In this document: positions 1 through 64,000 of the stretch, one piece after another
How positions within the stretch are numbered: position 1 is the first letter of the stretch
Layout of the letters: each line of letters opens with the position of its first letter
Assembly: GCF_007743815.1 (NCBI RefSeq)
Contig: NZ_CP036265.1
Location: 5,091,823 to 5,155,822, forward strand
DNA from: Alienimonas californiensis
GTDB taxonomy: Bacteria > Planctomycetota > Planctomycetia > Planctomycetales > Planctomycetaceae
DNA: 64,000 bases
Reading direction: 5' to 3'
Made by a program: the position numbers and the translations under genes
The notes under the pieces: model-generated
Told to the model about the DNA's origin: nothing
The model's input: the letters and a program-made list of their open reading frames with translations, nothing else
Database searches by the model: none

Positions 1-125
1 TCGAGGCCGCCGGCAAGGAGTTCACCTTGAAGATCTACCCAGAGGGCGGCCACGGCGTCGGCGAGCGGGACGACGCACGCCGACTGCGGGCGGAGTTCTT
101 CCGGCAGACGCTCGGCCGGCGTTGA
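1..125 (+). CDS. C-terminal fragment of an alpha/beta hydrolase (prolyl oligopeptidase-like)
   Basis: Only the last 40 residues are present, read from base 3; the gene begins to the left of the window. The segment YPEGGHGVGERDD followed by a short helix is typical of the extreme C-terminus of alpha/beta-hydrolase peptidases (S9 or dienelactone-hydrolase type), where the His of GGHG is the catalytic histidine. It converges on the SGNH hydrolase at 135. The family call rests on this one motif, so the substrate cannot be given. Confidence 0.55.
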   Translation, partial: EAAGKEFTLKIYPEGGHGVGERDDARRLRAEFFRQTLGRR

Positions 126-134
126 CCCCGCCGT

Positions 135-809
135 TCAACGAGCGGCGGCGGGCTGGGCGGCGTCCTTCAGCGCCGTGCGGACGGCTTGGGCGACGGCCTT
201 CGCCAGAACCTCGGAGCCCTCGTCCGTGAAGTGCACGTTCCGCGGCTTCTGCCACTTGGCGAGGTCCGCCGAGGCGACGGCGTGCAGGTCGTTCACCTGC
301 ACGTCACGGCCCTTCACGACCTCCGCGGCGAGGGCGTTGTACTTCACCGCGTCCCCGCCGATCCGCCCGTGCGAACCCTGCGGCACGGGCGTCGTCGTGG
401 CCCAGATCACCTCGGCCCCGGTCTTCTCCAGGCGATCGAACAGCAGGGTGAGGTTCTTGCGGTACTCCTCCGGCGGGACCTGTTGGGTTCCCTGCTCCAC
501 CGGGACGAGTTTGCCCGCGGCGTCCATGTATTTCAGATCGTGCAGGCCCCAGTTGACGTGGATCACGTCCCACTCCTCCTCGCCCAGCCAATCGTCGAGT
601 TGGACGAGGCCGTGTTTCGTCGCGGCGCCGTTGCCGGGGATGCGGTACACGTTCGCCTCGCCGGCCAGTTCCTTTCGCACCGGGTCGGTGTAGCCGATTG
701 AAATGGAGTCCCCGATCAGCAACACCCGCGGCAGCGCGGGGTCGACGGTGGCGGGCGCGGCGGCCGGCGGGGCGAACGCGGGCAGGAGCAGGGCGAGGAC
801 GGGCAGCAT
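135..809 (-). CDS. Secreted SGNH/GDSL-family hydrolase
   Basis: This 224-residue protein has a hydrophobic N-terminal signal (about residues 1-20), then the SGNH block I motif GDSISIGY, with the nucleophile Ser at about residue 35. A block III-like stretch NWGLHDL and a C-terminal NVHFTDEG that supplies the likely catalytic His follow. The family contains esterases, lipases and carbohydrate deacetylases that act outside the cytoplasm. The classical GxND of block III reads GLHD here, so the oxyanion-hole Asn may be provided differently. The ATG at 809 is chosen because the signal peptide starts there; the open frame continues upstream only as unlikely sequence. It is divergent from the AIM24 gene, with 156 bp between them holding both promoters. 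Substrate unknown. Confidence 0.85.
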
Positions 810-965
810 CGGGGAGCCTTCTGGAACGGGGCGAACGCCGTCAGGATAACGCAACAGCCGACGGCGATCCGTCCCGCAGGCGACGACGTCCCCGTCCCGG
901 CGGCGTGAACCGCCGCGTTTTGCGGTGCGTTCCCGTTCCGTCCCCTCCCCCGCAAAGGCCCGCAG

Positions 966-1712
966 ATGTCCGCCGCCCCGTCCGACTCCGCCACCGACCG
1001 CCGCCACAGCCTTGCCGAGTTCGTCGCCGCCACGAATCAGCAGGACCGCGGCGAGGGCTTCTTCGAGATGGAACGCGACCGCCTGCTGGAGGTGAACCTC
1101 GGCGCCGCCGGTACGGAGGTCTGGATCAAGGCCGGGGCGATGGTCGCCTACACCGGCCGCATCGGCTTCGAGCGCGAGGGCATGCTGGAGCACGGCCTCG
1201 GCAAGTTCCTCAAGAAGGCCGTCAGCGGCGAGGGGGCGAAGCTGACGAAGGCCACCGGCCGCGGCCGGCTGTACCTCGCCGACCAGGGCAAGAAGGTCAC
1301 GTTGCTGCATCTCGACGGCGAGAGCCTGTTCGTCAACGGCAACGACATGCTCGCCTTCGAGCCGACGCTCGGCTGGGACATCAACCTGATGCGCTCGCTG
1401 GGCGCGATCGCCGGCGGCGGGCTGTTCAACGTCCGCTTCGCAGGACGCGGCATGCTGGCGATCACGACGCACTACGACCCGCTGACGCTCCGCGTCGAAC
1501 CGGGCGGCCCGCCGGTCTTCACCGACCCGCAGGCCACGATCGCGTGGAGCGGAAACCTCGAACCGAAGTTCAAAACGGACGTGCAGTTCAAAACCCTGCT
1601 CGGCCGCGGCAGCGGCGAGAGCATCCAGATGGAGTTCACCGCCGCCCGCAGCCCCGGTTTCGTCGTCGTCCAACCGTTCGAGGAACGCCCCATGCCCCCC
1701 GGGGCGGCGTGA
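966..1712 (+). CDS. AIM24-family (DUF124) protein
   Basis: The 248-residue product resembles the AIM24/DUF124 family: a glycine-rich all-beta fold related to TRAP-like beta barrels, with the typical patterns [19 protein letters not shown] and [11 protein letters not shown]. Family members are soluble and of unknown biochemical function; the yeast member is mitochondrial. No signal peptide or membrane segment is visible. The first 40 residues are an extra N-terminal region rich in charged residues. The gene stands alone between the divergent SGNH hydrolase and a convergent glycosyltransferase. The ATG at 966 is the first plausible start. Confidence 0.85.
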
Positions 1713-1730
1713 GCCGGATCGTCCGACGGC

Positions 1731-2483
1731 TCAGCGCACGTCCGGGTAGAACCGGCCGAGCCAGTCCGCCGGGGCGCCGTAGGCCCAGCCCCAGGCGATC
1801 GCGAGGTAGGTGACGTTCGCCCGCACCACGCCCCATTCGCGCACGCGGCGGTCGCTGGTCTGGACCGGCGCCGGCAGCTCGCGGATCCGGCCGCGATCCG
1901 GCGGCAGACCGCGGTTCATCCGCAGACAGAGGTCGGCGTCCTCCATCACCGGCAGGGACTCGTCGAACCCGCCGACGGCGGCAAAGTCGCTCGCCCGGCA
2001 GGCCATTGCCTGATCGCCGAACAGCAGTCGCAGGCCCGAGAAGGCGTAGCGGTGCGGCCGGTAGATCAGCGGGGCGTAGTGCGTCTTGAGGCGGTGATGC
2101 AGCGAGGTGAGCCGACTCGGCCCGTGCGGTCCCGTCAGCGTCGTGCGGCCGCCGACGAGCGCCGTGCCCGGCTCCGCCAGCGCCGCGGCGATTGTGGCGA
2201 GGTAATCCGGCGGCAGCACGGTGTCCGCGTGCAGGAAGCAGAGCAGTTCCCCCGTCGCCGCGGCGGCCCCGGCGTTCATCTGCCGCGCCCGACCGGCCGG
2301 CGACCGCACCACCCTCGCGCCGGCCGCCTCCGCGATCGAAACGGTACCGTCCCCGCTCCCCCCGTCGGCGACGATCACCTCCCCCGGCGGCGGATCGAGC
2401 GCGCCGAGATGAGCCAGCGTCTCGGGCAGCGCGGCCGCTTCGTTCAGCGTCGGGATGACGACCGATACGTGACCGTCACTCAC
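1731..2483 (-). CDS. Family 2 glycosyltransferase (TIGR04283-like)
   Basis: This 250-residue GT-A glycosyltransferase begins SVVIPTLNEAAALPETL, carries the nucleotide-binding DGGSGDGT and a metal-site motif HADTVLP, and ends with a segment predicted to be hydrophobic (AIAWGWAYG). The order and the GRARQMNAGA motif fit the TIGR04283 group of GT2 enzymes; the acceptor is unknown. The start is GTG at 2483, because the upstream aldolase gene ends in TGA overlapping it as GTGA, implying translational coupling. The same frame stays open much further upstream, but only as antisense shadow. The coupling to a DapA/NanA-type aldolase hints at sugar or cell-surface work, which is inference. Confidence 0.85.
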   Translation of the reverse strand: MSDGHVSVVIPTLNEAAALPETLAHLGALDPPPGEVIVADGGSGDGTVSIAEAAGARVVRSPAGRARQMNAGAAAATGELLCFLHADTVLPPDYLATIAAALAEPGTALVGGRTTLTGPHGPSRLTSLHHRLKTHYAPLIYRPHRYAFSGLRLLFGDQAMACRASDFAAVGGFDESLPVMEDADLCLRMNRGLPPDRGRIRELPAPVQTSDRRVREWGVVRANVTYLAIAWGWAYGAPADWLGRFYPDVR

Positions 2484-3385
2484 GCGTCCATACCCGCCGC
2501 GACCAAAGCCCCCTTCAGCGTCCGCCGGTGGTCGCCCTGCTTGCCGAGGGCGGCGGTCGGCTGGGGGAGCCGCGGTTCGCCGGGCGGGAGCGCCCCGCGG
2601 GCCTCGGCGGCCAGACGAAAACCGTCGGGGAACTCGCCGACGCCGATCTGGGCGTCGAACAGCGTCGTCAGCCGCCACTGGGCCGCCCGGGCGCCCTCCA
2701 GATCGCCGGCGACGACGCGGTCGTAGACCTCCACGACCAACTCCGGGGCGGCGTTCGCCGTAGCATTCGTACCGCCGTGGGCGCCGGCGGCGAGCATCGG
2801 CAGCAGGGCCGCGTCCCAGCCGGTCAGGATCGCGAAGTCCGGCCGCTCCGGCAGGATCTGCGAGCACAGCCGCACCATCGCGGAAACGTCCCCGCTGCTG
2901 TCCTTCACCCCGACGACATTCGGGCATTCCTTGGCCAACCGGGCCGTCAGCTCGACCGGGATCGTCACGGCGAACGAGGGGATGTTGTAAACCAACACCC
3001 CCACCGGACTCTCCGCGGCGAGCCGTCGAAAATGCTCTTCGATCGCTTCCGGCGAGGGCCGAAAATAGATCGGCGCCGTCACCGCGACGGCCGCGGCCCC
3101 GCACTCGGCGGCGTGTTCGCACTCGGCGAGCGTCTCCTTCAGGTTCGCCCCGCCCACGCCGGTCAGCACCGGCACGCGGCCGGCGGCGGCCTCGCAGGTG
3201 GCGCGGGTCACGAGGCGACGTTCCTCGGCGGTCAGCCGCAGGCCCTCCCCCGTGCTGCCGTTGGCGTACAGGCCGTGCACGCCCTTCCCGATCAGCCAGT
3301 TGGCGTGCGAGCGCAGGGCCGCTTCGTCCACGCCGCCGTCGGCGGACCGGGGGGTGAGCGTGGGAACGAGGATGCCGCGGAACAC
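2480..3385 (-). CDS. DapA/NanA-type class I aldolase (dihydrodipicolinate synthase family)
   Basis: A 301-residue TIM-barrel aldolase of the DHDPS/N-acetylneuraminate lyase superfamily. It has the pyruvate-binding GSTGEG (residues 43-48), the proton-relay Tyr in VYNIP (about 133) and the Schiff-base Lys in VVGVKDSSGD (161). Family members condense or cleave pyruvate with an aldehyde. Whether this one is DapA, a sialic-acid lyase or a sugar-acid aldolase cannot be told from sequence alone. The start codon is GTG at 3385. It sits 81 bp after the NhaC-like gene and its TGA overlaps the GTG of the glycosyltransferase, so those two are probably co-translated. Confidence 0.88.
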   Translation of the reverse strand: MFRGILVPTLTPRSADGGVDEAALRSHANWLIGKGVHGLYANGSTGEGLRLTAEERRLVTRATCEAAAGRVPVLTGVGGANLKETLAECEHAAECGAAAVAVTAPIYFRPSPEAIEEHFRRLAAESPVGVLVYNIPSFAVTIPVELTARLAKECPNVVGVKDSSGDVSAMVRLCSQILPERPDFAILTGWDAALLPMLAAGAHGGTNATANAAPELVVEVYDRVVAGDLEGARAAQWRLTTLFDAQIGVGEFPDGFRLAAEARGALPPGEPRLPQPTAALGKQGDHRRTLKGALVAAGMDA

Positions 3386-3466
3386 CGGGGCTCAGTCCGA
3401 ATGAGGAACGACGATTGGCGAGGTCAGAGCCTAACGGGACCGCGCCCGTTCGACATTCGTCGTAGG

Positions 3467-5254
3467 TCAGGCGTCGTTCGTCAGACCCGCGGTCACCGGC
3501 CGCCCGACGAGGCGGACCACGGCGACGCAGACCGCCAATCCGATCGGCAGGCAGATCCATGCCGGCACGCCGAAGCCGACGGGGACGTAGCCGCAGGCCA
3601 GTGCGATCAGCCCGACCGTCGCCGCGTAGGGCATTTGCGTGGAGACGTGGTCGAGGTGATCGCAGCCGCTGGCGGCGCTGCTGAGCACCGTGGTGTCGCT
3701 GATCGGGGAGCAGTGGTCCCCGAAGATCGCCCCGGCCAGCACCGCCCCGATCGTGCCCAGCATCGCCGGTTCGGCGGCGATCGCCGCGATCCCTACCCCG
3801 GGCGAACCGATCAGGCCGGCGCCGAGTTCGATCAGGAGGGGAATCACGATCGCCATCGTCGTCCAGCTCGACCCGATGCTGAATGCGATCGCCGCCGCCA
3901 GCACGAAGCCCAGCGCCGGCAGCCAGTGGGCGGACAGGTACGGCTCCGCCACGCCGGCCAGATACGGCCCCGTCCCCAGCACGGTGCACGCCTGCCCGAC
4001 GGACCAGGCGAGGATCAGGATCACCGCGACCGGGAACATCCCCTGGGCCCCGGCGACCCACGACTCGGCCGTCCCGCCGATCTTCAGGGCCCCGGTCGCC
4101 GCGGCCGTCAGGCAGGCGGTCAGGGAGGCCGCCAGCGAGGCGATCAGCAGGGCGGTGAAACTGTCGGCCTTCTCGACCACCAAGCGGACGGAGCTGTCCT
4201 CCCCGCTCGGCCACCAACCGGCCTCGCCGGTGGCCTCCAGTCCCGTCGCCCACATCACCGCGGCCAGCAGGAACACCAGCACGGCGATCGGTGCGAGGGC
4301 GTTGATCAGCTTCGGCTGGGCGTCCTCGACGGCGACCTCGTCGGCGGAAGCCGGGGAGGAACCGGGGCGGGTCAGTTGCCCGGTCGTCGCGGCCCGGACT
4401 TCAGCCCGTCGCATCGGACCGAAGTCCCGCCCGGTCCAGGCGACCGCGAACACGAACGCCAGCAGGTAGATCGGGTAGAAGCGATACGGGATCGTTTCGA
4501 GGAAGTAGGCGTACGTCGCCTGCTCCCCCCCCAGCGCCTCGAAGCCCTCGCTGATCGCCTGAATCTCCACGCCGACCCAGGTGGAGACCGCCGCCAGCCC
4601 GGCGACCGGGGCGGCAGTGCTGTCGATCAGGAAGGCCAGCTTTTCGCGACTGATTCGCAGCCGGTCCGTCAGCGGCTTCAACGTGCCGCCGAGCAGCAGC
4701 ATGTTGGCGTAGTCGTCGAAGAAGACCAGGAACCCCAGCCCCCAGCCCGTCAGCTGCCCGCGTTCGCGGGTGCGCGCCCGTCCGCCGACCCAGTTGACCA
4801 GCGCGGTGGTCCCGCCGCTGCGGGTCATCACCCCGACCATCGCCCCCAGGAAGAAGGTGAACAGCAGCGTGACGACGTGGTAGTCGTCCACGGCCGCCGG
4901 CTGAATCAAGTCCGTGCACATCGCGCGAAACGCCGACAGCGGCTCCCCGCCGGTGAGCACCAGCCCCGCCCCGTACACGCCCGCCAGCAGGGCGAACAGC
5001 ACCTGACGAAACACGATCGCCAGCCCGATCGCCACCAGCGGCGGGACCAGCGACCAGGCGCCGTACTTCTCCGCGGCGGGAGTTTCCTCGGGCTCTGCCT
5101 CGGCGACCGGTTCCTCGCCGTCGAGTTCCTCGGCGGGGGCAGCGACGTCTGCGGGGACCGTCGCCGACGCCTCCGGCTCCTGAGCGGCCAGCGGTCCGGC
5201 GTACGTCGTCCCGGCGAGGGCGACGAGCAGTAACGCGACGGTGCGCAACGTCAT
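3467..5254 (-). CDS. NhaC-family Na+/H+ antiporter with N-terminal signal-like segment
   Basis: This 595-residue polytopic membrane protein has about 10-12 hydrophobic segments and the NhaC-family features FFDDYANMLLLGG, STAAPVAGLAAVSTW, IGSSWTTM and FGDHCSPISDTTV. NhaC-type carriers exchange Na+ (or organic ions such as malate/lactate) for protons in the inner membrane. Before the transporter core there is a cleavable-looking signal (about residues 1-25) and an acidic Ala/Glu/Pro-rich stretch (to about residue 60), an unusual periplasmic N-terminus for this family. The start ATG at 5254 overlaps the TGA of the histidine kinase as ATGA, so the transporter is translationally coupled to a signalling gene. 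The ion specificity is not determined by the sequence. Confidence 0.88.
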   Translation of the reverse strand: MTLRTVALLLVALAGTTYAGPLAAQEPEASATVPADVAAPAEELDGEEPVAEAEPEETPAAEKYGAWSLVPPLVAIGLAIVFRQVLFALLAGVYGAGLVLTGGEPLSAFRAMCTDLIQPAAVDDYHVVTLLFTFFLGAMVGVMTRSGGTTALVNWVGGRARTRERGQLTGWGLGFLVFFDDYANMLLLGGTLKPLTDRLRISREKLAFLIDSTAAPVAGLAAVSTWVGVEIQAISEGFEALGGEQATYAYFLETIPYRFYPIYLLAFVFAVAWTGRDFGPMRRAEVRAATTGQLTRPGSSPASADEVAVEDAQPKLINALAPIAVLVFLLAAVMWATGLEATGEAGWWPSGEDSSVRLVVEKADSFTALLIASLAASLTACLTAAATGALKIGGTAESWVAGAQGMFPVAVILILAWSVGQACTVLGTGPYLAGVAEPYLSAHWLPALGFVLAAAIAFSIGSSWTTMAIVIPLLIELGAGLIGSPGVGIAAIAAEPAMLGTIGAVLAGAIFGDHCSPISDTTVLSSAASGCDHLDHVSTQMPYAATVGLIALACGYVPVGFGVPAWICLPIGLAVCVAVVRLVGRPVTAGLTNDA

Positions 5255-5967
5255 GCGGATGCAGGCGTGGGGCCGACGGCGTCCGCGGGGAGTGCGGGCA
5301 GGCTCACGCGGAAGACCGTCCGGCCGGAAATGGAGCGCAGGTCGAGCGTGCCGCCGTGCACCGTGACGATGCGCCAGCACTTCGGCAACCCGAAGCCCAA
5401 CCCCCGCCCCGCCTGCCGGCCGGAGAAGAAGGGGTCGAAGGCGTGCGTGCGCTCCTGCTCCGTGAAGCCGGCGCCGTCGTCGCTCACCCACAATAGTGCT
5501 CTGCCGCCTCTCAAGCGCCCGCGCAGCCGCAAGCGGTGGGCTCCGGCTTCGACGGCGTTCCGGGCCAGGCTCGCGACGACGACGGCGAGCTGTTCCGGGT
5601 CAGCATTCAGAGGGACCGGGGCGCAATCCGTCTCCAGCGTGCACCCGTAGTCAGCGGCGCGCTCCCGCAGGCCGGGCAGCGCCTCTTCGACGACCTCGCC
5701 CAGCCAGACCGGCTCCGGCCGCGGCTCCGGCGGGTCGGCGAACAGCAGGGCGTCCGCGATCATGTCGCGGATGCGGAGGGCCTGCTCCGAGATCACCCGC
5801 AGTTCCCGGGCCAACGCCGGGTCCTGGCAGTTCCGCAGCAACAGGGAACAGCGCCCGTGGATCGCGGCGGCGGGGTTGTTGATCTCGTGCCCGGCGCCGG
5901 CGCAGAACTCCGCCATCGCGGCGAGTTTGGCGTCGCGAAGGCGGTTCGCAAAATCGTCAGGCGTCAT
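5251..5967 (-). CDS. Soluble sensor histidine kinase without a sensor domain
   Basis: A 238-residue histidine kinase that begins almost directly with the dimerisation helix. The phospho-acceptor is His27 in GAGHEINNP, followed by the N box (LARNAVEAG, Asn about 137), the G1 box DDGAGF (163-168), the F-like HAFDPFFSG and the G2 box GRGLGFGL (187-194). There is no membrane segment, HAMP, PAS or GAF domain, so the signal must come from a partner protein or the cytoplasm. The next gene upstream encodes a response regulator and the next gene downstream, overlapping by ATGA, an NhaC-type antiporter. The obvious inference is a kinase-regulator pair linked to ion homeostasis. ATG start at 5967. Confidence 0.9.
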   Translation of the reverse strand: MTPDDFANRLRDAKLAAMAEFCAGAGHEINNPAAAIHGRCSLLLRNCQDPALARELRVISEQALRIRDMIADALLFADPPEPRPEPVWLGEVVEEALPGLRERAADYGCTLETDCAPVPLNADPEQLAVVVASLARNAVEAGAHRLRLRGRLRGGRALLWVSDDGAGFTEQERTHAFDPFFSGRQAGRGLGFGLPKCWRIVTVHGGTLDLRSISGRTVFRVSLPALPADAVGPTPASA

Positions 5968-5968
5968 C

Positions 5969-6032
5969 TGTGAGCCCGAAGCGCAAGCGAGGGGAGCGAC
6001 GCCGAGACCCTCGCTCGCGCTTCGGGCTCACA
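5969..6032. repeat. Imperfect 25-bp inverted repeat between kinase and regulator genes
   Basis: The arms 5969-5993 and 6008-6032 match at 24 of 25 positions when one is reverse-complemented, around a 14-nt spacer. They begin TGTGAGCCCGAAGCGC. The element lies one base after the kinase start codon region and 20 bp from the regulator stop, so it sits inside the operon. Its GC-rich hairpin could limit read-through from the regulator to the kinase. It looks like a dispersed intergenic repeat; no second copy was found in this window. Confidence 0.8.
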
Positions 6033-6052
6033 CGAACCTGGACGAACGGGCG

Positions 6053-6820
6053 TCAGGCCGACGGGGCTTCCATATCGAGCAGGCTGCAGACGCGTTCGAG
6101 CAGCGTTTCCACGTCGAACGGCTTGTGGAGGAAGTCGTCGGCGCCGCTGGCCTTCAGGTCGGCGACCTTTTCGCGCTCGACCATCCCCGAGATGCAGATG
6201 ATCCGGGTGGAGTCGAGGTTGGAGTCGCTGCGGACCCGCTGGCAGACCTCCTGCCCGTTGATGTCCGGGAGCATGATGTCCAGGATCATCACGTCCGGCT
6301 TGTACTCCTTGACGGTGATGCCGGCGTCGAAGCCGTTATTGACGGCCCGCACGTCGAAGCGGCCGTCCGCTTCGAGCACGTCGCGGATCAGTTCGACCAG
6401 CGATTCGTCGTCGTCCACCACCAGGGCCTTCCGCTTCCCGCTTTCCAGCGAGTCGGTCGGAATGCCGTTTTCCTTCATGAACTTGTACAGGACCTCCCTA
6501 GGGATCCTGCGGAAGCGGCTGCCGGGGACGCGGAAGCCCTTGAGCTGCCCGCTGTCGAAGCAGCGAATGATGGTCTGCTGGGAGACCTTGCAGATTTTGG
6601 CGGCTTCGCCGGTGGTGAAGACGGTCTTCATCGACAGATCAGTCCGTGATCGGGATTTACGGCCGGACTTCTTCCCCCCCTTCTTCCGGGAAGAGGGCCT
6701 CTTATCAGAGGGGTCGGGGGAGGCGCCGTCGCCGGGAGACTGGTTCGCTCCGCCGCCGCCCGTATCGGGAGCGTCGTCGGGCACGTTCGAGTCGCGTGGG
6801 GGATCGGGAGCGTCGGGCAT
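6053..6820 (-). CDS. Response regulator: excisionase/MerR-type HTH fused to a receiver domain
   Basis: The 255-residue protein has a disordered Pro/Asp/Lys-rich N-terminus (1-60), an excisionase-type winged HTH (about 64-118; TTGEAAKICKVSQQTI, then the wing FRVPGSRFRRI) and a C-terminal CheY-like receiver (about 130-250). The receiver keeps the acidic pair Asp136/Asp137, the phospho-acceptor Asp181 in MILDIMLPD, Ser211 and Lys233. Having the DNA-binding domain before the receiver reverses the usual order. A second in-frame ATG at 6631 (residue 64) starts exactly at the HTH and may be the true or an additional start. The next gene is a cytosolic histidine kinase, its likely partner. A TTGACC box (6912-6917) with a weak -10 at about 6890 lies upstream. 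Confidence 0.88.
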   Translation of the reverse strand: MPDAPDPPRDSNVPDDAPDTGGGGANQSPGDGASPDPSDKRPSSRKKGGKKSGRKSRSRTDLSMKTVFTTGEAAKICKVSQQTIIRCFDSGQLKGFRVPGSRFRRIPREVLYKFMKENGIPTDSLESGKRKALVVDDDESLVELIRDVLEADGRFDVRAVNNGFDAGITVKEYKPDVMILDIMLPDINGQEVCQRVRSDSNLDSTRIICISGMVEREKVADLKASGADDFLHKPFDVETLLERVCSLLDMEAPSA

Positions 6821-7010
6821 GCCGGGCGGGGCCGGGACCCGGGGGGCCCTGTCGTTTGGGGGTGACAGGCCCCGGAGCCGCTTTGGGGGGTTTAGGAAGG
6901 GAAGATCACGCCGGTCAAGGCGACTCCGCCCGATTTGACTGATGCCGCGATCATACGTCGCCCCCCCGGATCGTCAACAACCCGCAAAACCCCCGCAATC
7001 AACATATCCC

Positions 7011-8984
7011 CTACTTTCGCGCCGGCTCGAAAAACCGCGTCCGCCCGTCCGTCGCGATCGCCCCATACAGGGGCACGGAGCGTTCCCCGGCCGCGGCATC
7101 GCGGCCGGCACGCTCCAGCGCGACAACCAGCACGGACAGGTCGGCCGGGGTGATGCCGCTGATCCGCCCGGCCTGTCCCACGTCCGCCGGCCGCACGCTG
7201 CCGAGCTTCTCCCGGGCTTCGTGGCGGAGGTGTTCGACGGCGGCGAAGTCGAACCCGTCCGGGATGCGGACCGCCCCCCACCGCTGCGCCTTCCGCACCT
7301 CCACGGCCTGCCGGGCGATGTAGCCGGCGTACTTGGCGCCGATCGCCGCCTGCTCCGCCGCCCGCGGGTCGAATCGCTCCGCCCGCCATTCGGGGAGTTC
7401 TGCGAAGGACTCCAACGTGACCTCCGGCCGCCGCAGCCGCTCGGCGAGCGTCTTCCCTTCGATGCGATGCGCTTCGAGAAACGCCTCGCAGCGGGCGATC
7501 TCCGCCTCGTGCCGGGCGAGTTGCTCCGTCCGCTCCGGCCCGACCAAACCGATCGCCGCCGCCAGCGGGGTGAGGCGGCGGTCGGCGTTGTCCTGCCGGA
7601 GCGTCAGGCGGTGCTCCGCCCGGCTCGTAAACATGCGGTAGGGCTCGTCCGCCCCCTTCGTCACCAGGTCGTCGATCAGCACGCCGAGGTAGCCTTCGTC
7701 CCGACCGATCGCCAGCGGCGGCTTCCCAGCGACCGCCAGCGCAGCGTTCGCCCCGGCCAGCAGGCCCTGCCCGGCGGCCTCCTCATAGCCGGTCGTGCCG
7801 TTGATCTGCCCGGCGAAGTACAGCCCCCGCACCCGGTGCGTTTCGAGCGTATTTTTGAGCTGCGTCGGCGGGGCGAAGTCGTACTCGACGGCGTAGCCAA
7901 GCCGCGTGATGCGGGCCCGTTCCAACCCGCGGATGCCGCGGACGAGCTCTTCCTGCACGTCCCGCGGCAGACTGGTCGAGATGCCGTTGCAATACACCTC
8001 GCGGGTGTCGCGGCCCTCCGGCTCGAGGAACACCTGGTGCGAGGACTTGTCGGCGAAGCGGACGACCTTGTCCTCGATGCTCGGGCAGTACCGCGGCCCG
8101 GTCCCGTGGATCTGCCCGGAGTACATCGGCGCCCGGTGCAGGTTCGCCCGGATCAGGTCGTGGACGGCGGGGGTCGTCTCCGTGAGGTAGCAGTCGACCT
8201 GCGGCTGGGCGATGCGGTGGGTGAGGTACGAAAACGGCCGCGGGTCCGCGTCGCCGGGCTGGGGCTCGCAGGCGGCCCAGTCGACCGACCCGCCGTGCAC
8301 CCGGCAGGGGGTGCCGGTCTTGAACCGGGACAGTTCGAAGCCCAACTCCCGCAGGGCGCCGGAGAGGCCGGAGGTGGTCCCCTCCCCCGCCCGGCCGCCC
8401 TTCGCCTGCGCCTCGCCGGTGTGCATTACCGCGGACATAAAGGTGCCGGTCGTCAACACGACGGCCGGGGCGTGAAAGACCGTGCCGTCGGCGACGCGAA
8501 CCCCTGCAATCCGGTGATGAGGGAGGGGTGATGGGGAAGGGGTGGCGTCACCGTCGACTTCGTTCCTCCTCCCCCCTTCCTCCTCACTCATCACCAAGCC
8601 AACCACCGTCTCCTGCCGGACGCTCACGCCCGCCGCGTCCTCGACGGCAAATTTGACGAAGCGACGGTAGTCCTGCTTGTCGGCCTGGGCGCGGGGGCTG
8701 TGCATCGCCGGCCCCTTGGACTGGTTCAGCATGCGGAACTGAATGCCGGTGGCGTCGATCGCCCGGCCCATCAGGCCGCCGAGGGCGTCGATCTCCCGCA
8801 CGATCTGCCCCTTGCCGACTCCGCCGATCGCCGGATTGCAGCTCATCACGCCGACGGTGTCGCAACTCATCGAGAGCAGCAGCGTGTCCGCCCCCAGCCG
8901 GGCCGCCGCCAGCGCGGCCTCCACCCCGGCGTGGCCGCCGCCGATCACGATGACGTCGTGGCGATGGACAGCGGACGAGGGCAT
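7011..8984 (-). CDS. mnmG: tRNA uridine-5-carboxymethylaminomethyl modification enzyme MnmG (GidA)
   Basis: A 657-residue FAD enzyme that, with MnmE, adds the carboxymethylaminomethyl group to U34 of tRNAs. It has the FAD-binding VIGGGHAGVEAA, the MSCNPAIGG signature, GTFM, the second family signature RYCPSIEDKV, GQINGTTGYEEAAGQG and the complete C-terminal helical domain. The family usually has about 620-630 residues. Most of the excess is an insertion at about residues 131-157, coded by a palindromic repeat (8513-8595). The ATG at 8984 is chosen because the Rossmann strand starts 10 residues later; 41 further upstream residues are in frame but low-complexity. It stands between two minus-strand groups and is probably transcribed alone. 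mnmE is not in the window. Confidence 0.95.
   Translation of the reverse strand: MPSSAVHRHDVIVIGGGHAGVEAALAAARLGADTLLLSMSCDTVGVMSCNPAIGGVGKGQIVREIDALGGLMGRAIDATGIQFRMLNQSKGPAMHSPRAQADKQDYRRFVKFAVEDAAGVSVRQETVVGLVMSEEEGGRRNEVDGDATPSPSPLPHHRIAGVRVADGTVFHAPAVVLTTGTFMSAVMHTGEAQAKGGRAGEGTTSGLSGALRELGFELSRFKTGTPCRVHGGSVDWAACEPQPGDADPRPFSYLTHRIAQPQVDCYLTETTPAVHDLIRANLHRAPMYSGQIHGTGPRYCPSIEDKVVRFADKSSHQVFLEPEGRDTREVYCNGISTSLPRDVQEELVRGIRGLERARITRLGYAVEYDFAPPTQLKNTLETHRVRGLYFAGQINGTTGYEEAAGQGLLAGANAALAVAGKPPLAIGRDEGYLGVLIDDLVTKGADEPYRMFTSRAEHRLTLRQDNADRRLTPLAAAIGLVGPERTEQLARHEAEIARCEAFLEAHRIEGKTLAERLRRPEVTLESFAELPEWRAERFDPRAAEQAAIGAKYAGYIARQAVEVRKAQRWGAVRIPDGFDFAAVEHLRHEAREKLGSVRPADVGQAGRISGITPADLSVLVVALERAGRDAAAGERSVPLYGAIATDGRTRFFEPARK
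8513..8595. repeat. Inverted-repeat element inserted in frame inside mnmG
   Basis: An 83-nt purine-rich/pyrimidine-rich segment bounded by GGTGATGAG (8513-8521) and its reverse complement CTCATCACC (8587-8595). It codes for about 27 residues that interrupt MnmG just before GVRVADGTVFHAPAVVL, where other MnmG proteins are continuous. Codon use here (runs of Pro-Ser and Glu-Gly-Gly) is unlike the flanks. The reading frame is kept, so the protein is predicted to be made with an extra surface loop. Confidence 0.65.
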
Positions 8985-9189
8985 AGCGAACGGGGGCGGG
9001 GCGAAAGCGGAGCGGAGCGGCGACCACTCTACGGAGTCGCCGGCGGTCCGTCGGGTTCGCCGAGTGTTCGCAGGGACCTCCCACGGGGCCGTCCCACCGG
9101 CAAACAACAGGCTTCGATCCTACTCCGCCTCGCTTCCGGAGAGGCGGCGGTGCGAAGCGGACGGGCCGCGACGGAAGCCTGCTCGCTTC

Positions 9190-9226
9190 AAAGAAAAACG
9201 CCCGAGCCGACGAGTCGGCCCGGGCG
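9190..9226 (-). terminator. Rho-independent terminator after the micro-lipoprotein genes
   Basis: On the minus strand a 12-bp stem (9215-9226 paired with 9199-9210, loop CGAG-type tetraloop) is followed by TTTTTCTTTG. It lies 36 bp past the stop of the lipoprotein gene at 9262 and is oriented to end its transcript. Confidence 0.85.
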
Positions 9227-9261
9227 TCGACGGGTTCGCCGCGGTGGACGGGTGGCGGCCG

Positions 9262-9438
9262 TCAGACCTCGTTGTTGGGGTCGTAGCCGGGGTTGTTCGG
9301 GTCGATCACGCCCGAATCGGACTCGCCGCCGACCGGGGTGGGGTCGGTGGACGGTTCGCGGACGGAATCGCCGCAGCCCGCGAACAGGCAGGGGGCGAGC
9401 AGCAGGGCGGCGGCGGTCAGCAAGCGGGCCCGGATCAT
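9262..9438 (-). CDS. Small lipoprotein (58 aa), paralog 1 of 3
   Basis: MIRARLLTAAALLLAPCLF is a short signal followed by the lipobox LFAGC, so Cys is the predicted lipidated residue after cleavage by signal peptidase II. The mature part is only about 36 residues, acidic and rich in Pro, Gly, Asn and Ser (ending PGYDPNNEV). The start ATG at 9438 has a GAGG Shine-Dalgarno 8-10 bases upstream; a longer frame to 9474 lacks one. Two similar genes follow at 9612 and 9817, sharing the LLLAPCL signal core. A strong terminator lies downstream. Function unknown; probably an envelope lipid-anchored peptide. Confidence 0.8.
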   Translation of the reverse strand: MIRARLLTAAALLLAPCLFAGCGDSVREPSTDPTPVGGESDSGVIDPNNPGYDPNNEV

Positions 9439-9611
9439 TGGAACACCTCGGGACAAAGAGTGGAACGGCGCCACGCTAACGTCGCGTCCGCCGCGTCGCC
9501 TCCGAACGCGGGTTCGCTGCTCCCAGCGCTTCGGGCTGGTCCCCGCGTTCGGGACGACCGTCGGCTGGCGGCCGACGGGCGCTATGCCTCGCCGGGCGAC
9601 GCAGCCGCGCC

Positions 9612-9755
9612 TCAGACGCCTTCGGAGCCCGGCTCCGGGCTCGCCGGGGGCGGTTCGCCGCCGACGGAGGGCTCACTGGCGTCGTCGCCGCAACCGAGCA
9701 TCAGGCAGGGGGCGAGCAGCAGGGCGAAGGCAGCGGCAAACAGACGGGGGCGCAT
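9612..9755 (-). CDS. Small lipoprotein (47 aa), paralog 2 of 3
   Basis: MRPRLFAAAFALLLAPCLM is a signal sequence with the lipobox LMLGC. The mature peptide is about 26 residues, mostly Ser, Pro, Glu and Gly. It shares the ALLLAPCL core with the neighbours at 9262 and 9817 and lies in the same orientation, 62 bp from the next upstream copy. The ATG at 9755 puts the signal at the very N-terminus; an in-frame start at 9842 would add 29 charged residues before it and is unlikely. It is too short for domain detection; function unknown. Confidence 0.72.
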   Translation of the reverse strand: MRPRLFAAAFALLLAPCLMLGCGDDASEPSVGGEPPPASPEPGSEGV

Positions 9756-9816
9756 CGTGGCGGGGTCCTGGAGACGGGGAACGAGGAACGTAACGGGGAA
9801 CGGTCGATCGGCGGGC

Positions 9817-10035
9817 TCAGACGCCGCCGTCTTCATCCTCAAGGGCTTCGCTGGGCCGTTCGACGGAGGGATCGGCTCCCATGTTCAACTCGGAGCCGGA
9901 CTCCATCTCGCCCGGCGTCGGGTTGGCCGGCGGAGCGTCGCCGACGGGGGCTTCGTTTCCCGCGTCCTCGCAGCCCACGAACAGGCAGGGGGCGAGCAGC
10001 AAGGCGGCGGCGGTCAGCAGAGGGGAACGGAGCAT
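9817..10035 (-). CDS. Small lipoprotein (72 aa), paralog 3 of 3
   Basis: MLRSPLLTAAALLLAPCLFVGC is a signal with lipobox LFVGC. The mature part (about 50 residues) is acidic, with Pro-Thr-Pro-Gly-Glu and a terminal EDEDGG patch. It is the longest of three tandem relatives and the first in transcription order. A GAGGT Shine-Dalgarno lies about 9 bases before the ATG at 10035. The array probably arose by tandem duplication, because the signal sequences are more alike than the mature parts. No function can be assigned. Confidence 0.78.
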   Translation of the reverse strand: MLRSPLLTAAALLLAPCLFVGCEDAGNEAPVGDAPPANPTPGEMESGSELNMGADPSVERPSEALEDEDGGV

Positions 10036-10129
10036 CTCGGGACCTCGGGGGCGGGGGGACGGGACGACGCCACGCTAGCGTCGCCCGCAGCTCACCGCCC
10101 CCCTCTCCGGCCCGATCCGGCCATCGGGT

Positions 10130-11674
10130 TCACTCGCCGAGCGCGATCTTCGATCCGCGGTAGGCGGAGAGCTGCTTCTGGTCGGTCTCGACCGCGACGC
10201 GGAACGCCTCTTGGGCGCCCGACTCGTCGCCGGCCCGCAGCCGGTCGCGGCCGATGAAGTAGTGGGCCTCGCAGCGCTGGGCGGCGGCGGCCCGCTCGTC
10301 CTCGTCGGTGATCTTCCCCAGCAGTTCCTCCGCCGTCAGCCGGTCGAGTTGGAACTGGAGCAGGCGGACGACCCAGTCCACGCCGTTGCCGCCGTTGTCC
10401 AGGGCCAGCGTGACGCCCGGGTCCTCGGAGCCGTCGCGGTTCAGGGCGATCAGGCTTTCCAGGCGCCACGGGTGCAGGTGGCGGTAGCCGGGGTTGAGCC
10501 GCAGGGCGGCGTCGAACTGCTCCAGCGCCTCGGCGTAATCGCCGGAGAAGAAGAGGACGAAGCCGAGGTCGCTGTGGGCGACGGGGTTGGTCGGGGCCTG
10601 CTGAACCGCGGTCTGCTGATCGGCGACGGCGCCGCTGAGGTCGCCGGCGAACAGTTTGGCGTTGCCGCGGAAGCCGTAGACGCCCGGTTGGTTCGGGTTC
10701 ACCTGCAGGCTGCGGTTGAAGTCCGCGATCGCCGCGGTGGTGTCGCCCTGGTCCAGCGCCGCCTTGCCGCGGTTCGTCAGCGCGTAGTGGTAGTTGGGAT
10801 TACGATCCAGCGCCCGCGTGAAGTCGGCGACGGCGCCCTCGAGGTCCTGCTGGGTCAGCAGGTACATGCCGCGGTTGTTGTAAACGAGCGGGTTCTCCGG
10901 GAAGGCGGCGACCATCTGGTCGAAGGCCTCGCGGGCCTGCTCCGGCGTGCCGCCGATCTGCATCGTGTTCGCCCGCTCCGCGGCGCTGGCGAGGTGGTTC
11001 GGCAGCGCCTCCAGCGCGGCGGTGAAGTCTTCCACAGCCGCGTCGTACTGCTTCAGATACCGCTTGGCGAGGGCCCGCTGATACAGCAGGTTGCCCTTCG
11101 TGTCGGCGTCCAGATCCTCGCGGGCCAGCACTGTGTCGGCGGTGTTGACGGAGACCGTGGCGTGTTCCTCGCGGGCCTCGATCATGCCCAGGTTCGTCAT
11201 GCCGTACAGGTACGGCAGGTAGTACTTACTGTTCGTGCGGCCGCCGAGGCTGATCGCCTCGCGGGCGTCGGCGATCCCCTCGCGGATCATCTCGGTGTCG
11301 CCCCGCTTCAGGCCCAGCTCCACCTTGGCGCTGCCGCGGAAGTACAGCGCCTGGTGGTTGCGGGCGTTCTCGCGGACGGCGGCGTCGGTCTCCTGCACGA
11401 CGCCGTCATAATCGCCGGCGCGGTACTTCTGCTCCGCACGAGCCACGGCGTCGGCGGCCGGGGCGCCGCCCTGCTGAGCGGGAGCGGGGGCCTCCGAGAC
11501 CCGCGGCGTCGTCCGCTGGGGTTGGTTCCGACGGAACACCTGGGCCGACGCGGTGTCCGCGGCGAGCAGGCCCGCGGCGAGCGCCGCGAGCGGCGCCAGC
11601 TTGCGGAGCGACCGCCCGCTCGACGAACGAGCGGAGTCGGAACGGGCGGGGCGGGCGGGACGACGCCGGAGCAT
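10130..11674 (-). CDS. Secreted tetratricopeptide-repeat protein
   Basis: This 514-residue protein has a basic N-terminus and a signal-like hydrophobic stretch (about residues 28-45, ending ADTASAQ). At least six TPR units follow between about residues 75 and 430, for example NRGMYLLTQQDLEGAVADFTRAL and the next copy spaced 34 residues later. TPR arrays are protein-protein scaffolds; nothing enzymatic is visible. The C-terminal 60 residues form a further helical unit, giving the size of a complete protein. The gene is divergent from the nusA leader and lies just before the three micro-lipoproteins. Probably periplasmic; partner unknown. Confidence 0.85.
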   Translation of the reverse strand: MLRRRPARPARSDSARSSSGRSLRKLAPLAALAAGLLAADTASAQVFRRNQPQRTTPRVSEAPAPAQQGGAPAADAVARAEQKYRAGDYDGVVQETDAAVRENARNHQALYFRGSAKVELGLKRGDTEMIREGIADAREAISLGGRTNSKYYLPYLYGMTNLGMIEAREEHATVSVNTADTVLAREDLDADTKGNLLYQRALAKRYLKQYDAAVEDFTAALEALPNHLASAAERANTMQIGGTPEQAREAFDQMVAAFPENPLVYNNRGMYLLTQQDLEGAVADFTRALDRNPNYHYALTNRGKAALDQGDTTAAIADFNRSLQVNPNQPGVYGFRGNAKLFAGDLSGAVADQQTAVQQAPTNPVAHSDLGFVLFFSGDYAEALEQFDAALRLNPGYRHLHPWRLESLIALNRDGSEDPGVTLALDNGGNGVDWVVRLLQFQLDRLTAEELLGKITDEDERAAAAQRCEAHYFIGRDRLRAGDESGAQEAFRVAVETDQKQLSAYRGSKIALGE

Positions 11675-11859
11675 GACTGCGGAACCAGGATGGGAAACGG
11701 GAGCGGCGGGGGCGGACCGAGGGGCGCGGTCGTGCCGGATCTGCGGAGAGTAGCGACAGCGCCGACCCGGCAGGAGACGGGGCGGGGCGGATCGATCCGG
11801 GCGCCCCCGGAGTACGGGTGATCGCGTTCCCGCACCGTCGGACGCAGCGCCGACGCCGG

Positions 11860-11888
11860 TTGACGCTGCGCCGCGGCGTCCATACCGT
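11860..11888 (+). promoter_or_regulatory. Candidate sigma-70 promoter upstream of the nusA leader (distal)
   Basis: TTGACG (11860-11865) and TACCGT (11883-11888) are separated by 17 bp. In a region without genes on this strand this is a reasonable promoter that would give a transcript reaching the terminator at 12168. It is a pattern match only. Confidence 0.4.
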
Positions 11889-11972
11889 CGCTGCCACCCG
11901 ATCGGTCCGGAGTCCGGTCGGGCTCGGCCGTCGCTTTTTGCCGGTCGCGTCGGCGATGTTCGGTCCGCTCCG

Positions 11973-12000
11973 TTGACGCCCCGCCCGCGAGGACGACAAT
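11973..12000 (+). promoter_or_regulatory. Candidate sigma-70 promoter upstream of the nusA leader (proximal)
   Basis: TTGACG (11973-11978) and GACAAT (11995-12000) with a 16-bp spacer. Transcription would begin near 12007 and run about 190 nt to the terminator at 12168-12195, or through it into nusA. Of the two candidates this has the better -10 (4 of 6 consensus bases). Confidence 0.45.
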
Positions 12001-12006
12001 GCCGGA

Positions 12007-12195
12007 CCGGCCCTGCCGCCTCCCCCGCCCCGTTTCGCGTACCTCCCCCGGTTCGCCGCCCATGTAAGCGCCGCGCCCCGAACCCTGGCTCACGTCGTCT
12101 ACGCCCTCCCTGAGGGCTGGACGACCCCCGCCGGGAACCTCGGCGCCCCGTCAGGTGCGGGGCCTTGGGCGGGCTTCGGCCCGCCTTTTTGTTTT
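12007..12195 (+). ncRNA. Candidate leader RNA or small RNA ending in an intrinsic terminator before nusA
   Basis: The region 11675-12265 has no convincing gene. This part is bracketed by a promoter-like pair (11973-12000) and a textbook terminator (12168-12195). A second hairpin, GCCCCG (12145-12150) with CGGGGC (12158-12163), stands directly before the terminator. No tRNA, RNase P, tmRNA or SRP RNA signature was recognised. Because no promoter is obvious between 12196 and nusA at 12266, the RNA may be the attenuated nusA leader rather than an independent small RNA. Confidence 0.4.
12168..12195 (+). terminator. Rho-independent terminator or attenuator 70 nt before nusA
   Basis: The stem GGCGGGC (12168-12174), tetraloop TTCG and GCCCGCC (12179-12185) is followed by TTTTTGTTTT. 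No plus-strand gene precedes it, so it ends either a small RNA or the nusA leader. Its position favours attenuation of the nusA-infB-rbfA operon. Confidence 0.85.
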
Positions 12196-12265
12196 CACAC
12201 CCCCGTCACCGGGCCCCCCTCCCCAGCGGGGCCGACGTCACAACGCTCGCTGCCCGACCTCCTCG

Positions 12266-14092
12266 ATGAAGATCAACGAGATCAAGCGGATCGCCGGCGC
12301 GATCAGCCTTGACCGCAACATTGACGCGGAGATCGTCTATGAGGGCATCGAAGCCGCGATTACGCAGGCGGCGCTGAAAGTCTTCGGCGAGGACGCCGAG
12401 GTGCAGGTCTCCATCGACCGCGAAACCGGCGAGCCGGACGCTTCCGTCAACGGCAACCCGCTCTCCAGCGACGACATCGGCGATCTGCTCGGCCGCATCG
12501 CGGCCCAGACCGCCAAGCAGGTGATGATCCAGAAGATCCGCGAAGCCGAACGCGACGCCCTCTTCGACGAGTTCACCGCCCAGCGCGGCGAGATCATTAG
12601 CGGCACCATCACCAAGGTGGAGCCCGGCGGCACCGTCCTCACCAACCTCGGCAAAACCGAGGCGATCCTGCCCCGCAGCGAGCAGATCCCCGGCGAGACG
12701 CACAACGTCAACGAACGCGTTCGGGCCGTCGTGATGGACGTCCGCAAGCAGGGCAGCCGGGTCAAGATCATCCTCTCCCGCACCCACCCCGAACTGGTTC
12801 GCCGCCTGTTCGAACTGGAGATTCCCGAAGTCTCCGAGGGCACCATCGAGGTCCGCAGCCTCTCCCGCGAGGCCGGCTACCGCTCCAAGGTCGCCGTCAC
12901 CTGCCACGACCCGAAGGTCGACCCGGTCGGCGCCTGTGTCGGCGTTCGCGGGGCCCGCATCCGCAACGTCGTCGACGAACTCGCCGGCGAGCGAATCGAC
13001 ATCATCCGCTGGAACGACAGCCTGCGGGTCCTCGTCCCCAACGCCCTGCAGCCGGCCGAGGTGGAAGACGTCATCCTCTGCCCGCAGTTGGGCAAGGTCA
13101 TCGTCCTGGTGGAAGAGGACAACCTGTCCCTCGCCATCGGCCGCAAGGGGCAGAACGTGCGGCTGGCCTCCAAGCTGGTCGGCTGGGACATTCAGGTGAT
13201 GACCCCCGAAAAGCTCGACGCCCAGATCGCCGAGAGCGTCGCCCAGTTCACCCGCATCCCGCAGATGGACGAGGATCTCGCCGAGAACCTCGTCGCCCAG
13301 GGCTTCTTCACGTTCGACGAACTCAGCATCATCGAGCCGGACGCGCTGCAGGAGATCAGCGGCCTGGACGCGGAAAGCTGCGACGCGATCGTGGCCTTCG
13401 CCGACGAGGAGAGCGCCCGGCAGGAGGCTGAGGAGAAGATGGCCCGCGAACGCCGTCGGCAGTTGCGGGCGATGGGCATGACGGAGGACGACCTGAAGCG
13501 TCGCACGGACGCCGCCCGGGCCGCCGAAGCCCAAACCGGCGAAGTGTCGACGAACGCCGCGGCGGCCAACGCCGCCGCCCTGGCGGCGGTCCCGAACGAC
13601 GGCGAGGCCGACGGCCCCGCTGAGATGCCGGACCCCGAAGTCGCCGAGGCGATGGCCGAGGACGCCGCGGAAGCCCCGACCGCCGAGGGCGAGGCGAACG
13701 CCGCCACGGCGCGCGAGGACGCCTTGGACGGCCCCCGTATGGGCCCGCCGCACGAATCCGCCGACCCGCTCGAAGCCGACGAGGCTGGCGAGGACTCGCT
13801 CACCGCGAACCTGACGAACGCCCCGGTTGCCGTCGGCGATGCCGCAGTCGCCCCGGCCGACGCGGAGGAAGCGGCGCTCGACCAGACCGCCGCGGACGAA
13901 ATCGCCCCGCCCCCGTCAGACGCCCCCGGCGTGGACCCCGATCTCGCCGGGGCCGCCCCGATCGACGACAAGAACTCCGGCTCAGCCGGCGTGACCCCCG
14001 ACCAGGCCCGTCCGCACGCGGACGACGCCGCCCCCTCCTCCGACGGCGTGCTGTCGGTCGAGGAGGAGACGCCGGCGGGAGAACCCGTGTGA
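12266..14092 (+). CDS. nusA: Transcription termination/antitermination factor NusA
   Basis: A 608-residue NusA: N-terminal RNA-polymerase-binding domain (1-130), S1 domain (about 110-180; [13 protein letters not shown]), two KH domains (about 190-345; [14 protein letters not shown] and [16 protein letters not shown]) and a helix-hairpin-helix acidic-repeat segment (about 360-425). Beyond this is a species-specific tail of about 180 residues, very rich in Ala, Glu, Asp and Pro. NusA modulates pausing, intrinsic termination and antitermination. The ATG at 12266 ([11 protein letters not shown]) is the family start; upstream codons in frame are not conserved. It heads a plus-strand run with infB and rbfA, the usual bacterial order except that rimP is not found in front. 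A terminator at 12168 suggests attenuation. Confidence 0.95.
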
Positions 14093-14121
14093 CTTCCTGT
14101 CCCGACGGCAAAATGTCGTCT

Positions 14122-14170
14122 GACCGGCGTCGTCCGGTCGCGTAGGATCGGCGGGGGGTGAGGCCCCCGC
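14122..14170 (+). other. Two hairpins in the nusA-infB gap
   Basis: The 196-nt gap between nusA and infB holds GACCGG/CCGGTC (14123-14139) and GCGGGGG/CCCCCGC (14151-14157 with 14164-14170). Neither is followed by a T-run, so they are not intrinsic terminators; they may be processing or translation-control structures. No further gene is visible in the gap. Confidence 0.35.
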
Positions 14171-14288
14171 GTCAGATCAGGTCGCCGCCCCCCGCGGCCG
14201 CCCCGCGTCGCCTCATCCCGCCCGCGATCGCCCGCCCGCCGGGCCGCCGATCGCCCGATTTTCCCCAGTGTGTTTTCGAGAGGCCGTC

Positions 14289-17200
14289 TTGAAGGTTCGG
14301 ATTTTCGCCCTGGCCAAAGAGCTGGGGATGGACAGCAAGGAACTCTTCGAACACGCGGCGGAGGCCGGCGTGAAGGTGAAGAACAACGCGCTGGCCAGCG
14401 TGTCCGAAGCGGAGCGGGACGTGATCCTCGCTCATATCAGCGGCGAAGGCGGGGCGGGGTCCAACGGCAAGGCGGCGAAGAAAGCCGCCAAGAAAGCCCC
14501 GGAACCCCCCAAGCCCGCGGCAGCGGCCCCGGTCCGCCCGCAGCGCCCGGTCGAGACGAAGATTCGCACCGTCGGCGGCCCTGCCAAGAACGAACGTCGG
14601 ACCGACGTCGCCGACCATCCCGAGCCGGAGCCGGAACCCGAACCGGTCGCGGTGGAGGAAGCCGCCCCCGAGCTGGAACTGGAATCGGCGCCGCAAGTCG
14701 AGGCGGAGGCGCAACCGGCTGAGCCCGCCGCGGAGGAACCGTCCGCCAAGTCTCAGGATCCGCAGCGGCCGCAGACCCGTGCGGAGCGAATCGCCGCGAT
14801 GCGACCCGTTCGTCCGGTCTCCGGCGGCGGCCGTTCCGTCCGGACGCTGGGCGCCGGCGGTCCCGCGAAGCCGGCGGCGAAGCCCGCCGGCGCCGCCCCG
14901 ACGCCCCCGCCGGTCGCCAAACCGGCGGCGCCCCCCGCCCCGTCGACGTCCGCCAAGCCCGCCCCCGCCGCGCAGCCGGCCCAGCGGCCTGACAAGCCCC
15001 TGCCCGCCGCCGTCGCCGAGAGCGCCCGCCCCGCGGCTGAGGCCCCGGCGGCCAAGCCCGCCCCGGCCTCCCCGGCGACTCCGCCGGCCACGAAGGCGTC
15101 CGCCGACGAACCGGCCAACTCCGCCGCCCCGCAGCGGCCCGTCAAGGCGGCCGGCTCCCTCCGCGACCGCATGCGGGCCGGCGGGCCGCGGGAGATGACG
15201 GCGATCGGCGTCGTCCAGACCACCAAAAAGCAGCGCGAGAAGAAGCGCCCGCAGATCGCCCGCCCGGCGGTCGCCGCCCCGCCGGAGCCGCCCTCGCCGG
15301 TGCGTCCCGGCAGCAAGGGGAAAGGCAAGGCTCCCGACGAGCCGAAGGCCCAGAAGCCGGACGTCAAACTGACCGCCGCGATGATGGGCGGCGAGAGCCC
15401 GCTGTCCCAGCACGTTCGCGGCATTGCCACCGGCCAGCGGAAGAGCGCCCTCAGCCGGGGCGTCGCCGGTAAGGCCGACGCCAAGAGCCTGCTGGAACAG
15501 CGCCGGATCGAACAGCTCAAGCGGGTCGAGGACCAGCGCCGTCGGCGTCGTCCCCGTCCCGGCGGCGGCTTCCCGCCCGGCATGCGTCGCCGCGGTCGCA
15601 GCCGCAGCAAGGGTCCGGTCGAGTACGGGAACGAAGCCGTCGTCGAGGCGCCGATCACGGTCCGCAGCCTTTCCGAAGGCATGGGCCGCCCGGCGAACAG
15701 CATCCTCCAGGTGCTGTTCAAGGCCGGCCGCATGGCCACGATGAACGATTCCCTCACCGAGGAGGAGGCGCTGGAGATCGCGCTGGAACTCGGCGTGGAA
15801 CTCGAGATCAAGAGCGGTCGCGACCTGGAGGCGGAGCTCGAAGAACTCCTCGAGATCGACGAGGACGAAGCGGGCCTGGCCCTCCGGCCGCCGGTCGTCA
15901 CGATCCTCGGCCACGTCGACCACGGCAAAACGACGATGGTCGACCGGCTCCGCAGCGGGAACACCGCCGCCGGTGAGGCCGGTGGGATCACCCAGCACAT
16001 CGCCGCTTACCAGGTGATGCACAACGGCAAGGCGGTCACCTTCGTGGACACCCCCGGTCACGCCGCCTTCGGCGAGATGCGGGCCCGCGGGGCGAACGTC
16101 ACGGACCTTGTGATCCTCGTCGTCGCCGCCGACGACGGCGTGATGCCGCAGACCGAGGAGGCCATCTCCCACGCCAAAGCGGCGGAGGTGCCGATGATTG
16201 TCGCCCTCAACAAGATCGACCTGCCCGGCGTCGACGAGCAGAAAACCCTGCAGGGCCTCGCCCAGCAGAACGTGCTCCCGGCGGAGTGGGGCGGCGACGT
16301 GGAAGTCGTCCGCACCTCCGGCGAGACCGGTCAGGGCCTGGACGAACTGCTGGAGACGATCCAGCTCACGGCCGAACTGAACGAGTACAAGGCGAACCCG
16401 GACCGCGACGCGGTCGGCACCTGTCTGGAGGCCTTCCGCAACGAGGGCCGCGGGCCGGTGAGCTGGTTCATCGTCCAGAACGGCACGCTGAAGGTCGGCG
16501 ACGTGGTTCTGTGCGGCAGCGCCTACGGCAAGGTCCGGGCGATGTACGACGACCGCGACAACCCGATCAAGAAGGCCGGCCCCAGCATGCCGGTGAAGGT
16601 GTCGGGCCTGGACGAGGTGCCCGCGGCCGGCGCTCACTTCTTCGTGTTGAAGAGCCTCGAGGACGCCCGCGAGCTGGCCGAGCAACGCAAGTTCGCCGGT
16701 CGCAGCGAGGAGCTGGCCAGCATGAACCAGCGCCCGCAGACCTTCGACGAGATCATGGCCGCCGCTCGCGGCGAGGCGGAAACGACCGACCTGCCCCTGA
16801 TCCTCAAGGCCGACACCCCGGGCTCCCTGCAGGCCCTCAAGGCCGAGCTGCTGAACCTGGACAACCCCGAGGTCCGCGTGCGGCTCAAGCACAGCGGCGT
16901 CGGCCCGGTCAACGAGTCGGACGTGCGTCTGGCCGACACTGCCGCGGCGGTGATCATCGCCTTCCACACCGAGACCGACCCGCGGGCGGAGCAGCTCGCC
17001 GATCAGGAAGGCGTGGAGATCCGCGACTACCAGATCATCTACGAGGTGATCGACGACATCCGCAGCGAGCTGGAAGGCTTGCTCAAGCCGGAGCAGCGGG
17101 AGATTCCCACCGGTCGCGCCTTGGTGTTGGCCACCTTCAAGACCAGCAAGTTCGGCACGATCGCCGGTTGCCGGGTGTTGGGCGGCACGATCGCCCGGGA

Positions 17201-17540
17201 CCACCGCTGCCGCGTGGTCCGCGATCAGGAGATCATCGGGGACTACGACATCGCCTCGCTCCGCCGCGAGAAGGACGACGTGAAGGAGATCCGCGAGGGC
17301 TTCGAGTGCGGCATCCGGCTGAAGCGGTTCAACGACGTCCGCGAGGGCGACCTGCTGGAGGCCTACCGCGTCGAGGAGGTGAAGCGGACGCTCGAACAGG
17401 CCGAGGCCGAGGCGAAAGCCGCGGAACAGGCCCGCGAACTGGCCGCATTGGAGGCGGAGGCCCTCGGCGAGGACGCCCCGGAGAACCCGGACGCGCCCAA
17501 ACCGGTCGTGCGGCAGTTCCGCGGCCGTCGCGGCCGGTAA
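14289..17540 (+). CDS. infB: Translation initiation factor IF-2
   Basis: A 1083-residue IF-2, the GTPase that brings fMet-tRNA to the 30S subunit. The start is TTG at 14289: the Shine-Dalgarno GAGAGG (14278-14283) lies 5 bases before it and the protein then begins (M)[18 protein letters not shown], the family N-terminus. A GTG at 14268 has no such site. After the small N-domain comes a very long Ala/Pro/Lys-rich linker (about residues 55-430), then the G domain with GHVDHGKT (541-548), DTPGH (about 587) and NKID (about 640), followed by domains II, III and the fMet-binding C-terminal domain. The end is a helical, Glu/Ala-rich tail and a basic RGRRGR. It lies between nusA and rbfA, probably in one operon. 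Confidence 0.97.
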
Positions 17541-17627
17541 GTCTTACTTCCGTTGCGTGAAGGCCCGGCCGGGCCTCCGCGTTCAGATCCTCCCTCTACC
17601 ACCTCTTTCCACCCCCTCCCCCCCGCG

Positions 17628-18332
17628 TTGGCGAAGTCTCGTAAACTGGCAAAGCTGAACCGGGCGATCCGGGAGGTGGTCAGCACGCAGGTGCTGTTCA
17701 ACATCCGCGACCCGCGGGTGCGGGGCGTGACGGTGCTGGACGCCGATATCGCCCCGGACGGCCGCACCGCCAAGGTCTACGTCACCGTGCTCGGCGACGA
17801 AGAGGCGGAAACGCGGGCCTTGGAGGGGCTGGACAGCGCCAAGGGGTTCTTCCAGGCGAAGATCGCGGAGCGTCTGGACACCCGCTACACGCCGGTGCTC
17901 ACGTTCCTGGCGGACGGCGGGGTGAAACGGAGCATCGAGATCAGCCGCTCGTTGCAGCAGGCGACCGGCCGCAGCCTCGCCGAACCCGATCCGCCGGCCC
18001 CCGAGCCGTTCGACTTCAAACAGGCCGCGAACCGGCCGACCGACTCTGGGAAGACGTCGGACTCCGGCGAGGACCCGGACGGCGCCGCCGGCAAGCCCCG
18101 CGACGTGTTCGCCCTGCCGGACCCGACGTCCCCGATGGAGCCGCCCCCGCCGCCGGATCGGCCGGACGGCGAGTACACCCCGCCCTCCCCCGTCGCCCGG
18201 CCGCCGCGGGCCGATCGGCCCGCCGGCGGCGCCAGGCCCGCTTCGTCCGAGCCCGGTTCGCCCGGCACTGATTCGACCGGATCTGATTCGCCCGGTTCCG
18301 ATTCGACTGAGCCCGGCCCGCCGGCGCCGTAG
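17628..18332 (+). CDS. rbfA: Ribosome-binding factor A with a long Pro/Ser tail
   Basis: The first 120 residues are RbfA, the KH-fold 30S maturation factor: AKSRKLAKLNRAIREVVSTQ, DPRVRGVTVLDADI, AKVYVTVLGD, LDTRYTPVLTFLAD. About 110 more residues follow (total 234), mostly Pro, Asp, Ser and Gly with repeats of GSDS, predicted disordered and not part of the family. The TTG at 17628 gives the conserved N-terminus; the open frame continues upstream only into intergenic sequence. No clear Shine-Dalgarno is visible. Third gene of the nusA-infB-rbfA group, 87 bp after infB. Confidence 0.9.
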   Translation: MAKSRKLAKLNRAIREVVSTQVLFNIRDPRVRGVTVLDADIAPDGRTAKVYVTVLGDEEAETRALEGLDSAKGFFQAKIAERLDTRYTPVLTFLADGGVKRSIEISRSLQQATGRSLAEPDPPAPEPFDFKQAANRPTDSGKTSDSGEDPDGAAGKPRDVFALPDPTSPMEPPPPPDRPDGEYTPPSPVARPPRADRPAGGARPASSEPGSPGTDSTGSDSPGSDSTEPGPPAP

Positions 18333-18424
18333 ATCGCTGATCGCCCCCGCCGCCGGCGTCGGGGCCCTCCCCCCACCCGTCGGCCCGCCCGCCGCGCCCA
18401 CCCACCGACCAAGAGGCTTCGCTG

Positions 18425-19423
18425 ATGAAGGCGTCCGACCGTCAGGAACTGGCGAAGACAATTACCCCGCCGCTGCAGAAAGAATACGGCCCGCCGCCCC
18501 CGGAGGCGGATCGGCCGGTGCTGGAAACGCTGATCTTCAGCGTTCTGCTGGAAGACCTGCCGCTGGAGACTGCGGAGCAGGCGTACGAGTCGCTGACCAC
18601 CGCCTTCTTCGACCTGAACGAGATCCGCGTCTCGACGATCGCGGAGATCTCCGCCACCCTGAAGGGCCTTCCGCGGCCGGAGTTACGGGCGCACCGGATT
18701 CGCACCGTGCTGCAAACGGTGTTCGAGGACGGCTACACCTTCACGCTGGAGCCGATCCGCAAGAAGACCCTGGAGCAGGCCCAGAAAACGCTGGAGGGCA
18801 TCCGCGACCTCTCCACCTTCAGCCGCCAGTACACCCTGCAACACGCCCTCAGCGGGCACGCGGTGCCGGTGGACGGCACGACCGGGCGGGCGGCGGTCTG
18901 GCTGGGACTGGCCGAGGGCGACGAGGAGACCGGCGGCATCGACGAGGAGGCGATCGCCGACGCCCTCAAGAGCGCCATCCGCAAGGCGGACGCTCCGGAG
19001 TTCAATCACCTGCTGCGGGCCTTCGCCACGGACGAACGCTTCAAGGACCTGTTCGGTAAGAAGTGGTCGATCCCCGAGGGCGGCTACGACCCGGCGGACG
19101 CCGCTGCACGCTTGAAAAAGACGCTCGCGGACCCCTCCGCCGGACTGCCGCCGGCGAAGAAGAAGGCGGCCAAGCCCAAGGCCGCCGCAAAGCCGAAGGC
19201 CGCCAAAACGCCGGCCGACGACGCGGACGACGCGGACGACGCGGCGAAGACGTCCGACGCCCAGGGCGAAGAGGCCAAATCGGCTGACGCCAAATCGGCT
19301 GACGCCAAATCGGCCGGGACGAAAACGAGCGGGGGCAAGACGGCAGCGAAGTCGTCAAAATCCCCCGCGAAGGCGGCGAAGAAGTCGGCGAAGGGCGCCG
19401 CCAAATCGTCCGCCAAAAGCTGA
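18425..19423 (+). CDS. Divergent endonuclease III-like (HhH-GPD fold) protein with histone H1-like tail
   Basis: In this 332-residue protein, residues about 30-200 resemble the helical endonuclease III fold (ETLIFSVLLEDLPLETA, ELRAHRIRTVLQTVFE, HAVPVDGTTGRAAVWLGL). The Asp of VDGTTGR sits where EndoIII has its catalytic Asp. The helix-hairpin-helix LPGVGxKTA and its Lys are replaced by LSTFSRQYTLQHAL, and there are no FeS cysteines, so base-excision activity is doubtful. The last 90 residues are Lys/Ala/Ser-rich like histone H1 and contain three copies of AKSA(D/G). A DNA-binding or nucleoid role is an inference. AGAGG Shine-Dalgarno precedes the ATG at 18425. It lies 92 bp after rbfA. Confidence 0.6.
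   Translation: MKASDRQELAKTITPPLQKEYGPPPPEADRPVLETLIFSVLLEDLPLETAEQAYESLTTAFFDLNEIRVSTIAEISATLKGLPRPELRAHRIRTVLQTVFEDGYTFTLEPIRKKTLEQAQKTLEGIRDLSTFSRQYTLQHALSGHAVPVDGTTGRAAVWLGLAEGDEETGGIDEEAIADALKSAIRKADAPEFNHLLRAFATDERFKDLFGKKWSIPEGGYDPADAAARLKKTLADPSAGLPPAKKKAAKPKAAAKPKAAKTPADDADDADDAAKTSDAQGEEAKSADAKSADAKSAGTKTSGGKTAAKSSKSPAKAAKKSAKGAAKSSAKS
19274..19318 (+). repeat. Three tandem 15-bp repeats in the H1-like tail
   Basis: GCCAAATCGGCTGAC occurs twice in a row (19274-19288, 19289-19303), followed by a third copy differing at its end (19304-19318). Each encodes Ala-Lys-Ser-Ala-Asp/Gly. The repeat number is a likely site of slippage between strains. Confidence 0.9.
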
Positions 19424-19452
19424 CCCCGTCCGTTCCCCCGGGAGCCGCACCG

Positions 19453-21759
19453 ATGTCGACCGCTCGCCCCGCCGCCTCGCTGGCCGCGGCCCTGCTCTTC
19501 CTCGGTTCCGCGGCGTCCGGCCTGCGGGCTCAGGAGGCGCTGCCCGATCCGGCTCCGGCGACCGCCGCGACGCCCTCCCCGGCGGAGGCCGCCGCGGCCC
19601 TGACCGCCGGCCCGGCCGACGATCCCGCCGCCCCCGCCGAGCTGCTGCGGACCCGCGACGAGGCGGGCGACGCCGGCGTCGAGGCGACGGCCCACTTCCT
19701 CACCGGCCAGTTCCTGCTCCGCGACGGCGAGCCGGAGGCTGCGTTGGAGGCGTTCCTCGCCGCCCGCGAACTCACCCCGGACTCCGCCGAGGTGTTGCGG
19801 TCCGTGGTGGCCGTCGCCTTCGAACTGGGCCGGAACGAACTGGGTTCGGAGGTCGCCGCGGAGCTGTCGGATCGCCTGCCGAACGACTGGCAACTCGCCC
19901 GGACGCTGGCCCGATTGAAGCTCGGCGCCGGCGATGCGGCCGGGGCGCAGAAGTATCTGAAGCGGGCCGCCCTCTCGCCGGATCTGCCGAAGGTCGGGCC
20001 GGAGGCCGCCGAGGTGCTGCGGGGGTACGCGGTGCTCAGCGCCGGTTTGCAGCAGTTCGAGGACGCCGCCGAGGCCTACAGCCGCCTCCTCCCGCTGATG
20101 AGCGGCGCCGAGGGCGGCCTGGACTTCCGCACCCGCACCGCCCTGCTGAGCGACGCCCGCACCGCCCCGCTGGTCGCCGCCCGGATCCTGACCGGCGTCG
20201 GCCGGCCCGTTGATGCGGTGAAGGCGTTTCGCCTGGCGCTCACCCTGGAGGCCGGCGCCCCCGGCAGCGTGCTCGACACGCCGGAGGAGCCCGCCGCCCG
20301 CGTGCAACTGGCCACCGTGCTCATCGCGGCCGACCAGCCCGCGGAAGCCCTGGCGGAGATCGACCGCCTGCTGACCGACGTCCCCGCGGAGGCCTCCGAC
20401 GCGATCGCGGCCGCCGCGCTGGTGATCCAGAAGGCGTTGCAGGACCTGGACCGCAAGGGCGAGATCGTCGATCGGCTCACGGCGCTGCACGAGCAGTTCC
20501 CGGAGAACGTCGCGGTCGCGGTGAGCCTCGCCGCCGCCCGGGCCGACGCCGGCGATCTGGAGCGGGCCGAGGAGGAACTGGAAGCGCTGGTCGAGCAGGA
20601 GCCGACCGTCTGGCTGCCGCTGAGCACGGTCCGCCGGCTCCGCGGCGACGCCGTCGGCTGGCTGGACGCCGTCGCTCAGGCGAAGGCCGCGGGGCTCGAC
20701 AACACCGACCCCGAACCCGTCCGGGCCGCCCGGAACGAGACGTTCCGCGACGCCGTGCTGGAGGCCGTGCCCGTCGTCGATCCCACGCCGAAGGACCAGG
20801 ACGACGGCGGCGTCGCCCGCGCCAGGGAGATCACCCGGGCCCAACTCGCCGCGAGCGCCGGTCGGGCGGAAGAGGTCGAAGCCGGCCTCCGCAGCGCCTT
20901 GGAGCGGGAACGCAGCCGGCGGTTCGACGCGTACCTCACCCTCATCAGCGTGCTGAACGACTTGGAACAGGACGAACGGGCCGCGGCCGTGGCCGACGAG
21001 GCGCTGGCGGACGCGGGGCTGGACGACCCGGACCTCGGCGCCCGCCGGGCGGAGTTCCTGACGATCCGCGCCCAACTCCACCGGCAGGCCGGCGACACCG
21101 ACGCCGCCGTCGAGACCCTCCGAAAGGCCGAGGCGCTCACCCCGAAAAATCCGTTCTTCGCCTACCAGGCCGGGATCGCCCGCTTCGTCGACGGCGATTC
21201 CGACGCGGCGGAGGAGGAACTGGAACGGGCGCTGAAGCTCGCCGAGCCGCTGCCGGACGGCGGCGGGGAGCTCGGCAAACAGGTGCGTTCGCTCCTCTCC
21301 GCCCTGCTGGTTCGCAAGGGCGACTTCGAACGCGGCGCCGGCCTGCTCGAGGAGCAACTGCGGCTCACGCCGGACGATCCGGGGACGCTGAATGACCTCG
21401 GTTACCTGTGGGCGGATCGCGGGATGAACCTGCCGCGGGCGGAGCGGATGATCCGGGCCGCGGTCGCCGCGGAGCCGGACAACGCCGCCTACCTCGATTC
21501 GCTCGGCTGGGTGCTGCTGAAACGCGGCAAGCCGCAGGAGGCCCGGGAGCCGCTGGAGCGGGCCGGGAAGCTTTCCGTCGAACGCGGTCAGGAGGGCGAC
21601 GGCACGATCTGGAGCCACCTCGGCGACCTGTGGGCCGCGCTCAACGAACCGCAGCAGGCCCGCGACGCCTGGAAGGCGGCCCTCCAGCGGGCGAACACCG
21701 CGGAGGAGAAGGACGAGGAGCTGATCCGCTCCCTCAAGAAGAAGCTGGGTCGCGAGTGA
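19453..21759 (+). CDS. Secreted TPR protein (768 aa)
   Basis: It starts with a signal sequence (MSTARPAASLAAALLFLG, cleavage near ASGLRAQ) and then consists almost wholly of tetratricopeptide helices. The clearest are at about residues 70-110, 180-215, 265-300, 535-570 and 610-690 (for example LNDLGYLWADRG and YLDSLGWVLLKRG). The C-terminal TPRs with LGYLWADRG and SLGWV resemble lipid-anchored or envelope TPR proteins found near translation or export genes. No catalytic motif is visible. It follows the EndoIII-like gene by 29 bp and ends just before a hairpin (21772-21796). Role unknown, probably a periplasmic assembly scaffold. Confidence 0.85.
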   Translation: MSTARPAASLAAALLFLGSAASGLRAQEALPDPAPATAATPSPAEAAAALTAGPADDPAAPAELLRTRDEAGDAGVEATAHFLTGQFLLRDGEPEAALEAFLAARELTPDSAEVLRSVVAVAFELGRNELGSEVAAELSDRLPNDWQLARTLARLKLGAGDAAGAQKYLKRAALSPDLPKVGPEAAEVLRGYAVLSAGLQQFEDAAEAYSRLLPLMSGAEGGLDFRTRTALLSDARTAPLVAARILTGVGRPVDAVKAFRLALTLEAGAPGSVLDTPEEPAARVQLATVLIAADQPAEALAEIDRLLTDVPAEASDAIAAAALVIQKALQDLDRKGEIVDRLTALHEQFPENVAVAVSLAAARADAGDLERAEEELEALVEQEPTVWLPLSTVRRLRGDAVGWLDAVAQAKAAGLDNTDPEPVRAARNETFRDAVLEAVPVVDPTPKDQDDGGVARAREITRAQLAASAGRAEEVEAGLRSALERERSRRFDAYLTLISVLNDLEQDERAAAVADEALADAGLDDPDLGARRAEFLTIRAQLHRQAGDTDAAVETLRKAEALTPKNPFFAYQAGIARFVDGDSDAAEEELERALKLAEPLPDGGGELGKQVRSLLSALLVRKGDFERGAGLLEEQLRLTPDDPGTLNDLGYLWADRGMNLPRAERMIRAAVAAEPDNAAYLDSLGWVLLKRGKPQEAREPLERAGKLSVERGQEGDGTIWSHLGDLWAALNEPQQARDAWKAALQRANTAEEKDEELIRSLKKKLGRE

Positions 21760-21771
21760 CGCGTTTGAGTG

Positions 21772-21796
21772 AGCCGCTCTCTTCAAGAGAGCGGCT
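21772..21796 (+). terminator. Perfect 10-bp hairpin between the TPR gene and yebC
   Basis: AGCCGCTCTC (21772-21781), loop TTCAA and GAGAGCGGCT (21787-21796) form a perfect stem 12 nt past the TPR stop codon. No T-run follows (TAACGCGG), so it is a weak or factor-dependent terminator or a processing hairpin. Confidence 0.5.
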
Positions 21797-21866
21797 AACG
21801 CGGCCGCCCGCCGTTATCCTGCCCCGCCCCCCGTTCGACGTTCCGCTTTCGACCTCCCTCTCTGAA

Positions 21867-22622
21867 ATGGCCGGCCACTCCCACTGGGCGAATATCCAAC
21901 GATCCAAGGGGGCCGTGGATAAGAAGCGGGGCAAGCTGTTCGGCAAGTTGAGCCGGCTGATCATCGTCGCCGCCCGCAGCGGCGGGGCGGACCCGGACAT
22001 GAACCTCCGGCTGCGGTACGCGATCGACAAGGCGAAGGCCGTGTCGATGCCCAAGGACAACATCGAGCGGGCCGTCAAGAAGGGCGCCGGGGAACTCGGC
22101 ACCGGCGAGAGCTTCGACGAGGTAGTCTACGAGGGCTACGCCCCCGGCGGCGTCGCGGTGCTGTGCGAGATCCTCACGGACAACCGCAACCGGACCGCAG
22201 GCGAGATCCGCAAGGCCTTCGACCGCTTCGGCGGCAGCCTCGGCACGACCGGCTGCGTGGCTTACCTGTTCGATCAGAAGGGGGTGTTCACGATCCCCGC
22301 CTCGGCGACGGACGAGGAGACGCTGTTCGAAGTCGCCCTCGAAGCCGGCGCCGAGGACGTGAAGCGCGAGGGCAGCGGCGAGGAGGCGGTGTTCGAGGTC
22401 CTCTGCCCGCCGGCCGACTTCGACGCCGTCGCCGCCGCCCTGAGCGAAGCCGGCATCGAGCCGGACAACGCGGAAGTAACTCGCGTGCCGCAGAACTACA
22501 TCGACCTCGACGCCGACACCGCCGGCCAGGTGCTGCGGTTGATGGAGGAATTGGAGGACCACGACGACGTCCAATCTGTCTCCGCGAACTTCAACCTGCC
22601 CGACGGCTACGAAGTCGGGTGA
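21867..22622 (+). CDS. yebC: YebC/PmpR-family DNA-binding or translation-associated protein
   Basis: The 251-residue product has the hallmark start MAGHSHWANIQRSKGAVDKKRGKLF and the full three-domain TACO1/YebC length. Motifs seen include AKAVSMPKDNIERAVKKG, YEGYAPGGVA, DNRNRTAGEIRKAF and GCVAYLFDQKG. The family has been described as a transcriptional regulator (PmpR) and more recently as a factor easing ribosome stalling; which applies here is not visible. Its TGA overlaps the GTG of the next gene (GTGA), coupling it to a small membrane protein. In many bacteria yebC is beside ruvABC; here ruvB follows after four membrane-protein genes. Confidence 0.93.
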   Translation: MAGHSHWANIQRSKGAVDKKRGKLFGKLSRLIIVAARSGGADPDMNLRLRYAIDKAKAVSMPKDNIERAVKKGAGELGTGESFDEVVYEGYAPGGVAVLCEILTDNRNRTAGEIRKAFDRFGGSLGTTGCVAYLFDQKGVFTIPASATDEETLFEVALEAGAEDVKREGSGEEAVFEVLCPPADFDAVAAALSEAGIEPDNAEVTRVPQNYIDLDADTAGQVLRLMEELEDHDDVQSVSANFNLPDGYEVG

Positions 22623-22951
22623 GTGCCGCCGCCTTGGCGGACGGGCCGACCGACCTGACGCTCGGGACGCTACTGTCGGCGGCGTGGCGATTCGCGGACG
22701 GCGTGCGGGCCGAGGCGACGGCGGCGGGGCTGCTGGCCTACACGCTGCTCGCCTGGCCGCTCGGGCTGTTCCTGGGCGGCGCGCTGGTGGCGCCGAACTC
22801 GCCCGTGCCGTTCCTCACGCTGGAGGCGACGGTTCTGCTCAGGCCGTTCGCGACGCCGCTGGCGTTTCTGCTGCTCGCCCACGCCCACGACCGCATTGCC
22901 CGACTGGAGGGCGCCGCGGTCGAACCGGACGACGCGGCCCTGGCCGGCTGA
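22619..22951 (+). CDS. Small two-helix membrane protein, short member of the zinc-ribbon membrane family
   Basis: This 110-residue protein starts at GTG 22619, overlapping the yebC stop. It has two hydrophobic segments (about residues 35-58 and 72-88). Its beginning TDLTLGTLLSAAWRF and end FATPLAFLLLAHAHDRIARLEG match the start and end of the membrane domain of the next two proteins (VTLGSVWTAAFED and GLLLAHAYDRF). It therefore looks like a shortened paralog without the zinc ribbons and without the central helices. Function unknown. Confidence 0.7.
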   Translation: MSAAALADGPTDLTLGTLLSAAWRFADGVRAEATAAGLLAYTLLAWPLGLFLGGALVAPNSPVPFLTLEATVLLRPFATPLAFLLLAHAHDRIARLEGAAVEPDDAALAG

Positions 22952-23042
22952 ACCGCGTCGGTTGTGGCTGCGTTGTCAGTCGGGGATCGTGGCGGATTGC
23001 CGCATTCGCTCATTTCCCCGCCTCCCCGTCCGGCGCCGGCCG

Positions 23043-24161
23043 TTGACCTCCCCCAAAATCGAGTTTCACTGCGAAACGTGCGGGAAGTCGCTGCGCGCCC
23101 CGATCAGCAAGGCGGGAGCGGAGGCCGACTGCCCGCAGTGCGGCGATCGGGTGCGGGTGCCGAACGCCCCGCTGGCGGAGGATGGGGGCGACGACGACCG
23201 GGACGCCGCGATCCTCTGTCCGGTCTGCGGGGAACGGTCGAGCCCGGACGCCGTCGCCTGCCCCTCCTGCGGCGAGCTGCTGGGCGATTTGGGCGATCGC
23301 CCCGACGATCGTCTCCGGCACGAGGGACGCAGCGGACCGACGGAGGTGACGCTCGGCAGCGTGTGGACGGCGGCCTTCGAGGACTGGAAGGAGCACTTCG
23401 GCATCCTGCTGGCGTCCGTCCTGCTGGCCATCGCCATCTCGTTCGGGACGTTCTTCACGCTCTACATGGGGCTGGGGGTGGCGATGATCGTCGGCATGGC
23501 CGCGGCCGGCGGCGGCGGGGGGCCGCCGAATGAGGTCGTCATTGGGGTCATCATGGTCGGGTGGATGGTCCTGCTCTTCGTGGCGATCGTGGTGGTGAAC
23601 AGCTGGATGACGCTGGGGCTGGCCGGGCTGCATCTGGAAGCGGTCCGCGGCCGGCCGGAGTTGAGCACGCTGTTTCGCCCCCCGGGCATCTGGCGGATGA
23701 TGCTCTGCAGCGTGATCGTCGCCGTCTTCGCCTATGTGCTGGCGGCGATCCCGACGGTCGGGGCGATGTACCTGATCTTCGACGGCGCCGGCGGCGGTCC
23801 CCCGGGCGGCGGGATGATCGCGCTGATGCTATTGGGGTACCTCATTCCCGTGGCCGTGTACGGCGGGGTCTTCCTGCTGTTTTGGCCGGTGCCGTTCCTC
23901 TGCGTGGACCGGCCGGACGTGGGGCACGTCAAGCCGCTGTGGTGGAGCCTGAAGATGCCGGCCGGGTCGTGGGGCGGGCATCTGGCGGTCGGGGGCGCCG
24001 CGTACGGGCTCCTGTTCCTCGGGGCCCTGCCCTGCGGCGTCGGCCTGCCGTTCACCGGGCCGCTGGCCGGGTTGCTGCTCGCCCACGCCTACGACCGATT
24101 CGACCGTGCGGAGACCGACGCCCGCGGCCCCCGCGTGCTGGACCCCGAAGGGGTGATCTAG
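23043..24161 (+). CDS. Zinc-ribbon membrane protein, paralog A
   Basis: The 372-residue product has two N-terminal zinc ribbons: the first with CETCG and CPQCG (residues about 10-45), the second with CPVCG and CPSCG (about 60-90). A membrane domain with about six helices (100-350) follows, ending LLAHAYDRFDRAE. The ribbons would lie in the cytoplasm. I start at TTG 23043 because the first ribbon begins 7 residues later; the frame upstream is open but unlike protein. Similar proteins follow at 24193 and 25403. Function unknown; possible roles are membrane-stress sensing or polytopic assembly. Confidence 0.75.
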   Translation: MTSPKIEFHCETCGKSLRAPISKAGAEADCPQCGDRVRVPNAPLAEDGGDDDRDAAILCPVCGERSSPDAVACPSCGELLGDLGDRPDDRLRHEGRSGPTEVTLGSVWTAAFEDWKEHFGILLASVLLAIAISFGTFFTLYMGLGVAMIVGMAAAGGGGGPPNEVVIGVIMVGWMVLLFVAIVVVNSWMTLGLAGLHLEAVRGRPELSTLFRPPGIWRMMLCSVIVAVFAYVLAAIPTVGAMYLIFDGAGGGPPGGGMIALMLLGYLIPVAVYGGVFLLFWPVPFLCVDRPDVGHVKPLWWSLKMPAGSWGGHLAVGGAAYGLLFLGALPCGVGLPFTGPLAGLLLAHAYDRFDRAETDARGPRVLDPEGVI

Positions 24162-24192
24162 CGTTCCGCCGCCGTCCGGCTTACCTCCCGCC

Positions 24193-25284
24193 ATGACCGC
24201 CGCCCCGCCGACCGTCGCCTGCGTCGTCTGCCAGCGGGAGTTGGCGGCGCCGCCGCAGGGCGGGACGGTCGTCTGCCCCCAGTGCGGTGAGACGAACGAA
24301 ATCGCCGCCGGCGGCCGGGCCGTGGCACCGCATTGCCCGGTCTGCGGGAGCGCCGTCGCCGCCGACGCCCCCGCCTGCGGCCAGTGCGGCGAATTGCTCG
24401 GCTCGCTGTCCCCCGGCCCGGACGAGTCCTCCCACCGCCCCGGCGGCGCCGGCGCGGCCGACGCAACGCTGGGGGCGATCGTGGTCGACGCCGCCCGCGA
24501 CTACGCCCGCCGCTGGTGGACGCTGGGCCTCGCCGTGCTGGGGGCGGAACTGCTGTGGATCATGCTGTTCGTCAGCGAGGTGCTGCTGGGAATCGGCGGC
24601 GTGTACCTCGGCGGGGCGATGGACAACTGGGCGGGCGAGGGCGCGGTGTGGGGCTTTTTCATCGCCTACGGCGTCGGGGCGCTGGCGGCGCTGCCGTTGA
24701 ACGCCGCCGTGCCGCTGGGCTTGGCGAACCTGCACCTCGCCGCCGTGCGCGACGCGCTGCCGCGGGGGCGCCGCAGCGGCGAGGGCTCCCGATTCGCCCC
24801 GCTGTGGCGGGCCCGCGGCCGACGCCGGATGCTGCTGTGCGGGGGGATCGCGCTCTTCGTCCTCGCCGGGCAGGCGGTGACGGCGTTGTTCCTGATGGAC
24901 GCCGTGGAGTCGGATCTGCGGCGGGCGACCGGGTCGTACGATCTGGTTCAGGCCCTCTGGATCGCCGCCGTCGCGGCGCCCACGCTGCTCGTCTGGCTGC
25001 TGGTCTGGCCGTTGCCGTTTCTGATCGTCGATCGGCCGCATCTGCTCCACGTCCGTCCGTTGAAAGCCTGCCTGACGCTACCCGCCGGCCACCGGGGCGC
25101 CCTGCTGGCGGCGGGCTTTCTCGCCGCGGCGCTGCTGGTCCTCGGGACCCTGCCCTGGGGCCTGCTGTTGCCGGTCACCGGGCCGATGGCCGGCCTGCTG
25201 CTGGCCCACGCCTACGACCGGGTCGCCCGGACCGAAGAGGAACGGGAGGACCCGGCGCCGCTCGACCCGGAGGGGCTGCTCTGA
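24193..25284 (+). CDS. Zinc-ribbon membrane protein, paralog B
   Basis: The 363-residue product carries four CxxC pairs (CVVCQ, CPQCG, CPVCG, CGQCG) within residues 10-75, then about six membrane helices. The landmarks WPLPFLIVDRPHLLHV and TGPMAGLLLAHAYDRVAR align with WPVPFLCVDRPDVGHV and TGPLAGLLLAHAYDRFDR in paralog A. The end DPEGLL also matches the end DPEGVI of paralog A, so these two are recent duplicates. It is 31 bp after paralog A, probably the same transcript. Function unknown. Confidence 0.78.
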   Translation: MTAAPPTVACVVCQRELAAPPQGGTVVCPQCGETNEIAAGGRAVAPHCPVCGSAVAADAPACGQCGELLGSLSPGPDESSHRPGGAGAADATLGAIVVDAARDYARRWWTLGLAVLGAELLWIMLFVSEVLLGIGGVYLGGAMDNWAGEGAVWGFFIAYGVGALAALPLNAAVPLGLANLHLAAVRDALPRGRRSGEGSRFAPLWRARGRRRMLLCGGIALFVLAGQAVTALFLMDAVESDLRRATGSYDLVQALWIAAVAAPTLLVWLLVWPLPFLIVDRPHLLHVRPLKACLTLPAGHRGALLAAGFLAAALLVLGTLPWGLLLPVTGPMAGLLLAHAYDRVARTEEEREDPAPLDPEGLL

Positions 25285-25402
25285 CGGGTTTCGCCCGCCG
25301 GCGGGCGGTCTGATCCGGAATCGTTGTCGGGGCGTTCGCGGCAGGGGAATGTGACTCGCTGCCCGCCCGGTTTTCCCCCACCCCGCCTCTTTCGCCCCGC
25401 CG

Positions 25403-26596
25403 ATGTCCGCCGACGAACCGTCCGACGCGCTGCCCGAACCCGTGCCGCCGCGGGTGGAGGAGGACCGGGTGCTGTTCCGCTGCACGACCTGCGGCAAGGA
25501 GCTGCGGACGCTGCGGAGCCGGGCCGGGCAGACGACCGCCTGCCCGCAGTGCGGCGACCCCGTCACGGTGCCGGACACCGGCGTCGCTCCCCCGCCGCCG
25601 ACCCCGGCGCCGACCCGCCCGGAGACGACCCCCTGCCCGATGTGCGGGGCGGACAACTCCCTCGGCGCCGTCCACTGTGCGGTGTGCGGCGAACGTCTGC
25701 CGACCGAGGCGCCGCCCGAACGCGCCGCGACCGGCGGACGGTTCCGGCGGCGGGTGGGGACGGTCTCGATCGGGGAGACGTTCCGAGAGGGGAACCGGCT
25801 GTTCCGCGAACACTTCGGCCTGATGCTGGGCGCCACGCTGCTGACCGGGGCCCTGCTGATGCTCGGCGGGTGCCTGATCGGCATGCCGTTCCAGTTCGCC
25901 GGCATGGCCGCCAGCGGTCAGATCGGCGACGCGATGGCCGGCGCCCCCCGCCGGCCGGACGCGGAACAGACGCTCGTGTTGACCGGCGTCTCTCAGATCG
26001 GCCAACTGTTGGCGGTCGCGGTGTTCGCCTTCGTGCTGGCCGGGTTCGTGCGTCTGCGGATCAACCTGGCCCGCCGCGGCCGGGCGAAGATTGAAGACCT
26101 GTTCGCCGAGCGCGGCGTCTGGGCCAGCGCCGCCCTCACCTCCGTCGTCTACACCTTGATGACCGGGCTGCCGAGCACGCTGGCCTGGGCCGTAGCGTCG
26201 ACCGGCGACGGCGGCATGAAAATGATCGGCTTGGAAATGCTGGCCCAGCCGGGACCGGGCAATCCGGGGACTGACTTCGACCCTGCCTGGGCCGCGGCGA
26301 GCGGCGTTCTGGGTCTGGTCCAGCTGGTGATCGGCGTGCTGTTCTGGCCGTACCTGTTCCTCTGCGTGGACTACAAGATGAGCGGCCTGGCGCCGCTGTC
26401 CGCCTCGCTGACGGCGACCCGCGGCAGCCGCTGGGCACTGCTGGGGCTGTCGCTGATCCAGGGCGTGATCATGCTGGTCGCAATGATTCCCTGCGGGCTC
26501 GGCCTGTTGATCGCGATCCCGTACGTCAGCGCCCTGAACGTGGCGGCCTACGAGCAGATCAGCGGGAACCACGCCGCGGGCCCGCGGCGGGCGTGA
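25403..26596 (+). CDS. Zinc-ribbon membrane protein, paralog C
   Basis: The 397-residue product has a first ribbon with CTTCG and CPQCG (about residues 30-55), a second with CPMCG and CAVCG (about 75-95), and five or six membrane helices. The motif FWPYLFLCVDYKMSGLAPL matches the WPxPFLxVD box of paralogs A and B. The C-terminus lacks the AHAYDR ending and has NVAAYEQISG in its place. It is the most diverged of the array and lies 118 bp after paralog B. Like its relatives it could hold its ribbons in the cytoplasm next to the membrane; function unknown. Confidence 0.75.
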   Translation: MSADEPSDALPEPVPPRVEEDRVLFRCTTCGKELRTLRSRAGQTTACPQCGDPVTVPDTGVAPPPPTPAPTRPETTPCPMCGADNSLGAVHCAVCGERLPTEAPPERAATGGRFRRRVGTVSIGETFREGNRLFREHFGLMLGATLLTGALLMLGGCLIGMPFQFAGMAASGQIGDAMAGAPRRPDAEQTLVLTGVSQIGQLLAVAVFAFVLAGFVRLRINLARRGRAKIEDLFAERGVWASAALTSVVYTLMTGLPSTLAWAVASTGDGGMKMIGLEMLAQPGPGNPGTDFDPAWAAASGVLGLVQLVIGVLFWPYLFLCVDYKMSGLAPLSASLTATRGSRWALLGLSLIQGVIMLVAMIPCGLGLLIAIPYVSALNVAAYEQISGNHAAGPRRA

Positions 26597-26641
26597 GATC
26601 GGCGACGGGCCCTCAACGGCGGGCGATGGAACGGCGGCCTA

Positions 26642-26669
26642 TTGACGGTGTTCCGGCGTCCACTAAAGT
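26642..26669 (+). promoter_or_regulatory. Candidate ruvB promoter
   Basis: TTGACG (26642-26647) and TAAAGT (26664-26669) with a 16-bp spacer. Transcription would start near 26676, so a start codon for ruvB at 26642 is not possible from this promoter. This supports the ATG at 26825. Confidence 0.5.
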
Positions 26670-26824
26670 GGGCCGTGGCGTTCGGCCCGCTGGACGCCCC
26701 GCCGCCGCCCGCCGATGATCCCCCGCCGGCCGACCCCACCGCCATGATCCGCAGTCGCCGCACCGCCCGACCGTCCGCCGCGGTGCGGGCGGCCCTGACG
26801 GTCCCCAAATCTCCCCAGGCCCGG

Positions 26825-27940
26825 ATGGCCCGCCAACCCACCTATCGCGGCGACGACGCCGAGCCGCAGGACGCTCCCCCGCCCCGCCCCGCCCGGGGAA
26901 CGTCCCGCGGCGAACCGGACGACACCCCGGCGCCCGGCACCCCGGACGCGGAGTTCGAAAACAGCCTCCGCCCCCGCCGGCTCTCCGAAGTCGTCGGGCA
27001 GCGGAAGGTGGTGGAGCGACTGGGCATCACCCTGGACGCCGCCCGCCGCCGGGGCGAGCCGCTGGGACACCTGTTGCTTGACGGTCCGCCGGGGCTGGGG
27101 AAGACGACGCTCGCCACGGTCGTGCCGCGGGAACTCGACCCCGACGGCGGCCCCGGGAACATCCAGTTCACCAGCGGCCCGGCCCTGCGGGCGCCGCACG
27201 ATCTGGTGGCGTACCTCACCTGCGCCACGCGGGGCTCGGTGTTGTTCATCGACGAAATCCACCGGCTGCCGCCGGCCGTCGAGGAGTACCTCTACCCGGC
27301 GATGGAGGACTTCCGCGTCGACATCGTGATGGGCGAGGGCACCGGCGCCCGCACTGTCAGCCTGAATATCGAACCGTTCACCGTCATCGGCGCCACGACG
27401 CGCAGCGGCATGCTGACGGCCCCGCTGCGGGACCGCTTCGTGAATCACGAGCGGGTCGAATATTACGAGGTGTCCGATCTGGCCGAGATCGTGCGCCGGA
27501 ACGCCGCGAAGCTCGGCCTGACGGTCGAGGGCGACGCCGCGGAGCAACTCGCCCGCCGCTCCCGCGGCACGCCGCGGAAGGCGAACAACCTGCTGCGGTG
27601 GTGCCGGGACTTCACCCAGGTGCATTCGGAGCGCGGCGTGCTCACGCCGACGCTGGCCGCCCGGGCGCTGGAGATGCGGGAAGTGGACGCCCTCGGCTTG
27701 GAGGATCAGGACCGCCGCTACCTGCGGACGATCATTGAGGCCTTCGCCGGCGGGCCGGTGGGGCTCTCCACGCTGTCGCACGCCCTCAGCGTGCCGACGG
27801 ACACGCTGGAGGACGAAGTCGAGCCGTACCTGCTCCGCTGCGGTCTGATGCAGCGCACCAGCCGCGGCCGCGTCGCCACCGTGCGGGCTTGGGAGCACCT
27901 CGGGTTAGACCGGGCCGCGGACGGCGGATCGCTGTTCTGA
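26825..27940 (+). CDS. ruvB: Holliday junction branch-migration helicase RuvB
   Basis: A 371-residue AAA+ motor that drives branch migration with RuvA. Walker A is GPPGLGKT (87-94), Walker B is VLFIDEIHRL, sensor 1 is IGATTRSG and the arginine finger is in PLRDRF. A winged-helix C-terminal domain follows (GLSTLSHALSVPTDTLEDEVEPYLL). Typical RuvB is 335-350 residues; the extra length is a Pro-rich N-terminus (1-45). The ATG at 26825 is preferred over upstream in-frame starts because a promoter lies at 26642-26669. ruvA and ruvC are not in the window. A REP-like palindrome starts directly after the stop codon. Confidence 0.95.
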   Translation: MARQPTYRGDDAEPQDAPPPRPARGTSRGEPDDTPAPGTPDAEFENSLRPRRLSEVVGQRKVVERLGITLDAARRRGEPLGHLLLDGPPGLGKTTLATVVPRELDPDGGPGNIQFTSGPALRAPHDLVAYLTCATRGSVLFIDEIHRLPPAVEEYLYPAMEDFRVDIVMGEGTGARTVSLNIEPFTVIGATTRSGMLTAPLRDRFVNHERVEYYEVSDLAEIVRRNAAKLGLTVEGDAAEQLARRSRGTPRKANNLLRWCRDFTQVHSERGVLTPTLAARALEMREVDALGLEDQDRRYLRTIIEAFAGGPVGLSTLSHALSVPTDTLEDEVEPYLLRCGLMQRTSRGRVATVRAWEHLGLDRAADGGSLF

Positions 27941-28018
27941 AGGCGAGCGGGGGGCGTCAGCCCCCCGTGTGTTCCCACGCGATCGAGGACACGGAGGGCT
28001 GACGCCCACCGCTCGCCT
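27941..28018. repeat. REP-like palindrome A (non-autonomous relative of the RAYT ends)
   Basis: The arms 27941-27970 and 27989-28018 are inverted repeats matching at 28 of 30 bases. The right arm is identical over 29 bases to the right end of the RAYT unit at 53761-53789. Each arm also folds by itself (for example GGGGGGC-GTCA-GCCCCCC). It sits between the convergent ruvB and tpx genes, touching the ruvB stop, where it could serve as a bidirectional terminator. Confidence 0.85.
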
Positions 28019-28026
28019 CGCCTTGC

Positions 28027-28533
28027 TTAGCCTTTCGCGGCGGCGAAGGCGGCGTCGTAGTTCGGCTCCTCGGCGATTTCGGAGCAGTATTCGACGTGCT
28101 TGAGCGTGTCGTCCGGGCCGATCACGAACACAGCCCGGCAGAGCACGCGGTCCAGCGGGCCGCCGGTGATCTTCACCCCGTAGGCCTCGCCGAAGGCGGC
28201 GGTGCGGTGGTCGGACAGGGCCTTGACGTTCTCCACGCCCTCGGCGGCGCACCAGCGCTTCTGGGCGAAGGGCAGATCGCAGCTGACGGCGTAGACGTTC
28301 AGGCTCGCATCGCTCTTCGCGGCGTCGTTGAACCGCTTCGTTTCCTTGCTGCACACGCTGGTGTCGAGACTCGGCACGACCGCGACGATGCGGGCGGAGC
28401 CGGCGTCGGAGGCCAGCGTGACCTCGGACAGGTCGATCGCCTGCAGGGCGAAGTCGGGGGCCTTGTCGCCGGCTTTCAATTCGGGGCCGGCGAGGGCGAC
28501 GGGATCGCCTTTGAAGGTGACGGAGGCGGACAT
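28027..28533 (-). CDS. tpx: Thiol peroxidase (atypical 2-Cys peroxiredoxin)
   Basis: A 168-residue Tpx with the full family length. The peroxidatic Cys61 lies in PSLDTSVCSKET and the resolving Cys95 in FAQKRWC, the spacing of Escherichia coli Tpx. The N-terminal VTFKGDPVALAG and the C-terminal EIAEEPNYDAAF are also characteristic. It reduces lipid and alkyl hydroperoxides using thioredoxin. ATG start at 28533, opposite a 403-bp divergent region shared with the PDZ gene. It converges on ruvB across a REP-like palindrome. Confidence 0.96.
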   Translation of the reverse strand: MSASVTFKGDPVALAGPELKAGDKAPDFALQAIDLSEVTLASDAGSARIVAVVPSLDTSVCSKETKRFNDAAKSDASLNVYAVSCDLPFAQKRWCAAEGVENVKALSDHRTAAFGEAYGVKITGGPLDRVLCRAVFVIGPDDTLKHVEYCSEIAEEPNYDAAFAAAKG

Positions 28534-28936
28534 GGGCGGGCGATTCCGGGTGAGAAAGCGTGAAACGAGGGGCCGCGGAGGATCGGGGCGTGAAGGCTCC
28601 GCGCGCCGCCGGCCGGGGACCGGACGGTCGGCGCGCCGGGGTTCCGCGGCGGGGCGTCAGGATGGGGGCGAACGGTCCGCCCCACAACGGTGCGACCCCC
28701 AACCGTTCGGCGCCCGACATTCCGGGGCCGATCGCTTCGCGGCCCTACGCTCCGCGCGCGGAGGATTGCGACGGCGCGCCGCTCACGTGGCGGGGGGACG
28801 GCCAGCGGGATGCCGCCCGGGTGAGTCGGGGGAGATTCCCCGCCCCACCGCCGCGACGAGTCCCCGGGAGGGGCGCCGCGGGGTGGCGTAGGGTGAGGGC
28901 TCGCCGCCCGCCGCGTCCCCCGCAGGAAGCCGTCTG
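28534..28936. other. 403-bp divergent intergenic region between tpx and a PDZ-protein gene
   Basis: No gene with credible composition was found on either strand. It must hold the promoters of both divergent genes, but I could not pick a convincing -35/-10 pair. AGGAAG 8 bases before 28937 is the Shine-Dalgarno of the PDZ gene. Several short GC-only inverted repeats around 28603-28640 are not distinct from background. Confidence 0.5.
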
Positions 28937-29635
28937 ATGTTCGCCCCGCTGTTGATCGTCGCCCTGGCCGCCCCGCTCGCCCCCCAGGAGGGGGCGGCGC
29001 CCGCCGACCCGCCGACGCCCGGACCGCTCCGCACCCGGGGGGTTGCCGAACCGCCGGGCGAACGCTCCGACCGCGGCACGCTGGACGGCATGCCCGACGC
29101 CCCCGGCGAGCCCGCCCGGCAACGCGACGATCGCCCCGCGGATCGTCCCGGGGAGCGCGACCGGGGCGACCGGCGGGGCCGCGACGGCGGGGGCCGCATC
29201 GAACCGCAACTGGTTCCGCCGGACGACCGCGACTCCGTGTTCGGCGTGTACGCCTACAACACCAGCGAGGGCGTGACGGTGACCGGCGTGATCCCGAACA
29301 GCCCGGCCGCCCGGACGGGGCTGGAACGCGGCGACCGCATCCTCACCGTGGACGGGTTTCAGGTCGGATACGTCCGCGGCCGGCTGTACCCGCTCGGGCA
29401 GGAGATCCGCCGCCGGGCCGGCCGGGGCGGAGAGGTCACGCTGCTCGTTCAGAACGTGCGGAACCGGCAACTGCTGAACGTCGACGTCCGTATCGGCCAC
29501 GGACGCCCGGGCATCCCCCGCCCGGTCGACCCGCGGCCGTTCCCGTTCCGAGGGACGTTCGACGACATGATCGACGAGGCTGAGGCCGACGATCCGGTCC
29601 GCGACCTGCCGCGGAGCCGCGATCAGGACGAGTGA
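28937..29635 (+). CDS. Secreted PDZ-domain protein
   Basis: This 232-residue protein has a short signal (MFAPLLIVALAAPLAPQ), a disordered Pro/Asp/Arg-rich region (20-95) and one PDZ domain (about 100-180). The carboxylate-binding and core motifs are VFGVYAYNTSEGVTVTGVIPNSPAARTGLERGD and ILTVDGFQV; only short parts are needed to recognise it. There is no protease domain, so it is probably a PDZ adaptor in the periplasm. AGGAAG provides a Shine-Dalgarno for the ATG. It converges on the ketosynthase-like gene with 19 bp between stops. Confidence 0.82.
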   Translation: MFAPLLIVALAAPLAPQEGAAPADPPTPGPLRTRGVAEPPGERSDRGTLDGMPDAPGEPARQRDDRPADRPGERDRGDRRGRDGGGRIEPQLVPPDDRDSVFGVYAYNTSEGVTVTGVIPNSPAARTGLERGDRILTVDGFQVGYVRGRLYPLGQEIRRRAGRGGEVTLLVQNVRNRQLLNVDVRIGHGRPGIPRPVDPRPFPFRGTFDDMIDEAEADDPVRDLPRSRDQDE

Positions 29636-29654
29636 CGCCGGCCGAACCGGGCCT

Positions 29655-31010
29655 TTACTCCGCCCGGACGATCGCGGCGCTGGCCTGGCCGCCGCGGGTG
29701 CCGTTGAGGTTCAGGAACACCTTGTTGCCGCCGTCCGGCCGGTGATCGCCGGCGACGAACTGCAACTCGCCGCAGTCGCCGTCGGCGGAGTCGTGGTTCA
29801 GGCAGACGGGGATCAGGCCCTCGCGGAGCATCAGCAGGCTGGCGACCAGTTCCTGCACGCCGCTGCCGGAGCCCGCGTTGCCGGTAAAGCCCTTCAGCCC
29901 GGTGATCGGCACGGGCGCCCCCGCCAGCAGATCCGAGAGGCCGCGGCACTCCTCGGCGTCTGCGTCGCGGGTGCCGACGCCGTGCCCGTTGACGTGACCG
30001 AGATCGGCCGGGGACAGGTCCGCGTCCCGCAGCGCCGCCCGACCGGCGACGGCGTACGCTTTCGCGAGCTGACCGGTGGCGTTCAGCGTGGAGACGCAGC
30101 CGGAGCCGAAGCCGAGCAATTCGCCGTAGATCGTCGCCCCGCGGGCCTCGGCGTGTTCGCGTTCTTCAAGAATCACGGTGCAGGCCGCCTCGCCGACGAC
30201 CTGGCCGGAGCGGTGGGCGTCCCACGGTTTGCACCACGAGCCCGGCGGACCGTCGCCGTCGGCAAGATCGCCGAAGAGCTCGACGTTCAGCGTGCGGACC
30301 GGGTGCAGATGGGTGCCGGTGGTGCCCGCGACCATCACGTCGGCCCGGCCGCGTTCGATGATCCGAGCGGCCTCGGACAACGCCAGGTTGCCGCTCGCCC
30401 CGCCCATCGTCAGGGAGTTGCTGGGGCCGCGGGCGTCCAGGGCGATGCCGATGTGGCAGGCCGGCATGTTCGGCAGATAGTTGAGCAGCCAGAGCGGCTC
30501 CAGCATCTTCATGCCCTGCGACCCCCAGCGGTCGAGATCGAACCGCGGGACCAGGCCGGACTCGTGCGCCTCGGTGGGCCTCGGATCGCAGCAGACGACG
30601 GCGGGCTCCGCCAGCACGTGGGGGGGGCTGAACATCAGGTTCGCCCCGAAGTCCACGCCCATCCGACTGCGGTCGATGGCGTCCAGGTCTAGGCCGCTAT
30701 GCTCCACGGCGTGCAGGGCGGAGACGACGCCGAGTTCGATCTCCCGGCACATCACCTTGATGAATTTCCGCTGCTTCTTGGGCATCGCCTCCTTGGTGAC
30801 GCCGTCGTCGAAGCCGGGGATCTCCCCGCCGACGTTCCCGGGCGCCGCGGAGGCGTCCATCACATCGGTGATGACGTCCACGCCGCTGCGCTTGGCCTTC
30901 AGGGCCTCTAGAAACGACTGCACGCCGATGCCCAGCGGGCTGACGACCCCGATCCCGGTAATGACGACGCGGCGGCGGGAGCCGTGGCTGGCTGGATTCG
31001 AGGCGCTCAT
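29655..31010 (-). CDS. Ketosynthase-like protein lacking the active-site Cys (KS-beta/chain-length-factor-like)
   Basis: The 451-residue product has the thiolase fold and overall KAS II pattern (VVITGIGVVSPLG at the start, HVNGHGVGT, LNLNGTRGGQ). At the nucleophile position the TACAS motif of FabF reads TMGGAS, so Cys is replaced by Gly204. The second His of KxxxxGH is Asn378; Lys373 and His343 remain. It therefore should not load an acyl chain, but could act as a decarboxylating or structural partner, as chain-length factors do for their ketosynthases. It ends the fatty-acid cluster, 9 bp after a small membrane peptide and downstream of an intact fabF. ATG at 31010. Whether it dimerises with FabF is inference. 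Confidence 0.8.
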   Translation of the reverse strand: MSASNPASHGSRRRVVITGIGVVSPLGIGVQSFLEALKAKRSGVDVITDVMDASAAPGNVGGEIPGFDDGVTKEAMPKKQRKFIKVMCREIELGVVSALHAVEHSGLDLDAIDRSRMGVDFGANLMFSPPHVLAEPAVVCCDPRPTEAHESGLVPRFDLDRWGSQGMKMLEPLWLLNYLPNMPACHIGIALDARGPSNSLTMGGASGNLALSEAARIIERGRADVMVAGTTGTHLHPVRTLNVELFGDLADGDGPPGSWCKPWDAHRSGQVVGEAACTVILEEREHAEARGATIYGELLGFGSGCVSTLNATGQLAKAYAVAGRAALRDADLSPADLGHVNGHGVGTRDADAEECRGLSDLLAGAPVPITGLKGFTGNAGSGSGVQELVASLLMLREGLIPVCLNHDSADGDCGELQFVAGDHRPDGGNKVFLNLNGTRGGQASAAIVRAE

Positions 31011-31019
31011 CTGGGCTGT

Positions 31020-31196
31020 TCAGTCGGTGCCGGCAGGGGTCGAAGCATCGGCGCGAGTCGCCGGGCGGTCAACGTCGGTTGTGGCGGACGTTCGATTGCG
31101 CCACGTCGCGAGGACAAACCCGAGGAGGCCGCCAGCAAGCAGGACGAACGGCGCGGCGAACAACGTGGGAAACTCGGTCCCCGGCACGACCGGCAC
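31020..31196 (-). CDS. Small single-pass membrane peptide (58 aa) in the fatty-acid cluster
   Basis: A GTG at 31196 preceded by GGAAG (4-5 bases upstream) opens a 58-codon frame. Its product has one convincing membrane helix (FAAPFVLLAGGLLGFVLATW, residues about 13-32) followed by a basic residue pair and a polar tail ending STPAGTD. The stop is 9 bp before the start of the ketosynthase-like gene and 146 bp after fabF, in the same orientation. Competing frames in this gap give no such pattern. The peptide is below usual gene-calling size. Function unknown; a membrane tether for fatty-acid enzymes is only a guess. Confidence 0.5.
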   Translation of the reverse strand: MPVVPGTEFPTLFAAPFVLLAGGLLGFVLATWRNRTSATTDVDRPATRADASTPAGTD

Positions 31197-31342
31197 GTTT
31201 CTTCCAGGCCCGCCCGCTCAAGCTGAACGCGATCGCCAGGGCACCGGAGGAGCCCCACGCGGTCCAGCCGAGGCGATCAGCGGGGACCCGTCCGATCGTC
31301 GCCGGCCGGGCGGCCGCCTCTCGACGCTCGGGGCTCACCGGC

Positions 31343-32632
31343 TCACGCCTTGCCCAACACCAGGCAGGCGTTGTGGCCGCCGAAGCCGAAGGAGTTGTTC
31401 AGCACGGCCTTGATCGGCATCGGCCGGGCCTCGTGGGGGACGTAGTCGAGGTCGCAGCCTTCGCCGGGCTCGTCGAGGTTGATCGTCGGCGGGGCGGCCT
31501 GCTCGGTGAGGGCCATCAGGCAGGCGATCGTTTCGACCCCGCCGCTGGCGCCCAGCAGGTGGCCGATCTGCGATTTGGTGCTGCTGACGGCCAGCTTTTT
31601 GGCGTGATGGCCGAACACCGTCTTGATCGCCGCGGTCTCCGCCTTGTCGCCCAGCGGGGTGCTGGTGCCGTGGGCGTTGACGTACTGAATGTCCTCGACG
31701 TTCAGCCCGGCGTCGGCGATGGCGAAGGTCATCGCCCGGCCGGCGCCGCGACCCTCGGGGTCGGGGGCGGTCATGTGGTAGGCGTCGCTGCTCATGCCGT
31801 AGCCGAGCACCTCCGCCAGGATGGTCGCCCCGCGTTTGAGGGCGTGCTCCCAGTCTTCCAGGATCATGATGCCGGCGCCCTCGCCGAGGACGAAGCCGTC
31901 GCGGTCCTTATCGAAGGGCCGGGAGGCCAGCGAGGGGGCGTCGTTGCGGTTGGAGAGGGCGTTCATCCGGGCGAAGCCGGAGACGCCCATCGGGGTGATG
32001 GCCGCCTCGCTGCCGCCAGTGACCATCACGTCCGCCTGCCCGTGCTGGATCAGCCGGAAGGCGTCGCCGATGGCGTTGGTGGCGCTGGCGCAGGCCGTGG
32101 CGACGGCACTGTTCGGCCCCTTGAGGTTGTACAGGTAGGAGATGTTCCCGCTGGCGGCGTTGACCATCAGCTTAGGAATCATGAACGGGCTGACCCGGCG
32201 GGGGCCGCGTTCGAACAGCGTGCGGTGCTGCTCCTCGATCTCGTGCAGGCCGCCGATCCCGCTGCCGACGAGCACGCCGCGGCGGGTGGCGTCGCCGGAG
32301 TCCCGCTCCAGTCCGGCTTCCTTCAAAGCCCGGTCGGCGGCGACGACGGCGAACTGGACGAAGCGGTCCATCCGCCGCAGCTCTTTCTCCGGCACGTCGA
32401 CCATCGCAGCGGCGTCAAAGTCCTTCACCTCACCGGCGAAATGGACTTTGAATTCGTCCGGCACGAAGCGACCGATCCGCGACACGCCGCTCTTGCCGGC
32501 GGCGCAGCGCTCCCAGAACTCCTGGCGGGAGTGCCCGAGGGTGGAGATGACCGACCCGCCGGTGACGGCGACGCGGCGTAGTTCGGTCGAACGGGTCACC
32601 CGATCGCTACTCACGGAGGTATGCTCACTCAC
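31343..32632 (-). CDS. fabF: 3-oxoacyl-ACP synthase II (FabF)
   Basis: The 429-residue elongating ketosynthase condenses malonyl-ACP with acyl-ACP. The active triad is complete: Cys181 in TACAS, His321 in NAHGTSTP and His358 with Lys353 in TKSQIGHLLGASGG. The family pattern GSGIGG, the GEGAG loop and the terminal NNSFGFGGHN are also present. FabF is usually about 412 residues; the extra residues are at the N-terminus (GTG start at 32632; another GTG lies 7 codons in). It lies between acpP and a ketosynthase-like paralog that lacks the Cys. Confidence 0.95.
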   Translation of the reverse strand: MSEHTSVSSDRVTRSTELRRVAVTGGSVISTLGHSRQEFWERCAAGKSGVSRIGRFVPDEFKVHFAGEVKDFDAAAMVDVPEKELRRMDRFVQFAVVAADRALKEAGLERDSGDATRRGVLVGSGIGGLHEIEEQHRTLFERGPRRVSPFMIPKLMVNAASGNISYLYNLKGPNSAVATACASATNAIGDAFRLIQHGQADVMVTGGSEAAITPMGVSGFARMNALSNRNDAPSLASRPFDKDRDGFVLGEGAGIMILEDWEHALKRGATILAEVLGYGMSSDAYHMTAPDPEGRGAGRAMTFAIADAGLNVEDIQYVNAHGTSTPLGDKAETAAIKTVFGHHAKKLAVSSTKSQIGHLLGASGGVETIACLMALTEQAAPPTINLDEPGEGCDLDYVPHEARPMPIKAVLNNSFGFGGHNACLVLGKA

Positions 32633-32732
32633 GGCGGGGCGTCACGCCGGCCTAGAGAGCCGGCGGACGAGACGGAACGACGGGGAACCCGACGCGGGCA
32701 ACGACCCCGCACGGGCGGCGACAGCCTCGGGT

Positions 32733-32981
32733 TCAACCCTCGGACTGGCGCTGTTCGATGTAGTCGACGGCGTCGCCGACGGTCTGGATTTTCTCGTAGT
32801 CCTCGTCCGGGATGGTGATATCGAAGGTATCTTCGAACTCCATCCCCAACTCGACCAGGTCCAGGCTGTCGGCCTTCAGGTCGTCGACGAATTTGCTCTC
32901 GCGAGAAACCTCTTCGACCGGCACGCCGAGCTGGTCGGAGACGATCTGGATGACTTTTTCTTCGGTCGCTTCGGCAGCCAC
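32733..32981 (-). CDS. acpP: Acyl carrier protein
   Basis: This 82-residue acidic helical protein has the phosphopantetheine-attachment Ser39 in [15 protein letters not shown] and the ACP ending YIEQRQ. It carries growing acyl chains for FabD, FabF and PlsX, all coded beside it. The start is GTG at 32981 with a GAGG Shine-Dalgarno about 8 bases upstream. It lies 100 bp before fabF and 239 bp after fabD. In that gap TTAGAA-N18-TATGGT on the minus strand could be a separate promoter, as acpP usually needs high expression. Confidence 0.97.
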
Positions 32982-33220
32982 GGGTAATCCTCGGGTCGCC
33001 GCGCGGAGGCGGCAAAGTTGTACGTCGGGAACCGGAACCGCTCACGGCCGCCGGCGGGTGGAAAAACGGCGGTCGCGCCGGGGGACTCATTGGAGCCCAC
33101 ACCATACGCCACCGACCGGTCAGGTTCTAACGGTGCCGCGAAAGGGTGTCTACCGCAACGCCCCCGGGGACACGGCTTCCCGGTGGGGGCGGGCCGGCAA
33201 GGCCGGCGGCGCGGACTCCG

Positions 33221-34123
33221 TCAGTCGCCGACGGCCGTGCAGGGCGTCTTGCGATCAATCCGCTTGAGCAGGCCCGTCAGCACGCGGCCGGTGCCGACCT
33301 CAAAAAAGCGATCCACGCCGGCCGCCATCATCGCCCGGATCGAATCTTCCCAACGAACCGGAGCGAGCACCTGGCGGACGAGCAAATCGCGGATCTCCGC
33401 CGGATCGGTGTGCGGGGCGGCGTCGACGTTCGACACCACCGGAACCTTCGGCGGGCGAATCTCCACCGCGTCCAGGGCCGCGGCGAGTCGTTCGTCGGCG
33501 GGCTTCATCAGCGACGTGTGGAACGCCCCCGCGACCGCGAGCGGGATCGGCCGGCCCCCGGCCTTCTCGATTTCCTCGATCGCCCGGGCGATCGCCGCCG
33601 ATTCGCCGGAGAGCACCGTGTTGCCGGGGCAGAGAAAGTTCGCCAGTTCCAGCACCTCGTCGCCGGCGGCCGCGTCCCGCACCCCCTGCACCGCATCGCG
33701 GTCCAGCAGCAGGGCGGAGACCATGCCGGAGGACGTCGCCTCCGCCGCGGCCTGCATCGCCCGGCCGCGGGCCTGCACGACCCGCAGGCCGTCTTCAAAG
33801 TCGAACGCCTCGGCGAACGCCAGGGCGGTGTATTCCCCGAGGCTCAACCCGGCGACGTGCGACACGTCCGCCAATGCCTCGGGGTGTTCGGCCTTCAGCT
33901 TTTCCAGGGCGGCGTAGCCGGAGACGTACAGGGCCGGCTGCGAAACGTCCGTCGCGTTTAACTTCTCTGCCGGGCCGTTTTCACAGAGCGCGGCGAGGTC
34001 GTAACCGAGAACCTCGGCGGCGCGGTCGTAGAGATCGCGGGCGGCGGGGTAGTCCGCCCGGAGGGCGGCGCCCATCCCGACGGTCTGGGCTCCCTGCCCC
34101 GGAAAGAGCAGCGCAGTCGTCAT
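33221..34123 (-). CDS. fabD: Malonyl-CoA:ACP transacylase (FabD)
   Basis: A 300-residue enzyme that loads malonyl onto ACP. It shows FPGQGAQTVGMG at the start, the nucleophile Ser94 in AGLSLGEYTAL, the catalytic His202 in GAFHTSLM and the late NVDA box. The usual GHSLGE reads GLSLGE, a variant that also occurs in other active FabD-type enzymes. Its ATG (34123) overlaps the plsX stop by one base (TGATG), so the two are translationally coupled. Standard length and order for a plsX-fabD-acpP-fabF cluster; fabH and fabG are absent. Confidence 0.96.
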   Translation of the reverse strand: MTTALLFPGQGAQTVGMGAALRADYPAARDLYDRAAEVLGYDLAALCENGPAEKLNATDVSQPALYVSGYAALEKLKAEHPEALADVSHVAGLSLGEYTALAFAEAFDFEDGLRVVQARGRAMQAAAEATSSGMVSALLLDRDAVQGVRDAAAGDEVLELANFLCPGNTVLSGESAAIARAIEEIEKAGGRPIPLAVAGAFHTSLMKPADERLAAALDAVEIRPPKVPVVSNVDAAPHTDPAEIRDLLVRQVLAPVRWEDSIRAMMAAGVDRFFEVGTGRVLTGLLKRIDRKTPCTAVGD

Positions 34124-35259
34124 CAGGAAGCGGGCGGGGCGGCGGGGACGGTTTGCAGCGCGGCCAAGGCCTCGGCCATGCGCTCGTTGAGATGGGCGTG
34201 CCGGAACAGTTCGACGGCCGCTAATGCGTTTTGGATCGCGGTCGCGTCGCTGGAGCCGTGCGAGATGATGCAGGTGCCGTCGATCCCCAGCAGCGGCGCC
34301 CCGCCCACCTTGCTGTAGCGGAAGCGATTGCCGAGCGACTCGAAACTGGCCTTCGCCGTGGCCATCGCCGCGGGGGCGGCCTCGCCCAGGGCGCCGGCGT
34401 TTTGCTTGAGGTCGCCCAGCACCTGCCCGGCGGCGGCGGTCATCAGGAACTCGGCGATGCCCTCGGAAACCTTCAGCGTGACGTTCCCGACGAAGCCTTC
34501 GCAGACCAGCACGTCCGCTTCGCCGCGGTAGAGCCCCCGCCCCTCCACGTTGCCGACGTAGTCGCCGGCGGTCGCCCGACTGGACCGCAACAGGTCGTGC
34601 GTCTGCCGGTAGAGTTCGTTCCCCTTGCCGTCCTCGGAGCCGATGTTCATCAGCCCGATCCGCGGCTTCGGGATGCCCAGCACCTCACGGGCCAGCACGG
34701 CGCCCATCACGCCGTATTGCAACAGGTGCTCCGGCTTGGCGAGCGGGTTGGCGCCGACGTCCAGGAGAATCGACCGCCCGCGGAGGGTCGGCAACGTGAC
34801 CGCGATCCCGGGGCGCTTCACGCCCTTAAGAAACAGCCGCGTCCGCAACCCGGCGGCAACGACGGCGCCGGTATTGCCGGCGGAGACGACGGCGTCGACG
34901 CGCCGCTCCGCCATGAGCGTCCAGCAGACGGTGATCGAACAGCGAGGCTTGGCCCGCAAGGCGGCGGTCGGCTTCTCCTCCATCCCGACGACGCCGTGCG
35001 AGACCTCAAAGGTCAATCGCCCGCCGAAGTCGTCGCCGCCCTCCACCGCAGGCCGGACGACGCTCTCGTCGCCGACCAGCACGACGTGCAGATCCGGATC
35101 CTCGGCCAGCGCAAGGCGGGCGCCGTCGAGGTTGGGACCAGGCGCGTCGTCGCCGCCCATGGCGTCCAACGCGACGCGGGTGACGCCCCCGGGCGTCGAG
35201 CCCGGGGCGAAAGCAGGATCATGCAAAGCCGGGCCGGCGGCTGAGGGAGAATCGGTCAC
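34123..35259 (-). CDS. plsX: Phosphate acyltransferase PlsX
   Basis: This 378-residue peripheral membrane enzyme makes acyl-phosphate from acyl-ACP for phospholipid synthesis. It has VALDAMGGDDAPG near the N-terminus, AVVSAGNTGAVVAAG, LLDVGAN, MNIGSEDGKGN and the C-terminal GAPLLGIDGTCIISHG. The GTG at 35259 is preferred because AAGG lies 6 bases before it; a TTG at 35274 has none. Even so, about 35 Pro/Gly-rich residues precede the conserved start. The stop overlaps the fabD ATG. The neighbour upstream is rpmF, the order found in very many bacteria. Confidence 0.95.
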   Translation of the reverse strand: MTDSPSAAGPALHDPAFAPGSTPGGVTRVALDAMGGDDAPGPNLDGARLALAEDPDLHVVLVGDESVVRPAVEGGDDFGGRLTFEVSHGVVGMEEKPTAALRAKPRCSITVCWTLMAERRVDAVVSAGNTGAVVAAGLRTRLFLKGVKRPGIAVTLPTLRGRSILLDVGANPLAKPEHLLQYGVMGAVLAREVLGIPKPRIGLMNIGSEDGKGNELYRQTHDLLRSSRATAGDYVGNVEGRGLYRGEADVLVCEGFVGNVTLKVSEGIAEFLMTAAAGQVLGDLKQNAGALGEAAPAAMATAKASFESLGNRFRYSKVGGAPLLGIDGTCIISHGSSDATAIQNALAAVELFRHAHLNERMAEALAALQTVPAAPPAS

Positions 35260-35349
35260 ACTGACCTTCGACAACGGTACGGTCCGCCCGGGTGAGCGAA
35301 CGACGGGTGAGGCAGGCGCGGGCGGAACAAGAACGCCGCCCGAAGAGGC

Positions 35350-35532
35350 TTACTCGTCGTCCGCCTCGACCAGGGTGCGACCCATGTAGAACCCGCAGTT
35401 CGGGCAGACGACGTGCGTCGGGCGCGCCGTGCCGCACTGGCTACAGGGGGCAACGGGAGGGGCGGTGCGGCTCATGTGGCTCCGCCGCTTCCGCTTGCGG
35501 GCCTTCGAGGTACGCCTTTTAGGAACGGCCAT
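35350..35532 (-). CDS. rpmF: 50S ribosomal protein bL32
   Basis: The 60-residue product starts MAVPKRRTSKARKRKRRSH, the bL32 signature, and has two CxxC pairs (CSQCG and CPNCG), i.e. the zinc-binding form. The C-terminus GFYMGRTL is the family ending. It lies 75-90 bp upstream of plsX in the same direction, the common rpmF-plsX coupling of translation with lipid synthesis. ATG at 35532. Confidence 0.98.
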   Translation of the reverse strand: MAVPKRRTSKARKRKRRSHMSRTAPPVAPCSQCGTARPTHVVCPNCGFYMGRTLVEADDE

Positions 35533-35690
35533 GGTCTTTTATCCACGTCGCGCCCGCGGGACCGCCGCGAGCGGGCCGATGGACGCACGAAAGAACGACG
35601 GAGCGGCGACCGCACGGTCGCCTGCGGGCCGCGCAGCATAGACGGGACCGATTGACTCGACAACCGATCGCCCGCCGAGGATTCGCGAGG

Positions 35691-35969
35691 CTACTCCGGC
35701 CGCGCCGTGCACCGCACCGACCCGTCCGGTCCCACGGAGATCCTCAACAGATTCGGGCGGCAACAGACCGGGCAATCTTCGACGTACTCCTGCTTCGCCC
35801 CGGCGGCCGGATCGACGGGCACGACGATCTCCTCCCCGCAGGCGTCGCAGATGTAGGCGGCTTCGTCCGCGGCCGGCGACTCGCCCTCCTCTTCTTCCCC
35901 CCGCCCCGGCCGGGCTGACGCCGGCGGCGCGGCGAATCGAGCGGCGAGATCAAACGGATCGGGCGTCAT
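35691..35969 (-). CDS. CPXCG-motif cysteine-rich zinc-ribbon protein
   Basis: This 92-residue protein has an acidic Ala/Glu-rich N-terminus and a C-terminal zinc ribbon (about residues 38-78), CDACGEEI...EYVEDCPVCCRPN. This is the family typified by the VEDCPVCCRPN motif (Cys_rich_CPXG type). The family is widespread, small and uncharacterised. It is the first gene of the minus-strand run leading into rpmF-plsX, with 158 bp between. No enzymatic residues besides the cysteines are evident. Confidence 0.85.
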   Translation of the reverse strand: MTPDPFDLAARFAAPPASARPGRGEEEEGESPAADEAAYICDACGEEIVVPVDPAAGAKQEYVEDCPVCCRPNLLRISVGPDGSVRCTARPE

Positions 35970-36008
35970 GGAAGCGCCTCCCAGTCCGGGGCGGGAAGCC
36001 CCCGCCGG

Positions 36009-36038
36009 TTTACGGAAGCAGTCGAATCAGCATACACT
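36009..36038 (+). promoter_or_regulatory. Candidate promoter of the 28-aa basic peptide gene
   Basis: TTTACG (36009-36014) and TACACT (36033-36038) are separated by 18 bp in a locally AT-richer stretch. Transcription would start near 36045, about 56 nt before the ATG at 36101. Confidence 0.45.
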
Positions 36039-36100
36039 GTAGGACTCCCCCACCGTTTCCCGCGGCCCCCGCCGCCCTCAACACAGGAGCCACCCCGCGT

Positions 36101-36187
36101 ATGGGTACCAAGAAGTCCGGCAAAGGTCGTCGCAAAATCGGTCGTAAGAAGCGGCGGATGCGCGCCAAGATCCGCCACAAGAAATAG
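36101..36187 (+). CDS. 28-residue highly basic peptide (ribosome-associated type)
   Basis: ATG at 36101 is preceded by AGGAG 12 bases upstream and by a promoter-like pair at 36009-36038. The product reads MGTKKSGKGRRKIGRKKR then RMRAKIRHKK: 17 of 28 residues are Lys, Arg or His and none is acidic. The composition and the ending KKRRMRAKIRHKK resemble the tiny basic small-subunit proteins of the AURKAIP1/COX24 (bS22-like) type; Thx-type peptides are another possibility. It is divergent from the zinc-ribbon gene and near rpmF. Its AT-richer codons fit a highly expressed gene. Confidence 0.75.
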   Translation: MGTKKSGKGRRKIGRKKRRMRAKIRHKK

Positions 36188-36264
36188 TCGAAGAGAGTCC
36201 GCGGCCCCGGTCGACCGTCGCGCGACGTTCGCACGGTCCGACTTTTCAGGGCGCCGCTCGCTCT

Positions 36265-37023
36265 TCACAGCGTGACCCGCAGGCCGTCGACCGCCACGGC
36301 GGCGCCCGGCGGGGGATCGTGCGCCTCCCCCAGCCCGACCGGGTCGGCGGGGTCGGCGGCGTCGGGGCTGACGTGCACCAGCAGGGTCCGCTGCGCCCGC
36401 GCATGGCGGGCCAGATCGAGCACCGGCGACAACGTGCTGTGGCCGGTGCGCGTGGCGAGGTCTTCCCAACCGTCGGGGAAGTTGCATTCGTGGACGAACA
36501 GGTCCGCGTCGGCGGCGAACGCGGCCGTCTCGGGCGCCGGCGCGGTGTCGGTACAAAACACGAACCGCTTCCCGCCTGTTTCAAATCGCAGCCCGAGGCT
36601 GCCGCCGGGGTGGACCTGTTCCCGGAAGTGCAGCAGTCCGTCGGCCACGGGCAGTGTCCCGGCGGCCTTTTCCGGCAACGGGTGCCAGGAATAGATCGGC
36701 GGCAGGACCGGGAACAGATCGCAGGCGAACAGATGCTCGCGAACCGCGTCCAGCTTCTCCCGTCGGCCGTGGATTCGCACCGCCGTGAGCGTGCCACGCT
36801 CGATATGGGCTAGTGGGAACGTCAGCCCCATCACGTGATCGAGGTGGGCGTGCGTCAGCACGAGGTCCAGCTCGGTGACCCCGTGAGCCGCCAGCCGCTC
36901 CGGCGCCCGAAAGAAGGCGGAGCCGGCGTCGATACAGAGCCCCCGGTCCGGCAGCAGCACGCAGGTGGTGTGCCGGTGCGCGTCGGGGTGATACCCGCCG
37001 GTGCCGAGGAACTCGACGTTCAC
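36265..37023 (-). CDS. Metallo-beta-lactamase-fold hydrolase (RNase Z-like group)
   Basis: The 252-residue product starts NVEFLGTGGYHPD and has the metal motif THAHLDHVMG. A further Asp comes in FCTDTAPA, then HECNF, GHSTLSPVLDLA and LVHVSP, the pattern of the RNase Z/arylsulfatase-like branch of the MBL fold. It lacks the long exosite arm of true tRNase Z, so it may be a cyclic-nucleotide or phosphodiester hydrolase. The substrate is not predictable. GTG start at 37023. It follows gnd on the minus strand by 86 bp. Confidence 0.85.
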   Translation of the reverse strand: MNVEFLGTGGYHPDAHRHTTCVLLPDRGLCIDAGSAFFRAPERLAAHGVTELDLVLTHAHLDHVMGLTFPLAHIERGTLTAVRIHGRREKLDAVREHLFACDLFPVLPPIYSWHPLPEKAAGTLPVADGLLHFREQVHPGGSLGLRFETGGKRFVFCTDTAPAPETAAFAADADLFVHECNFPDGWEDLATRTGHSTLSPVLDLARHARAQRTLLVHVSPDAADPADPVGLGEAHDPPPGAAVAVDGLRVTL

Positions 37024-37109
37024 CCGTCCGCCCCCCGGAGCAACCGAATTCTGGGCATCAGCCTGTCGTTCGTCGGGGGCGGGGGGCGGCGGGAAACGTC
37101 GTCAGGCCG

Positions 37110-38618
37110 TCAGCTTTTCTCCGGGGTCTCGGCCGGTTCGCCGGGATCTTTGCGGAGGTCCAGCCACTCCGAGTGGAACGTCTCCTCCCGGGGCTTGTCG
37201 AGGCGCTGGTAGGTGTGGGCGCCGAAATAGTCCCGCTGGGCCTGCAACAGGTTCGCGGGCAGCCGGCTGCGGCGGTAGCCGTCGTAGTAGGACAGCGCCG
37301 CGGTGAAGCCCGGCATCGGGATGCCGAGTCTCACGCCGTTCTGCACGACTTCCCGCCACGCGGACTGCGACTTGTCGATGGCGTCCTTGAAGAAGTCGTC
37401 CAGCAGCAGGTTTTCGAGCTGCGGGTTCTTGTCGAACGCGGCCTTGATGTCGTCGAGGAACACGCTGCGGATGATGCACCCGCCCCGCCACATCAGGGCG
37501 ATGTCGCCGTAGGCGAGGTCCCAGCCGAACTCCGCGGCGGCGGCCTGCATCTGCACGTAGCCCTGGGCGTAGCTGACGAGCTTCGAGGCGTACAGCGCGT
37601 CGCCGACGGCGTCGATAAACGCGTCGCGGTCGCCGTCGAACTTCGTCTGATCCGGTCCTTTCAGCACCTTCTCGGCCCGCTCCCGTTCGTCCTTCTGGGC
37701 GGCGAGGCAGCGGGCGTAGACGGCCTCGGTGATCAGCGTGGTCGGCACGCCGAGGTCCAGCGCGTGCTGGGCCATCCACTTGCCGGTGCCCTTCTGCTTG
37801 GCGACATCCAGGATCAGGTCGACCATCGCCTCGCCCGTTTCCGGGTCCTTGGCGCTGAAGATGTCGCGGGTGATCTCGATCAGGTAGCTGGCCAGCACGC
37901 CCTTGTTCCACGACGCGAACACGTCGTAGAGCTCGTCGTTGGACAGGCCGAGGGCTTCCTTCATCAGGAAGTACGACTCGCAGATCAGCTGCATGTCGCC
38001 GTACTCGATGCCGTTATGCACCATCTTGACGTAGTGCCCGCTGCCGGCGGGGCCGACCCATTCGCAGCAGGGCACGTCGTGGTTCGGCCCGACCTTGGCG
38101 GCGATGTCCTGCATGATCGGCTTGACCAGCGGCCAGGCCTCCTTGGAGCCGCCGGGCATGATGCTGGGGCCCTTCAACGCACCCTCTTCCCCGCCGGAGA
38201 CGCCGGCGCCGACGAACAGGTAGCCCTCTTTGGTCAGTTCGTCGTAGCGGCGGTTGGTGTCGACGAAGTAGCTGTTCCCGCCGTCGATGATCACGTCGCC
38301 CTTATCGAGGTGCGGCTTGATCGCCTCGATCACGGCGTCCACGGCCGGGCCGGCCTTCACCATGATCATCACCTTACGGGGCGACTTCAGGCTGGCGCAC
38401 AGTTCGCCGAGGTCGTTGTATCCCTTCACCCGGTCGACGGTGCCCTCGTGCACCTTGTCGACGCCCTCGCCCGGCAGGCTGGCGATGAACTCCTCGGTGG
38501 TGGAGGCGGTCCGGTTGTAAACCGCGACGGAATGGCCGTGGTTGGCCATGTTGAGGACGAGGTTCTGCCCCATGACGGCCAAGCCGATCAGGGCGATGTC
38601 GTGTTGCGGTTCGGACAT
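37110..38618 (-). CDS. gnd: 6-phosphogluconate dehydrogenase (decarboxylating)
   Basis: This 502-residue enzyme of the oxidative pentose-phosphate pathway gives ribulose 5-phosphate, CO2 and NADPH. It has the Rossmann motif IGLAVMGQNL, NRTASTTEEF for NADP selection, the family signature GAGVSGGEEGALKGPSIMPGG in short parts and the catalytic Lys and Asn in GHYVKMVHNGIEYGDMQ. The C-terminal domain with RGGCIIRS is complete, ending with about 30 extra residues. The ATG at 38618 gives MSEPQHDIALIG; an upstream extension is non-conserved. The neighbours are a HAD hydrolase and, further up, a PPi-type phosphofructokinase, making a sugar-phosphate group. Confidence 0.97.
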   Translation of the reverse strand: MSEPQHDIALIGLAVMGQNLVLNMANHGHSVAVYNRTASTTEEFIASLPGEGVDKVHEGTVDRVKGYNDLGELCASLKSPRKVMIMVKAGPAVDAVIEAIKPHLDKGDVIIDGGNSYFVDTNRRYDELTKEGYLFVGAGVSGGEEGALKGPSIMPGGSKEAWPLVKPIMQDIAAKVGPNHDVPCCEWVGPAGSGHYVKMVHNGIEYGDMQLICESYFLMKEALGLSNDELYDVFASWNKGVLASYLIEITRDIFSAKDPETGEAMVDLILDVAKQKGTGKWMAQHALDLGVPTTLITEAVYARCLAAQKDERERAEKVLKGPDQTKFDGDRDAFIDAVGDALYASKLVSYAQGYVQMQAAAAEFGWDLAYGDIALMWRGGCIIRSVFLDDIKAAFDKNPQLENLLLDDFFKDAIDKSQSAWREVVQNGVRLGIPMPGFTAALSYYDGYRRSRLPANLLQAQRDYFGAHTYQRLDKPREETFHSEWLDLRKDPGEPAETPEKS

Positions 38619-38772
38619 GAGGACGCGGGCGGGTGTTGCTGAGCGACGGACGTGACTGCGAGGTTGCCCGCGCAGGATACCGGCGACCCGTCCGGACTTC
38701 ATGCCACGATCCGCGTCCGCCGGCTCCGGGAGCGGCGCACGCGGATCGTGCGGATCAGTTCGACGGGGCGAA

Positions 38773-39669
38773 TCAGCCCTGGACGCGGGGCCAGGTCGGG
38801 TCTTCGGGGAGATGGGCCTGGAACTCGGCGATCAGTTCGGCTTCGTATTCGCCGGCGTAGTCGCCGCTGAGGAACCGCTCGCAGCCCTCGCCGTGAAAGC
38901 GTTCCCAGCTCTCCTCCTCGTGCCCCGGGTTGATCGGGTAGAACAGGGCCCCGACCGCGCGGGCGGCCTTCAGGTCGCCGGGGGCGTCGCCCATCATCAG
39001 CACCCTGCCCTTTTCGTAGCCGTAGCCGGCGGCCTGGCCGAGGGTCTCCTTTTTGCCGCCGGCCTCCTGCCCGCAGATCGCCTCGACGTAGCGGGCGATG
39101 TCGTGCTCCTCCCACTCCTTCTGGAGGGCGGCGTTGGGGGTGGCGCTGCAGACAATCATGTCCGCGACCGGGGCCAGCTTTTCGAGGCTCTCCCGCACCA
39201 TCGGGTACGGGCTGACGCCGTGAACCATGTGGTCGATGTCCCGGTTGACCTGCTCGCTCCACTCCAAGCAGAGCTTGAGGTCTTCGTTCGGGTTGCGATC
39301 CAGTTCCGCGATGAGGGTCGGATTGCCGAGGCGGGTCTCCCGGGCGACCCAGTCCCGCAGGCCCTGCAACGGCATCAGTTTGACGCCGCGGCGGCGGACC
39401 TCCGGGCGCTCGGCCAGGTAGTCCAGCACGCTCAGCAGGGCCGGGAAGCGGTTGATGCCGCGTTCCTTGCTGTAGAGGTTCACGAACTCCGCGCACTCCC
39501 GGCCGTACTTGCTGCACGCCTGCAGGCCGAAGTACTTGATGATGTTCGGAATGAAGCACTCCTTGTGCTTCAGCTCCATCGTGTCGAACGCGCAGCCGTC
39601 GGAGTCGATGCCGACGAGGTAGTCCTTGGTGCGGGCGGTGAACTGCGTGTCGAGCGGATTGTCGGACAT
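38773..39669 (-). CDS. HAD-superfamily hydrolase
   Basis: In this 298-residue protein, motif I is GIDSDGCAFDT with nucleophile Asp22 and acid/base Asp24. Motif II is likely the Ser/Thr in IVCSATP, the motif III Lys is in the GGKKE region and motif IV is MMGDAPGDLKAA. A helical cap of about 120 residues sits between motifs I and II. The fold fits a small phosphatase, perhaps for a sugar phosphate given the adjacent gnd, but the substrate is not inferable. ATG at 39669; 154 bp to gnd. Confidence 0.85.
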   Translation of the reverse strand: MSDNPLDTQFTARTKDYLVGIDSDGCAFDTMELKHKECFIPNIIKYFGLQACSKYGRECAEFVNLYSKERGINRFPALLSVLDYLAERPEVRRRGVKLMPLQGLRDWVARETRLGNPTLIAELDRNPNEDLKLCLEWSEQVNRDIDHMVHGVSPYPMVRESLEKLAPVADMIVCSATPNAALQKEWEEHDIARYVEAICGQEAGGKKETLGQAAGYGYEKGRVLMMGDAPGDLKAARAVGALFYPINPGHEEESWERFHGEGCERFLSGDYAGEYEAELIAEFQAHLPEDPTWPRVQG

Positions 39670-39737
39670 CGGGCGGCGAACCTATCGGCCCTGATAGCGG
39701 GCGGGTGCGGGCGGCGGTGGGCTGGTGGCCTCCCGGT

Positions 39738-40469
39738 CTACCCGGGATCGCCGCCGGCATCCAGTTTCCCACGGTTCGACGCAGCGAACGCGGCGTGCTC
39801 CGCCGTGCCCATCCCTTCGGCCAGCGTGTCCAGCACCGCGGCGAAGTCCAGCGCCGTCAGCGCCGGCACGTTCAACCACAGACCCGGAAAGGTCCGGCTG
39901 CGGATCACCCCGCCGCGGCGGGGGCGGAGGCGTTCGTACTCCCCGGCTTCGTTCAGCACGAGCCAGTGCAGTTGTTCCCGTAGCGGGGCGAACACGAGGT
40001 ACTCCCGCACCCCGGCGAGACGGTAGCGCTCCCGCTTCTCGTTGAGATCCCGCGAGGCGGTGGCGGCGCCGATCTCGACAAACAACTCCGGCGTCCCCGC
40101 GAGGTAATCGTCGCTCGTTTCCGTGGACGCGCCGCCGCATTCGGGCAGCAGTCGGAGGATGCTGTCCGGTTCGGGGCCGTCCACGTCCGTGAGCCGGACG
40201 GTCGAAGCGGTCCCCCCGTCCACGCCCGGCGTTCGGGCCTGATACATCCCCAGCCATGTCTCGATGATCCGATGCGGCTGTCCGTGGGGCCGGTGGCGAA
40301 GCGGGCTCATGATCTGCACTTCTCCTGCGAGGAGTTCGGCCCGAACGTCTTCCGGCATCGCCTCGTAGCGGCGGATGTATTCATCCCAGCGCAGACGATC
40401 GCCGTGACGCAGCGGCGGCACGGCGGCGCCAGAGGCGGGAGAGGACGGCAGAACGGCGGGGGCGGTCAT
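39738..40469 (-). CDS. Uma2-family (DUF820) putative restriction-endonuclease-like protein, intact
   Basis: This 243-residue protein has the PD-(D/E)XK core of the Uma2/DUF820 family: Asp102 in PEPDSIL, Glu132 in ELFVEI and Lys145 in DLNEKRERY, followed by the usual VREYLVFAP. The C-terminal part about LRPRRGGVIRSRTFPGLWLNVPAL is typical. These proteins are frequent in cyanobacteria and planctomycetes and have no proven role. Start: ATG 40469 (another ATG five codons upstream is possible). A diverged relative lies directly upstream. Confidence 0.8.
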   Translation of the reverse strand: MTAPAVLPSSPASGAAVPPLRHGDRLRWDEYIRRYEAMPEDVRAELLAGEVQIMSPLRHRPHGQPHRIIETWLGMYQARTPGVDGGTASTVRLTDVDGPEPDSILRLLPECGGASTETSDDYLAGTPELFVEIGAATASRDLNEKRERYRLAGVREYLVFAPLREQLHWLVLNEAGEYERLRPRRGGVIRSRTFPGLWLNVPALTALDFAAVLDTLAEGMGTAEHAAFAASNRGKLDAGGDPG

Positions 40470-40524
40470 CGCGGGAACTCGCACGGATCGATTCGGGTCC
40501 CAGTGTACCCGCTCGCTGCGTCCC

Positions 40525-41274
40525 TCAGCGGGCCTTGCGCCCGGCTCCGCTGCACAGGGTGTTGACGTACAGGGCGTGATCCAGCGTGCCGCAGCCGGCT
40601 CGCACCGCGGCGACCACGTCCACCTTCGCCGGGTCGGGGTCCAGCACCGCCTCGGGCAGCCACAGGCCCGGCAGGGCGGCGCTTTTGAGGTAACCGTCGC
40701 CCCGGCCGGGGCGGCGGGGGTCTTCGTCCAGACGGAACCACTGCAGGCCGCCGCGGGCGCCGGCGAGGACGAACTCCGTCACCCCGCCCTCCCGCAGGGC
40801 GTCGATCCGGTCCGGCAGATCGCGGCCGCGATCCGTTTCCGCGGCGCAGACCACCACGATCGGCGGCCCCTCCAACCGCACGACGCCGCCGCGATCCGTC
40901 GTCGCGACGCAGCGGCCGTCCGCCGGGTCGTAGAGCGCAGCGTCGGCGTACAACTCGTCCCGGGAGGAGAGCGTGATCCGCACCTCCGTCGCCCGCACGA
41001 TCCCCGGCGTTTCCACCTCGTACTGCCGCGTCCAGGCCTGCAAGGCCTCCGTGAGCGCCTTGCGGCGGGGCGTCGGCGGCAGGTCGTTCAGATGCACGAT
41101 CCCCCGCAGCAACTCCGCCCGGGCGGCGTAGCGGGTGCGGGGCAATTCGGCCCGGAAGCCCGCGACCGTCGCCCGGTCGCCCTCCGCCAGCCCGCGGCCG
41201 GGACCGCCGCCCGCCGGGGCTCCGCCGCTCGGGGGGAGGGCGTACGCCGGGGGAACCGACTGGCGAGCAGACAT
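40525..41274 (-). CDS. Degenerate Uma2-family paralog
   Basis: The 249-residue product can be aligned with its neighbour by ARAELLRGIVHLNDLPP, LYADAALYDP, GVTEFVLAGARG and SAALPGLWLPEAVLD. The catalytic Glu and Lys positions read VVVC and LPDRIDAL, so both are lost while the Asp region (YADAALYDP) persists. It is probably not a nuclease; it might be a partner or a decaying copy. It lies 13 bp after the phosphofructokinase gene and about 55 bp before the intact paralog. The long open frame argues against recent pseudogenisation. Confidence 0.7.
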   Translation of the reverse strand: MSARQSVPPAYALPPSGGAPAGGGPGRGLAEGDRATVAGFRAELPRTRYAARAELLRGIVHLNDLPPTPRRKALTEALQAWTRQYEVETPGIVRATEVRITLSSRDELYADAALYDPADGRCVATTDRGGVVRLEGPPIVVVCAAETDRGRDLPDRIDALREGGVTEFVLAGARGGLQWFRLDEDPRRPGRGDGYLKSAALPGLWLPEAVLDPDPAKVDVVAAVRAGCGTLDHALYVNTLCSGAGRKAR

Positions 41275-41287
41275 GGCGGGCGCTCCG

Positions 41288-42601
41288 TCAGGACGGGGGA
41301 GACTGGCGGTCGGCTTGGGGAACGTAGGCGTCCAACTTCTGATCCGCGTAGGTGCGGGCCAGTTTGGCGAAGCGGATGCGGCCGTCGATGATCGGCACGC
41401 TGGGGTTGCCGTCGCCGATCAACGGGCGGGCGTACTTCAGGAACTCGTCCGTGACGTCGGTACCGTCCTCGCTGATCCAGTCCGCCGGGAAGTGCCGCTC
41501 GCTGTTGGCGACCTCCTTCAGCGGGGCCTTGTCGTACTTGACCGTGTAGTTCTCGCGGTCGGTCCGCAGGATCGTGCTCATGTAGCCGTGCTCCCCGGCG
41601 GCGGCCAACAGGGCGGCCTTCTCGCCGGCCCGGTAGCTCTCGGCGAGGTCCACGACGCTGGCGTGGAAGATGCTGTGCCGCTGGTCGGTCCCGGAGACGT
41701 TGCAGCGGGCGTTGCCCTTCACCGGCAGGCCCCGCTTGTTCACCTCGTTGGTGAGCATTTGGGCGACGGTGATCTTGGAACTGCTGAAGGTCGGGTGCCC
41801 GAAGCTGTCGCGGACGATGAACTCCTCGGGGATCTCCAGCCCCTCGATGCTCAGGCCCTCGCTGACCACCACGATCGCCCGGCCGTGCTCCTTGCAGGTC
41901 GCGGCGATCTGCTCGTGGATCTGGTCGATCGTGACCTTGCGCTCGGCCAGATAAATCAGCAGCGGCATCTCGCGGTGCGGGTCCGCCAGTCGGGCGGCGG
42001 CGGGGATGTAGCCGATCTTGCGGCCCATCGCCTGACAGATCAGCACCGGGTCCGCCGGCGAGGAGCCCATGTTCTCCTCGTTGACCTGCTGGATGTAGTT
42101 CGACCAGTACCGGGCCGTGCTGCCGTAGCCGGGGGTGTGGTCGATCAGCTTGAACTCGCTGTCGCCGACGTCGTTGTCGATCGTCTTCGGCCCGCCCAAC
42201 CCGCAGACGTCCAGGCCCCGCTCCCGGGCGAGGTTCGCCACCTTGTTGGCGGTGTCCATCGAGTCGTTGCCGCCGATGTACACGAAGTAACCCACGTTAT
42301 GGGCCTTAAAGACTTCGAGCACCCGGTCGAAGTCTTCGTTCTGCCAGTCCTTCAGCTTATAGCGGCAGGTGCCGATCGCCCCGGCGGCGGGGGTCGTGCC
42401 CAGCAGGGCGATCTCCTCGGGGGCCTGAGCCGTCAGGTCGATCAGTTCTTCCTTGAGGACCCCCTCGATGCCGTGGTGGCCGGCGTAGACCGTGCCGATC
42501 TCGTCCAGCAAACGGGCCGTCTCCACGACGCCGCGGACGGTGTTGTTGATGACGGCGGACGGGCCGCCGGACTGGGCGACGATCAGGTTCCGGGCGGGCA
42601 C
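41288..42601 (-). CDS. Phosphofructokinase, probably pyrophosphate-dependent
   Basis: The 437-residue product is a PFK-family enzyme acting on fructose 6-phosphate. The N-terminus is NLIVAQSGGPSAVINNT, the Mg/phosphoryl-donor loop is YIGGNDS (Asn112, Asp113), the catalytic loop is PKTIDND (140-144) and the sugar-phosphate site has MGRKIGY. Asp at the second position of GGxD and Lys before TIDND are features of PPi-using enzymes; ATP enzymes have Gly at both. The first Asp of the loop is Asn here, which is unusual. GTG start at 42601. Downstream are Uma2-like genes and gnd. A reversible PPi-PFK would fit the pentose-phosphate neighbour, which is inference. Confidence 0.85.
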   Translation of the reverse strand: MPARNLIVAQSGGPSAVINNTVRGVVETARLLDEIGTVYAGHHGIEGVLKEELIDLTAQAPEEIALLGTTPAAGAIGTCRYKLKDWQNEDFDRVLEVFKAHNVGYFVYIGGNDSMDTANKVANLARERGLDVCGLGGPKTIDNDVGDSEFKLIDHTPGYGSTARYWSNYIQQVNEENMGSSPADPVLICQAMGRKIGYIPAAARLADPHREMPLLIYLAERKVTIDQIHEQIAATCKEHGRAIVVVSEGLSIEGLEIPEEFIVRDSFGHPTFSSSKITVAQMLTNEVNKRGLPVKGNARCNVSGTDQRHSIFHASVVDLAESYRAGEKAALLAAAGEHGYMSTILRTDRENYTVKYDKAPLKEVANSERHFPADWISEDGTDVTDEFLKYARPLIGDGNPSVPIIDGRIRFAKLARTYADQKLDAYVPQADRQSPPS

Positions 42602-42689
42602 GGGCGATTCAGAGCGAGGGCGAGAACGACGGACGGACGACCGGCCGGCGATGCTACCGTGTGCGCCGCGTTCGCTCCACGGAGCGGAA

Positions 42690-42764
42690 GGCGAGCGGGG
42701 GGCGTGAGCCCCCCGTCTGTTTGCACGCCGCCGAGACTCAGGGGGCTAACGCCCCCCGCTCGCC
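42690..42764. repeat. REP-like palindrome B
   Basis: The arm 42690-42717 (GGCGAGCGGGGGGCGTGAGC..) and the inverse arm 42737-42764 pair with a few mismatches around a 20-nt spacer. It belongs to the family at 27941 and at the RAYT ends but is more diverged (GTGAG and GTTAG in place of GTCAG). It lies between two minus-strand genes and could terminate the upstream secretin-like gene. Confidence 0.8.
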
Positions 42765-42774
42765 GGCGAAATTG

Positions 42775-43758
42775 CTACGGAACGGTCGGGTGGAGGGTGA
42801 CCGTCGTCCCCTCCCACGAGAACGCGATCCCCGCCGGGGCGAACAGGGCGGTGAAGAACGTGTCGGCGTCGGCCTCCGTCACGTCGATCGACACCCGGGC
42901 GTCCAGATCCCCGCCGCCGGCCGCCAGCGCCCGGGGGTCGTATTCGAACCGCACCCCCGCGACTGCTTCCATCACCCGCTGCACGCTGGCCCCCTGCACC
43001 TTCAGGGTGAACGTCCGCCGGTCCAGCGGGACGCCCCCGCCCTCCCCCACGGCGGTCTTGGCAGCGAAGGAGGTCAGCGGCGGCGCCGGCTCCGCGGCGA
43101 ACCCCTCCGGCAGAGGTTCGATCGTGACTCCGGTGCGGTCTTCCGACCAGACGAACGTCAGATCGAACGGGGCGAGGACGGCGGCCAGCGTCGTCGGGAT
43201 GTCCGCCGCGGGCAGGCGGCCGGCGGGCCAGAGGTCGTGCGGGACGGCGTCCGGGTTCGTGATCGTCAGCGACGCCTGAGCGGCGACGTCTTCCAGAAGC
43301 GCCCGCGGCGTCGTCAGGTCGTCCCACCTCACATCGCGCTCTTCCAGCGCCCGTTCACGCGGCGCCCGGCGGACGCCGCGGGTCGGTTCCAGTTCCGTCC
43401 GGCGGGCCGCGGCGATCGCTAACGCCGCCGCGCAGGTCTCCGGCGAGGCGACGTAGACCGCCCCGCCCAACGCCACCGCGGCGGCGTTCCCCTGCCCCGC
43501 GGCGTCGGCCAGCGCCTCGGCGACCGTCAGGTTCTCCGCGTCCAGCGTGACGGGCGTGGTGGGGTCGAGGCCTCGCACGAACGCCAACGCCGCCCCGTTC
43601 GTCTCCGCCAACCGGCTGACCGCCCGCCGCAACGGCACGTCGTCAAACCGCACTCCCGGCAGAACCTTCGCCAACACATCCGGCAGCGGGGTCGGCTCCG
43701 CCGCCGGCGGTTGAGCGAAGACGGCGGCCAGGAGGGCGAGCGTTACGGCGACGTTCAC
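42775..43758 (-). CDS. Secreted protein with secretin/TonB-like short N-terminal domains
   Basis: The 327-residue product has a signal (VAVTLALLAAVFAQPP) and repeated small alpha/beta modules such as VRFDDVPLRRAVSRLAETNGAAL and LTVAEALADAAGQ. These resemble the STN/secretin N-domain (DUF4974-like) pattern of periplasmic envelope proteins. Similar modules recur at about residues 135-185 and 225-320. No secretin pore domain is present. The GTG at 43758 overlaps the stop of the membrane-protein gene upstream (GTGA), so both are coupled. Probably periplasmic; partner unknown. Confidence 0.6.
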   Translation of the reverse strand: MNVAVTLALLAAVFAQPPAAEPTPLPDVLAKVLPGVRFDDVPLRRAVSRLAETNGAALAFVRGLDPTTPVTLDAENLTVAEALADAAGQGNAAAVALGGAVYVASPETCAAALAIAAARRTELEPTRGVRRAPRERALEERDVRWDDLTTPRALLEDVAAQASLTITNPDAVPHDLWPAGRLPAADIPTTLAAVLAPFDLTFVWSEDRTGVTIEPLPEGFAAEPAPPLTSFAAKTAVGEGGGVPLDRRTFTLKVQGASVQRVMEAVAGVRFEYDPRALAAGGGDLDARVSIDVTEADADTFFTALFAPAGIAFSWEGTTVTLHPTVP

Positions 43759-44162
43759 AGCGGGCCGATCTGATTGGGGAACGCCACGACCGCCGCCACC
43801 CCGTAGGCGGCCGTCGGCAGCAGGCCTCCGAGGACCAGCGCCCACCGCACCGACCGATGCCGCAGTCCGAGCCGGTCAAGAACGCACTCGGCGAGCGGCC
43901 CGGCGAAATAGGCGACGTTCACCAGCAACACCCCGGCGAAGCAGTTCCCCCAGAAGGCGGGGGCGGCGTAGGTCTCCGGCCCGCTCAGCAGCGCGACCGG
44001 GCTGCACACCGCGGCGAGGACGAGGTTGAACGCGATTCGCAGCCGTTCCCAACCGAGGAAGATCGCCTTGGCGTCCGCCCGGTCGAAGGCGGCGGGTTGA
44101 TCGGGCGGGGCGATTGCGGCGGCGGACGCCGCGGGGTCGAGTTCGGTCGCGACGGGGGACAT
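43755..44162 (-). CDS. Small polytopic membrane protein
   Basis: The 135-residue product has a polar N-terminus (1-35) and three or four hydrophobic helices (about 45-65, 72-92, 105-130). No motif is recognised. It starts at ATG 44162, only 74 bp from and divergent to the Hsp70-like gene, and its TGA overlaps the GTG of the secretin-like gene. The pair is probably an envelope unit, but nothing points to its function. Confidence 0.65.
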   Translation of the reverse strand: MSPVATELDPAASAAAIAPPDQPAAFDRADAKAIFLGWERLRIAFNLVLAAVCSPVALLSGPETYAAPAFWGNCFAGVLLVNVAYFAGPLAECVLDRLGLRHRSVRWALVLGGLLPTAAYGVAAVVAFPNQIGPL

Positions 44163-44235
44163 GCGAAATCGGCGGCGAACGGATCGGAACCCGTTTAGCA
44201 TATCGTCGCCCGTGCCCCGTTCCCGCCCCGCCTCC

Positions 44236-46107
44236 ATGCCCGCCGCCGGTTCCGACGCCGCCCAGTCCGCCCCGGAGTCGAACCAGCGGGTTCGCCGCAT
44301 CGGCATCGACCTGGGGACGACGTTCAGTTCGCTGGCGGCGCTGGATCGGCACGGCAACCCGGTCAGCGTCCCCAACGCCGCGGGGGAACTCGCCACGCCG
44401 TCGGTCGTGCTGTTCGAGCCGGACGGCAAGGCGGTCGTCGGCACCGAAGCCGCCCGCCGGGCGATCTCCGCGGGGAATCGCGTCGTGCAGCAGGCCAAGC
44501 GGTTTCTCTCCGACCCGGAGAAAAGCTGGGACGTCGGCGGCCGCTCCGTCAGCCCGACCGAGGTCAGCGCCCTGATCCTGCGGGACCTGCTGCGGTCGGC
44601 ACGGACCCGGTTCGGGGCGATTGAGGAGGCGGTCGTCACCGTGCCGGTGCAGTTCGGCGACGCCGAGCGCCGCCGCACCGTCGTCGCGGCGAAGTCCGCG
44701 GGGCTGCAGCGGGTCACGCTGATCGACGAGCCGGTCGCCGCGGCCCTCTGTCACATCCTCGCCGGCAGCGACGCCGAAGAGGGCGGGCTGTGGTTCACGG
44801 AACTCGCCGCGGAAACGACCGTGCTGGTGTTCGACCTCGGCGGCGGCACGCTGGATCTGGCGGTGGTCGAGTACGGGGCGAACGGCGTGAAGGTGAAGGC
44901 CGCCGGGGGCGATCCGGAACTGGGCGGCGTCGACTTCACCGCCGCGATCGCCGACGCCCTCGCCGGCCAGTTCGCCCGGGAGAACGCGGGCCTCGGCCCG
45001 TTGGCCGACCCCCGCAACGACCCCGACAGCGAACAGGCTTTGCTGAACGAGGCCGAGGAGGTGAAACGCTCGCTCTCCGTGCGGGAGGCGACGCAGATCA
45101 ACATCGTCCACGCCGGCCGCCGCAGGAGCTACAAGGTCGAACGCGGCCAGTTCGAGGCCCTCACCGCGCACCTCGTCGCCCGGGCGGAGAAGCGGGTCAC
45201 GGAACTGATCCGGGAGCACACCAAGGGCTGGGGCCAGATCGACGCGGTGCTGCTGACCGGCGGTTCGACCCGCATCCCCGCCGTCCGGGCGATGCTGAAA
45301 CGGCTCGCCGGCACCACGCCCAGCACGGAGCTGTCGCCGGATCAGTCCGTCGCCCACGGCGCCTGCCTGTACGCCGGCCTGCTGAGCCGGGACGAATCCT
45401 TCGCCAAGAATCTGCTCGGCGATCGGGCCGATACCGGCGAATGGCGGGACAAGCTCTCCCGGGCCCTGCCCGCCCAGCGGACGGGCCGCGGACTGGGCAT
45501 CCTCGTGCGGGAGGTCGGCACCAACGCCCACGTGCCGCACTACCTCATCCCGCCGAACAGCACGCTGCCGGCTTCCGCGACGCAGGCCTACGGCACCGTC
45601 CGCCCCGGTCAGCGGCGGGTGCGAATCCGCGTCGTGCAGGCCGGCCCCACGCCGGACGCCCCGCCGACGGAGTTGGGCGACTGCATCGTCGAACCCCTGC
45701 CGGAGGGGCTGCCGGAGAACGCCGCGATCGCGGTGACGCTCTCGCTGGACGCCAGCGGGCTGGTGCACACCACCGCCGTGGAGCAGACCGGCGGGGTGCG
45801 GGCGGAGACGAAGATCGTGCCGAACGCCCGTCGGGCCGCGCCCGCCCCGCCCCCGGCGACGCCCGCCGTCGACGACGACCCGGTTTCAATCAAACTCCCG
45901 CCCAAACCCGGAACGGAACCGGCGAAGCAGCCGGTGAAGGAGTCGTCGGCGGAGAAGCCGACGAAGGTCAACGCCTCCGGGGCCGCCCCGCCGCCGCCCG
46001 CCCCCGGCCGCACCGGCAAAGAGGCCGTGGAGGGCGAATCGGAGTTCTGGAACATCGTCGCCCCCGAGGTGAAGAAGCAGCGCCGCCGCCGACAGACGCG
46101 TTCCTGA
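44236..46107 (+). CDS. Hsp70/DnaK-like ATPase with reduced substrate-binding domain
   Basis: The 623-residue product has a complete actin-fold ATPase: GIDLGTTFSSLA (23-34), VTVPVQFGDAERRRT, FDLGGGTLDLAV and LLTGGSTRIPAV. The ATPase ends near residue 390. A short beta-sandwich-like region follows (about 440-530; NAHVPHYLIPPNSTLP, then RVRIRVVQAG), and then a Pro/Lys-rich tail ending in KKQRRRRQTRS. The alpha-helical lid of DnaK is missing. It is not the main DnaK; such shortened Hsp70s are common in planctomycetes. Start is ATG 44236. grpE and dnaJ are not adjacent. Client unknown. Confidence 0.85.
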   Translation: MPAAGSDAAQSAPESNQRVRRIGIDLGTTFSSLAALDRHGNPVSVPNAAGELATPSVVLFEPDGKAVVGTEAARRAISAGNRVVQQAKRFLSDPEKSWDVGGRSVSPTEVSALILRDLLRSARTRFGAIEEAVVTVPVQFGDAERRRTVVAAKSAGLQRVTLIDEPVAAALCHILAGSDAEEGGLWFTELAAETTVLVFDLGGGTLDLAVVEYGANGVKVKAAGGDPELGGVDFTAAIADALAGQFARENAGLGPLADPRNDPDSEQALLNEAEEVKRSLSVREATQINIVHAGRRRSYKVERGQFEALTAHLVARAEKRVTELIREHTKGWGQIDAVLLTGGSTRIPAVRAMLKRLAGTTPSTELSPDQSVAHGACLYAGLLSRDESFAKNLLGDRADTGEWRDKLSRALPAQRTGRGLGILVREVGTNAHVPHYLIPPNSTLPASATQAYGTVRPGQRRVRIRVVQAGPTPDAPPTELGDCIVEPLPEGLPENAAIAVTLSLDASGLVHTTAVEQTGGVRAETKIVPNARRAAPAPPPATPAVDDDPVSIKLPPKPGTEPAKQPVKESSAEKPTKVNASGAAPPPPAPGRTGKEAVEGESEFWNIVAPEVKKQRRRRQTRS

Positions 46108-46118
46108 TCCGGCGCAAA

Positions 46119-46150
46119 ACATAACGCCGAGGCCCCGCGGGGCCTCGGCG
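46119..46150. terminator. Perfect 16-bp palindrome between convergent hsp70-like and rho genes
   Basis: TAACGCCGAGGCCCC (46119-46133) plus its exact inverse to 46150 forms a 32-nt perfect palindrome. On the minus strand it is followed by TGTTTTGC, giving a good intrinsic terminator for rho. On the plus strand there is no T-run, so it would stop hsp70 transcripts less well. Confidence 0.85.
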
Positions 46151-46176
46151 TTACGACGCTTGTCGAGGGAAGCGAC

Positions 46177-48045
46177 TTACATCACCTGCAACACGCGTTG
46201 CAGGAACTCCTCGTTCGTTTCGAACTTCTGAATCGTCCGCGACAGGTCTTCCATCGCCTGCGTGCTGGGCAGGGAGATCAGGCTGCGGCGGAGCCGGTTG
46301 ACGCTCTCGTGCGTCTCCCGGTCCAGCAGCAGTTCCTCGCGGCGCGTGGAGGACTGCGGGATGTCGATCGCCGGGAAGATCCGGCGGTCAGCCAGGGAGC
46401 GGGAAAGGACCAGCTCCATGTTGCCGGTCCCCTTGAACTCCTGGAAAATCACGTCGTCGCCGCGGCTGCCGGTTTCGACCAGCACCGTGCCGACGACCGT
46501 GACGCTGCCGCCCTCCTCGAACTTCCGGGCGGTGCCGAACAGCTTCTTGGGGATGTCCAGCGCCTTGATGTCGATGCCGCCCTGCGTGACGCGGCCGCTG
46601 TTCGTCCACTTGTTGAACGCCCGGGCCAGCCGGGTGATGGAGTCCAGCAGGACGACCACGTCCTTACCTTCTTCCGCCATCCGCTTGGCCCGCTCAATCA
46701 CGAGTTGGGAGACGCGGATGTGGCTTTCGACGTCGTGGTCCAGGCTGCTGGCGATGACCTCGCCGTGGACCGACCGCTGCATCTCCGTGACCTCTTCGGG
46801 CCGCTCGTCGATCAGCAGGACGATGAGGTGCACCTCCGGGTGATTCGTGGCGATGCTGTCGGCCATTTCCCGCAGCAGGACGGTTTTGCCGCTGCGGGGC
46901 GGGGCGACGATCAGCGCCCGCTGACCCTTGCCCAGCGGGGTGAGCAGGTCCATCACGCGGGTGGAAACGACGTGCTGCCCGGTTTCGAGCACGATCTGCT
47001 CGGTCGGATTGACCGGGGTGAGCGTATCAAACTTCGGGACGTCGTCGTATTCCTCCGGCCGAACGCCGTCGACGGCGTTAATGAGCTTCAGCCGCGGTCC
47101 CTGCCCGCGGTTGCCGGGGCCGATCTCGCCGTCGATCTGGACCCCTTCCCGCAGGCGGAAGCGGTCGACCAGGGCGCCGGAGACGAAGGGGTCGGACTCC
47201 TGGGCGACGTAGTTGTTGGCGGCCTCCCGCAGGAAGCCGTAGCCCTTGGGGTGCATCTCCAGCACGCCGTTGACGGGCTCGCCGCCGCCCTTCTGCGGGG
47301 GCGGCTTGACGGCACTGCGGGGAGCCGGGGCGGGCGGAGCCTCGGCGGCGCCCTTCTTGCCGCGGCGACCGCGACGGGACTTCTTACCGTTCCCGGCGCC
47401 GACCGCCGAAACGTTCTTCGATTCCAGCGTCTCGGCCAGCTTTTCCGCGGCGAGGCTCTTGGCGACCGACGGCGGCAACCGCACGCCGTATTCGTCGCCG
47501 ATCACGGACCGGCGGGGCTTCAACACCGCCGCGGCGGACGGGTTGATCGGCACCGGCGGGGCGTCGTCGTCGTTGCCGAAGTCGAACTCGGACAGGTCGA
47601 TTTCGTCCTCCGCCGGCTCTGCCTTCTTCTTCGCCCGGCTGCGCTTGGGGGCGACCTTCTTCGTCTCCGACTTCTTGGCGGTCGTCTTCTTGGCGGCGGA
47701 GCGACGGCGGGCGGGGGTCTTCTTCTCCCCGTCCTCGTTCTCGCCCGGGGCCGCGTCGTCGCCGGCCTGCTCGGCCGCGGCGTCGTCCGCTTCGGACTTT
47801 CGAGTCTTGCGGCGGGTCGCCTTGCGGCGGGGCTTGGGTTCGGGTTCGTCGGCGAGACCGGACCCGAAGCCGTCTGCGTCTGCGTCGTCCATGGCCTCGG
47901 CGGAGTTGAGGGGTTCGCTGACGGAGTCGTCGTTGCGGCGAGCGGAGCGGGACCGCCGACGGGCGGCGCCGCGGCGGGTCGCGGGGGCGTCGGGGTCGGC
48001 GGCGATGTCCGTCTCCTGGGAGACGGCGGCGGTGGCGGACGGCAT
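46177..48045 (-). CDS. rho: Transcription termination factor Rho with large N-terminal insertion
   Basis: A 622-residue hexameric RNA helicase. The conserved part begins near residue 240: the cold-shock-like RNA-binding domain (NGVLEMHPKGYGFLREA, later FVSGALVDRFRLREG) and the ATPase with Walker A APPRSGKT, Walker B VVVLLDSITRLARAFN and the Q-loop TQGGIDIKALDIPKKLFGTARK. Rho is usually about 420 residues. The extra 200 residues are alternating basic (RRRSRSARR, KKTTAKKSETKK) and acidic runs, predicted disordered, in the place where several high-GC phyla carry inserts. The ATG at 48045 is the first good start. A promoter at 48670-48697 gives a leader of about 620 nt. Confidence 0.95.
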   Translation of the reverse strand: MPSATAAVSQETDIAADPDAPATRRGAARRRSRSARRNDDSVSEPLNSAEAMDDADADGFGSGLADEPEPKPRRKATRRKTRKSEADDAAAEQAGDDAAPGENEDGEKKTPARRRSAAKKTTAKKSETKKVAPKRSRAKKKAEPAEDEIDLSEFDFGNDDDAPPVPINPSAAAVLKPRRSVIGDEYGVRLPPSVAKSLAAEKLAETLESKNVSAVGAGNGKKSRRGRRGKKGAAEAPPAPAPRSAVKPPPQKGGGEPVNGVLEMHPKGYGFLREAANNYVAQESDPFVSGALVDRFRLREGVQIDGEIGPGNRGQGPRLKLINAVDGVRPEEYDDVPKFDTLTPVNPTEQIVLETGQHVVSTRVMDLLTPLGKGQRALIVAPPRSGKTVLLREMADSIATNHPEVHLIVLLIDERPEEVTEMQRSVHGEVIASSLDHDVESHIRVSQLVIERAKRMAEEGKDVVVLLDSITRLARAFNKWTNSGRVTQGGIDIKALDIPKKLFGTARKFEEGGSVTVVGTVLVETGSRGDDVIFQEFKGTGNMELVLSRSLADRRIFPAIDIPQSSTRREELLLDRETHESVNRLRRSLISLPSTQAMEDLSRTIQKFETNEEFLQRVLQVM

Positions 48046-48664
48046 AGGGCCGAGATTCCTCACACGATCAAATAGAAACAGAAATTCGGCGTCGGCGCGC
48101 CGACGTCGCCCGAAGACGACGCCGCGGGCCGGCCAGCACGGCCGACCGGCAAGAACAGAGACCAACCGGGCCGAACGGCCCGAGCGATGACGGCGGCGAA
48201 CAGGGCGAAACTCCCGGACGCCCGGAGCCGCGGAACTCGCGGCGACCGTACGAGGTCACCGCGAACGCCGCCCCGGGAGGGACGCGGGGCAGCCGATCGG
48301 GCCGAACCCCCGCCCGCCGAAGCGGATCGGGAACAGGACGGCGCAGGCCGGATGCTGATGCAGAACGGGCACCCCGAAGCCCGCCCGACGCTCTCGCCCG
48401 CAACGAAGAGGGTCGCGATCCGCGACGCTCGGGGCGGGGAGGGCTTGGCCGGCCGTCCGCGCTACCTGACGAACCCGACGTTCCCGGAGGAACTCCCGGT
48501 TCCTGAAAGAACCGGGGCGTCCTGTCGAACGTAACAGGCCGGGATCCGTCGACGCCGACGAAAAAAACCAGGCCGGTCAGGGCGGGGAGAGAGGCCGACG
48601 GGCTGAACCCGGGGCAGCGGTCGGGAGAAACGGGAACCCTCCGACGGCCCCGAGGCCCGACCTG
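48046..48664 (-). other. Long 5' leader of rho (about 620 nt), no gene inside
   Basis: The stretch 48046-48892 has no protein-like frame on either strand; a 115-codon plus-strand frame at 48187 is low-complexity shadow. On the minus strand the leader contains CCCCGGTTCTTTCAGGAACCGGG (a stem at 48498-48519) and a T7 run near 48561-48567. These features could be structures for autoregulation. Rho is autoregulated through its leader in other bacteria; here this is inference. Confidence 0.5.
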
Positions 48665-48669
48665 CGGGA

Positions 48670-48697
48670 ATCCTAGCCATCGACGCCGCTGTGTCAA
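48670..48697 (-). promoter_or_regulatory. Strong sigma-70-like promoter reading towards rho
   Basis: On the minus strand a perfect TTGACA (48697-48692) is followed by 16 bp and TAGGAT (48675-48670). The region is clear of genes and the nearest downstream gene is rho. Confidence 0.65.
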
Positions 48698-48892
48698 TCG
48701 CGGTCCCGGCTCTCCGCCGAAGCTGCGGCGATTCCCCGAGCCCACGGCGTCACGATCCACCCGGACCGCTCGACCGTGCCCCGCCGCCGCGACCGGGCGA
48801 CATGGCGAACGCCGCCGCGGCGGCGGTAGGTTGCCGGCCTCGCTCGCCCGCCAAACACGCCCTTCCCGCATCCCGCTTCCCCGCCCTGCCCG

Positions 48893-51800
48893 ATGTCGAG
48901 CGTTCTTTCCCCCCGCCCCGCGCCGGGGCAGCCGTCTCGCTTCGGCCGCCTGTTTTTCGCGGCTCTCCTCCCGCTCCTCTGGGCCGCGGCGCCCCCGGCG
49001 CCGGCCCAGGAACGGCCGGCGGGGTTGGCCCCCGCCGCCTACGCCCTGGTCGGCGGGACGGTCCGCACGGCTCCGGACGCGAAACCGTTCGTCGGCACCG
49101 TGGTCGCCCGGGACGGGCTGATCGTCGCCGTCGGCCCTACCGATCAGGTCGCCGTGCCCCCGGACGCGGAGAAGATCGACTGCACCGGCCTGTACCTCTA
49201 CGCCGGGTTCCTCGACGCCGCGACGGATCGTCCGTTGGACGAAGGCCGCATCCCTGACCCGGCCGCCGGACGGGACGTGAACCAGACCCGCTATGTGCTC
49301 GCGGCGACGGAGACCGACAACCGTCGCGGCCTTGTCCCGGCGTTCCCCGCTCAGGAAGGGCTGTCCGAAGACGATAAGACCGCTAAATCCCTGCGGGAGG
49401 CCGGCTTCACCGCCGTGCACCTCGTCCCGCGGGGCCGCATCGCCGGGGGGAAGACGGCGCTGGTCACCACCGCCCAGGCGCCGCTGCGGGAAACGCTGCT
49501 GACCGAGGGGCTGTTCGCGGCGCTGGACCTCTCGCAGCTGTCGGGCCGGGAGTATCCGAACACGCTGATGGGCACGTTCGCCCACCTGCGGCAGGCCTTC
49601 GCGGACGCCGAACGTCACACGCTCCACCAGAAGTTATGGGCGGAGGGCGCCGCCGGCGTGCCCCGCCCGCCGGCCGACCCGACGCTGGAGGCCCTCGCGG
49701 CGGTCCTCGCCGGCGACCTGCCGCCGTTGTTCGAGGTCAGCAGCGCCGACGACGCCCGCCGGGCCGTGAACTTCGCCGCGGAATACGGCCTCGCCCCCGC
49801 CCTCGCCGCCGGCCCGCGGCTGCGGGAGGCTCCGTCCGTCTGGAACCCCGCCGCCCCCGGCTTCGCGGAGAACGCCCCGGAGGTGATCGTCCTCAGCCTC
49901 GACTTCGGCTCGGAACCGAAGCGGGAGGGCTACAAGAAGCCCAAGGGAGACAATTCCGACGAGAAGGAGTCCGAGGACAAGGCGGACGACGACGAGGAGG
50001 ACGATGGCGACTCGAACGAGGACGACGACGAGACGGCCCCCGCGGATGTCCGCGTGCCGGAGCCGCTGCGGGCGCACCGGGCGCGGCTGGACCGCTGGCG
50101 GGACGCGGTCGCCGCCCCGGCCGCCCTGCACCGGGCCGGGCGCCGGTTCGCCCTCTCCTCCCGCGGCCTGAAGAGCCCCGGCGAACTGCTGACGAACCTG
50201 CGACTGGCCGTCAAAGCCGGGCTGCCGGAGGAGGCCGCCCTCGCCGCGCTGACCCGCGACGCCGCCGACCTGTTGGGCCAGGGCCGCCGGCTGGGCGTGC
50301 TGGAGGCGGGCCGGCAGGCGCACGTCGTCGCCCTCACCGGGCCCTTCACGGCGGGCGAGGCGAAGGTGCGTTACCTCCTCATCGACCGGGAGCAGTACGA
50401 GTACAACGACAGCGCCAAGCCGCTGGACCTCGCCAAGCAGAAACGCAAGGCCCTCGTCGCCCCCAAGCCGGTCCCGGCCGCCGACGCCGAGAGCCAGCCG
50501 ACCGAAACGCACGCCGACCGCCTCGCCGCCCAACGGCGGACCGGCGGGAACCTCATTATCACCGGCGGCACGGTCCTCACCGGCACGGGGGAGACGATCC
50601 GGGGCTGCACCGTCGTGATCACCGACGGCAAGTTCGCCTTGGTTGAAGCGGGCGTCGATCTGAAGCCGCTGCCGGACCACACGCTCCTCGACGCGACCGG
50701 CAAGTACCTGATGCCGGGGATCATCGACACCCACTCCCACATCATGATCACCGAGGGGATCAACGAGGCGACGCGGTCCCTCACCCCGGAGGTCCGCATC
50801 GCGGACGTGATCGACACCGACGACGACAGCGAATATCGGGCGCTGGCCGGCGGCGTGACGACCGCCCGGCTATTCCACGGCAGCGCCAACGTCGTCGGCG
50901 GGCAGGACGCGGTCGTCAAGCTGCGCTACGGGGCGACCGCCGAGGAACACAAGCTGGACGGCGCCAAGCAGGGGGTGAAGTTCGCCCTCGGCGAGAACGT
51001 GAAGGACTCCAAAACGGCCTTCCCGAACACCCGCCTCGGGGTCGAGGCGACGCTGAAGCGGGCCTTCAGCGAAGCCGCCGACTACGCCCGCCGGCACGCC
51101 GCCTACAAGGACGCGATCGAGGCCGATCCGTCGAAGAAGGACTCCCTGCTGCCCCCCCGCCGCGACCTGCGGTTGGAGGCCCTCGCGGACATCCTCGGCG
51201 GCGAGAAGTTCATCCACTCGCACTGCTACCGGGCGGACGAAATCCTGATGCTGATGCGGGTCGCAGAGCGCTTCGACGTCCGCGTGGCCAGCCTCCAACA
51301 CGTTTTAGAGGGCTATAAGATCGCCCCGGAGATCGCCGCCCACGGGGCCAGTGCCAGCACCTTCGCCGACTGGTGGGCCTATAAGGTCGAGGCGTACGAC
51401 GCGACCCCCTACAACGCCGCGATCCTGCACGAAGCCGGCGTCAACACGGTGATCAAAAGCGACGACTGGGAACTGATCCGGCACCTCTACCTCGAGGCAG
51501 CCAAGCCGGTGAAGTACGGCAACGTGAGCCCGGACGACGTGATCGCCTTCGTGACCCTCAACCCGGCCAAGGAACTGGGGTTGGCGGACCGCATCGGCAG
51601 CATCGAAGTCGGCAAGGACGCCGACCTCGCCGTTTATAACGCCCACCCGCTGAACAGCTTCACCCGGGTCGAGACGACGATCGTCGACGGCGAGATCCGC
51701 TTCGACCGCTCCCGGGCCGTCACCGCCCTCTCGGCGGAGGCGCAGGAACGGACGCAGAACCCGCCGGCGTGGTCGTTCCCGAAGCCGGAACTCCGCAATC

Positions 51801-53089
51801 TCACGCTCGATCTGGAACCGGCCCGCGGCGGCACGTTCGCCCTGGCCGGGGCCACGATTCACACCTGCGACGACTCGCTGGGCGAGGACAGCGTGATCAA
51901 ACAGGGCGTGATCGTCGTGCAGAACGGCGTCATCACCGCCGTGGGCCCGGTCGGCCAGACCGACGTGCCGGCGGGCGTGCCGCTGCTGAACGTCCGCGGG
52001 CTGACCGTCACCCCCGGCCTGTTCGACGCCGGCACGGAGCTGGGCCTGACGGAGATCGGCAAGGTGTCCGAGACGCAGGATTATCAGGAGAGCGGCGACC
52101 TTCAGCCGGACCTGCGGGCCGGCATCGCCCTGAACCGCGACTCGGAACTGATCCCCGTCGCCCGCGCCGGCGGGATCACGCACGCCCTGGTGCGCCCCGT
52201 CGGCGGGCTGATCGCCGGGCAGGCCAGCGTGACCCAGCTCTCCGGCTGGACGGCGCCGGAGATGGTGCTCGAACTGGAAGCCGGCCTGCAGATCAACTGG
52301 CCGCGGGAACGCGATTACAACCCCTTCGACGGCGACAGCACGGAGAGCGACGACCGCCTCAAGGAGCGGATTGAACAGCTCACGGAGTTCCTGGAAGAAG
52401 GCCAACGCTACCTCGCCGCGGTCGAGGCCGCCGAGGCGGGCGGCACTGATGCGTTCGGCCCCGTGCCGGACCCCCGGTTCGAGGCCCTCGCCCCGTACCT
52501 GTCGGGCGAGAAGCCAGTCTTCTTCGAGGCGAACACGACCCGGCAGATCGCCCAGAGCTTGGCGTTCGCGGAGAAGTTCGGCCTCAAACCGATCGTCACC
52601 GGCGCCGCGGACGCCTGGAAGCTGGCGGACGAACTGGCGGAGAAGGACGTGCCGGTGATCGTCGGCCCGGTGATGCGACGGCCGACGGAGGATCACGATC
52701 CCTACGACGCCCCCTACGCCAATCCCGGCCGGCTGTACGAGGCCGGCGTGACGTTCTGCCTGCACTCCGACGAGGCGAGCAACAGCCGGAACGTCCCGTT
52801 CGAGGCCGCCCAGGCGGTCGCCTACGGCCTGCCGGAGCAAGCGGCCCTGCGGGCGATCACCGCCGACGCCGCGGCGATCCTCGGGGTGGCGGATCAGGCG
52901 GGCACGATCAGCCCTGGCAAACGGGCCAGCCTGATCATCGCCGACGGCTCGCCGTTGCAGATCACCACCTCAATTAAGGGGGTGTTCGTCGACGGCGTCC
53001 CCTACGCCCCGGAGAGCCGCCAGACCCGGTTCTACGACCGCTACCTCCAACGCCTCCGCACCCCCCAAGCCAGCCCGGCGATGCGGTGA
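48893..53089 (+). CDS. Secreted triple-amidohydrolase fusion protein (1398 aa)
   Basis: A signal (about residues 1-40, ending APAQE) is followed by three amidohydrolase-superfamily modules. Module A (about 50-510) starts YALVGGTVRT, but the metal motif DxHxH is replaced by GFLDAATD; it has a very acidic insert (about 345-385). Module B (about 550-940) is complete: H614-S-H616 in DTHSHI, His775 and His777 in FIHSHC, His803 in LQHVLEG and Asp857/858 in KSDDWE. Module C (about 965-1385) has GLFDAGTELG and no metal ligands. Only B should be catalytic, probably a periplasmic metal-dependent hydrolase (imidazolonepropionase/dipeptidase-like). Follows a long gap and precedes the RAYT unit. ATG at 48893. 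Confidence 0.85.
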   Translation: MSSVLSPRPAPGQPSRFGRLFFAALLPLLWAAAPPAPAQERPAGLAPAAYALVGGTVRTAPDAKPFVGTVVARDGLIVAVGPTDQVAVPPDAEKIDCTGLYLYAGFLDAATDRPLDEGRIPDPAAGRDVNQTRYVLAATETDNRRGLVPAFPAQEGLSEDDKTAKSLREAGFTAVHLVPRGRIAGGKTALVTTAQAPLRETLLTEGLFAALDLSQLSGREYPNTLMGTFAHLRQAFADAERHTLHQKLWAEGAAGVPRPPADPTLEALAAVLAGDLPPLFEVSSADDARRAVNFAAEYGLAPALAAGPRLREAPSVWNPAAPGFAENAPEVIVLSLDFGSEPKREGYKKPKGDNSDEKESEDKADDDEEDDGDSNEDDDETAPADVRVPEPLRAHRARLDRWRDAVAAPAALHRAGRRFALSSRGLKSPGELLTNLRLAVKAGLPEEAALAALTRDAADLLGQGRRLGVLEAGRQAHVVALTGPFTAGEAKVRYLLIDREQYEYNDSAKPLDLAKQKRKALVAPKPVPAADAESQPTETHADRLAAQRRTGGNLIITGGTVLTGTGETIRGCTVVITDGKFALVEAGVDLKPLPDHTLLDATGKYLMPGIIDTHSHIMITEGINEATRSLTPEVRIADVIDTDDDSEYRALAGGVTTARLFHGSANVVGGQDAVVKLRYGATAEEHKLDGAKQGVKFALGENVKDSKTAFPNTRLGVEATLKRAFSEAADYARRHAAYKDAIEADPSKKDSLLPPRRDLRLEALADILGGEKFIHSHCYRADEILMLMRVAERFDVRVASLQHVLEGYKIAPEIAAHGASASTFADWWAYKVEAYDATPYNAAILHEAGVNTVIKSDDWELIRHLYLEAAKPVKYGNVSPDDVIAFVTLNPAKELGLADRIGSIEVGKDADLAVYNAHPLNSFTRVETTIVDGEIRFDRSRAVTALSAEAQERTQNPPAWSFPKPELRNLTLDLEPARGGTFALAGATIHTCDDSLGEDSVIKQGVIVVQNGVITAVGPVGQTDVPAGVPLLNVRGLTVTPGLFDAGTELGLTEIGKVSETQDYQESGDLQPDLRAGIALNRDSELIPVARAGGITHALVRPVGGLIAGQASVTQLSGWTAPEMVLELEAGLQINWPRERDYNPFDGDSTESDDRLKERIEQLTEFLEEGQRYLAAVEAAEAGGTDAFGPVPDPRFEALAPYLSGEKPVFFEANTTRQIAQSLAFAEKFGLKPIVTGAADAWKLADELAEKDVPVIVGPVMRRPTEDHDPYDAPYANPGRLYEAGVTFCLHSDEASNSRNVPFEAAQAVAYGLPEQAALRAITADAAAILGVADQAGTISPGKRASLIIADGSPLQITTSIKGVFVDGVPYAPESRQTRFYDRYLQRLRTPQASPAMR

Positions 53090-53100
53090 GGGCTTGGTGA

Positions 53101-53130
53101 AGGCGAGCGGTGGGCGTCAGCCCTCCGTGT
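53101..53130 (+). repeat. Left REP-like end of the RAYT unit
   Basis: AGGCGAGCGGTGGGCGTCAG followed by CCCTCCGTGT. Exact inverse of 53761-53789 over 29 bases. It starts 12 bp after the stop of the amidohydrolase gene and may also act as its terminator. Confidence 0.88.
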
Positions 53131-53174
53131 CCTCCTACGTCCCCGCGAACACAAATCGCCGCCCCTGACCCACG

Positions 53175-53774
53175 ATGTTCGGCTTTGACCGCGTCTGGCT
53201 GCTGACCTGGACGACGTACGGCAGTCGCCTCCCCGGCGACGAACGCGGCTTTGTCGGCCGGGTGCGGGAACGAAGGCCCGAGGACGTCCCCGGTCGCCGT
53301 CGCGTTCACAACCGACCGCAGACAGAGATCGACGCGGCGAAACCCTCGCTTGAGCGTGTGGCGCAACGCCGGATGACGCATCCGCCCACGCGACTGCACG
53401 CCGAATGCGTCCGCCCGTTGCTGAATCAGTTCGCTGAGACGGCGGGCGTCCGCGGGTGGCGATGTCTGGCAGCCGCGGTGATGGCCGATCATGTGCACCT
53501 CCTGATCGGCGTGAACGGCGATCCGGCTCCTGATGCGATCCTGCGGGATTTCAAGGCGTACGGGAGCAGGGCACTCAACCGGCGGCTCGGCGCCCGCCGC
53601 TGGTGGTCGGACGGCGGGTCGACGCGGCGGAAGACGACATCCGAAGCCGTTCTCGCCGCGGCTCGCTACGTCCGGGATCAGCCGCTCCCGCTGGGGGTGC
53701 GTCTGGCGGCGGAGGTCGCCGAAGCGGTGGACGTGTGGGAACGGGCGAACCCGGTCACGGACACGGAGGGCTGA
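53175..53774 (+). CDS. REP-associated tyrosine transposase (RAYT, IS200-like Y1 HUH family)
   Basis: The 199-residue product has the N-terminal TWTTYGSRLPGDERGF and the central HUH motif His106-Val107-His108 in MADHVHLLIGV. The likely nucleophile is Tyr129 in FKAYGSRALNRR, with the late WWSDGGS and YVRDQPLPL. These enzymes nick and join single-stranded DNA at REP hairpins through a 5'-phosphotyrosine. All residues expected for activity appear intact. The stop codon TGA comes from the right-end palindrome, an unusual overlap. The ATG at 53175 is 45 bp inside the left repeat. No accessory gene is near, so it is probably domesticated or a solo element. Confidence 0.9.
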   Translation: MFGFDRVWLLTWTTYGSRLPGDERGFVGRVRERRPEDVPGRRRVHNRPQTEIDAAKPSLERVAQRRMTHPPTRLHAECVRPLLNQFAETAGVRGWRCLAAAVMADHVHLLIGVNGDPAPDAILRDFKAYGSRALNRRLGARRWWSDGGSTRRKTTSEAVLAAARYVRDQPLPLGVRLAAEVAEAVDVWERANPVTDTEG

Positions 53775-53789
53775 CGCCCACCGCTCGCC
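53761..53789 (-). repeat. Right REP-like end of the RAYT unit
   Basis: ACACGGAGGGCTGACGCCCA followed by CCGCTCGCC. It supplies the final Thr-Glu-Gly codons and the TGA of the transposase gene. The same 29 bases form the right arm of palindrome A at 27989-28017. Confidence 0.88.
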
Positions 53790-53805
53790 ATCCTTACGCC
53801 TCGGC

Positions 53806-54984
53806 TCAGAACGTCCCCACGCCTTCGATCTCCTCGATCAACAGCACCTGGCGGCCGTTGGCGTAGCGGGAGGGGTCGGCGTGAAAGGCTTGGCGATTCG
53901 CGTCGCTGACGAACAGGAACAGGTCGTCCTTCCAGATCGCCGCGTGGGTCGTGCTGCCGGGGACGGCTCGGCCTTCGTCGCGGTAGAGCACGGGGTCGCA
54001 GCCCAGCAGCTTCGGGGCGTAGCGTTCGGCGTTCGTATAAAACTTGTCGAACGCCGCGTCGTCTGCCAGGAAGTACGTGATGCCCTGATGCTCCCACTGA
54101 AAGTCGCGTTTGCCGCGGACCCACTTCTTTTCGAGGTGCAACGTGACCGGGCAGTAGCCGCGCAGGCCCAGCAGCTTGCGGGTCGGCCGACGCACGACCC
54201 GGGGGGTGCCGGCGACCGGGCGACGGCTCTCGCGGTCGTCCGTGGTCGACGGCGCCGGGTTGTCGGTCGGATCGGTCGCGGTCGGATCGGCGGGGGAGCC
54301 GGGGCGGAACGGGTCCGGTCGGCCGCCGTACGGGTCCGGCGGGAAAGTTTTCGTCAGCGAGGAGCCGGAGGGGTCGGAGTCCCCGAAGGCTCCGCCGAAC
54401 GCGGCGTCCGGCACGGCGGGGCCGAGGTCCGGTTCGTCCCCGTCCGACGGGGCGGCCAGCTTCGATTGCCACGACGGGTCCTGCCGGCCGATCCGCGTCG
54501 GATCAGGGCGGTCGAGGGCGATCCGCGGTCCGAGTTCCGGCTGCGGGAGCGTCTTGAGCGACACGTACTGCCCGGCGACCGCTTTGACGCGGCGGGCGTA
54601 GTCGGCGGGTTGTTTCATCCCGCTCATCTGGCCGAGCACCCGGCCGTCCGGGGTCAGCAGCACGTCCGCGGGGATGCCCCGCACGCCGTACTGCTGGGCG
54701 ATCGCCTTGTGCTGATCGAAGTCCAGGTGCACGCCGACCGCGTCGTTGCGGAGCAGTTCCGCCACAGTGGCCGAGTGCAGCACCGGCTCCATCTCCCGGC
54801 AGGGCCCGCACCAGGCGGCACTGAAGTGCATCAGCACCGGCCGGTCGGCCTTTTTGGCGGCGGCGAGGGCGGAGGGGAGATCCTGGTGCCACTCCCCCGC
54901 CCCGCTGGCCGGACGGACGCTCCCCGCCGCGGCGACGCACAGCGCGACCGCCGTCACGATTTGGGGGGATAGACCGCTGCGCAC
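53806..54984 (-). CDS. Secreted thioredoxin-domain protein with a YHS-like C-terminal domain
   Basis: The 392-residue product has a signal (to about residue 29), a thioredoxin fold (31-140) with the redox pair Cys59/Cys62 in AAWCGPCREME and the cis-Pro in RGIPADVLL. A disordered Pro/Asp/Ser linker (145-265) follows, and then a C-terminal domain (275-392). That domain, with GLRGYCPVTLHLEKKWVRG, YFLADDAAFDKFYTNAERYAPKLLGCDP and a second copy FLFVSDANRQAFHADPSRYA, looks like two YHS-type metal-binding repeats. A periplasmic thiol-disulfide or metal-handling role is inferred. GTG start at 54984. Confidence 0.82.
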   Translation of the reverse strand: MRSGLSPQIVTAVALCVAAAGSVRPASGAGEWHQDLPSALAAAKKADRPVLMHFSAAWCGPCREMEPVLHSATVAELLRNDAVGVHLDFDQHKAIAQQYGVRGIPADVLLTPDGRVLGQMSGMKQPADYARRVKAVAGQYVSLKTLPQPELGPRIALDRPDPTRIGRQDPSWQSKLAAPSDGDEPDLGPAVPDAAFGGAFGDSDPSGSSLTKTFPPDPYGGRPDPFRPGSPADPTATDPTDNPAPSTTDDRESRRPVAGTPRVVRRPTRKLLGLRGYCPVTLHLEKKWVRGKRDFQWEHQGITYFLADDAAFDKFYTNAERYAPKLLGCDPVLYRDEGRAVPGSTTHAAIWKDDLFLFVSDANRQAFHADPSRYANGRQVLLIEEIEGVGTF

Positions 54985-55043
54985 CGCCGAACTCCAACCG
55001 GGACCCGGGAATCGGGTTCATCGGTCGTGCGGTCGGCGGAACT

Positions 55044-55640
55044 TCAGCCCGACGCGGCGCCCAGCCGCAAAAAATTCGCCAGCAGCGCGTCCCCCTCCGG
55101 GGTCAGCACGCTTTCGGGGTGAAACTGCACCCCCCGCACCGGCCGGGTGCGGTGGGCGAAGGCCATGATCGTGCCGGCCTCTGCCCCGTCCTCCTCCAGC
55201 GTCGCGGTGACGGCGAGTTCCTCCGGCAGCGTGGCCCGCTCGGAGACGAGGGAGTGGTACCGCCCGCAGGCGAGCGGGTTCGGCAGACCGGCGAACAGGT
55301 CGGAGCCGTCGTGTCGCACCGCCGCGGCGACGCCGTGGGCCGGCTCCCCCCGCACCACCCGCCCGCCCAGCGCCGCGGCGATCGCCTGATGTCCGAGGCA
55401 GACGCCCAACAACGGCACGTCCCAGTCCGTGCAGGCGGCTCGGGCCAGTTCCACGCAGACCCCCGCCTCCGCCGGCGTGCACGGGCCGGGCGAGAGGATC
55501 ACCGCCTCCGGCCGCAGCGCCCGGGCCTCGGCGAGGGTGACGGCGTCGTTGCGGCGGACCGTCACCTCCCGGCCGAGTTCCGCGCACGACCGGGCGAGGT
55601 TGTGGGCGAACGAGTCGTAGTTGTCGACCAGCAGGATCAC
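55044..55640 (-). CDS. pabA: Aminodeoxychorismate synthase glutamine amidotransferase (PabA/TrpG type)
   Basis: A 198-residue class I glutamine amidotransferase with MILLVDNYDSFAHNLA, the oxyanion loop SPGPCTP, the nucleophile Cys81 in GVCLGHQA, and His174 and Glu176 in GVQFHPES. It supplies ammonia from glutamine to the chorismate-binding partner coded just upstream (pabB). Sequence alone does not separate PabA from TrpG; the pabB neighbour and the DHPS-like gene favour p-aminobenzoate. GTG start at 55640. A perfect 29-bp inverted repeat lies between this gene and pabB. Confidence 0.85.
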   Translation of the reverse strand: MILLVDNYDSFAHNLARSCAELGREVTVRRNDAVTLAEARALRPEAVILSPGPCTPAEAGVCVELARAACTDWDVPLLGVCLGHQAIAAALGGRVVRGEPAHGVAAAVRHDGSDLFAGLPNPLACGRYHSLVSERATLPEELAVTATLEEDGAEAGTIMAFAHRTRPVRGVQFHPESVLTPEGDALLANFLRLGAASG

Positions 55641-55659
55641 GCGGGGATGGTAGCCAGAT

Positions 55660-55729
55660 CCGGTTCGCCGTCGCCGTGAGGCGGCGCGAACCCGTGCCTG
55701 CGCGCCGCCTCACGGCGACGGCGAACCGG
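55660..55729. repeat. Perfect 29-bp inverted repeat between pabB and pabA
   Basis: CCGGTTCGCCGTCGCCGTGA continuing to 55688 is exactly complementary to 55701-55729, with a 12-nt spacer. The hairpin is very stable and lies in the 94-bp gap between two genes expected to be in one operon, so it probably lowers or separates pabA expression. No T-run follows. It is a different family from the REP copies. Confidence 0.9.
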
Positions 55730-55734
55730 GGGAG

Positions 55735-57207
55735 TCAGTGCGAGGGGCAGAGGGCCCGGAGGGTCGCGGAGGCTTTGTGGAGGGTTTCTTCGTACTCCGC
55801 GGCTGGGTCGCTCTGGGCGGTCACGCCGCCGCCGACCCAGGCGATCGCCCCCCAGTCCCGCAGCCAGGCGGTGCGGATGAGGATGTTGGAGTCCATCGCC
55901 CCGTCGAAGCCGATCCAGAACTGACTGCCGCAGTACAGCCCGCGGGCGAACGGCTCGAGTTCGTGAATGATCTCCATCGCCCGCACCTTCGGCGCCCCGG
56001 TGATCGACCCGCCCGGGAAGGCCGCGGCGAGCAGGTCCCAGGCGTCGCATTCCGGCCGCAGCGTGCCGCGGACCTCACTCACGAGGTGATGCACGCTGGC
56101 GTAGCTTTCCAATTCGCACAGCGCCGGCACGCGAACGCTGCCGGGCTCGCAGACCCGGGACAGGTCGTTGCGGAGCAGATCGACGATCATCACGTTCTCC
56201 GCACGGTCCTTGGCGGAGGCCTGCAACTCCGCGGCCGCGGCGGCGTCCCCGCCGGGATTGCTCCCCGGCGGGTTCGGCCGCGGCCGGGTGCCCTTGATCG
56301 GCCGGCTCTCGACCTGCATCCGCCCTTCTCTATCGGGCGTGACGGAGAGAAACCGCTCCGGCGAGGCGCTCAGCAACACGCCGTCCCCGCCGGCCCCGGC
56401 GTCGCCGAAGGCTCCCGCGGCGAAGACCCCGCCGAACGGCGCCGGGTTCTCCATGCGTAGCCGGTGATAGACAGTCCGCCAATGATCCGCCGAGGCTGCC
56501 GGCACGAGGAGCGGCTGGGCGAGGTTTACCTGGAACACGTCCCCGGCCCGTACGTACTCCACGGCCCGGGCGACCGTCGCTTCGTAACTCGGCCGGGTAA
56601 ACGTCCCGAACGCCTCGCTCCACCCGGGCACGCGCGGCAAATCCGGCGTGACGGGGTCGTCCTGCATTGCCTCCAACGGCGGCGGCGACTCCGCCTCCAA
56701 CCGGGCCAGCACGGCCGCCAGCCGGCGTTCCGCCAGCTGTTCTTGGCGAACGCCGTGCGGGGCGTGCGGGTCCGGGCCGCCCTGCGAGACGACCCACGCC
56801 CGCCCCGCCGCGTGGTCCCAGGCAAGGACCCAATCCGCCACCGCCGTGACGCTCCGCCCTGGCCCCAAGGTCACGCGGGGCTCCCGGCCCCGTTCGGGCA
56901 CAGCGAACGTCTTCGGCTCCGGCAGGCGTTCGAACCGCCGGCCCTCCTCGTAACACCACAGCCCCACCGCCCCGCCCTGAAACGGCGGCAGGCCCTCGAC
57001 CCGCTCCGTCTCGAACGCTTTGAGGGCGTACCGCACCGTCGGCGCCGACGCCGGCCGCACGTCGGCGGTCAGATAGGAGAAGCGGCCCCGCGGATCGTCC
57101 GTCGCGCTGCTGTCGAACAGCACGGGGCCGCAGTCGGCGAACGCCGAGAGCGCCGCCGGGACCGTCGGCGGGGGCGTCAGTTCGTGGACCAGCGGTCGCG
57201 TCGTCAT
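55735..57207 (-). CDS. pabB: Aminodeoxychorismate synthase component I (PabB, chorismate-binding)
   Basis: A 490-residue member of the anthranilate synthase/ADC synthase group. Seen are the N-terminal GRFSYLTADV, the chorismate-enzyme boxes GDVFQVNLAQ, ASPERFLSV, RPIKGTRPR (the Lys of PIKGT is the ADC-synthase nucleophile) and the C-terminal PGGSITGAPKVRAMEII and GSQFWIGFDG. The ATG at 57207 overlaps the stop of the DHPS-like gene (ATGA). PabB makes aminodeoxychorismate, the pABA precursor. Here the pABA probably feeds the pterin cofactor of the neighbour gene. Confidence 0.88.
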   Translation of the reverse strand: MTTRPLVHELTPPPTVPAALSAFADCGPVLFDSSATDDPRGRFSYLTADVRPASAPTVRYALKAFETERVEGLPPFQGGAVGLWCYEEGRRFERLPEPKTFAVPERGREPRVTLGPGRSVTAVADWVLAWDHAAGRAWVVSQGGPDPHAPHGVRQEQLAERRLAAVLARLEAESPPPLEAMQDDPVTPDLPRVPGWSEAFGTFTRPSYEATVARAVEYVRAGDVFQVNLAQPLLVPAASADHWRTVYHRLRMENPAPFGGVFAAGAFGDAGAGGDGVLLSASPERFLSVTPDREGRMQVESRPIKGTRPRPNPPGSNPGGDAAAAAELQASAKDRAENVMIVDLLRNDLSRVCEPGSVRVPALCELESYASVHHLVSEVRGTLRPECDAWDLLAAAFPGGSITGAPKVRAMEIIHELEPFARGLYCGSQFWIGFDGAMDSNILIRTAWLRDWGAIAWVGGGVTAQSDPAAEYEETLHKASATLRALCPSH

Positions 57208-58682
57208 TTCCGCACCGTACGGGCCGCGGCCCGGCGTTCCAGGGCGCTCTCCTCGGCCCGCGTCAGCAGGCCCCACCGCAGGGCCTCGTCCTGCACGTAG
57301 CCCTTCCCCAGCGTGAGGGCCGTCGCCGCCTTCGCCAACTCGTGCCCCAGATAGAAGGCGTGCGAGGCGGACAGCGGCCGCCCGACGGCATTCGCGGCCG
57401 CCTCGGCGGCGTCGAACAGCGCGAAGGGGTCTCGGCCAACGTGGCGGCCGTCCCGGTTGAAGAGGTGGATGTCCCGCCCGTCGATCAACACGCGGTAGTT
57501 CGGGTCGGTGACCGACGCCGCCAACTCCGCGATCTCCGCCGGCCTCGCCACTCGCGGCCGCGGGTCGCGGAGCATCACCAGGGCGTCGCTCAGATGCTTC
57601 GGCACAGTCCCCCGGTCCGCCGCGCACCGCATCAGCCGGCGGGCGGCGTCCAGTTCCCGCACGCTGCTTTGGGCCCACGGGATCACCTGAGTGGTCAGCA
57701 CGCTGAAGATCCGCCGCTCCTGACAGAACCCCGCCAGCAACGCGTTTACCCCGGCGGAGTCCACCCCGGTCAGCTCCGTGAGGTTCCCGACGCCCATCAG
57801 CATCGCCGCGTCCGGACGGCGGCGGCGGACCTCGGAGTAGCGGTCCAGCGAGGCGGCGAAGCCGAAGTTGATCGGCTCCAGAATCGCGTCCAGCCGGTGG
57901 GCGACGCCGGCTTCGCCCAGCGCGTCGGCCGTGCGATACAGGCTGTCGAGGTCCGACGGCTCGTCGGGGATGACGACGAACTCCGCCCCCGTGTCCCGGC
58001 CCAGCGGGACGGCCCAATCGCGGTTCGTGCCGTTGCAGGAGAGCACCAGCTCGGCCCCGGCCGCCACGGAGGCCGTCACCTCGCCGCGGTCGAAACTGTC
58101 GACGCTCACCCGGTATCCCTCGCCGTGCAGCAATCGCACCAGCGCCGCGACGCGGGCCGTGGGGGCGCCGGGCGTGGCGCCGACGTCGATCACGTCCGCC
58201 CCGTCCGCCCGCAGGGCCGCGGCGGTCGCGACGATCTCCGCGTCGGGCAGGCGGGCGGCGTGGTTGATCTCCGCGACGATCTCGATGTCCCAACGCGACA
58301 GGTCCGGCGGTTCGTCCTCGTCGCCGAGAAACGCCGGCAGATCGTGCAGATCCTTCGGCCCGCGGACGAACGGCAGACCGAACCGCTCCGCCAGCGCCGC
58401 GGGGTCGGCGTCGCCCAAGCCGGGGAGCACGGCCCGGTCGAACCGCCCCCCCAACGCGTCCAGCAGCGGGCCGAGGCGGTTGAGGAGCAACTTGGTGTGC
58501 ATCAGCGCCGCGACCTGCACGCCGGGGACGACGATCTCCCAGGCGAAGCCGTGCCGCTCCCCCAGCGGGGCGAGCGTCCGCCGCAGGGCCGGCTCCGCCA
58601 GCGTGCCGGTGACGAACAGGATCCGCTCTCCCCGCCAGCGGCCCCCGTCGTCGCCCGGCTCCGCGGGATCGGGATCGCTCAC
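57204..58682 (-). CDS. Dihydropteroate synthase-like protein of the tetrahydromethanopterin type (DUF6513 plus pterin-binding domain)
   Basis: The 492-residue product has an N-terminal domain (about 15-130; ERILFVTGTLAEPALRRTL, PGLGDADPAAL) followed by a TIM-barrel pterin-binding domain (about 140-330; IVAEINHAARL, GADVIDVGATPG, VSVDSFDRGE). A C-terminal DUF4346-like region (about 430-480; YRVLIDGRDIHLFN) completes it. This two-domain architecture is typical of TIGR00284-type proteins in methanogens and H4MPT-using methylotrophs, which link the pterin with a pABA-derived unit. GTG start (58682) overlaps the SDR stop; the ATG of pabB overlaps its stop. Confidence 0.8.
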   Translation of the reverse strand: MSDPDPAEPGDDGGRWRGERILFVTGTLAEPALRRTLAPLGERHGFAWEIVVPGVQVAALMHTKLLLNRLGPLLDALGGRFDRAVLPGLGDADPAALAERFGLPFVRGPKDLHDLPAFLGDEDEPPDLSRWDIEIVAEINHAARLPDAEIVATAAALRADGADVIDVGATPGAPTARVAALVRLLHGEGYRVSVDSFDRGEVTASVAAGAELVLSCNGTNRDWAVPLGRDTGAEFVVIPDEPSDLDSLYRTADALGEAGVAHRLDAILEPINFGFAASLDRYSEVRRRRPDAAMLMGVGNLTELTGVDSAGVNALLAGFCQERRIFSVLTTQVIPWAQSSVRELDAARRLMRCAADRGTVPKHLSDALVMLRDPRPRVARPAEIAELAASVTDPNYRVLIDGRDIHLFNRDGRHVGRDPFALFDAAEAAANAVGRPLSASHAFYLGHELAKAATALTLGKGYVQDEALRWGLLTRAEESALERRAAARTVRK

Positions 58683-59455
58683 CGGACGGCCCCGCCGTTC
58701 ACGTTCACGATCTGCCCGGTGACGAAGGACGCCGCGTCGCTGCACAGCCAGCGGGCACAGCGGGCGATGTCCTCCGGCGTGCCCCAGCGTTTTAGGGGCG
58801 TCTCCCGCATCACCCGGGCCTGCCATTCCTCGGGGGCGGTCTCTCCCCAGGCGGTGAGAATCCAGCCGGGGGCGACGCAGTTGACCCGCACCTCCGGCGC
58901 CAGGGAGACGGCCAGCGAGCGGGTGAAGGCCATCACGCCAGCCTTGGCGACGGCGAACAGTTCGCCGCTGTCGCCGTCCATGCCGGTTGCCGCCTGATCC
59001 CAGCCGACGTTGAGAATCGCCCCACGGCCCCGCTCCCGCATCGCCGCCCCGATGGACCGCGAGAGGGCGACGGTGGCGGTGACGTCCACCGCCAGCAGTG
59101 CCGCGAGCTTCTCCTCATACGCCAGCGAGCGGCCGGCGCCGGTCAGCAGGTCGACGCCGGCGTTGTTCACCCACACGTCCGGCGTGCCGAGCGCCGCAGT
59201 CGCCTCCGCGAGCAGCCGTTCCCGCTCCGCCGGCTCCGCGAGGTCCCCGACAAAGCGACCGGCCGCGGAGACCTCCGCCGCGACGGCCCCCAGTCGGTCC
59301 GCCGAGGCCCGGCAGGTGAGAAATAGTGTCACCCCGGCAGCGTGCAGTTCCCGGGCGATCGCGGCACCGATGCCGCTGCTCGCCCCGGTCACGACTGCCG
59401 TGCGATTCGGCAACGAAGCGAACCCCGCGGGCGGCTCCGGCGTCTGCTCCGGCAT
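58679..59455 (-). CDS. Short-chain dehydrogenase-like protein lacking the catalytic Tyr
   Basis: The 258-residue SDR has an intact NAD(P) motif TGASSGIG and NNAG. At the active site the normal YxxxK reads FAVAK (Phe in place of Tyr) and the Ser strand reads NVGWDQAATG, so a classical Ser-Tyr-Lys triad is absent; the Lys remains. The C-terminal RWGTPEDIARCARWLCSD and GQIVNVNGG are normal. It is the first gene of the pabA/pabB/DHPS-like run and its stop overlaps the next GTG. A step in the reduction of the pterin cofactor is a possible but unproven role. ATG at 59455 (another at 59473). Confidence 0.78.
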   Translation of the reverse strand: MPEQTPEPPAGFASLPNRTAVVTGASSGIGAAIARELHAAGVTLFLTCRASADRLGAVAAEVSAAGRFVGDLAEPAERERLLAEATAALGTPDVWVNNAGVDLLTGAGRSLAYEEKLAALLAVDVTATVALSRSIGAAMRERGRGAILNVGWDQAATGMDGDSGELFAVAKAGVMAFTRSLAVSLAPEVRVNCVAPGWILTAWGETAPEEWQARVMRETPLKRWGTPEDIARCARWLCSDAASFVTGQIVNVNGGAVR

Positions 59456-59993
59456 GGGAGGTTCGCGATGCATTGGGATGGGTGGATGATCGGAAGGCAC
59501 GCATGCCCGCCAATTGGGCAGGCCACCGGGGCTGAGACCCTCGGTCATGACCTCAGCACGCGGGTGCGGCATATTTTCACACGATTCCCCGCTGATGCAC
59601 ACCCCGTTAAGGAACGGCCCCTGCAATCCCGCCGCAGCTCTGGGAAATCTCCGTGAAGAAGACGGTGGAACAGGAATCAGCAGTTGACTGCGAGTCCCGT
59701 CCTGCAAAGACTCGTGTGAACTGCCTGATGGGTTTGTCGACCAAGTCCCCGGCCAGCGGCCGGCACGAGGGAGATCGTGCCGCAGCCAGACGCGGGATTC
59801 CCCAAAGGCTGCTCACCCCGCCGGTGCCGGGCCAACCCCTTCCACCCTTTGGCACGCCGCTTGCGGACTCCTTCGATCGAACGTCGGCCCTCCGAGGGAG
59901 ATTCGACGTGCGACCGTTTTGCCGACCTTGGGTCGGCCTCGATCTCACTACGATACCCGGCCGCTGCGCCGACCCGTACCCTGGACTCATCCA
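59456..59993. other. 538-bp divergent intergenic region between the SDR operon and an ArsR regulator
   Basis: No convincing gene on either strand. The region is locally AT-richer (CATATTTTCACACG around 59570-59583), consistent with promoters. On the plus strand TTGGGT with TACGAT near 59949-59954, and TTGACT at 59684-59689 without a good -10, are weak candidates. The ArsR protein may bind here to control either gene. Confidence 0.4.
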
Positions 59994-60527
59994 ATGCTCG
60001 CCACGACCGTCGCCGAACCCGTTCAATCGGTTCGGCAAACCCCGTCCTCCCCGTCCATTCGCACCGCGGCCACGAACGTGACCGGTCGGGCCGGCGTGGC
60101 GCATCGCTCCGATGACGTGCTGGAGGACGACTTCGGCGCCGGTCTCGCCGAGGCGGAGCAGGAAGTTGAGGCCGACGGCCGGTTCCCGGTGCTGCCGGAC
60201 GCCCTGGAGCAGGACCTCGTGCAGGTCTTCAAGCTGCTCTCCGACGAGACGCGGCTGCGGATCCTGCTGTACCTGGCCCGTGAAGGCGAACTGCACGTGA
60301 CCGCCTTGTGCAAGCGGCTCTCCCAGAGCCAGCCGGCGGTCTCGCACCACCTCGCCCTGCTCCGCAACGCGGGCATCATCGAGCCCCGCCGCGACGGCAA
60401 GCACAACTTCTACAGCATCCGTCAGCAGCGGTTCGTCGGCCTGATCTCCGAGTTCTTCGCCACCGTCCGCGACCCGGAAACGGACGCGGTGGAGTTCGAC
60501 GAGTTCGTGCTGAGCAAAAGCGAATAA
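59994..60527 (+). CDS. ArsR/SmtB-family transcriptional regulator
   Basis: The 177-residue product has a disordered N-terminus (1-65) and an ArsR-type winged HTH (about 70-150): VFKLLSDETRLRILLYLAREGELHVTALC and the recognition helix SQPAVSHHLALLRNAGII, then the wing GKHNFYSI. The metal-binding ELCVCD motif is replaced by ELHVTALC, so this is not a classical As/Cd/Zn sensor. A C-terminal acidic helix EFDEFVLSKSE follows. It is a lone gene with a terminator just after it; target and signal unknown. ATG at 59994. Confidence 0.88.
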   Translation: MLATTVAEPVQSVRQTPSSPSIRTAATNVTGRAGVAHRSDDVLEDDFGAGLAEAEQEVEADGRFPVLPDALEQDLVQVFKLLSDETRLRILLYLAREGELHVTALCKRLSQSQPAVSHHLALLRNAGIIEPRRDGKHNFYSIRQQRFVGLISEFFATVRDPETDAVEFDEFVLSKSE

Positions 60528-60560
60528 CCCGTCGTCCCGACGCGTCAGTTCGACCGCCTG

Positions 60561-60593
60561 CGACCCGGACGCATCCCGCGTCCGGGTCGTTTT
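60561..60593 (+). terminator. Rho-independent terminator of the ArsR gene
   Basis: A 12-bp stem CGACCCGGACGC (60561-60572) with GCGTCCGGGTCG (60578-60589) and a 5-nt loop, followed by TTTTGC. It lies 34 bp past the stop codon. Confidence 0.85.
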
Positions 60594-60655
60594 GCGTAGG
60601 ATGCCGCCCGATCGCTCCCTCGACCCGCCCCGGGGCCCCCGCCCCCGCCCGCCTG

Positions 60656-61795
60656 ATGCCGCAACCGACGCCCCGCCCCGCCAAGCTCGCCCTCGCCGAC
60701 GGCACCGTCTTCACCGGCGAACACTTCGGCGCGCCCGGCGAGGCGTACGGCGAAGCGGTCTTTAACACCAGCCTGACCGGCTACCAGGAGATCCTCACGG
60801 ATCCCTCCTACGCCGGGCAGATCGTGGCGATGACCTACCCAGAGATCGGCAACTACGGCGTGAACGCGGACGACGTGGAATCCAAGGGCATCGCCGCCCG
60901 CGGGTTCGTCGTGCGGGAGCTGTGCCGCCGGCCGAGCAATTTTCGCAGCGAGAAGTCGCTGTCGGCCTATCTCGAAGAAGCCGGGGTCGTGGGCATCAGC
61001 GGGGTCGATACCCGGGCGCTGGTGCGAACGCTCCGCAGTGCCGGGGCGATGACGGCGGTGATCTCCACGGAGACGCTGGACGACGCCGCCCTCGTCGAGA
61101 AGGCCCGGAACAGCCCGGACCTCGTCGGCCAGGACCTCATCAAGACCGTCATGCCGGACGCCGCCCAGGAGTGGGCCGAACCGCTGCACGAGTTCGCCGC
61201 CCCCAGCTCCGCCGCGGCGACCCCGGGGCACGTGCCGCATGTGGTCGCGATCGACTACGGCATGAAATGGAACATTCCCCGCCACCTCGCCGCGATGGGC
61301 TGCAAGGTCACCGTCCTGCCTGGCACGGTGACGGCCGCCGAGGTGAAAGCCCACAAGCCGGACGGCATCTTTCTCTCCAATGGCCCCGGCGACCCGCGGC
61401 CGCTGGACTACGCCGTCGGCACGATCCGCGAGCTGCTGGAGGACGGCGTGCCGATCTTCGGCATCTGCCTCGGCCAGCAACTGCTCGGGCTGGCCTGCGG
61501 CGGGGAGATTGAAAAGCTGAAGTTCGGCCATCGCGGCGCCAATCAGCCGGTGCTGGAGAAGGCGACCGGCCGGGTGGAGATCACCAGCCAGAACCACGGC
61601 TTCGCCCTCAAGGCCGACACCCTGCCGGCCGACGTCGAAGTGACGCACGTGAATCTCAACGACGACACCGTCAGCGGCATCCGCCACAAGACGCGCCCGG
61701 CGTTCGCCGTGCAGTACCACCCCGAAGCCAGCGCCGGCCCGCACGACAGCGGCCACCTGTTCGCCCGCTTCCGCGAGATGATGACGAAGGCGTGA
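60656..61795 (+). CDS. carA: Carbamoyl-phosphate synthase small subunit
   Basis: A 379-residue glutamine amidotransferase subunit for pyrimidine and arginine synthesis. It has the N-terminal DGTVFTGEHFGAPGEAYGEAVFNTS, GYQEILTDPSYAGQIV, the GATase nucleophile Cys271 in GICLGQQ and His355/Glu357 in VQYHPE, with the GMKWNI strand. Full length for CarA. carB is not beside it. ATG at 60656; upstream in-frame codons lie over the ArsR terminator and are excluded. Confidence 0.96.
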   Translation: MPQPTPRPAKLALADGTVFTGEHFGAPGEAYGEAVFNTSLTGYQEILTDPSYAGQIVAMTYPEIGNYGVNADDVESKGIAARGFVVRELCRRPSNFRSEKSLSAYLEEAGVVGISGVDTRALVRTLRSAGAMTAVISTETLDDAALVEKARNSPDLVGQDLIKTVMPDAAQEWAEPLHEFAAPSSAAATPGHVPHVVAIDYGMKWNIPRHLAAMGCKVTVLPGTVTAAEVKAHKPDGIFLSNGPGDPRPLDYAVGTIRELLEDGVPIFGICLGQQLLGLACGGEIEKLKFGHRGANQPVLEKATGRVEITSQNHGFALKADTLPADVEVTHVNLNDDTVSGIRHKTRPAFAVQYHPEASAGPHDSGHLFARFREMMTKA

Positions 61796-61797
61796 GG

Positions 61798-61911
61798 CTT
61801 AAGGCGGAAGGATGAGGGCGGAAGGCGGAAGGGCGGCGCTGATTGCGTTGAGGTGAGGCGGGACGGCGATACTCTCTCCTTCCGCCATCCGCCTTCACCC
61901 TTCTGCCTTAC
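61798..61911. repeat. Imperfect inverted repeat between carA and ndk
   Basis: The purine-rich arm 61798-61831 (TTAAGGCGGAAGGATGAGG..) and the pyrimidine-rich arm 61875-61911 (CTCTCCTTCCGCCATCCGCC..) pair along most of their length with a few mismatches. The whole 119-nt gap is filled. It resembles a MITE-type intergenic repeat and ends 4 bp before the ndk start, so it could affect ndk translation or terminate carA. Confidence 0.6.
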
Positions 61912-61914
61912 CAA

Positions 61915-62382
61915 ATGGCCCTCGAACGCACCCTGATTCTCGTCAAGCCCGACGCCGTCCAGCGGCGCCTGACCGGGGAGATCCTTTCCCGGCTGGAACG
62001 GAAGGGGCTGAAAATCGTGGGTGCCAAGATGCTCCGCATCACGCCGGAGTTGTCCCGGCAGCACTACGCGGAGCACGTCGAGAAGCCGTTTTACCCGGAC
62101 CTCGAAGGCTTCATCACCAGCGGCCCGGTCGTCGCGGTCTGTGCCGAGGGTCCCGGGGCGATCGCCGTCTGCCGGACGCTGATGGGCGCCACGAACGGCC
62201 GCGAGGCCGCCCCCGGCACGATCCGCGGCGACTACGGCCAGAGCCGCAGCATGAACCTGATCCACGGCAGCGACGGTCCCGACGCCGCCGCCCGCGAGTT
62301 GAAGCTGTACTTCAAGGACGAGGAACTGTTTGCGTTCGACAAGCTGATCGAACCGGTCCTCTACGAAGCCGCCGAGGCCTGA
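61915..62382 (+). CDS. ndk: Nucleoside-diphosphate kinase
   Basis: A 155-residue enzyme that transfers the gamma-phosphate between nucleoside triphosphates. It has ERTLILVKPDAVQRRL, the phosphate-accepting His117 in NLIHGSD, GATNGREAAPGTIRGDY and the conserved ending. All residues needed are present and the length is normal. ATG at 61915 directly behind an inverted repeat. It converges on the DUF4328 gene with 12 bp between stops. Confidence 0.97.
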   Translation: MALERTLILVKPDAVQRRLTGEILSRLERKGLKIVGAKMLRITPELSRQHYAEHVEKPFYPDLEGFITSGPVVAVCAEGPGAIAVCRTLMGATNGREAAPGTIRGDYGQSRSMNLIHGSDGPDAAARELKLYFKDEELFAFDKLIEPVLYEAAEA

Positions 62383-62394
62383 GCCGGGCCGGCG

Positions 62395-63177
62395 TCAGGC
62401 CGGAGCGGCGGCGAATGCCGGCCGGGCGGCGCCGCACACGCCGCAGCGAGCGTCGTCGGTGCGAAGCGGCTCCCCGCAGCTCTCGCACGCCGGCGCCGCC
62501 GACCGCGCGGCTGGACTGGCGGCCATGACGGCCTGCCGCGCCGCCAGATCGCGGAACATTAGAATCGCCGCGGCCGCCGAGGCGGCGCCGAGGGCGCAGT
62601 TCAGGAGGGAGACGATCTCCGCGTACCAGAAGAGATCGAGGTCGCCGGACCGACCCGCCGCGTTCGTCATCGCGGTGTAGGCCCGGCCGGCGATGCCGGC
62701 GAACACCCACCCGCACCACCAAAGGTTCGGCGTCGCCGGGACTCTTCCGTTCTTCGTCTCGGACAGATCGAAGTTCTGATTCATCACCTGGGCCGGTCGG
62801 ACCAAGTTTAAAATGGGAATGAAGAAGTAGCCGACTGCCCAACCGGGCGAGTAGTCCGGCTTCTTCCCGCCCGCCTGGAACGACCACGCATTGGCCGTGA
62901 GCCGATGCACGAGCATCAGGAAAGGGATGACGGTGATCAGCAGCAAGGCCACCTGGGCGATGCCGGCGAATGCCGTCAGGGTCTCGTTGAGAATCAGATC
63001 CGCTGCGTCCGCCTCCGTCGGATCGAACAGGGCGGCGAACTCGGCGATCAGCCACATTTCCCGCAGCGAGAGAACCGCCCTGACGGCCAAGACAGCGAGC
63101 GACAGTCCCAGCAGCACGATCACTGCGTGCCGCAGGCCGTCGGCCGGCTTGTAGTGGTAGTCAGCGGGATCGGCCAA
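62395..63177 (-). CDS. DUF4328 membrane protein with C-terminal zinc ribbon
   Basis: The 260-residue product has four hydrophobic segments (about 16-34, 68-92, 112-128, 180-205) and the DUF4328-type core FIPILNLVRPAQVM and W-C-G-W. A C-terminal zinc ribbon follows (about 222-250; CESCG and CGVCG). The first helices are preceded by a short polar stretch. The start is TTG at 63177 without a clear Shine-Dalgarno. The family is uncharacterised; ribbon-plus-helices architecture recalls the array at 23043-26596 but the membrane parts are not similar. Confidence 0.78.
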   Translation of the reverse strand: MADPADYHYKPADGLRHAVIVLLGLSLAVLAVRAVLSLREMWLIAEFAALFDPTEADAADLILNETLTAFAGIAQVALLLITVIPFLMLVHRLTANAWSFQAGGKKPDYSPGWAVGYFFIPILNLVRPAQVMNQNFDLSETKNGRVPATPNLWWCGWVFAGIAGRAYTAMTNAAGRSGDLDLFWYAEIVSLLNCALGAASAAAAILMFRDLAARQAVMAASPAARSAAPACESCGEPLRTDDARCGVCGAARPAFAAAPA

Positions 63178-63275
63178 GGCGCCGCGGCGGGTTTGCGTGG
63201 AGGGACGCCAAAGTGTGGCCGCTCCTGTTGAGGGACGCCATCACCGGCCGCACGGTCCCCGCGATGCATCGCCGT

Positions 63276-64000
63276 TCAACGCAGGTCCGTGGGTTTCGAG
63301 CCCGGGCCGCCGGGGGCGCCGACTTCGTCCAGCAGCCAGCGCCACCGGCTCTCCTCAGGCGTGCCGAGGTCGCGGTAGACCTCCCAGGCCAGCTTTTTCG
63401 GCCCGTCCGGCTCCTCGGCGGTCGGTTGGCGACGCAGCCCCAACCGCAGCGGACCTTCGCCCGGGTGATCGATCCAGCGGTGATTGTGGAACGCCTCCAC
63501 AACGGTCAGCTCGCGCAGGCGGTCCCAGGTGTAGAGGAAGGCGGCGGCCTGCACCCGTTCGTGCTCCGCCCGGGCGGCGGGATCGGTCGTTTCCGGCGTG
63601 TGGAACCCCTGCTCCGAGAGCAACACGCCCCGCACCCGGTCTTCGGTCCCCTGCGTTCGCTCCGCGGCCGAGGGGCGGAACCGCAGCTCCGGACGGTGCA
63701 GGAAGCGATCGAGGACGGCCAGATTGCGGGGGGTGATCATGGGCGTGTCGTCCCGGTCGGTCGGCAGCCGGTCGCTCCAGGGCGTGGGCCGCAGGAGACT
63801 CTCCGGATAGGGGTGATAGGCGACGCCCCACTCGAAATCCCCTTCCAGACGGGAGAGCGCCGCCAGGTCTTCGAGCAGCCGCTTCGGGGCGTAAGTTTCC
63901 CACGTCGGATCGGGCGGCTGGTCCCAGTGGTGTGTCAGCGAGACGAACGTGCGGGCGTGGGGATCGTTCCGCCGTGTCAGGGCGTGGACCAGACGCATCG
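63276..64000 (-). CDS. C-terminal part of a DUF5722-like (glycoside-hydrolase-like) protein
   Basis: The gene runs off the right edge; 240 residues from its C-terminus are visible, and the ATG at 63998 is probably internal. Sequence such as THHWDQ, TYAPKRLLEDL, WGVAYHPYPESLLRP, LLSEQGFHTPE and FLYTWDRLREL has the composition of TIM-barrel glycosyl-hydrolase-like proteins of the DUF5722 type. The Glu in LLSEQGF is a plausible catalytic acid. Function and N-terminus are not available. Confidence 0.7.
   Translation of the reverse strand, partial: MRLVHALTRRNDPHARTFVSLTHHWDQPPDPTWETYAPKRLLEDLAALSRLEGDFEWGVAYHPYPESLLRPTPWSDRLPTDRDDTPMITPRNLAVLDRFLHRPELRFRPSAAERTQGTEDRVRGVLLSEQGFHTPETTDPAARAEHERVQAAAFLYTWDRLRELTVVEAFHNHRWIDHPGEGPLRLGLRRQPTAEEPDGPKKLAWEVYRDLGTPEESRWRWLLDEVGAPGGPGSKPTDLR

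Follow-up and report, generated by a model that had tools for sequence, protein, structure and literature searches.

Canonical RAYT/REPtron systems with their REPINs have been described from E. coli and Pseudomonas (PMC3116915, PMC8266576). The relevant passages of the paper that defined REPINs state that RAYTs appear incapable of self-mobilisation (PMC3116915), and a 2021 paper reports, in the portion cited here, no evidence of RAYT mobility (PMC8266576). REP singlets are described as decaying remnants (PMC8049555, passage on singlets), and the E. coli enzyme is described as needing mismatches in the REP stem (PMC8266576, same portion). In the sections of the TnpA-Y1 classification by Quentin et al. 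2018 (PMC6006769) used here, class 3 occurs mainly in Planctomycetes, Acidobacteria and Proteobacteria, with Planctomycetes accounting for 11 of 24; the spacing of its Y...Q motif is printed as dashes, and the E. coli RAYT is given N119 where IS608 has Q131. REP/RAYT systems in Planctomycetes and repeats that overlap the 3' end of the gene are already published (PMC3733652, PMC6006769, in the parts cited). Among the matches listed in a literature search of titles and the beginnings of abstracts, with subscription papers mostly outside it, none named a mobile RAYT or REPs from the genus studied here.

The window, by which we mean the whole stretch of 64,000 nucleotides analysed, covers positions 5091823-5155822 of the single-contig genome of Alienimonas californiensis (5,475,215 bases; genome label G000). 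It contains a RAYT-like gene enclosed by two inverted REPs (Table 1). A preliminary description had reported perfect inverted ends of 29 bp around an intact transposase; the repeat proved longer, being perfect over 31 of 31 bp, while a 34-nt version of the arms is 97% complementary. The coordinates of the open reading frame and arm also bear out the claim that the right palindrome codes for the C-terminal Thr-Glu-Gly and TGA: the arm encodes D196-T197-E198-G199-TGA and spans -15 to +15 about the final base of the stop codon. The whole REP-RAYT-REP unit measures 688 bp and lies between convergent genes, an amidohydrolase on the left and a thioredoxin-like gene on the right (these names, and those of the RuvB, peroxiredoxin-like, oxidoreductase and cyclase genes below, rest on Pfam). 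A possible function of the C-terminal tail coded by the REP was considered: at eight of 52 RAYT loci the stop codon is reached by the REP core when 14 nt are added to it, and three of these (L031, L045, L077) have the REP in the same position at the stop, with the TGA within the core. As the preliminary description had said, the 29-mer occurs elsewhere in the window, where its three exact copies are the two arms and 27988-28016; one further copy with 3 mismatches lies at 27943-27971, and none was expected from 100 shuffles.

Table 1. Features of the RAYT unit and the REP pairs of the window (window positions unless stated otherwise)
Feature	Position	Strand	Remarks
Left REP, type A, GGCGAGCGGTGGGCGTCAGCCCTCCGTGTCC	53102..53132	+	GGCGAG end outward
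5' leader, left REP to start codon	53133..53174	+	contains GCGAACACA, found in REPIN spacers too
Y1/HUH transposase gene, RAYT-like, class-3-like	53175..53774	+	199 aa ORF
HUH motif H106-V-H108	53490..53498	+	H in 48/48 (H106) and 47/48 (H108) aligned rows
Y165-V-R-D-Q169, putative catalytic Tyr and YxxxQ motif	53667..53681	+	Y in 44/44 rows with a residue, Q in 44/45
Right REP, type A, inverted	53759..53789	-	codes for last four residues and TGA
Type A REPIN, 76 bp, between RuvB gene and convergent peroxiredoxin-like gene	27942..28017	.	missing at the congener's matching site
Second REP pair of the window, divergent	42690..42764 (genome 5134512-5134586)	.	

The 5' leader and the 3' coding end were also considered as decayed halves of flanking REPINs. 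This idea was rejected because local alignments, judged against shuffled sequence, reached P 0.08 and 0.12, and because the C-terminal part preceding the REP resembles, by eye, the coding sequence of a congener (EVAEAV against EIALAL). The likeness of the leader's GCGAACACA to REPIN spacers is itself not significant (P 0.08).

The 199-residue protein matches Pfam Y1_Tnp (PF01797) with E 9.4e-6 and 26.2 bits, above the gathering score of 23. Its score against NCBIfam REP_Tyr_transpos (NF047646) is 36.5 bits, under the curated cut-off of 80 bits, and against the IS200/IS605 model NF033573 it is 26.2 bits, under the cut-off of 55 bits. All 36 members of alignment A1 (36 reference strings minus L081, plus the window protein) match NF047646 at E <=0.01, the best at 1.6e-13. 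An AlphaFold2 model has a mean pLDDT of 89.2, and its top fold match in the PDB is 4er8, a RAYT with its REP hairpin (E 3.2e-5, TM 0.44/0.51), followed by ISDra2 and IS200-type transposases. A sequence search of the PDB gave the IS200-type chains 2f4f (6.5e-5) and 2ec2 as the highest-ranking rows in which a stretch passes; the top two rows by E-value are designed repeat proteins whose single stretches fail.

For conservation, 61 loci were taken into tblastn and 60 matched, and 47 of these with the window protein make up the 48 rows aligned; L067 and L068, duplicates of the G153 and G104 loci, stand among the 48 rows and were excluded from the reference-string, flank, motif, synteny and tree sets. 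The tree holds 44 proteins picked from the 60. The HUH motif and one tyrosine of the catalytic type (H106, H108, Y165) are conserved across the alignment, as would be expected of an active site. The preliminary description had placed the active site in His-Val-His and the tyrosine of FKAYGS, and the first of these stands. The second, Y129, is ruled out as catalytic by its substitutions (Y 42, W 4, C 1 and one gap in 48 rows) and by the lysine opposite it in the IS200-type chains 2f4f and 2ec2, both of whose alignments stop short of Y165. Judged by conservation, the catalytic tyrosine is Y165 in YVRDQ, and the motif is Y...Q because Y165 and Q169 are conserved and Y129 varies. Values of dN/dS between 0.06 and 0.28 in six RAYT pairs point to purifying selection, with dS saturated (>2) in four of the six; a value of 1.09 for L082/L083 was set aside for an internal stop in L082 and an alignment slip, and L063/L072 was excluded for infinite dS.

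The genome holds no second copy of the window RAYT, the next best match by E-value standing at 36%. Five more RAYT-like places, L032-L036, lie at 5188984, 3812208, 3322061, 956184 and 3264357. Several have unrelated inverted repeats of their own (37/37 bp at 956 kb, for example), and the one at 3322061 reads YVEQNPVK, with N in place of the Q of the window RAYT.

A 19-mer REP core, allowed up to 2 mismatches, has 93 copies in 68 clusters genome-wide and none in the reversed control. Pairs within 300 nt number 25, all oriented +- and none -+, and their spacing is exactly 51 nt in 15 and 50 nt in two. The preliminary description had made the link between RAYT and REP depend on finding the repeat end elsewhere in the genome in palindromic pairs, and it is as such pairs that the repeat is dispersed. 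Conservation sets in sharply at GGC (97-99%); the preceding base is A in 59% of copies, and farther out no base has a majority. The profile of the 93 copies shows no GT[AG]G foot ahead of GGCGAG. By their tails, 53 copies are of type A (CCGTG) and 30 of type B (CTGAG, CCGAG or CGGAG), leaving 10 untyped; the commonest type A 29-mer accounts for 20 of the 53, both RAYT arms among them. On the minus strand, CGGA precedes GGGCTGACGCCC in type A only, type B having CTCA or CAGG there, to be compared with the class 3 foot CnGA. Single copies make up 12 of 53 in type A against 25 of 30 in type B. Because A is thus mostly paired and B mostly single, and singlets are described as remnants (PMC8049555, passage on singlets), we infer that type A is the living family and type B a decaying one.

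Set against 200 shuffles, the REPIN at 27942-28017 folds better than every one of them (z -8.2, for the segment 27943-28018), and single REPs fold moderately better than shuffles (z -1.6 to -2.6). REP sites are scarce at the start of the genome record, its first 1.5 Mb holding 5 of 93 sites and 4 of 68 clusters (binomial P against an even spread 8e-8 and 1e-5, respectively). Both this REPIN and the RAYT unit at 53102-53789 fill gaps between convergent genes. By eye, the congener's gap that matches 27942-28017 holds a different inverted repeat, and REPINs may therefore act as substitutes for terminators.

One congener, G003, was compared. Its RAYT shares 61% identity with the window RAYT and is its sister in the tree (100/99). 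The RAYT is flanked by type A REPs in A. californiensis and by type B REPINs on both sides in G003, and each of the two genomes is dominated by the REP subtype that flanks its own RAYT: exact type A and type B copies number 43 and 15 here and 6 and 44 in G003, the 44 being a complete count (Fisher 4e-11, from copies that are not independent). One stem pair also differs. It is T.T in 28 of the 43 exact type A copies here, and among the 44 exact type B copies of G003 it is G-C in 22, C-G in 12, A-T in 6, a wobble in 3 and a mismatch in 1; read from these sequences, a mismatch is kept here and pairing is kept with compensatory change in G003. The contrast is between a T.T mismatch with a CCGTGT tail and a Watson-Crick pair with a CTGAG tail. 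These are signs, at the level of sequence, of a change in RAYT/REP specificity between congeners, and the differences in stem and tail are presumably what the two enzymes recognise. At one intergenic site (L144 near 640-800, L131 near 170-290), the REPIN is, by eye, of type A here and of type B in the congener, which suggests independent insertion or conversion.

The preliminary description had called such a unit unusual for a planctomycete-type genome. This is not borne out, as 75 of 170 genomes of the family have RAYT-like matches of some kind (E 1e-5), in keeping with the cited parts of PMC3733652 and PMC6006769. Relatives at 47-49% identity come from MAGs titled Planctomycetota and Planctomyces, and one at 46% from a Chloroflexi-titled MAG. 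The flanks of 52 relatives contain 115 REP-like motifs against 6 in the reversed control, with 69 of 104 flanks holding one against 5. At least 8 REP-pattern copies occur in 24 of 38 genomes with the window's RAYT clade (E up to 1e-15 to the window protein) and in 13 of 132 without it, a P of 9e-11 that is indicative for related genomes; the exceptions are the 14 clade genomes with fewer than 8 copies and the 13 non-clade genomes with at least 8. Motifs stand on both sides at 27 of the 52 loci, in the orders +/- (6), -/+ (10), +/+ (6) and -/- (5), and because only 6 of 27 have the +/- order, the REPs beside a RAYT do not generally form fixed termini. In G012, contigs C10, C12, C13, C24 and C34 carry tandem REP copies at 147-151 bp, mostly 149 (for example C13:36096, 36245, 36394, 36543), in contrast with the isolated REPINs of A. 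californiensis.

That the unit is autonomous, as first proposed, is supported by its site being empty in four genomes that keep both neighbours. In G003 the amidohydrolase orthologue (C46:26943-31148, 84% identity) is followed directly by the thioredoxin-like gene (64%), with neither RAYT nor REP between them, and in three other genera (G022, G056, G050) the two genes are adjacent with no RAYT. A search with the amidohydrolase end in 30 relatives found a match in 14, 12 of them outside the genus; of the 10 loci examined there, 3 keep the thioredoxin-like neighbour and 7 do not within the DNA examined. A hand count from stop to stop gives a spacer of 28 nt in G003; here, 12 nt to the left of the unit and 16 nt to its right add up to 28 nt as well. 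Since the presence of the unit leaves this length unchanged, the 688 bp have the look of a clean insertion that duplicated no target sequence; the letters of the two spacers do not align, and their equal length could be chance. The congener's RAYT site, where the neighbours are a GFO/IDH/MocA oxidoreductase gene and a gene with a cyclase domain, is in turn empty here, the orthologues (93% and 78%) being adjacent with no RAYT or REP. This site is not polarised, because none of the 10 loci examined outside the genus showed the gene pair; the oxidoreductase is matched in 27 of the 30 genomes searched.

Elsewhere in the family, G133 has the array REPIN-REPIN-RAYT-REPIN between PPDK and TerC genes, where its congener G117 has neither RAYT nor REPIN; the one loose motif match at the G117 site aligns with non-REP sequence of G133 and is, by eye, no REP. 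Gain and loss are not separable in this pair because G117 keeps 32 REP-pattern copies. The REPINs flanking the G133 RAYT (L063 1347-1488 and 2058-2201) have 65 bases in common, identical and in direct orientation, with part of the spacer among them (hand count), as if one had been copied from the other. Three other congeneric pairs (G163/G166, G125/G132, G142/G140) keep the RAYT in place with shared flanks, so that RAYT movement is rare. The evidence for transposition of the whole unit lies in the filled and empty sites between species, and for the window locus it suggests that the RAYT and its flanking REPs came to the site as one unit.

We regard the locus as probably a REPtron, in which cognate REPs form the outer ends of a unit coding for a single-strand HUH/Y1 transposase of RAYT-like type. 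The observations behind this reading are the anatomy, the fold, the conserved active site, the REP/REPIN population, the match of RAYT and REP types in the two congeners and an insertion-like difference between the species. The steps that we infer, from hairpin and nicking to movement in trans and in cis, run as follows. In single-stranded DNA each REP would fold into a hairpin beside the conserved GGCGAG foot. The enzyme would bind this hairpin, and Y165 would nick beside it, with H106 and H108 holding the metal. The 76-bp REPIN, which consists of two inverted REPs, would be moved by the enzyme in trans, and the 688-bp REP-RAYT-REP unit would be moved in cis, more rarely than the REPIN. That the stop codon falls within the right REP may be a consequence of the unit's compactness.

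The filled site could also have arisen by homologous capture, in which a REPIN first stood between the two genes and a RAYT was then swapped in by recombination between REPs, with no RAYT transposition. The 93 REPs make homology available, a REPIN occupies the comparable convergent gap at 27942-28017, and the outer order of the unit (+ -) is that of a REPIN. Such an exchange requires, however, a donor RAYT whose flanking REPs stand in that order, and none is left in the genome; we consider it unlikely, if the strongest of the rivals.

Slightly less probable is an immobile, domesticated RAYT, with old paralogues A and B in the genus, one of them deleted in each species, and REPs dispersed only in trans. 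It would agree with what the cited passages say of RAYTs as single-copy and vertically inherited (PMC8049555) and as giving no evidence of mobility (PMC8266576), and with the RAYTs that stay in place in the three other congeneric pairs. Both REP types are present in both genomes, which makes reciprocal loss of old paralogues possible, and the RAYTs are more diverged (61% identity) than three of the four neighbours (78-93%). The fourth neighbour, the thioredoxin-like gene, is nevertheless about as diverged as the RAYT. The site is, moreover, empty in three other genera too, so that an insertion must have taken place in or before the genus, and loss would need to have been scarless.

An ordinary insertion sequence of the IS200/IS605 kind, bearing subterminal palindromes, would account for the Y...Q motif, which is as in IS200 transposases (Q131 of IS608, PMC6006769, section cited), and for the IS200-type chains among the PDB fold and sequence matches (2f4f at 6.5e-5). 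We hold this to be improbable: the NF033573 score of 26.2 bits lies below the cut-off of 55, the RAYT is single-copy, its ends form 25 inverted pairs that enclose no gene, and the top fold match is the RAYT 4er8. A chance inverted repeat, or terminator hairpins unconnected with the gene, would suit a unit between convergent genes, where terminators are expected, but has next to no probability, being refuted by the shuffles (0 expected), the genome-wide count (93 against 0) and the motifs around 52 relatives (115 against 6).

On the boldest reading, class-3-like planctomycete RAYTs may still be mobile. The REP-RAYT-REP unit would then transpose in the manner of an insertion sequence, with REPs as its termini and REPINs as gene-less derivatives, and RAYT and hairpin would have co-diverged within one genus. 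We offer this as a tentative proposal, possible but short of probable. A RAYT bounded by REPs, at a site that is empty in a congener and three other genera, makes the view of RAYTs as immobile testable, and it provides comparative evidence for relocation contrary to that view. The A/B pair within one genus amounts to a natural swap experiment on the recognition of REPs by RAYTs. A mobile class-3-like RAYT, if true, would supply the intermediate that is missing between IS200 elements and domesticated RAYTs.

Among described systems, IS200/IS605 elements share with this locus the HUH/Y1 fold, palindromic ends and the lack of a visible target duplication; unlike them, the unit is single-copy, its ends are dispersed without a gene, and its protein scores under the NCBIfam cut-off. 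The TIRtron/TIRYT systems of Di Nocera et al. 2013 (PMC3733652) are similar, in the part cited, in having a tyrosine transposase between inverted repeats, some of which overlap the 3' end of the gene ('3'ov'), whereas the repeats here are self-complementary and dispersed as REPINs. With the canonical REPtrons and REPINs of E. coli and Pseudomonas, as presented in the cited portions of PMC3116915 and PMC8266576, the locus shares a REP family of its own, inverted doublets of fixed spacing, a mismatch in the REP stem and the 4er8 fold. It departs from them in the absence of a GTAG foot, in having Q where the E. coli RAYT has N119, and in a RAYT that stands alone between two single REPs at a site empty in relatives. 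As in a class 2 REPtron, the REPs form inverted doublets that are, by sequence, cognate to the RAYT they flank; the 5' GT[AG]G foot of that class is absent. Compared by published description, the protein comes closest to class 3 of the TnpA-Y1 family (PMC6006769, sections cited), which it resembles in its planctomycete host, its Y...Q motif (Q169 in 44/45), its atypical flanking hairpins without GT[AG]G and the many hairpin copies in one host genome. The foot given for class 3 is 5' CnGA; the conserved one here is GGCGAG, with CGGA next to the hairpin on the other strand and in type A only. With comparative signs of relocation and of a change in RAYT/REP specificity, the locus is probably a new REPtron of non-canonical, class-3-like type, ordinary in kind.
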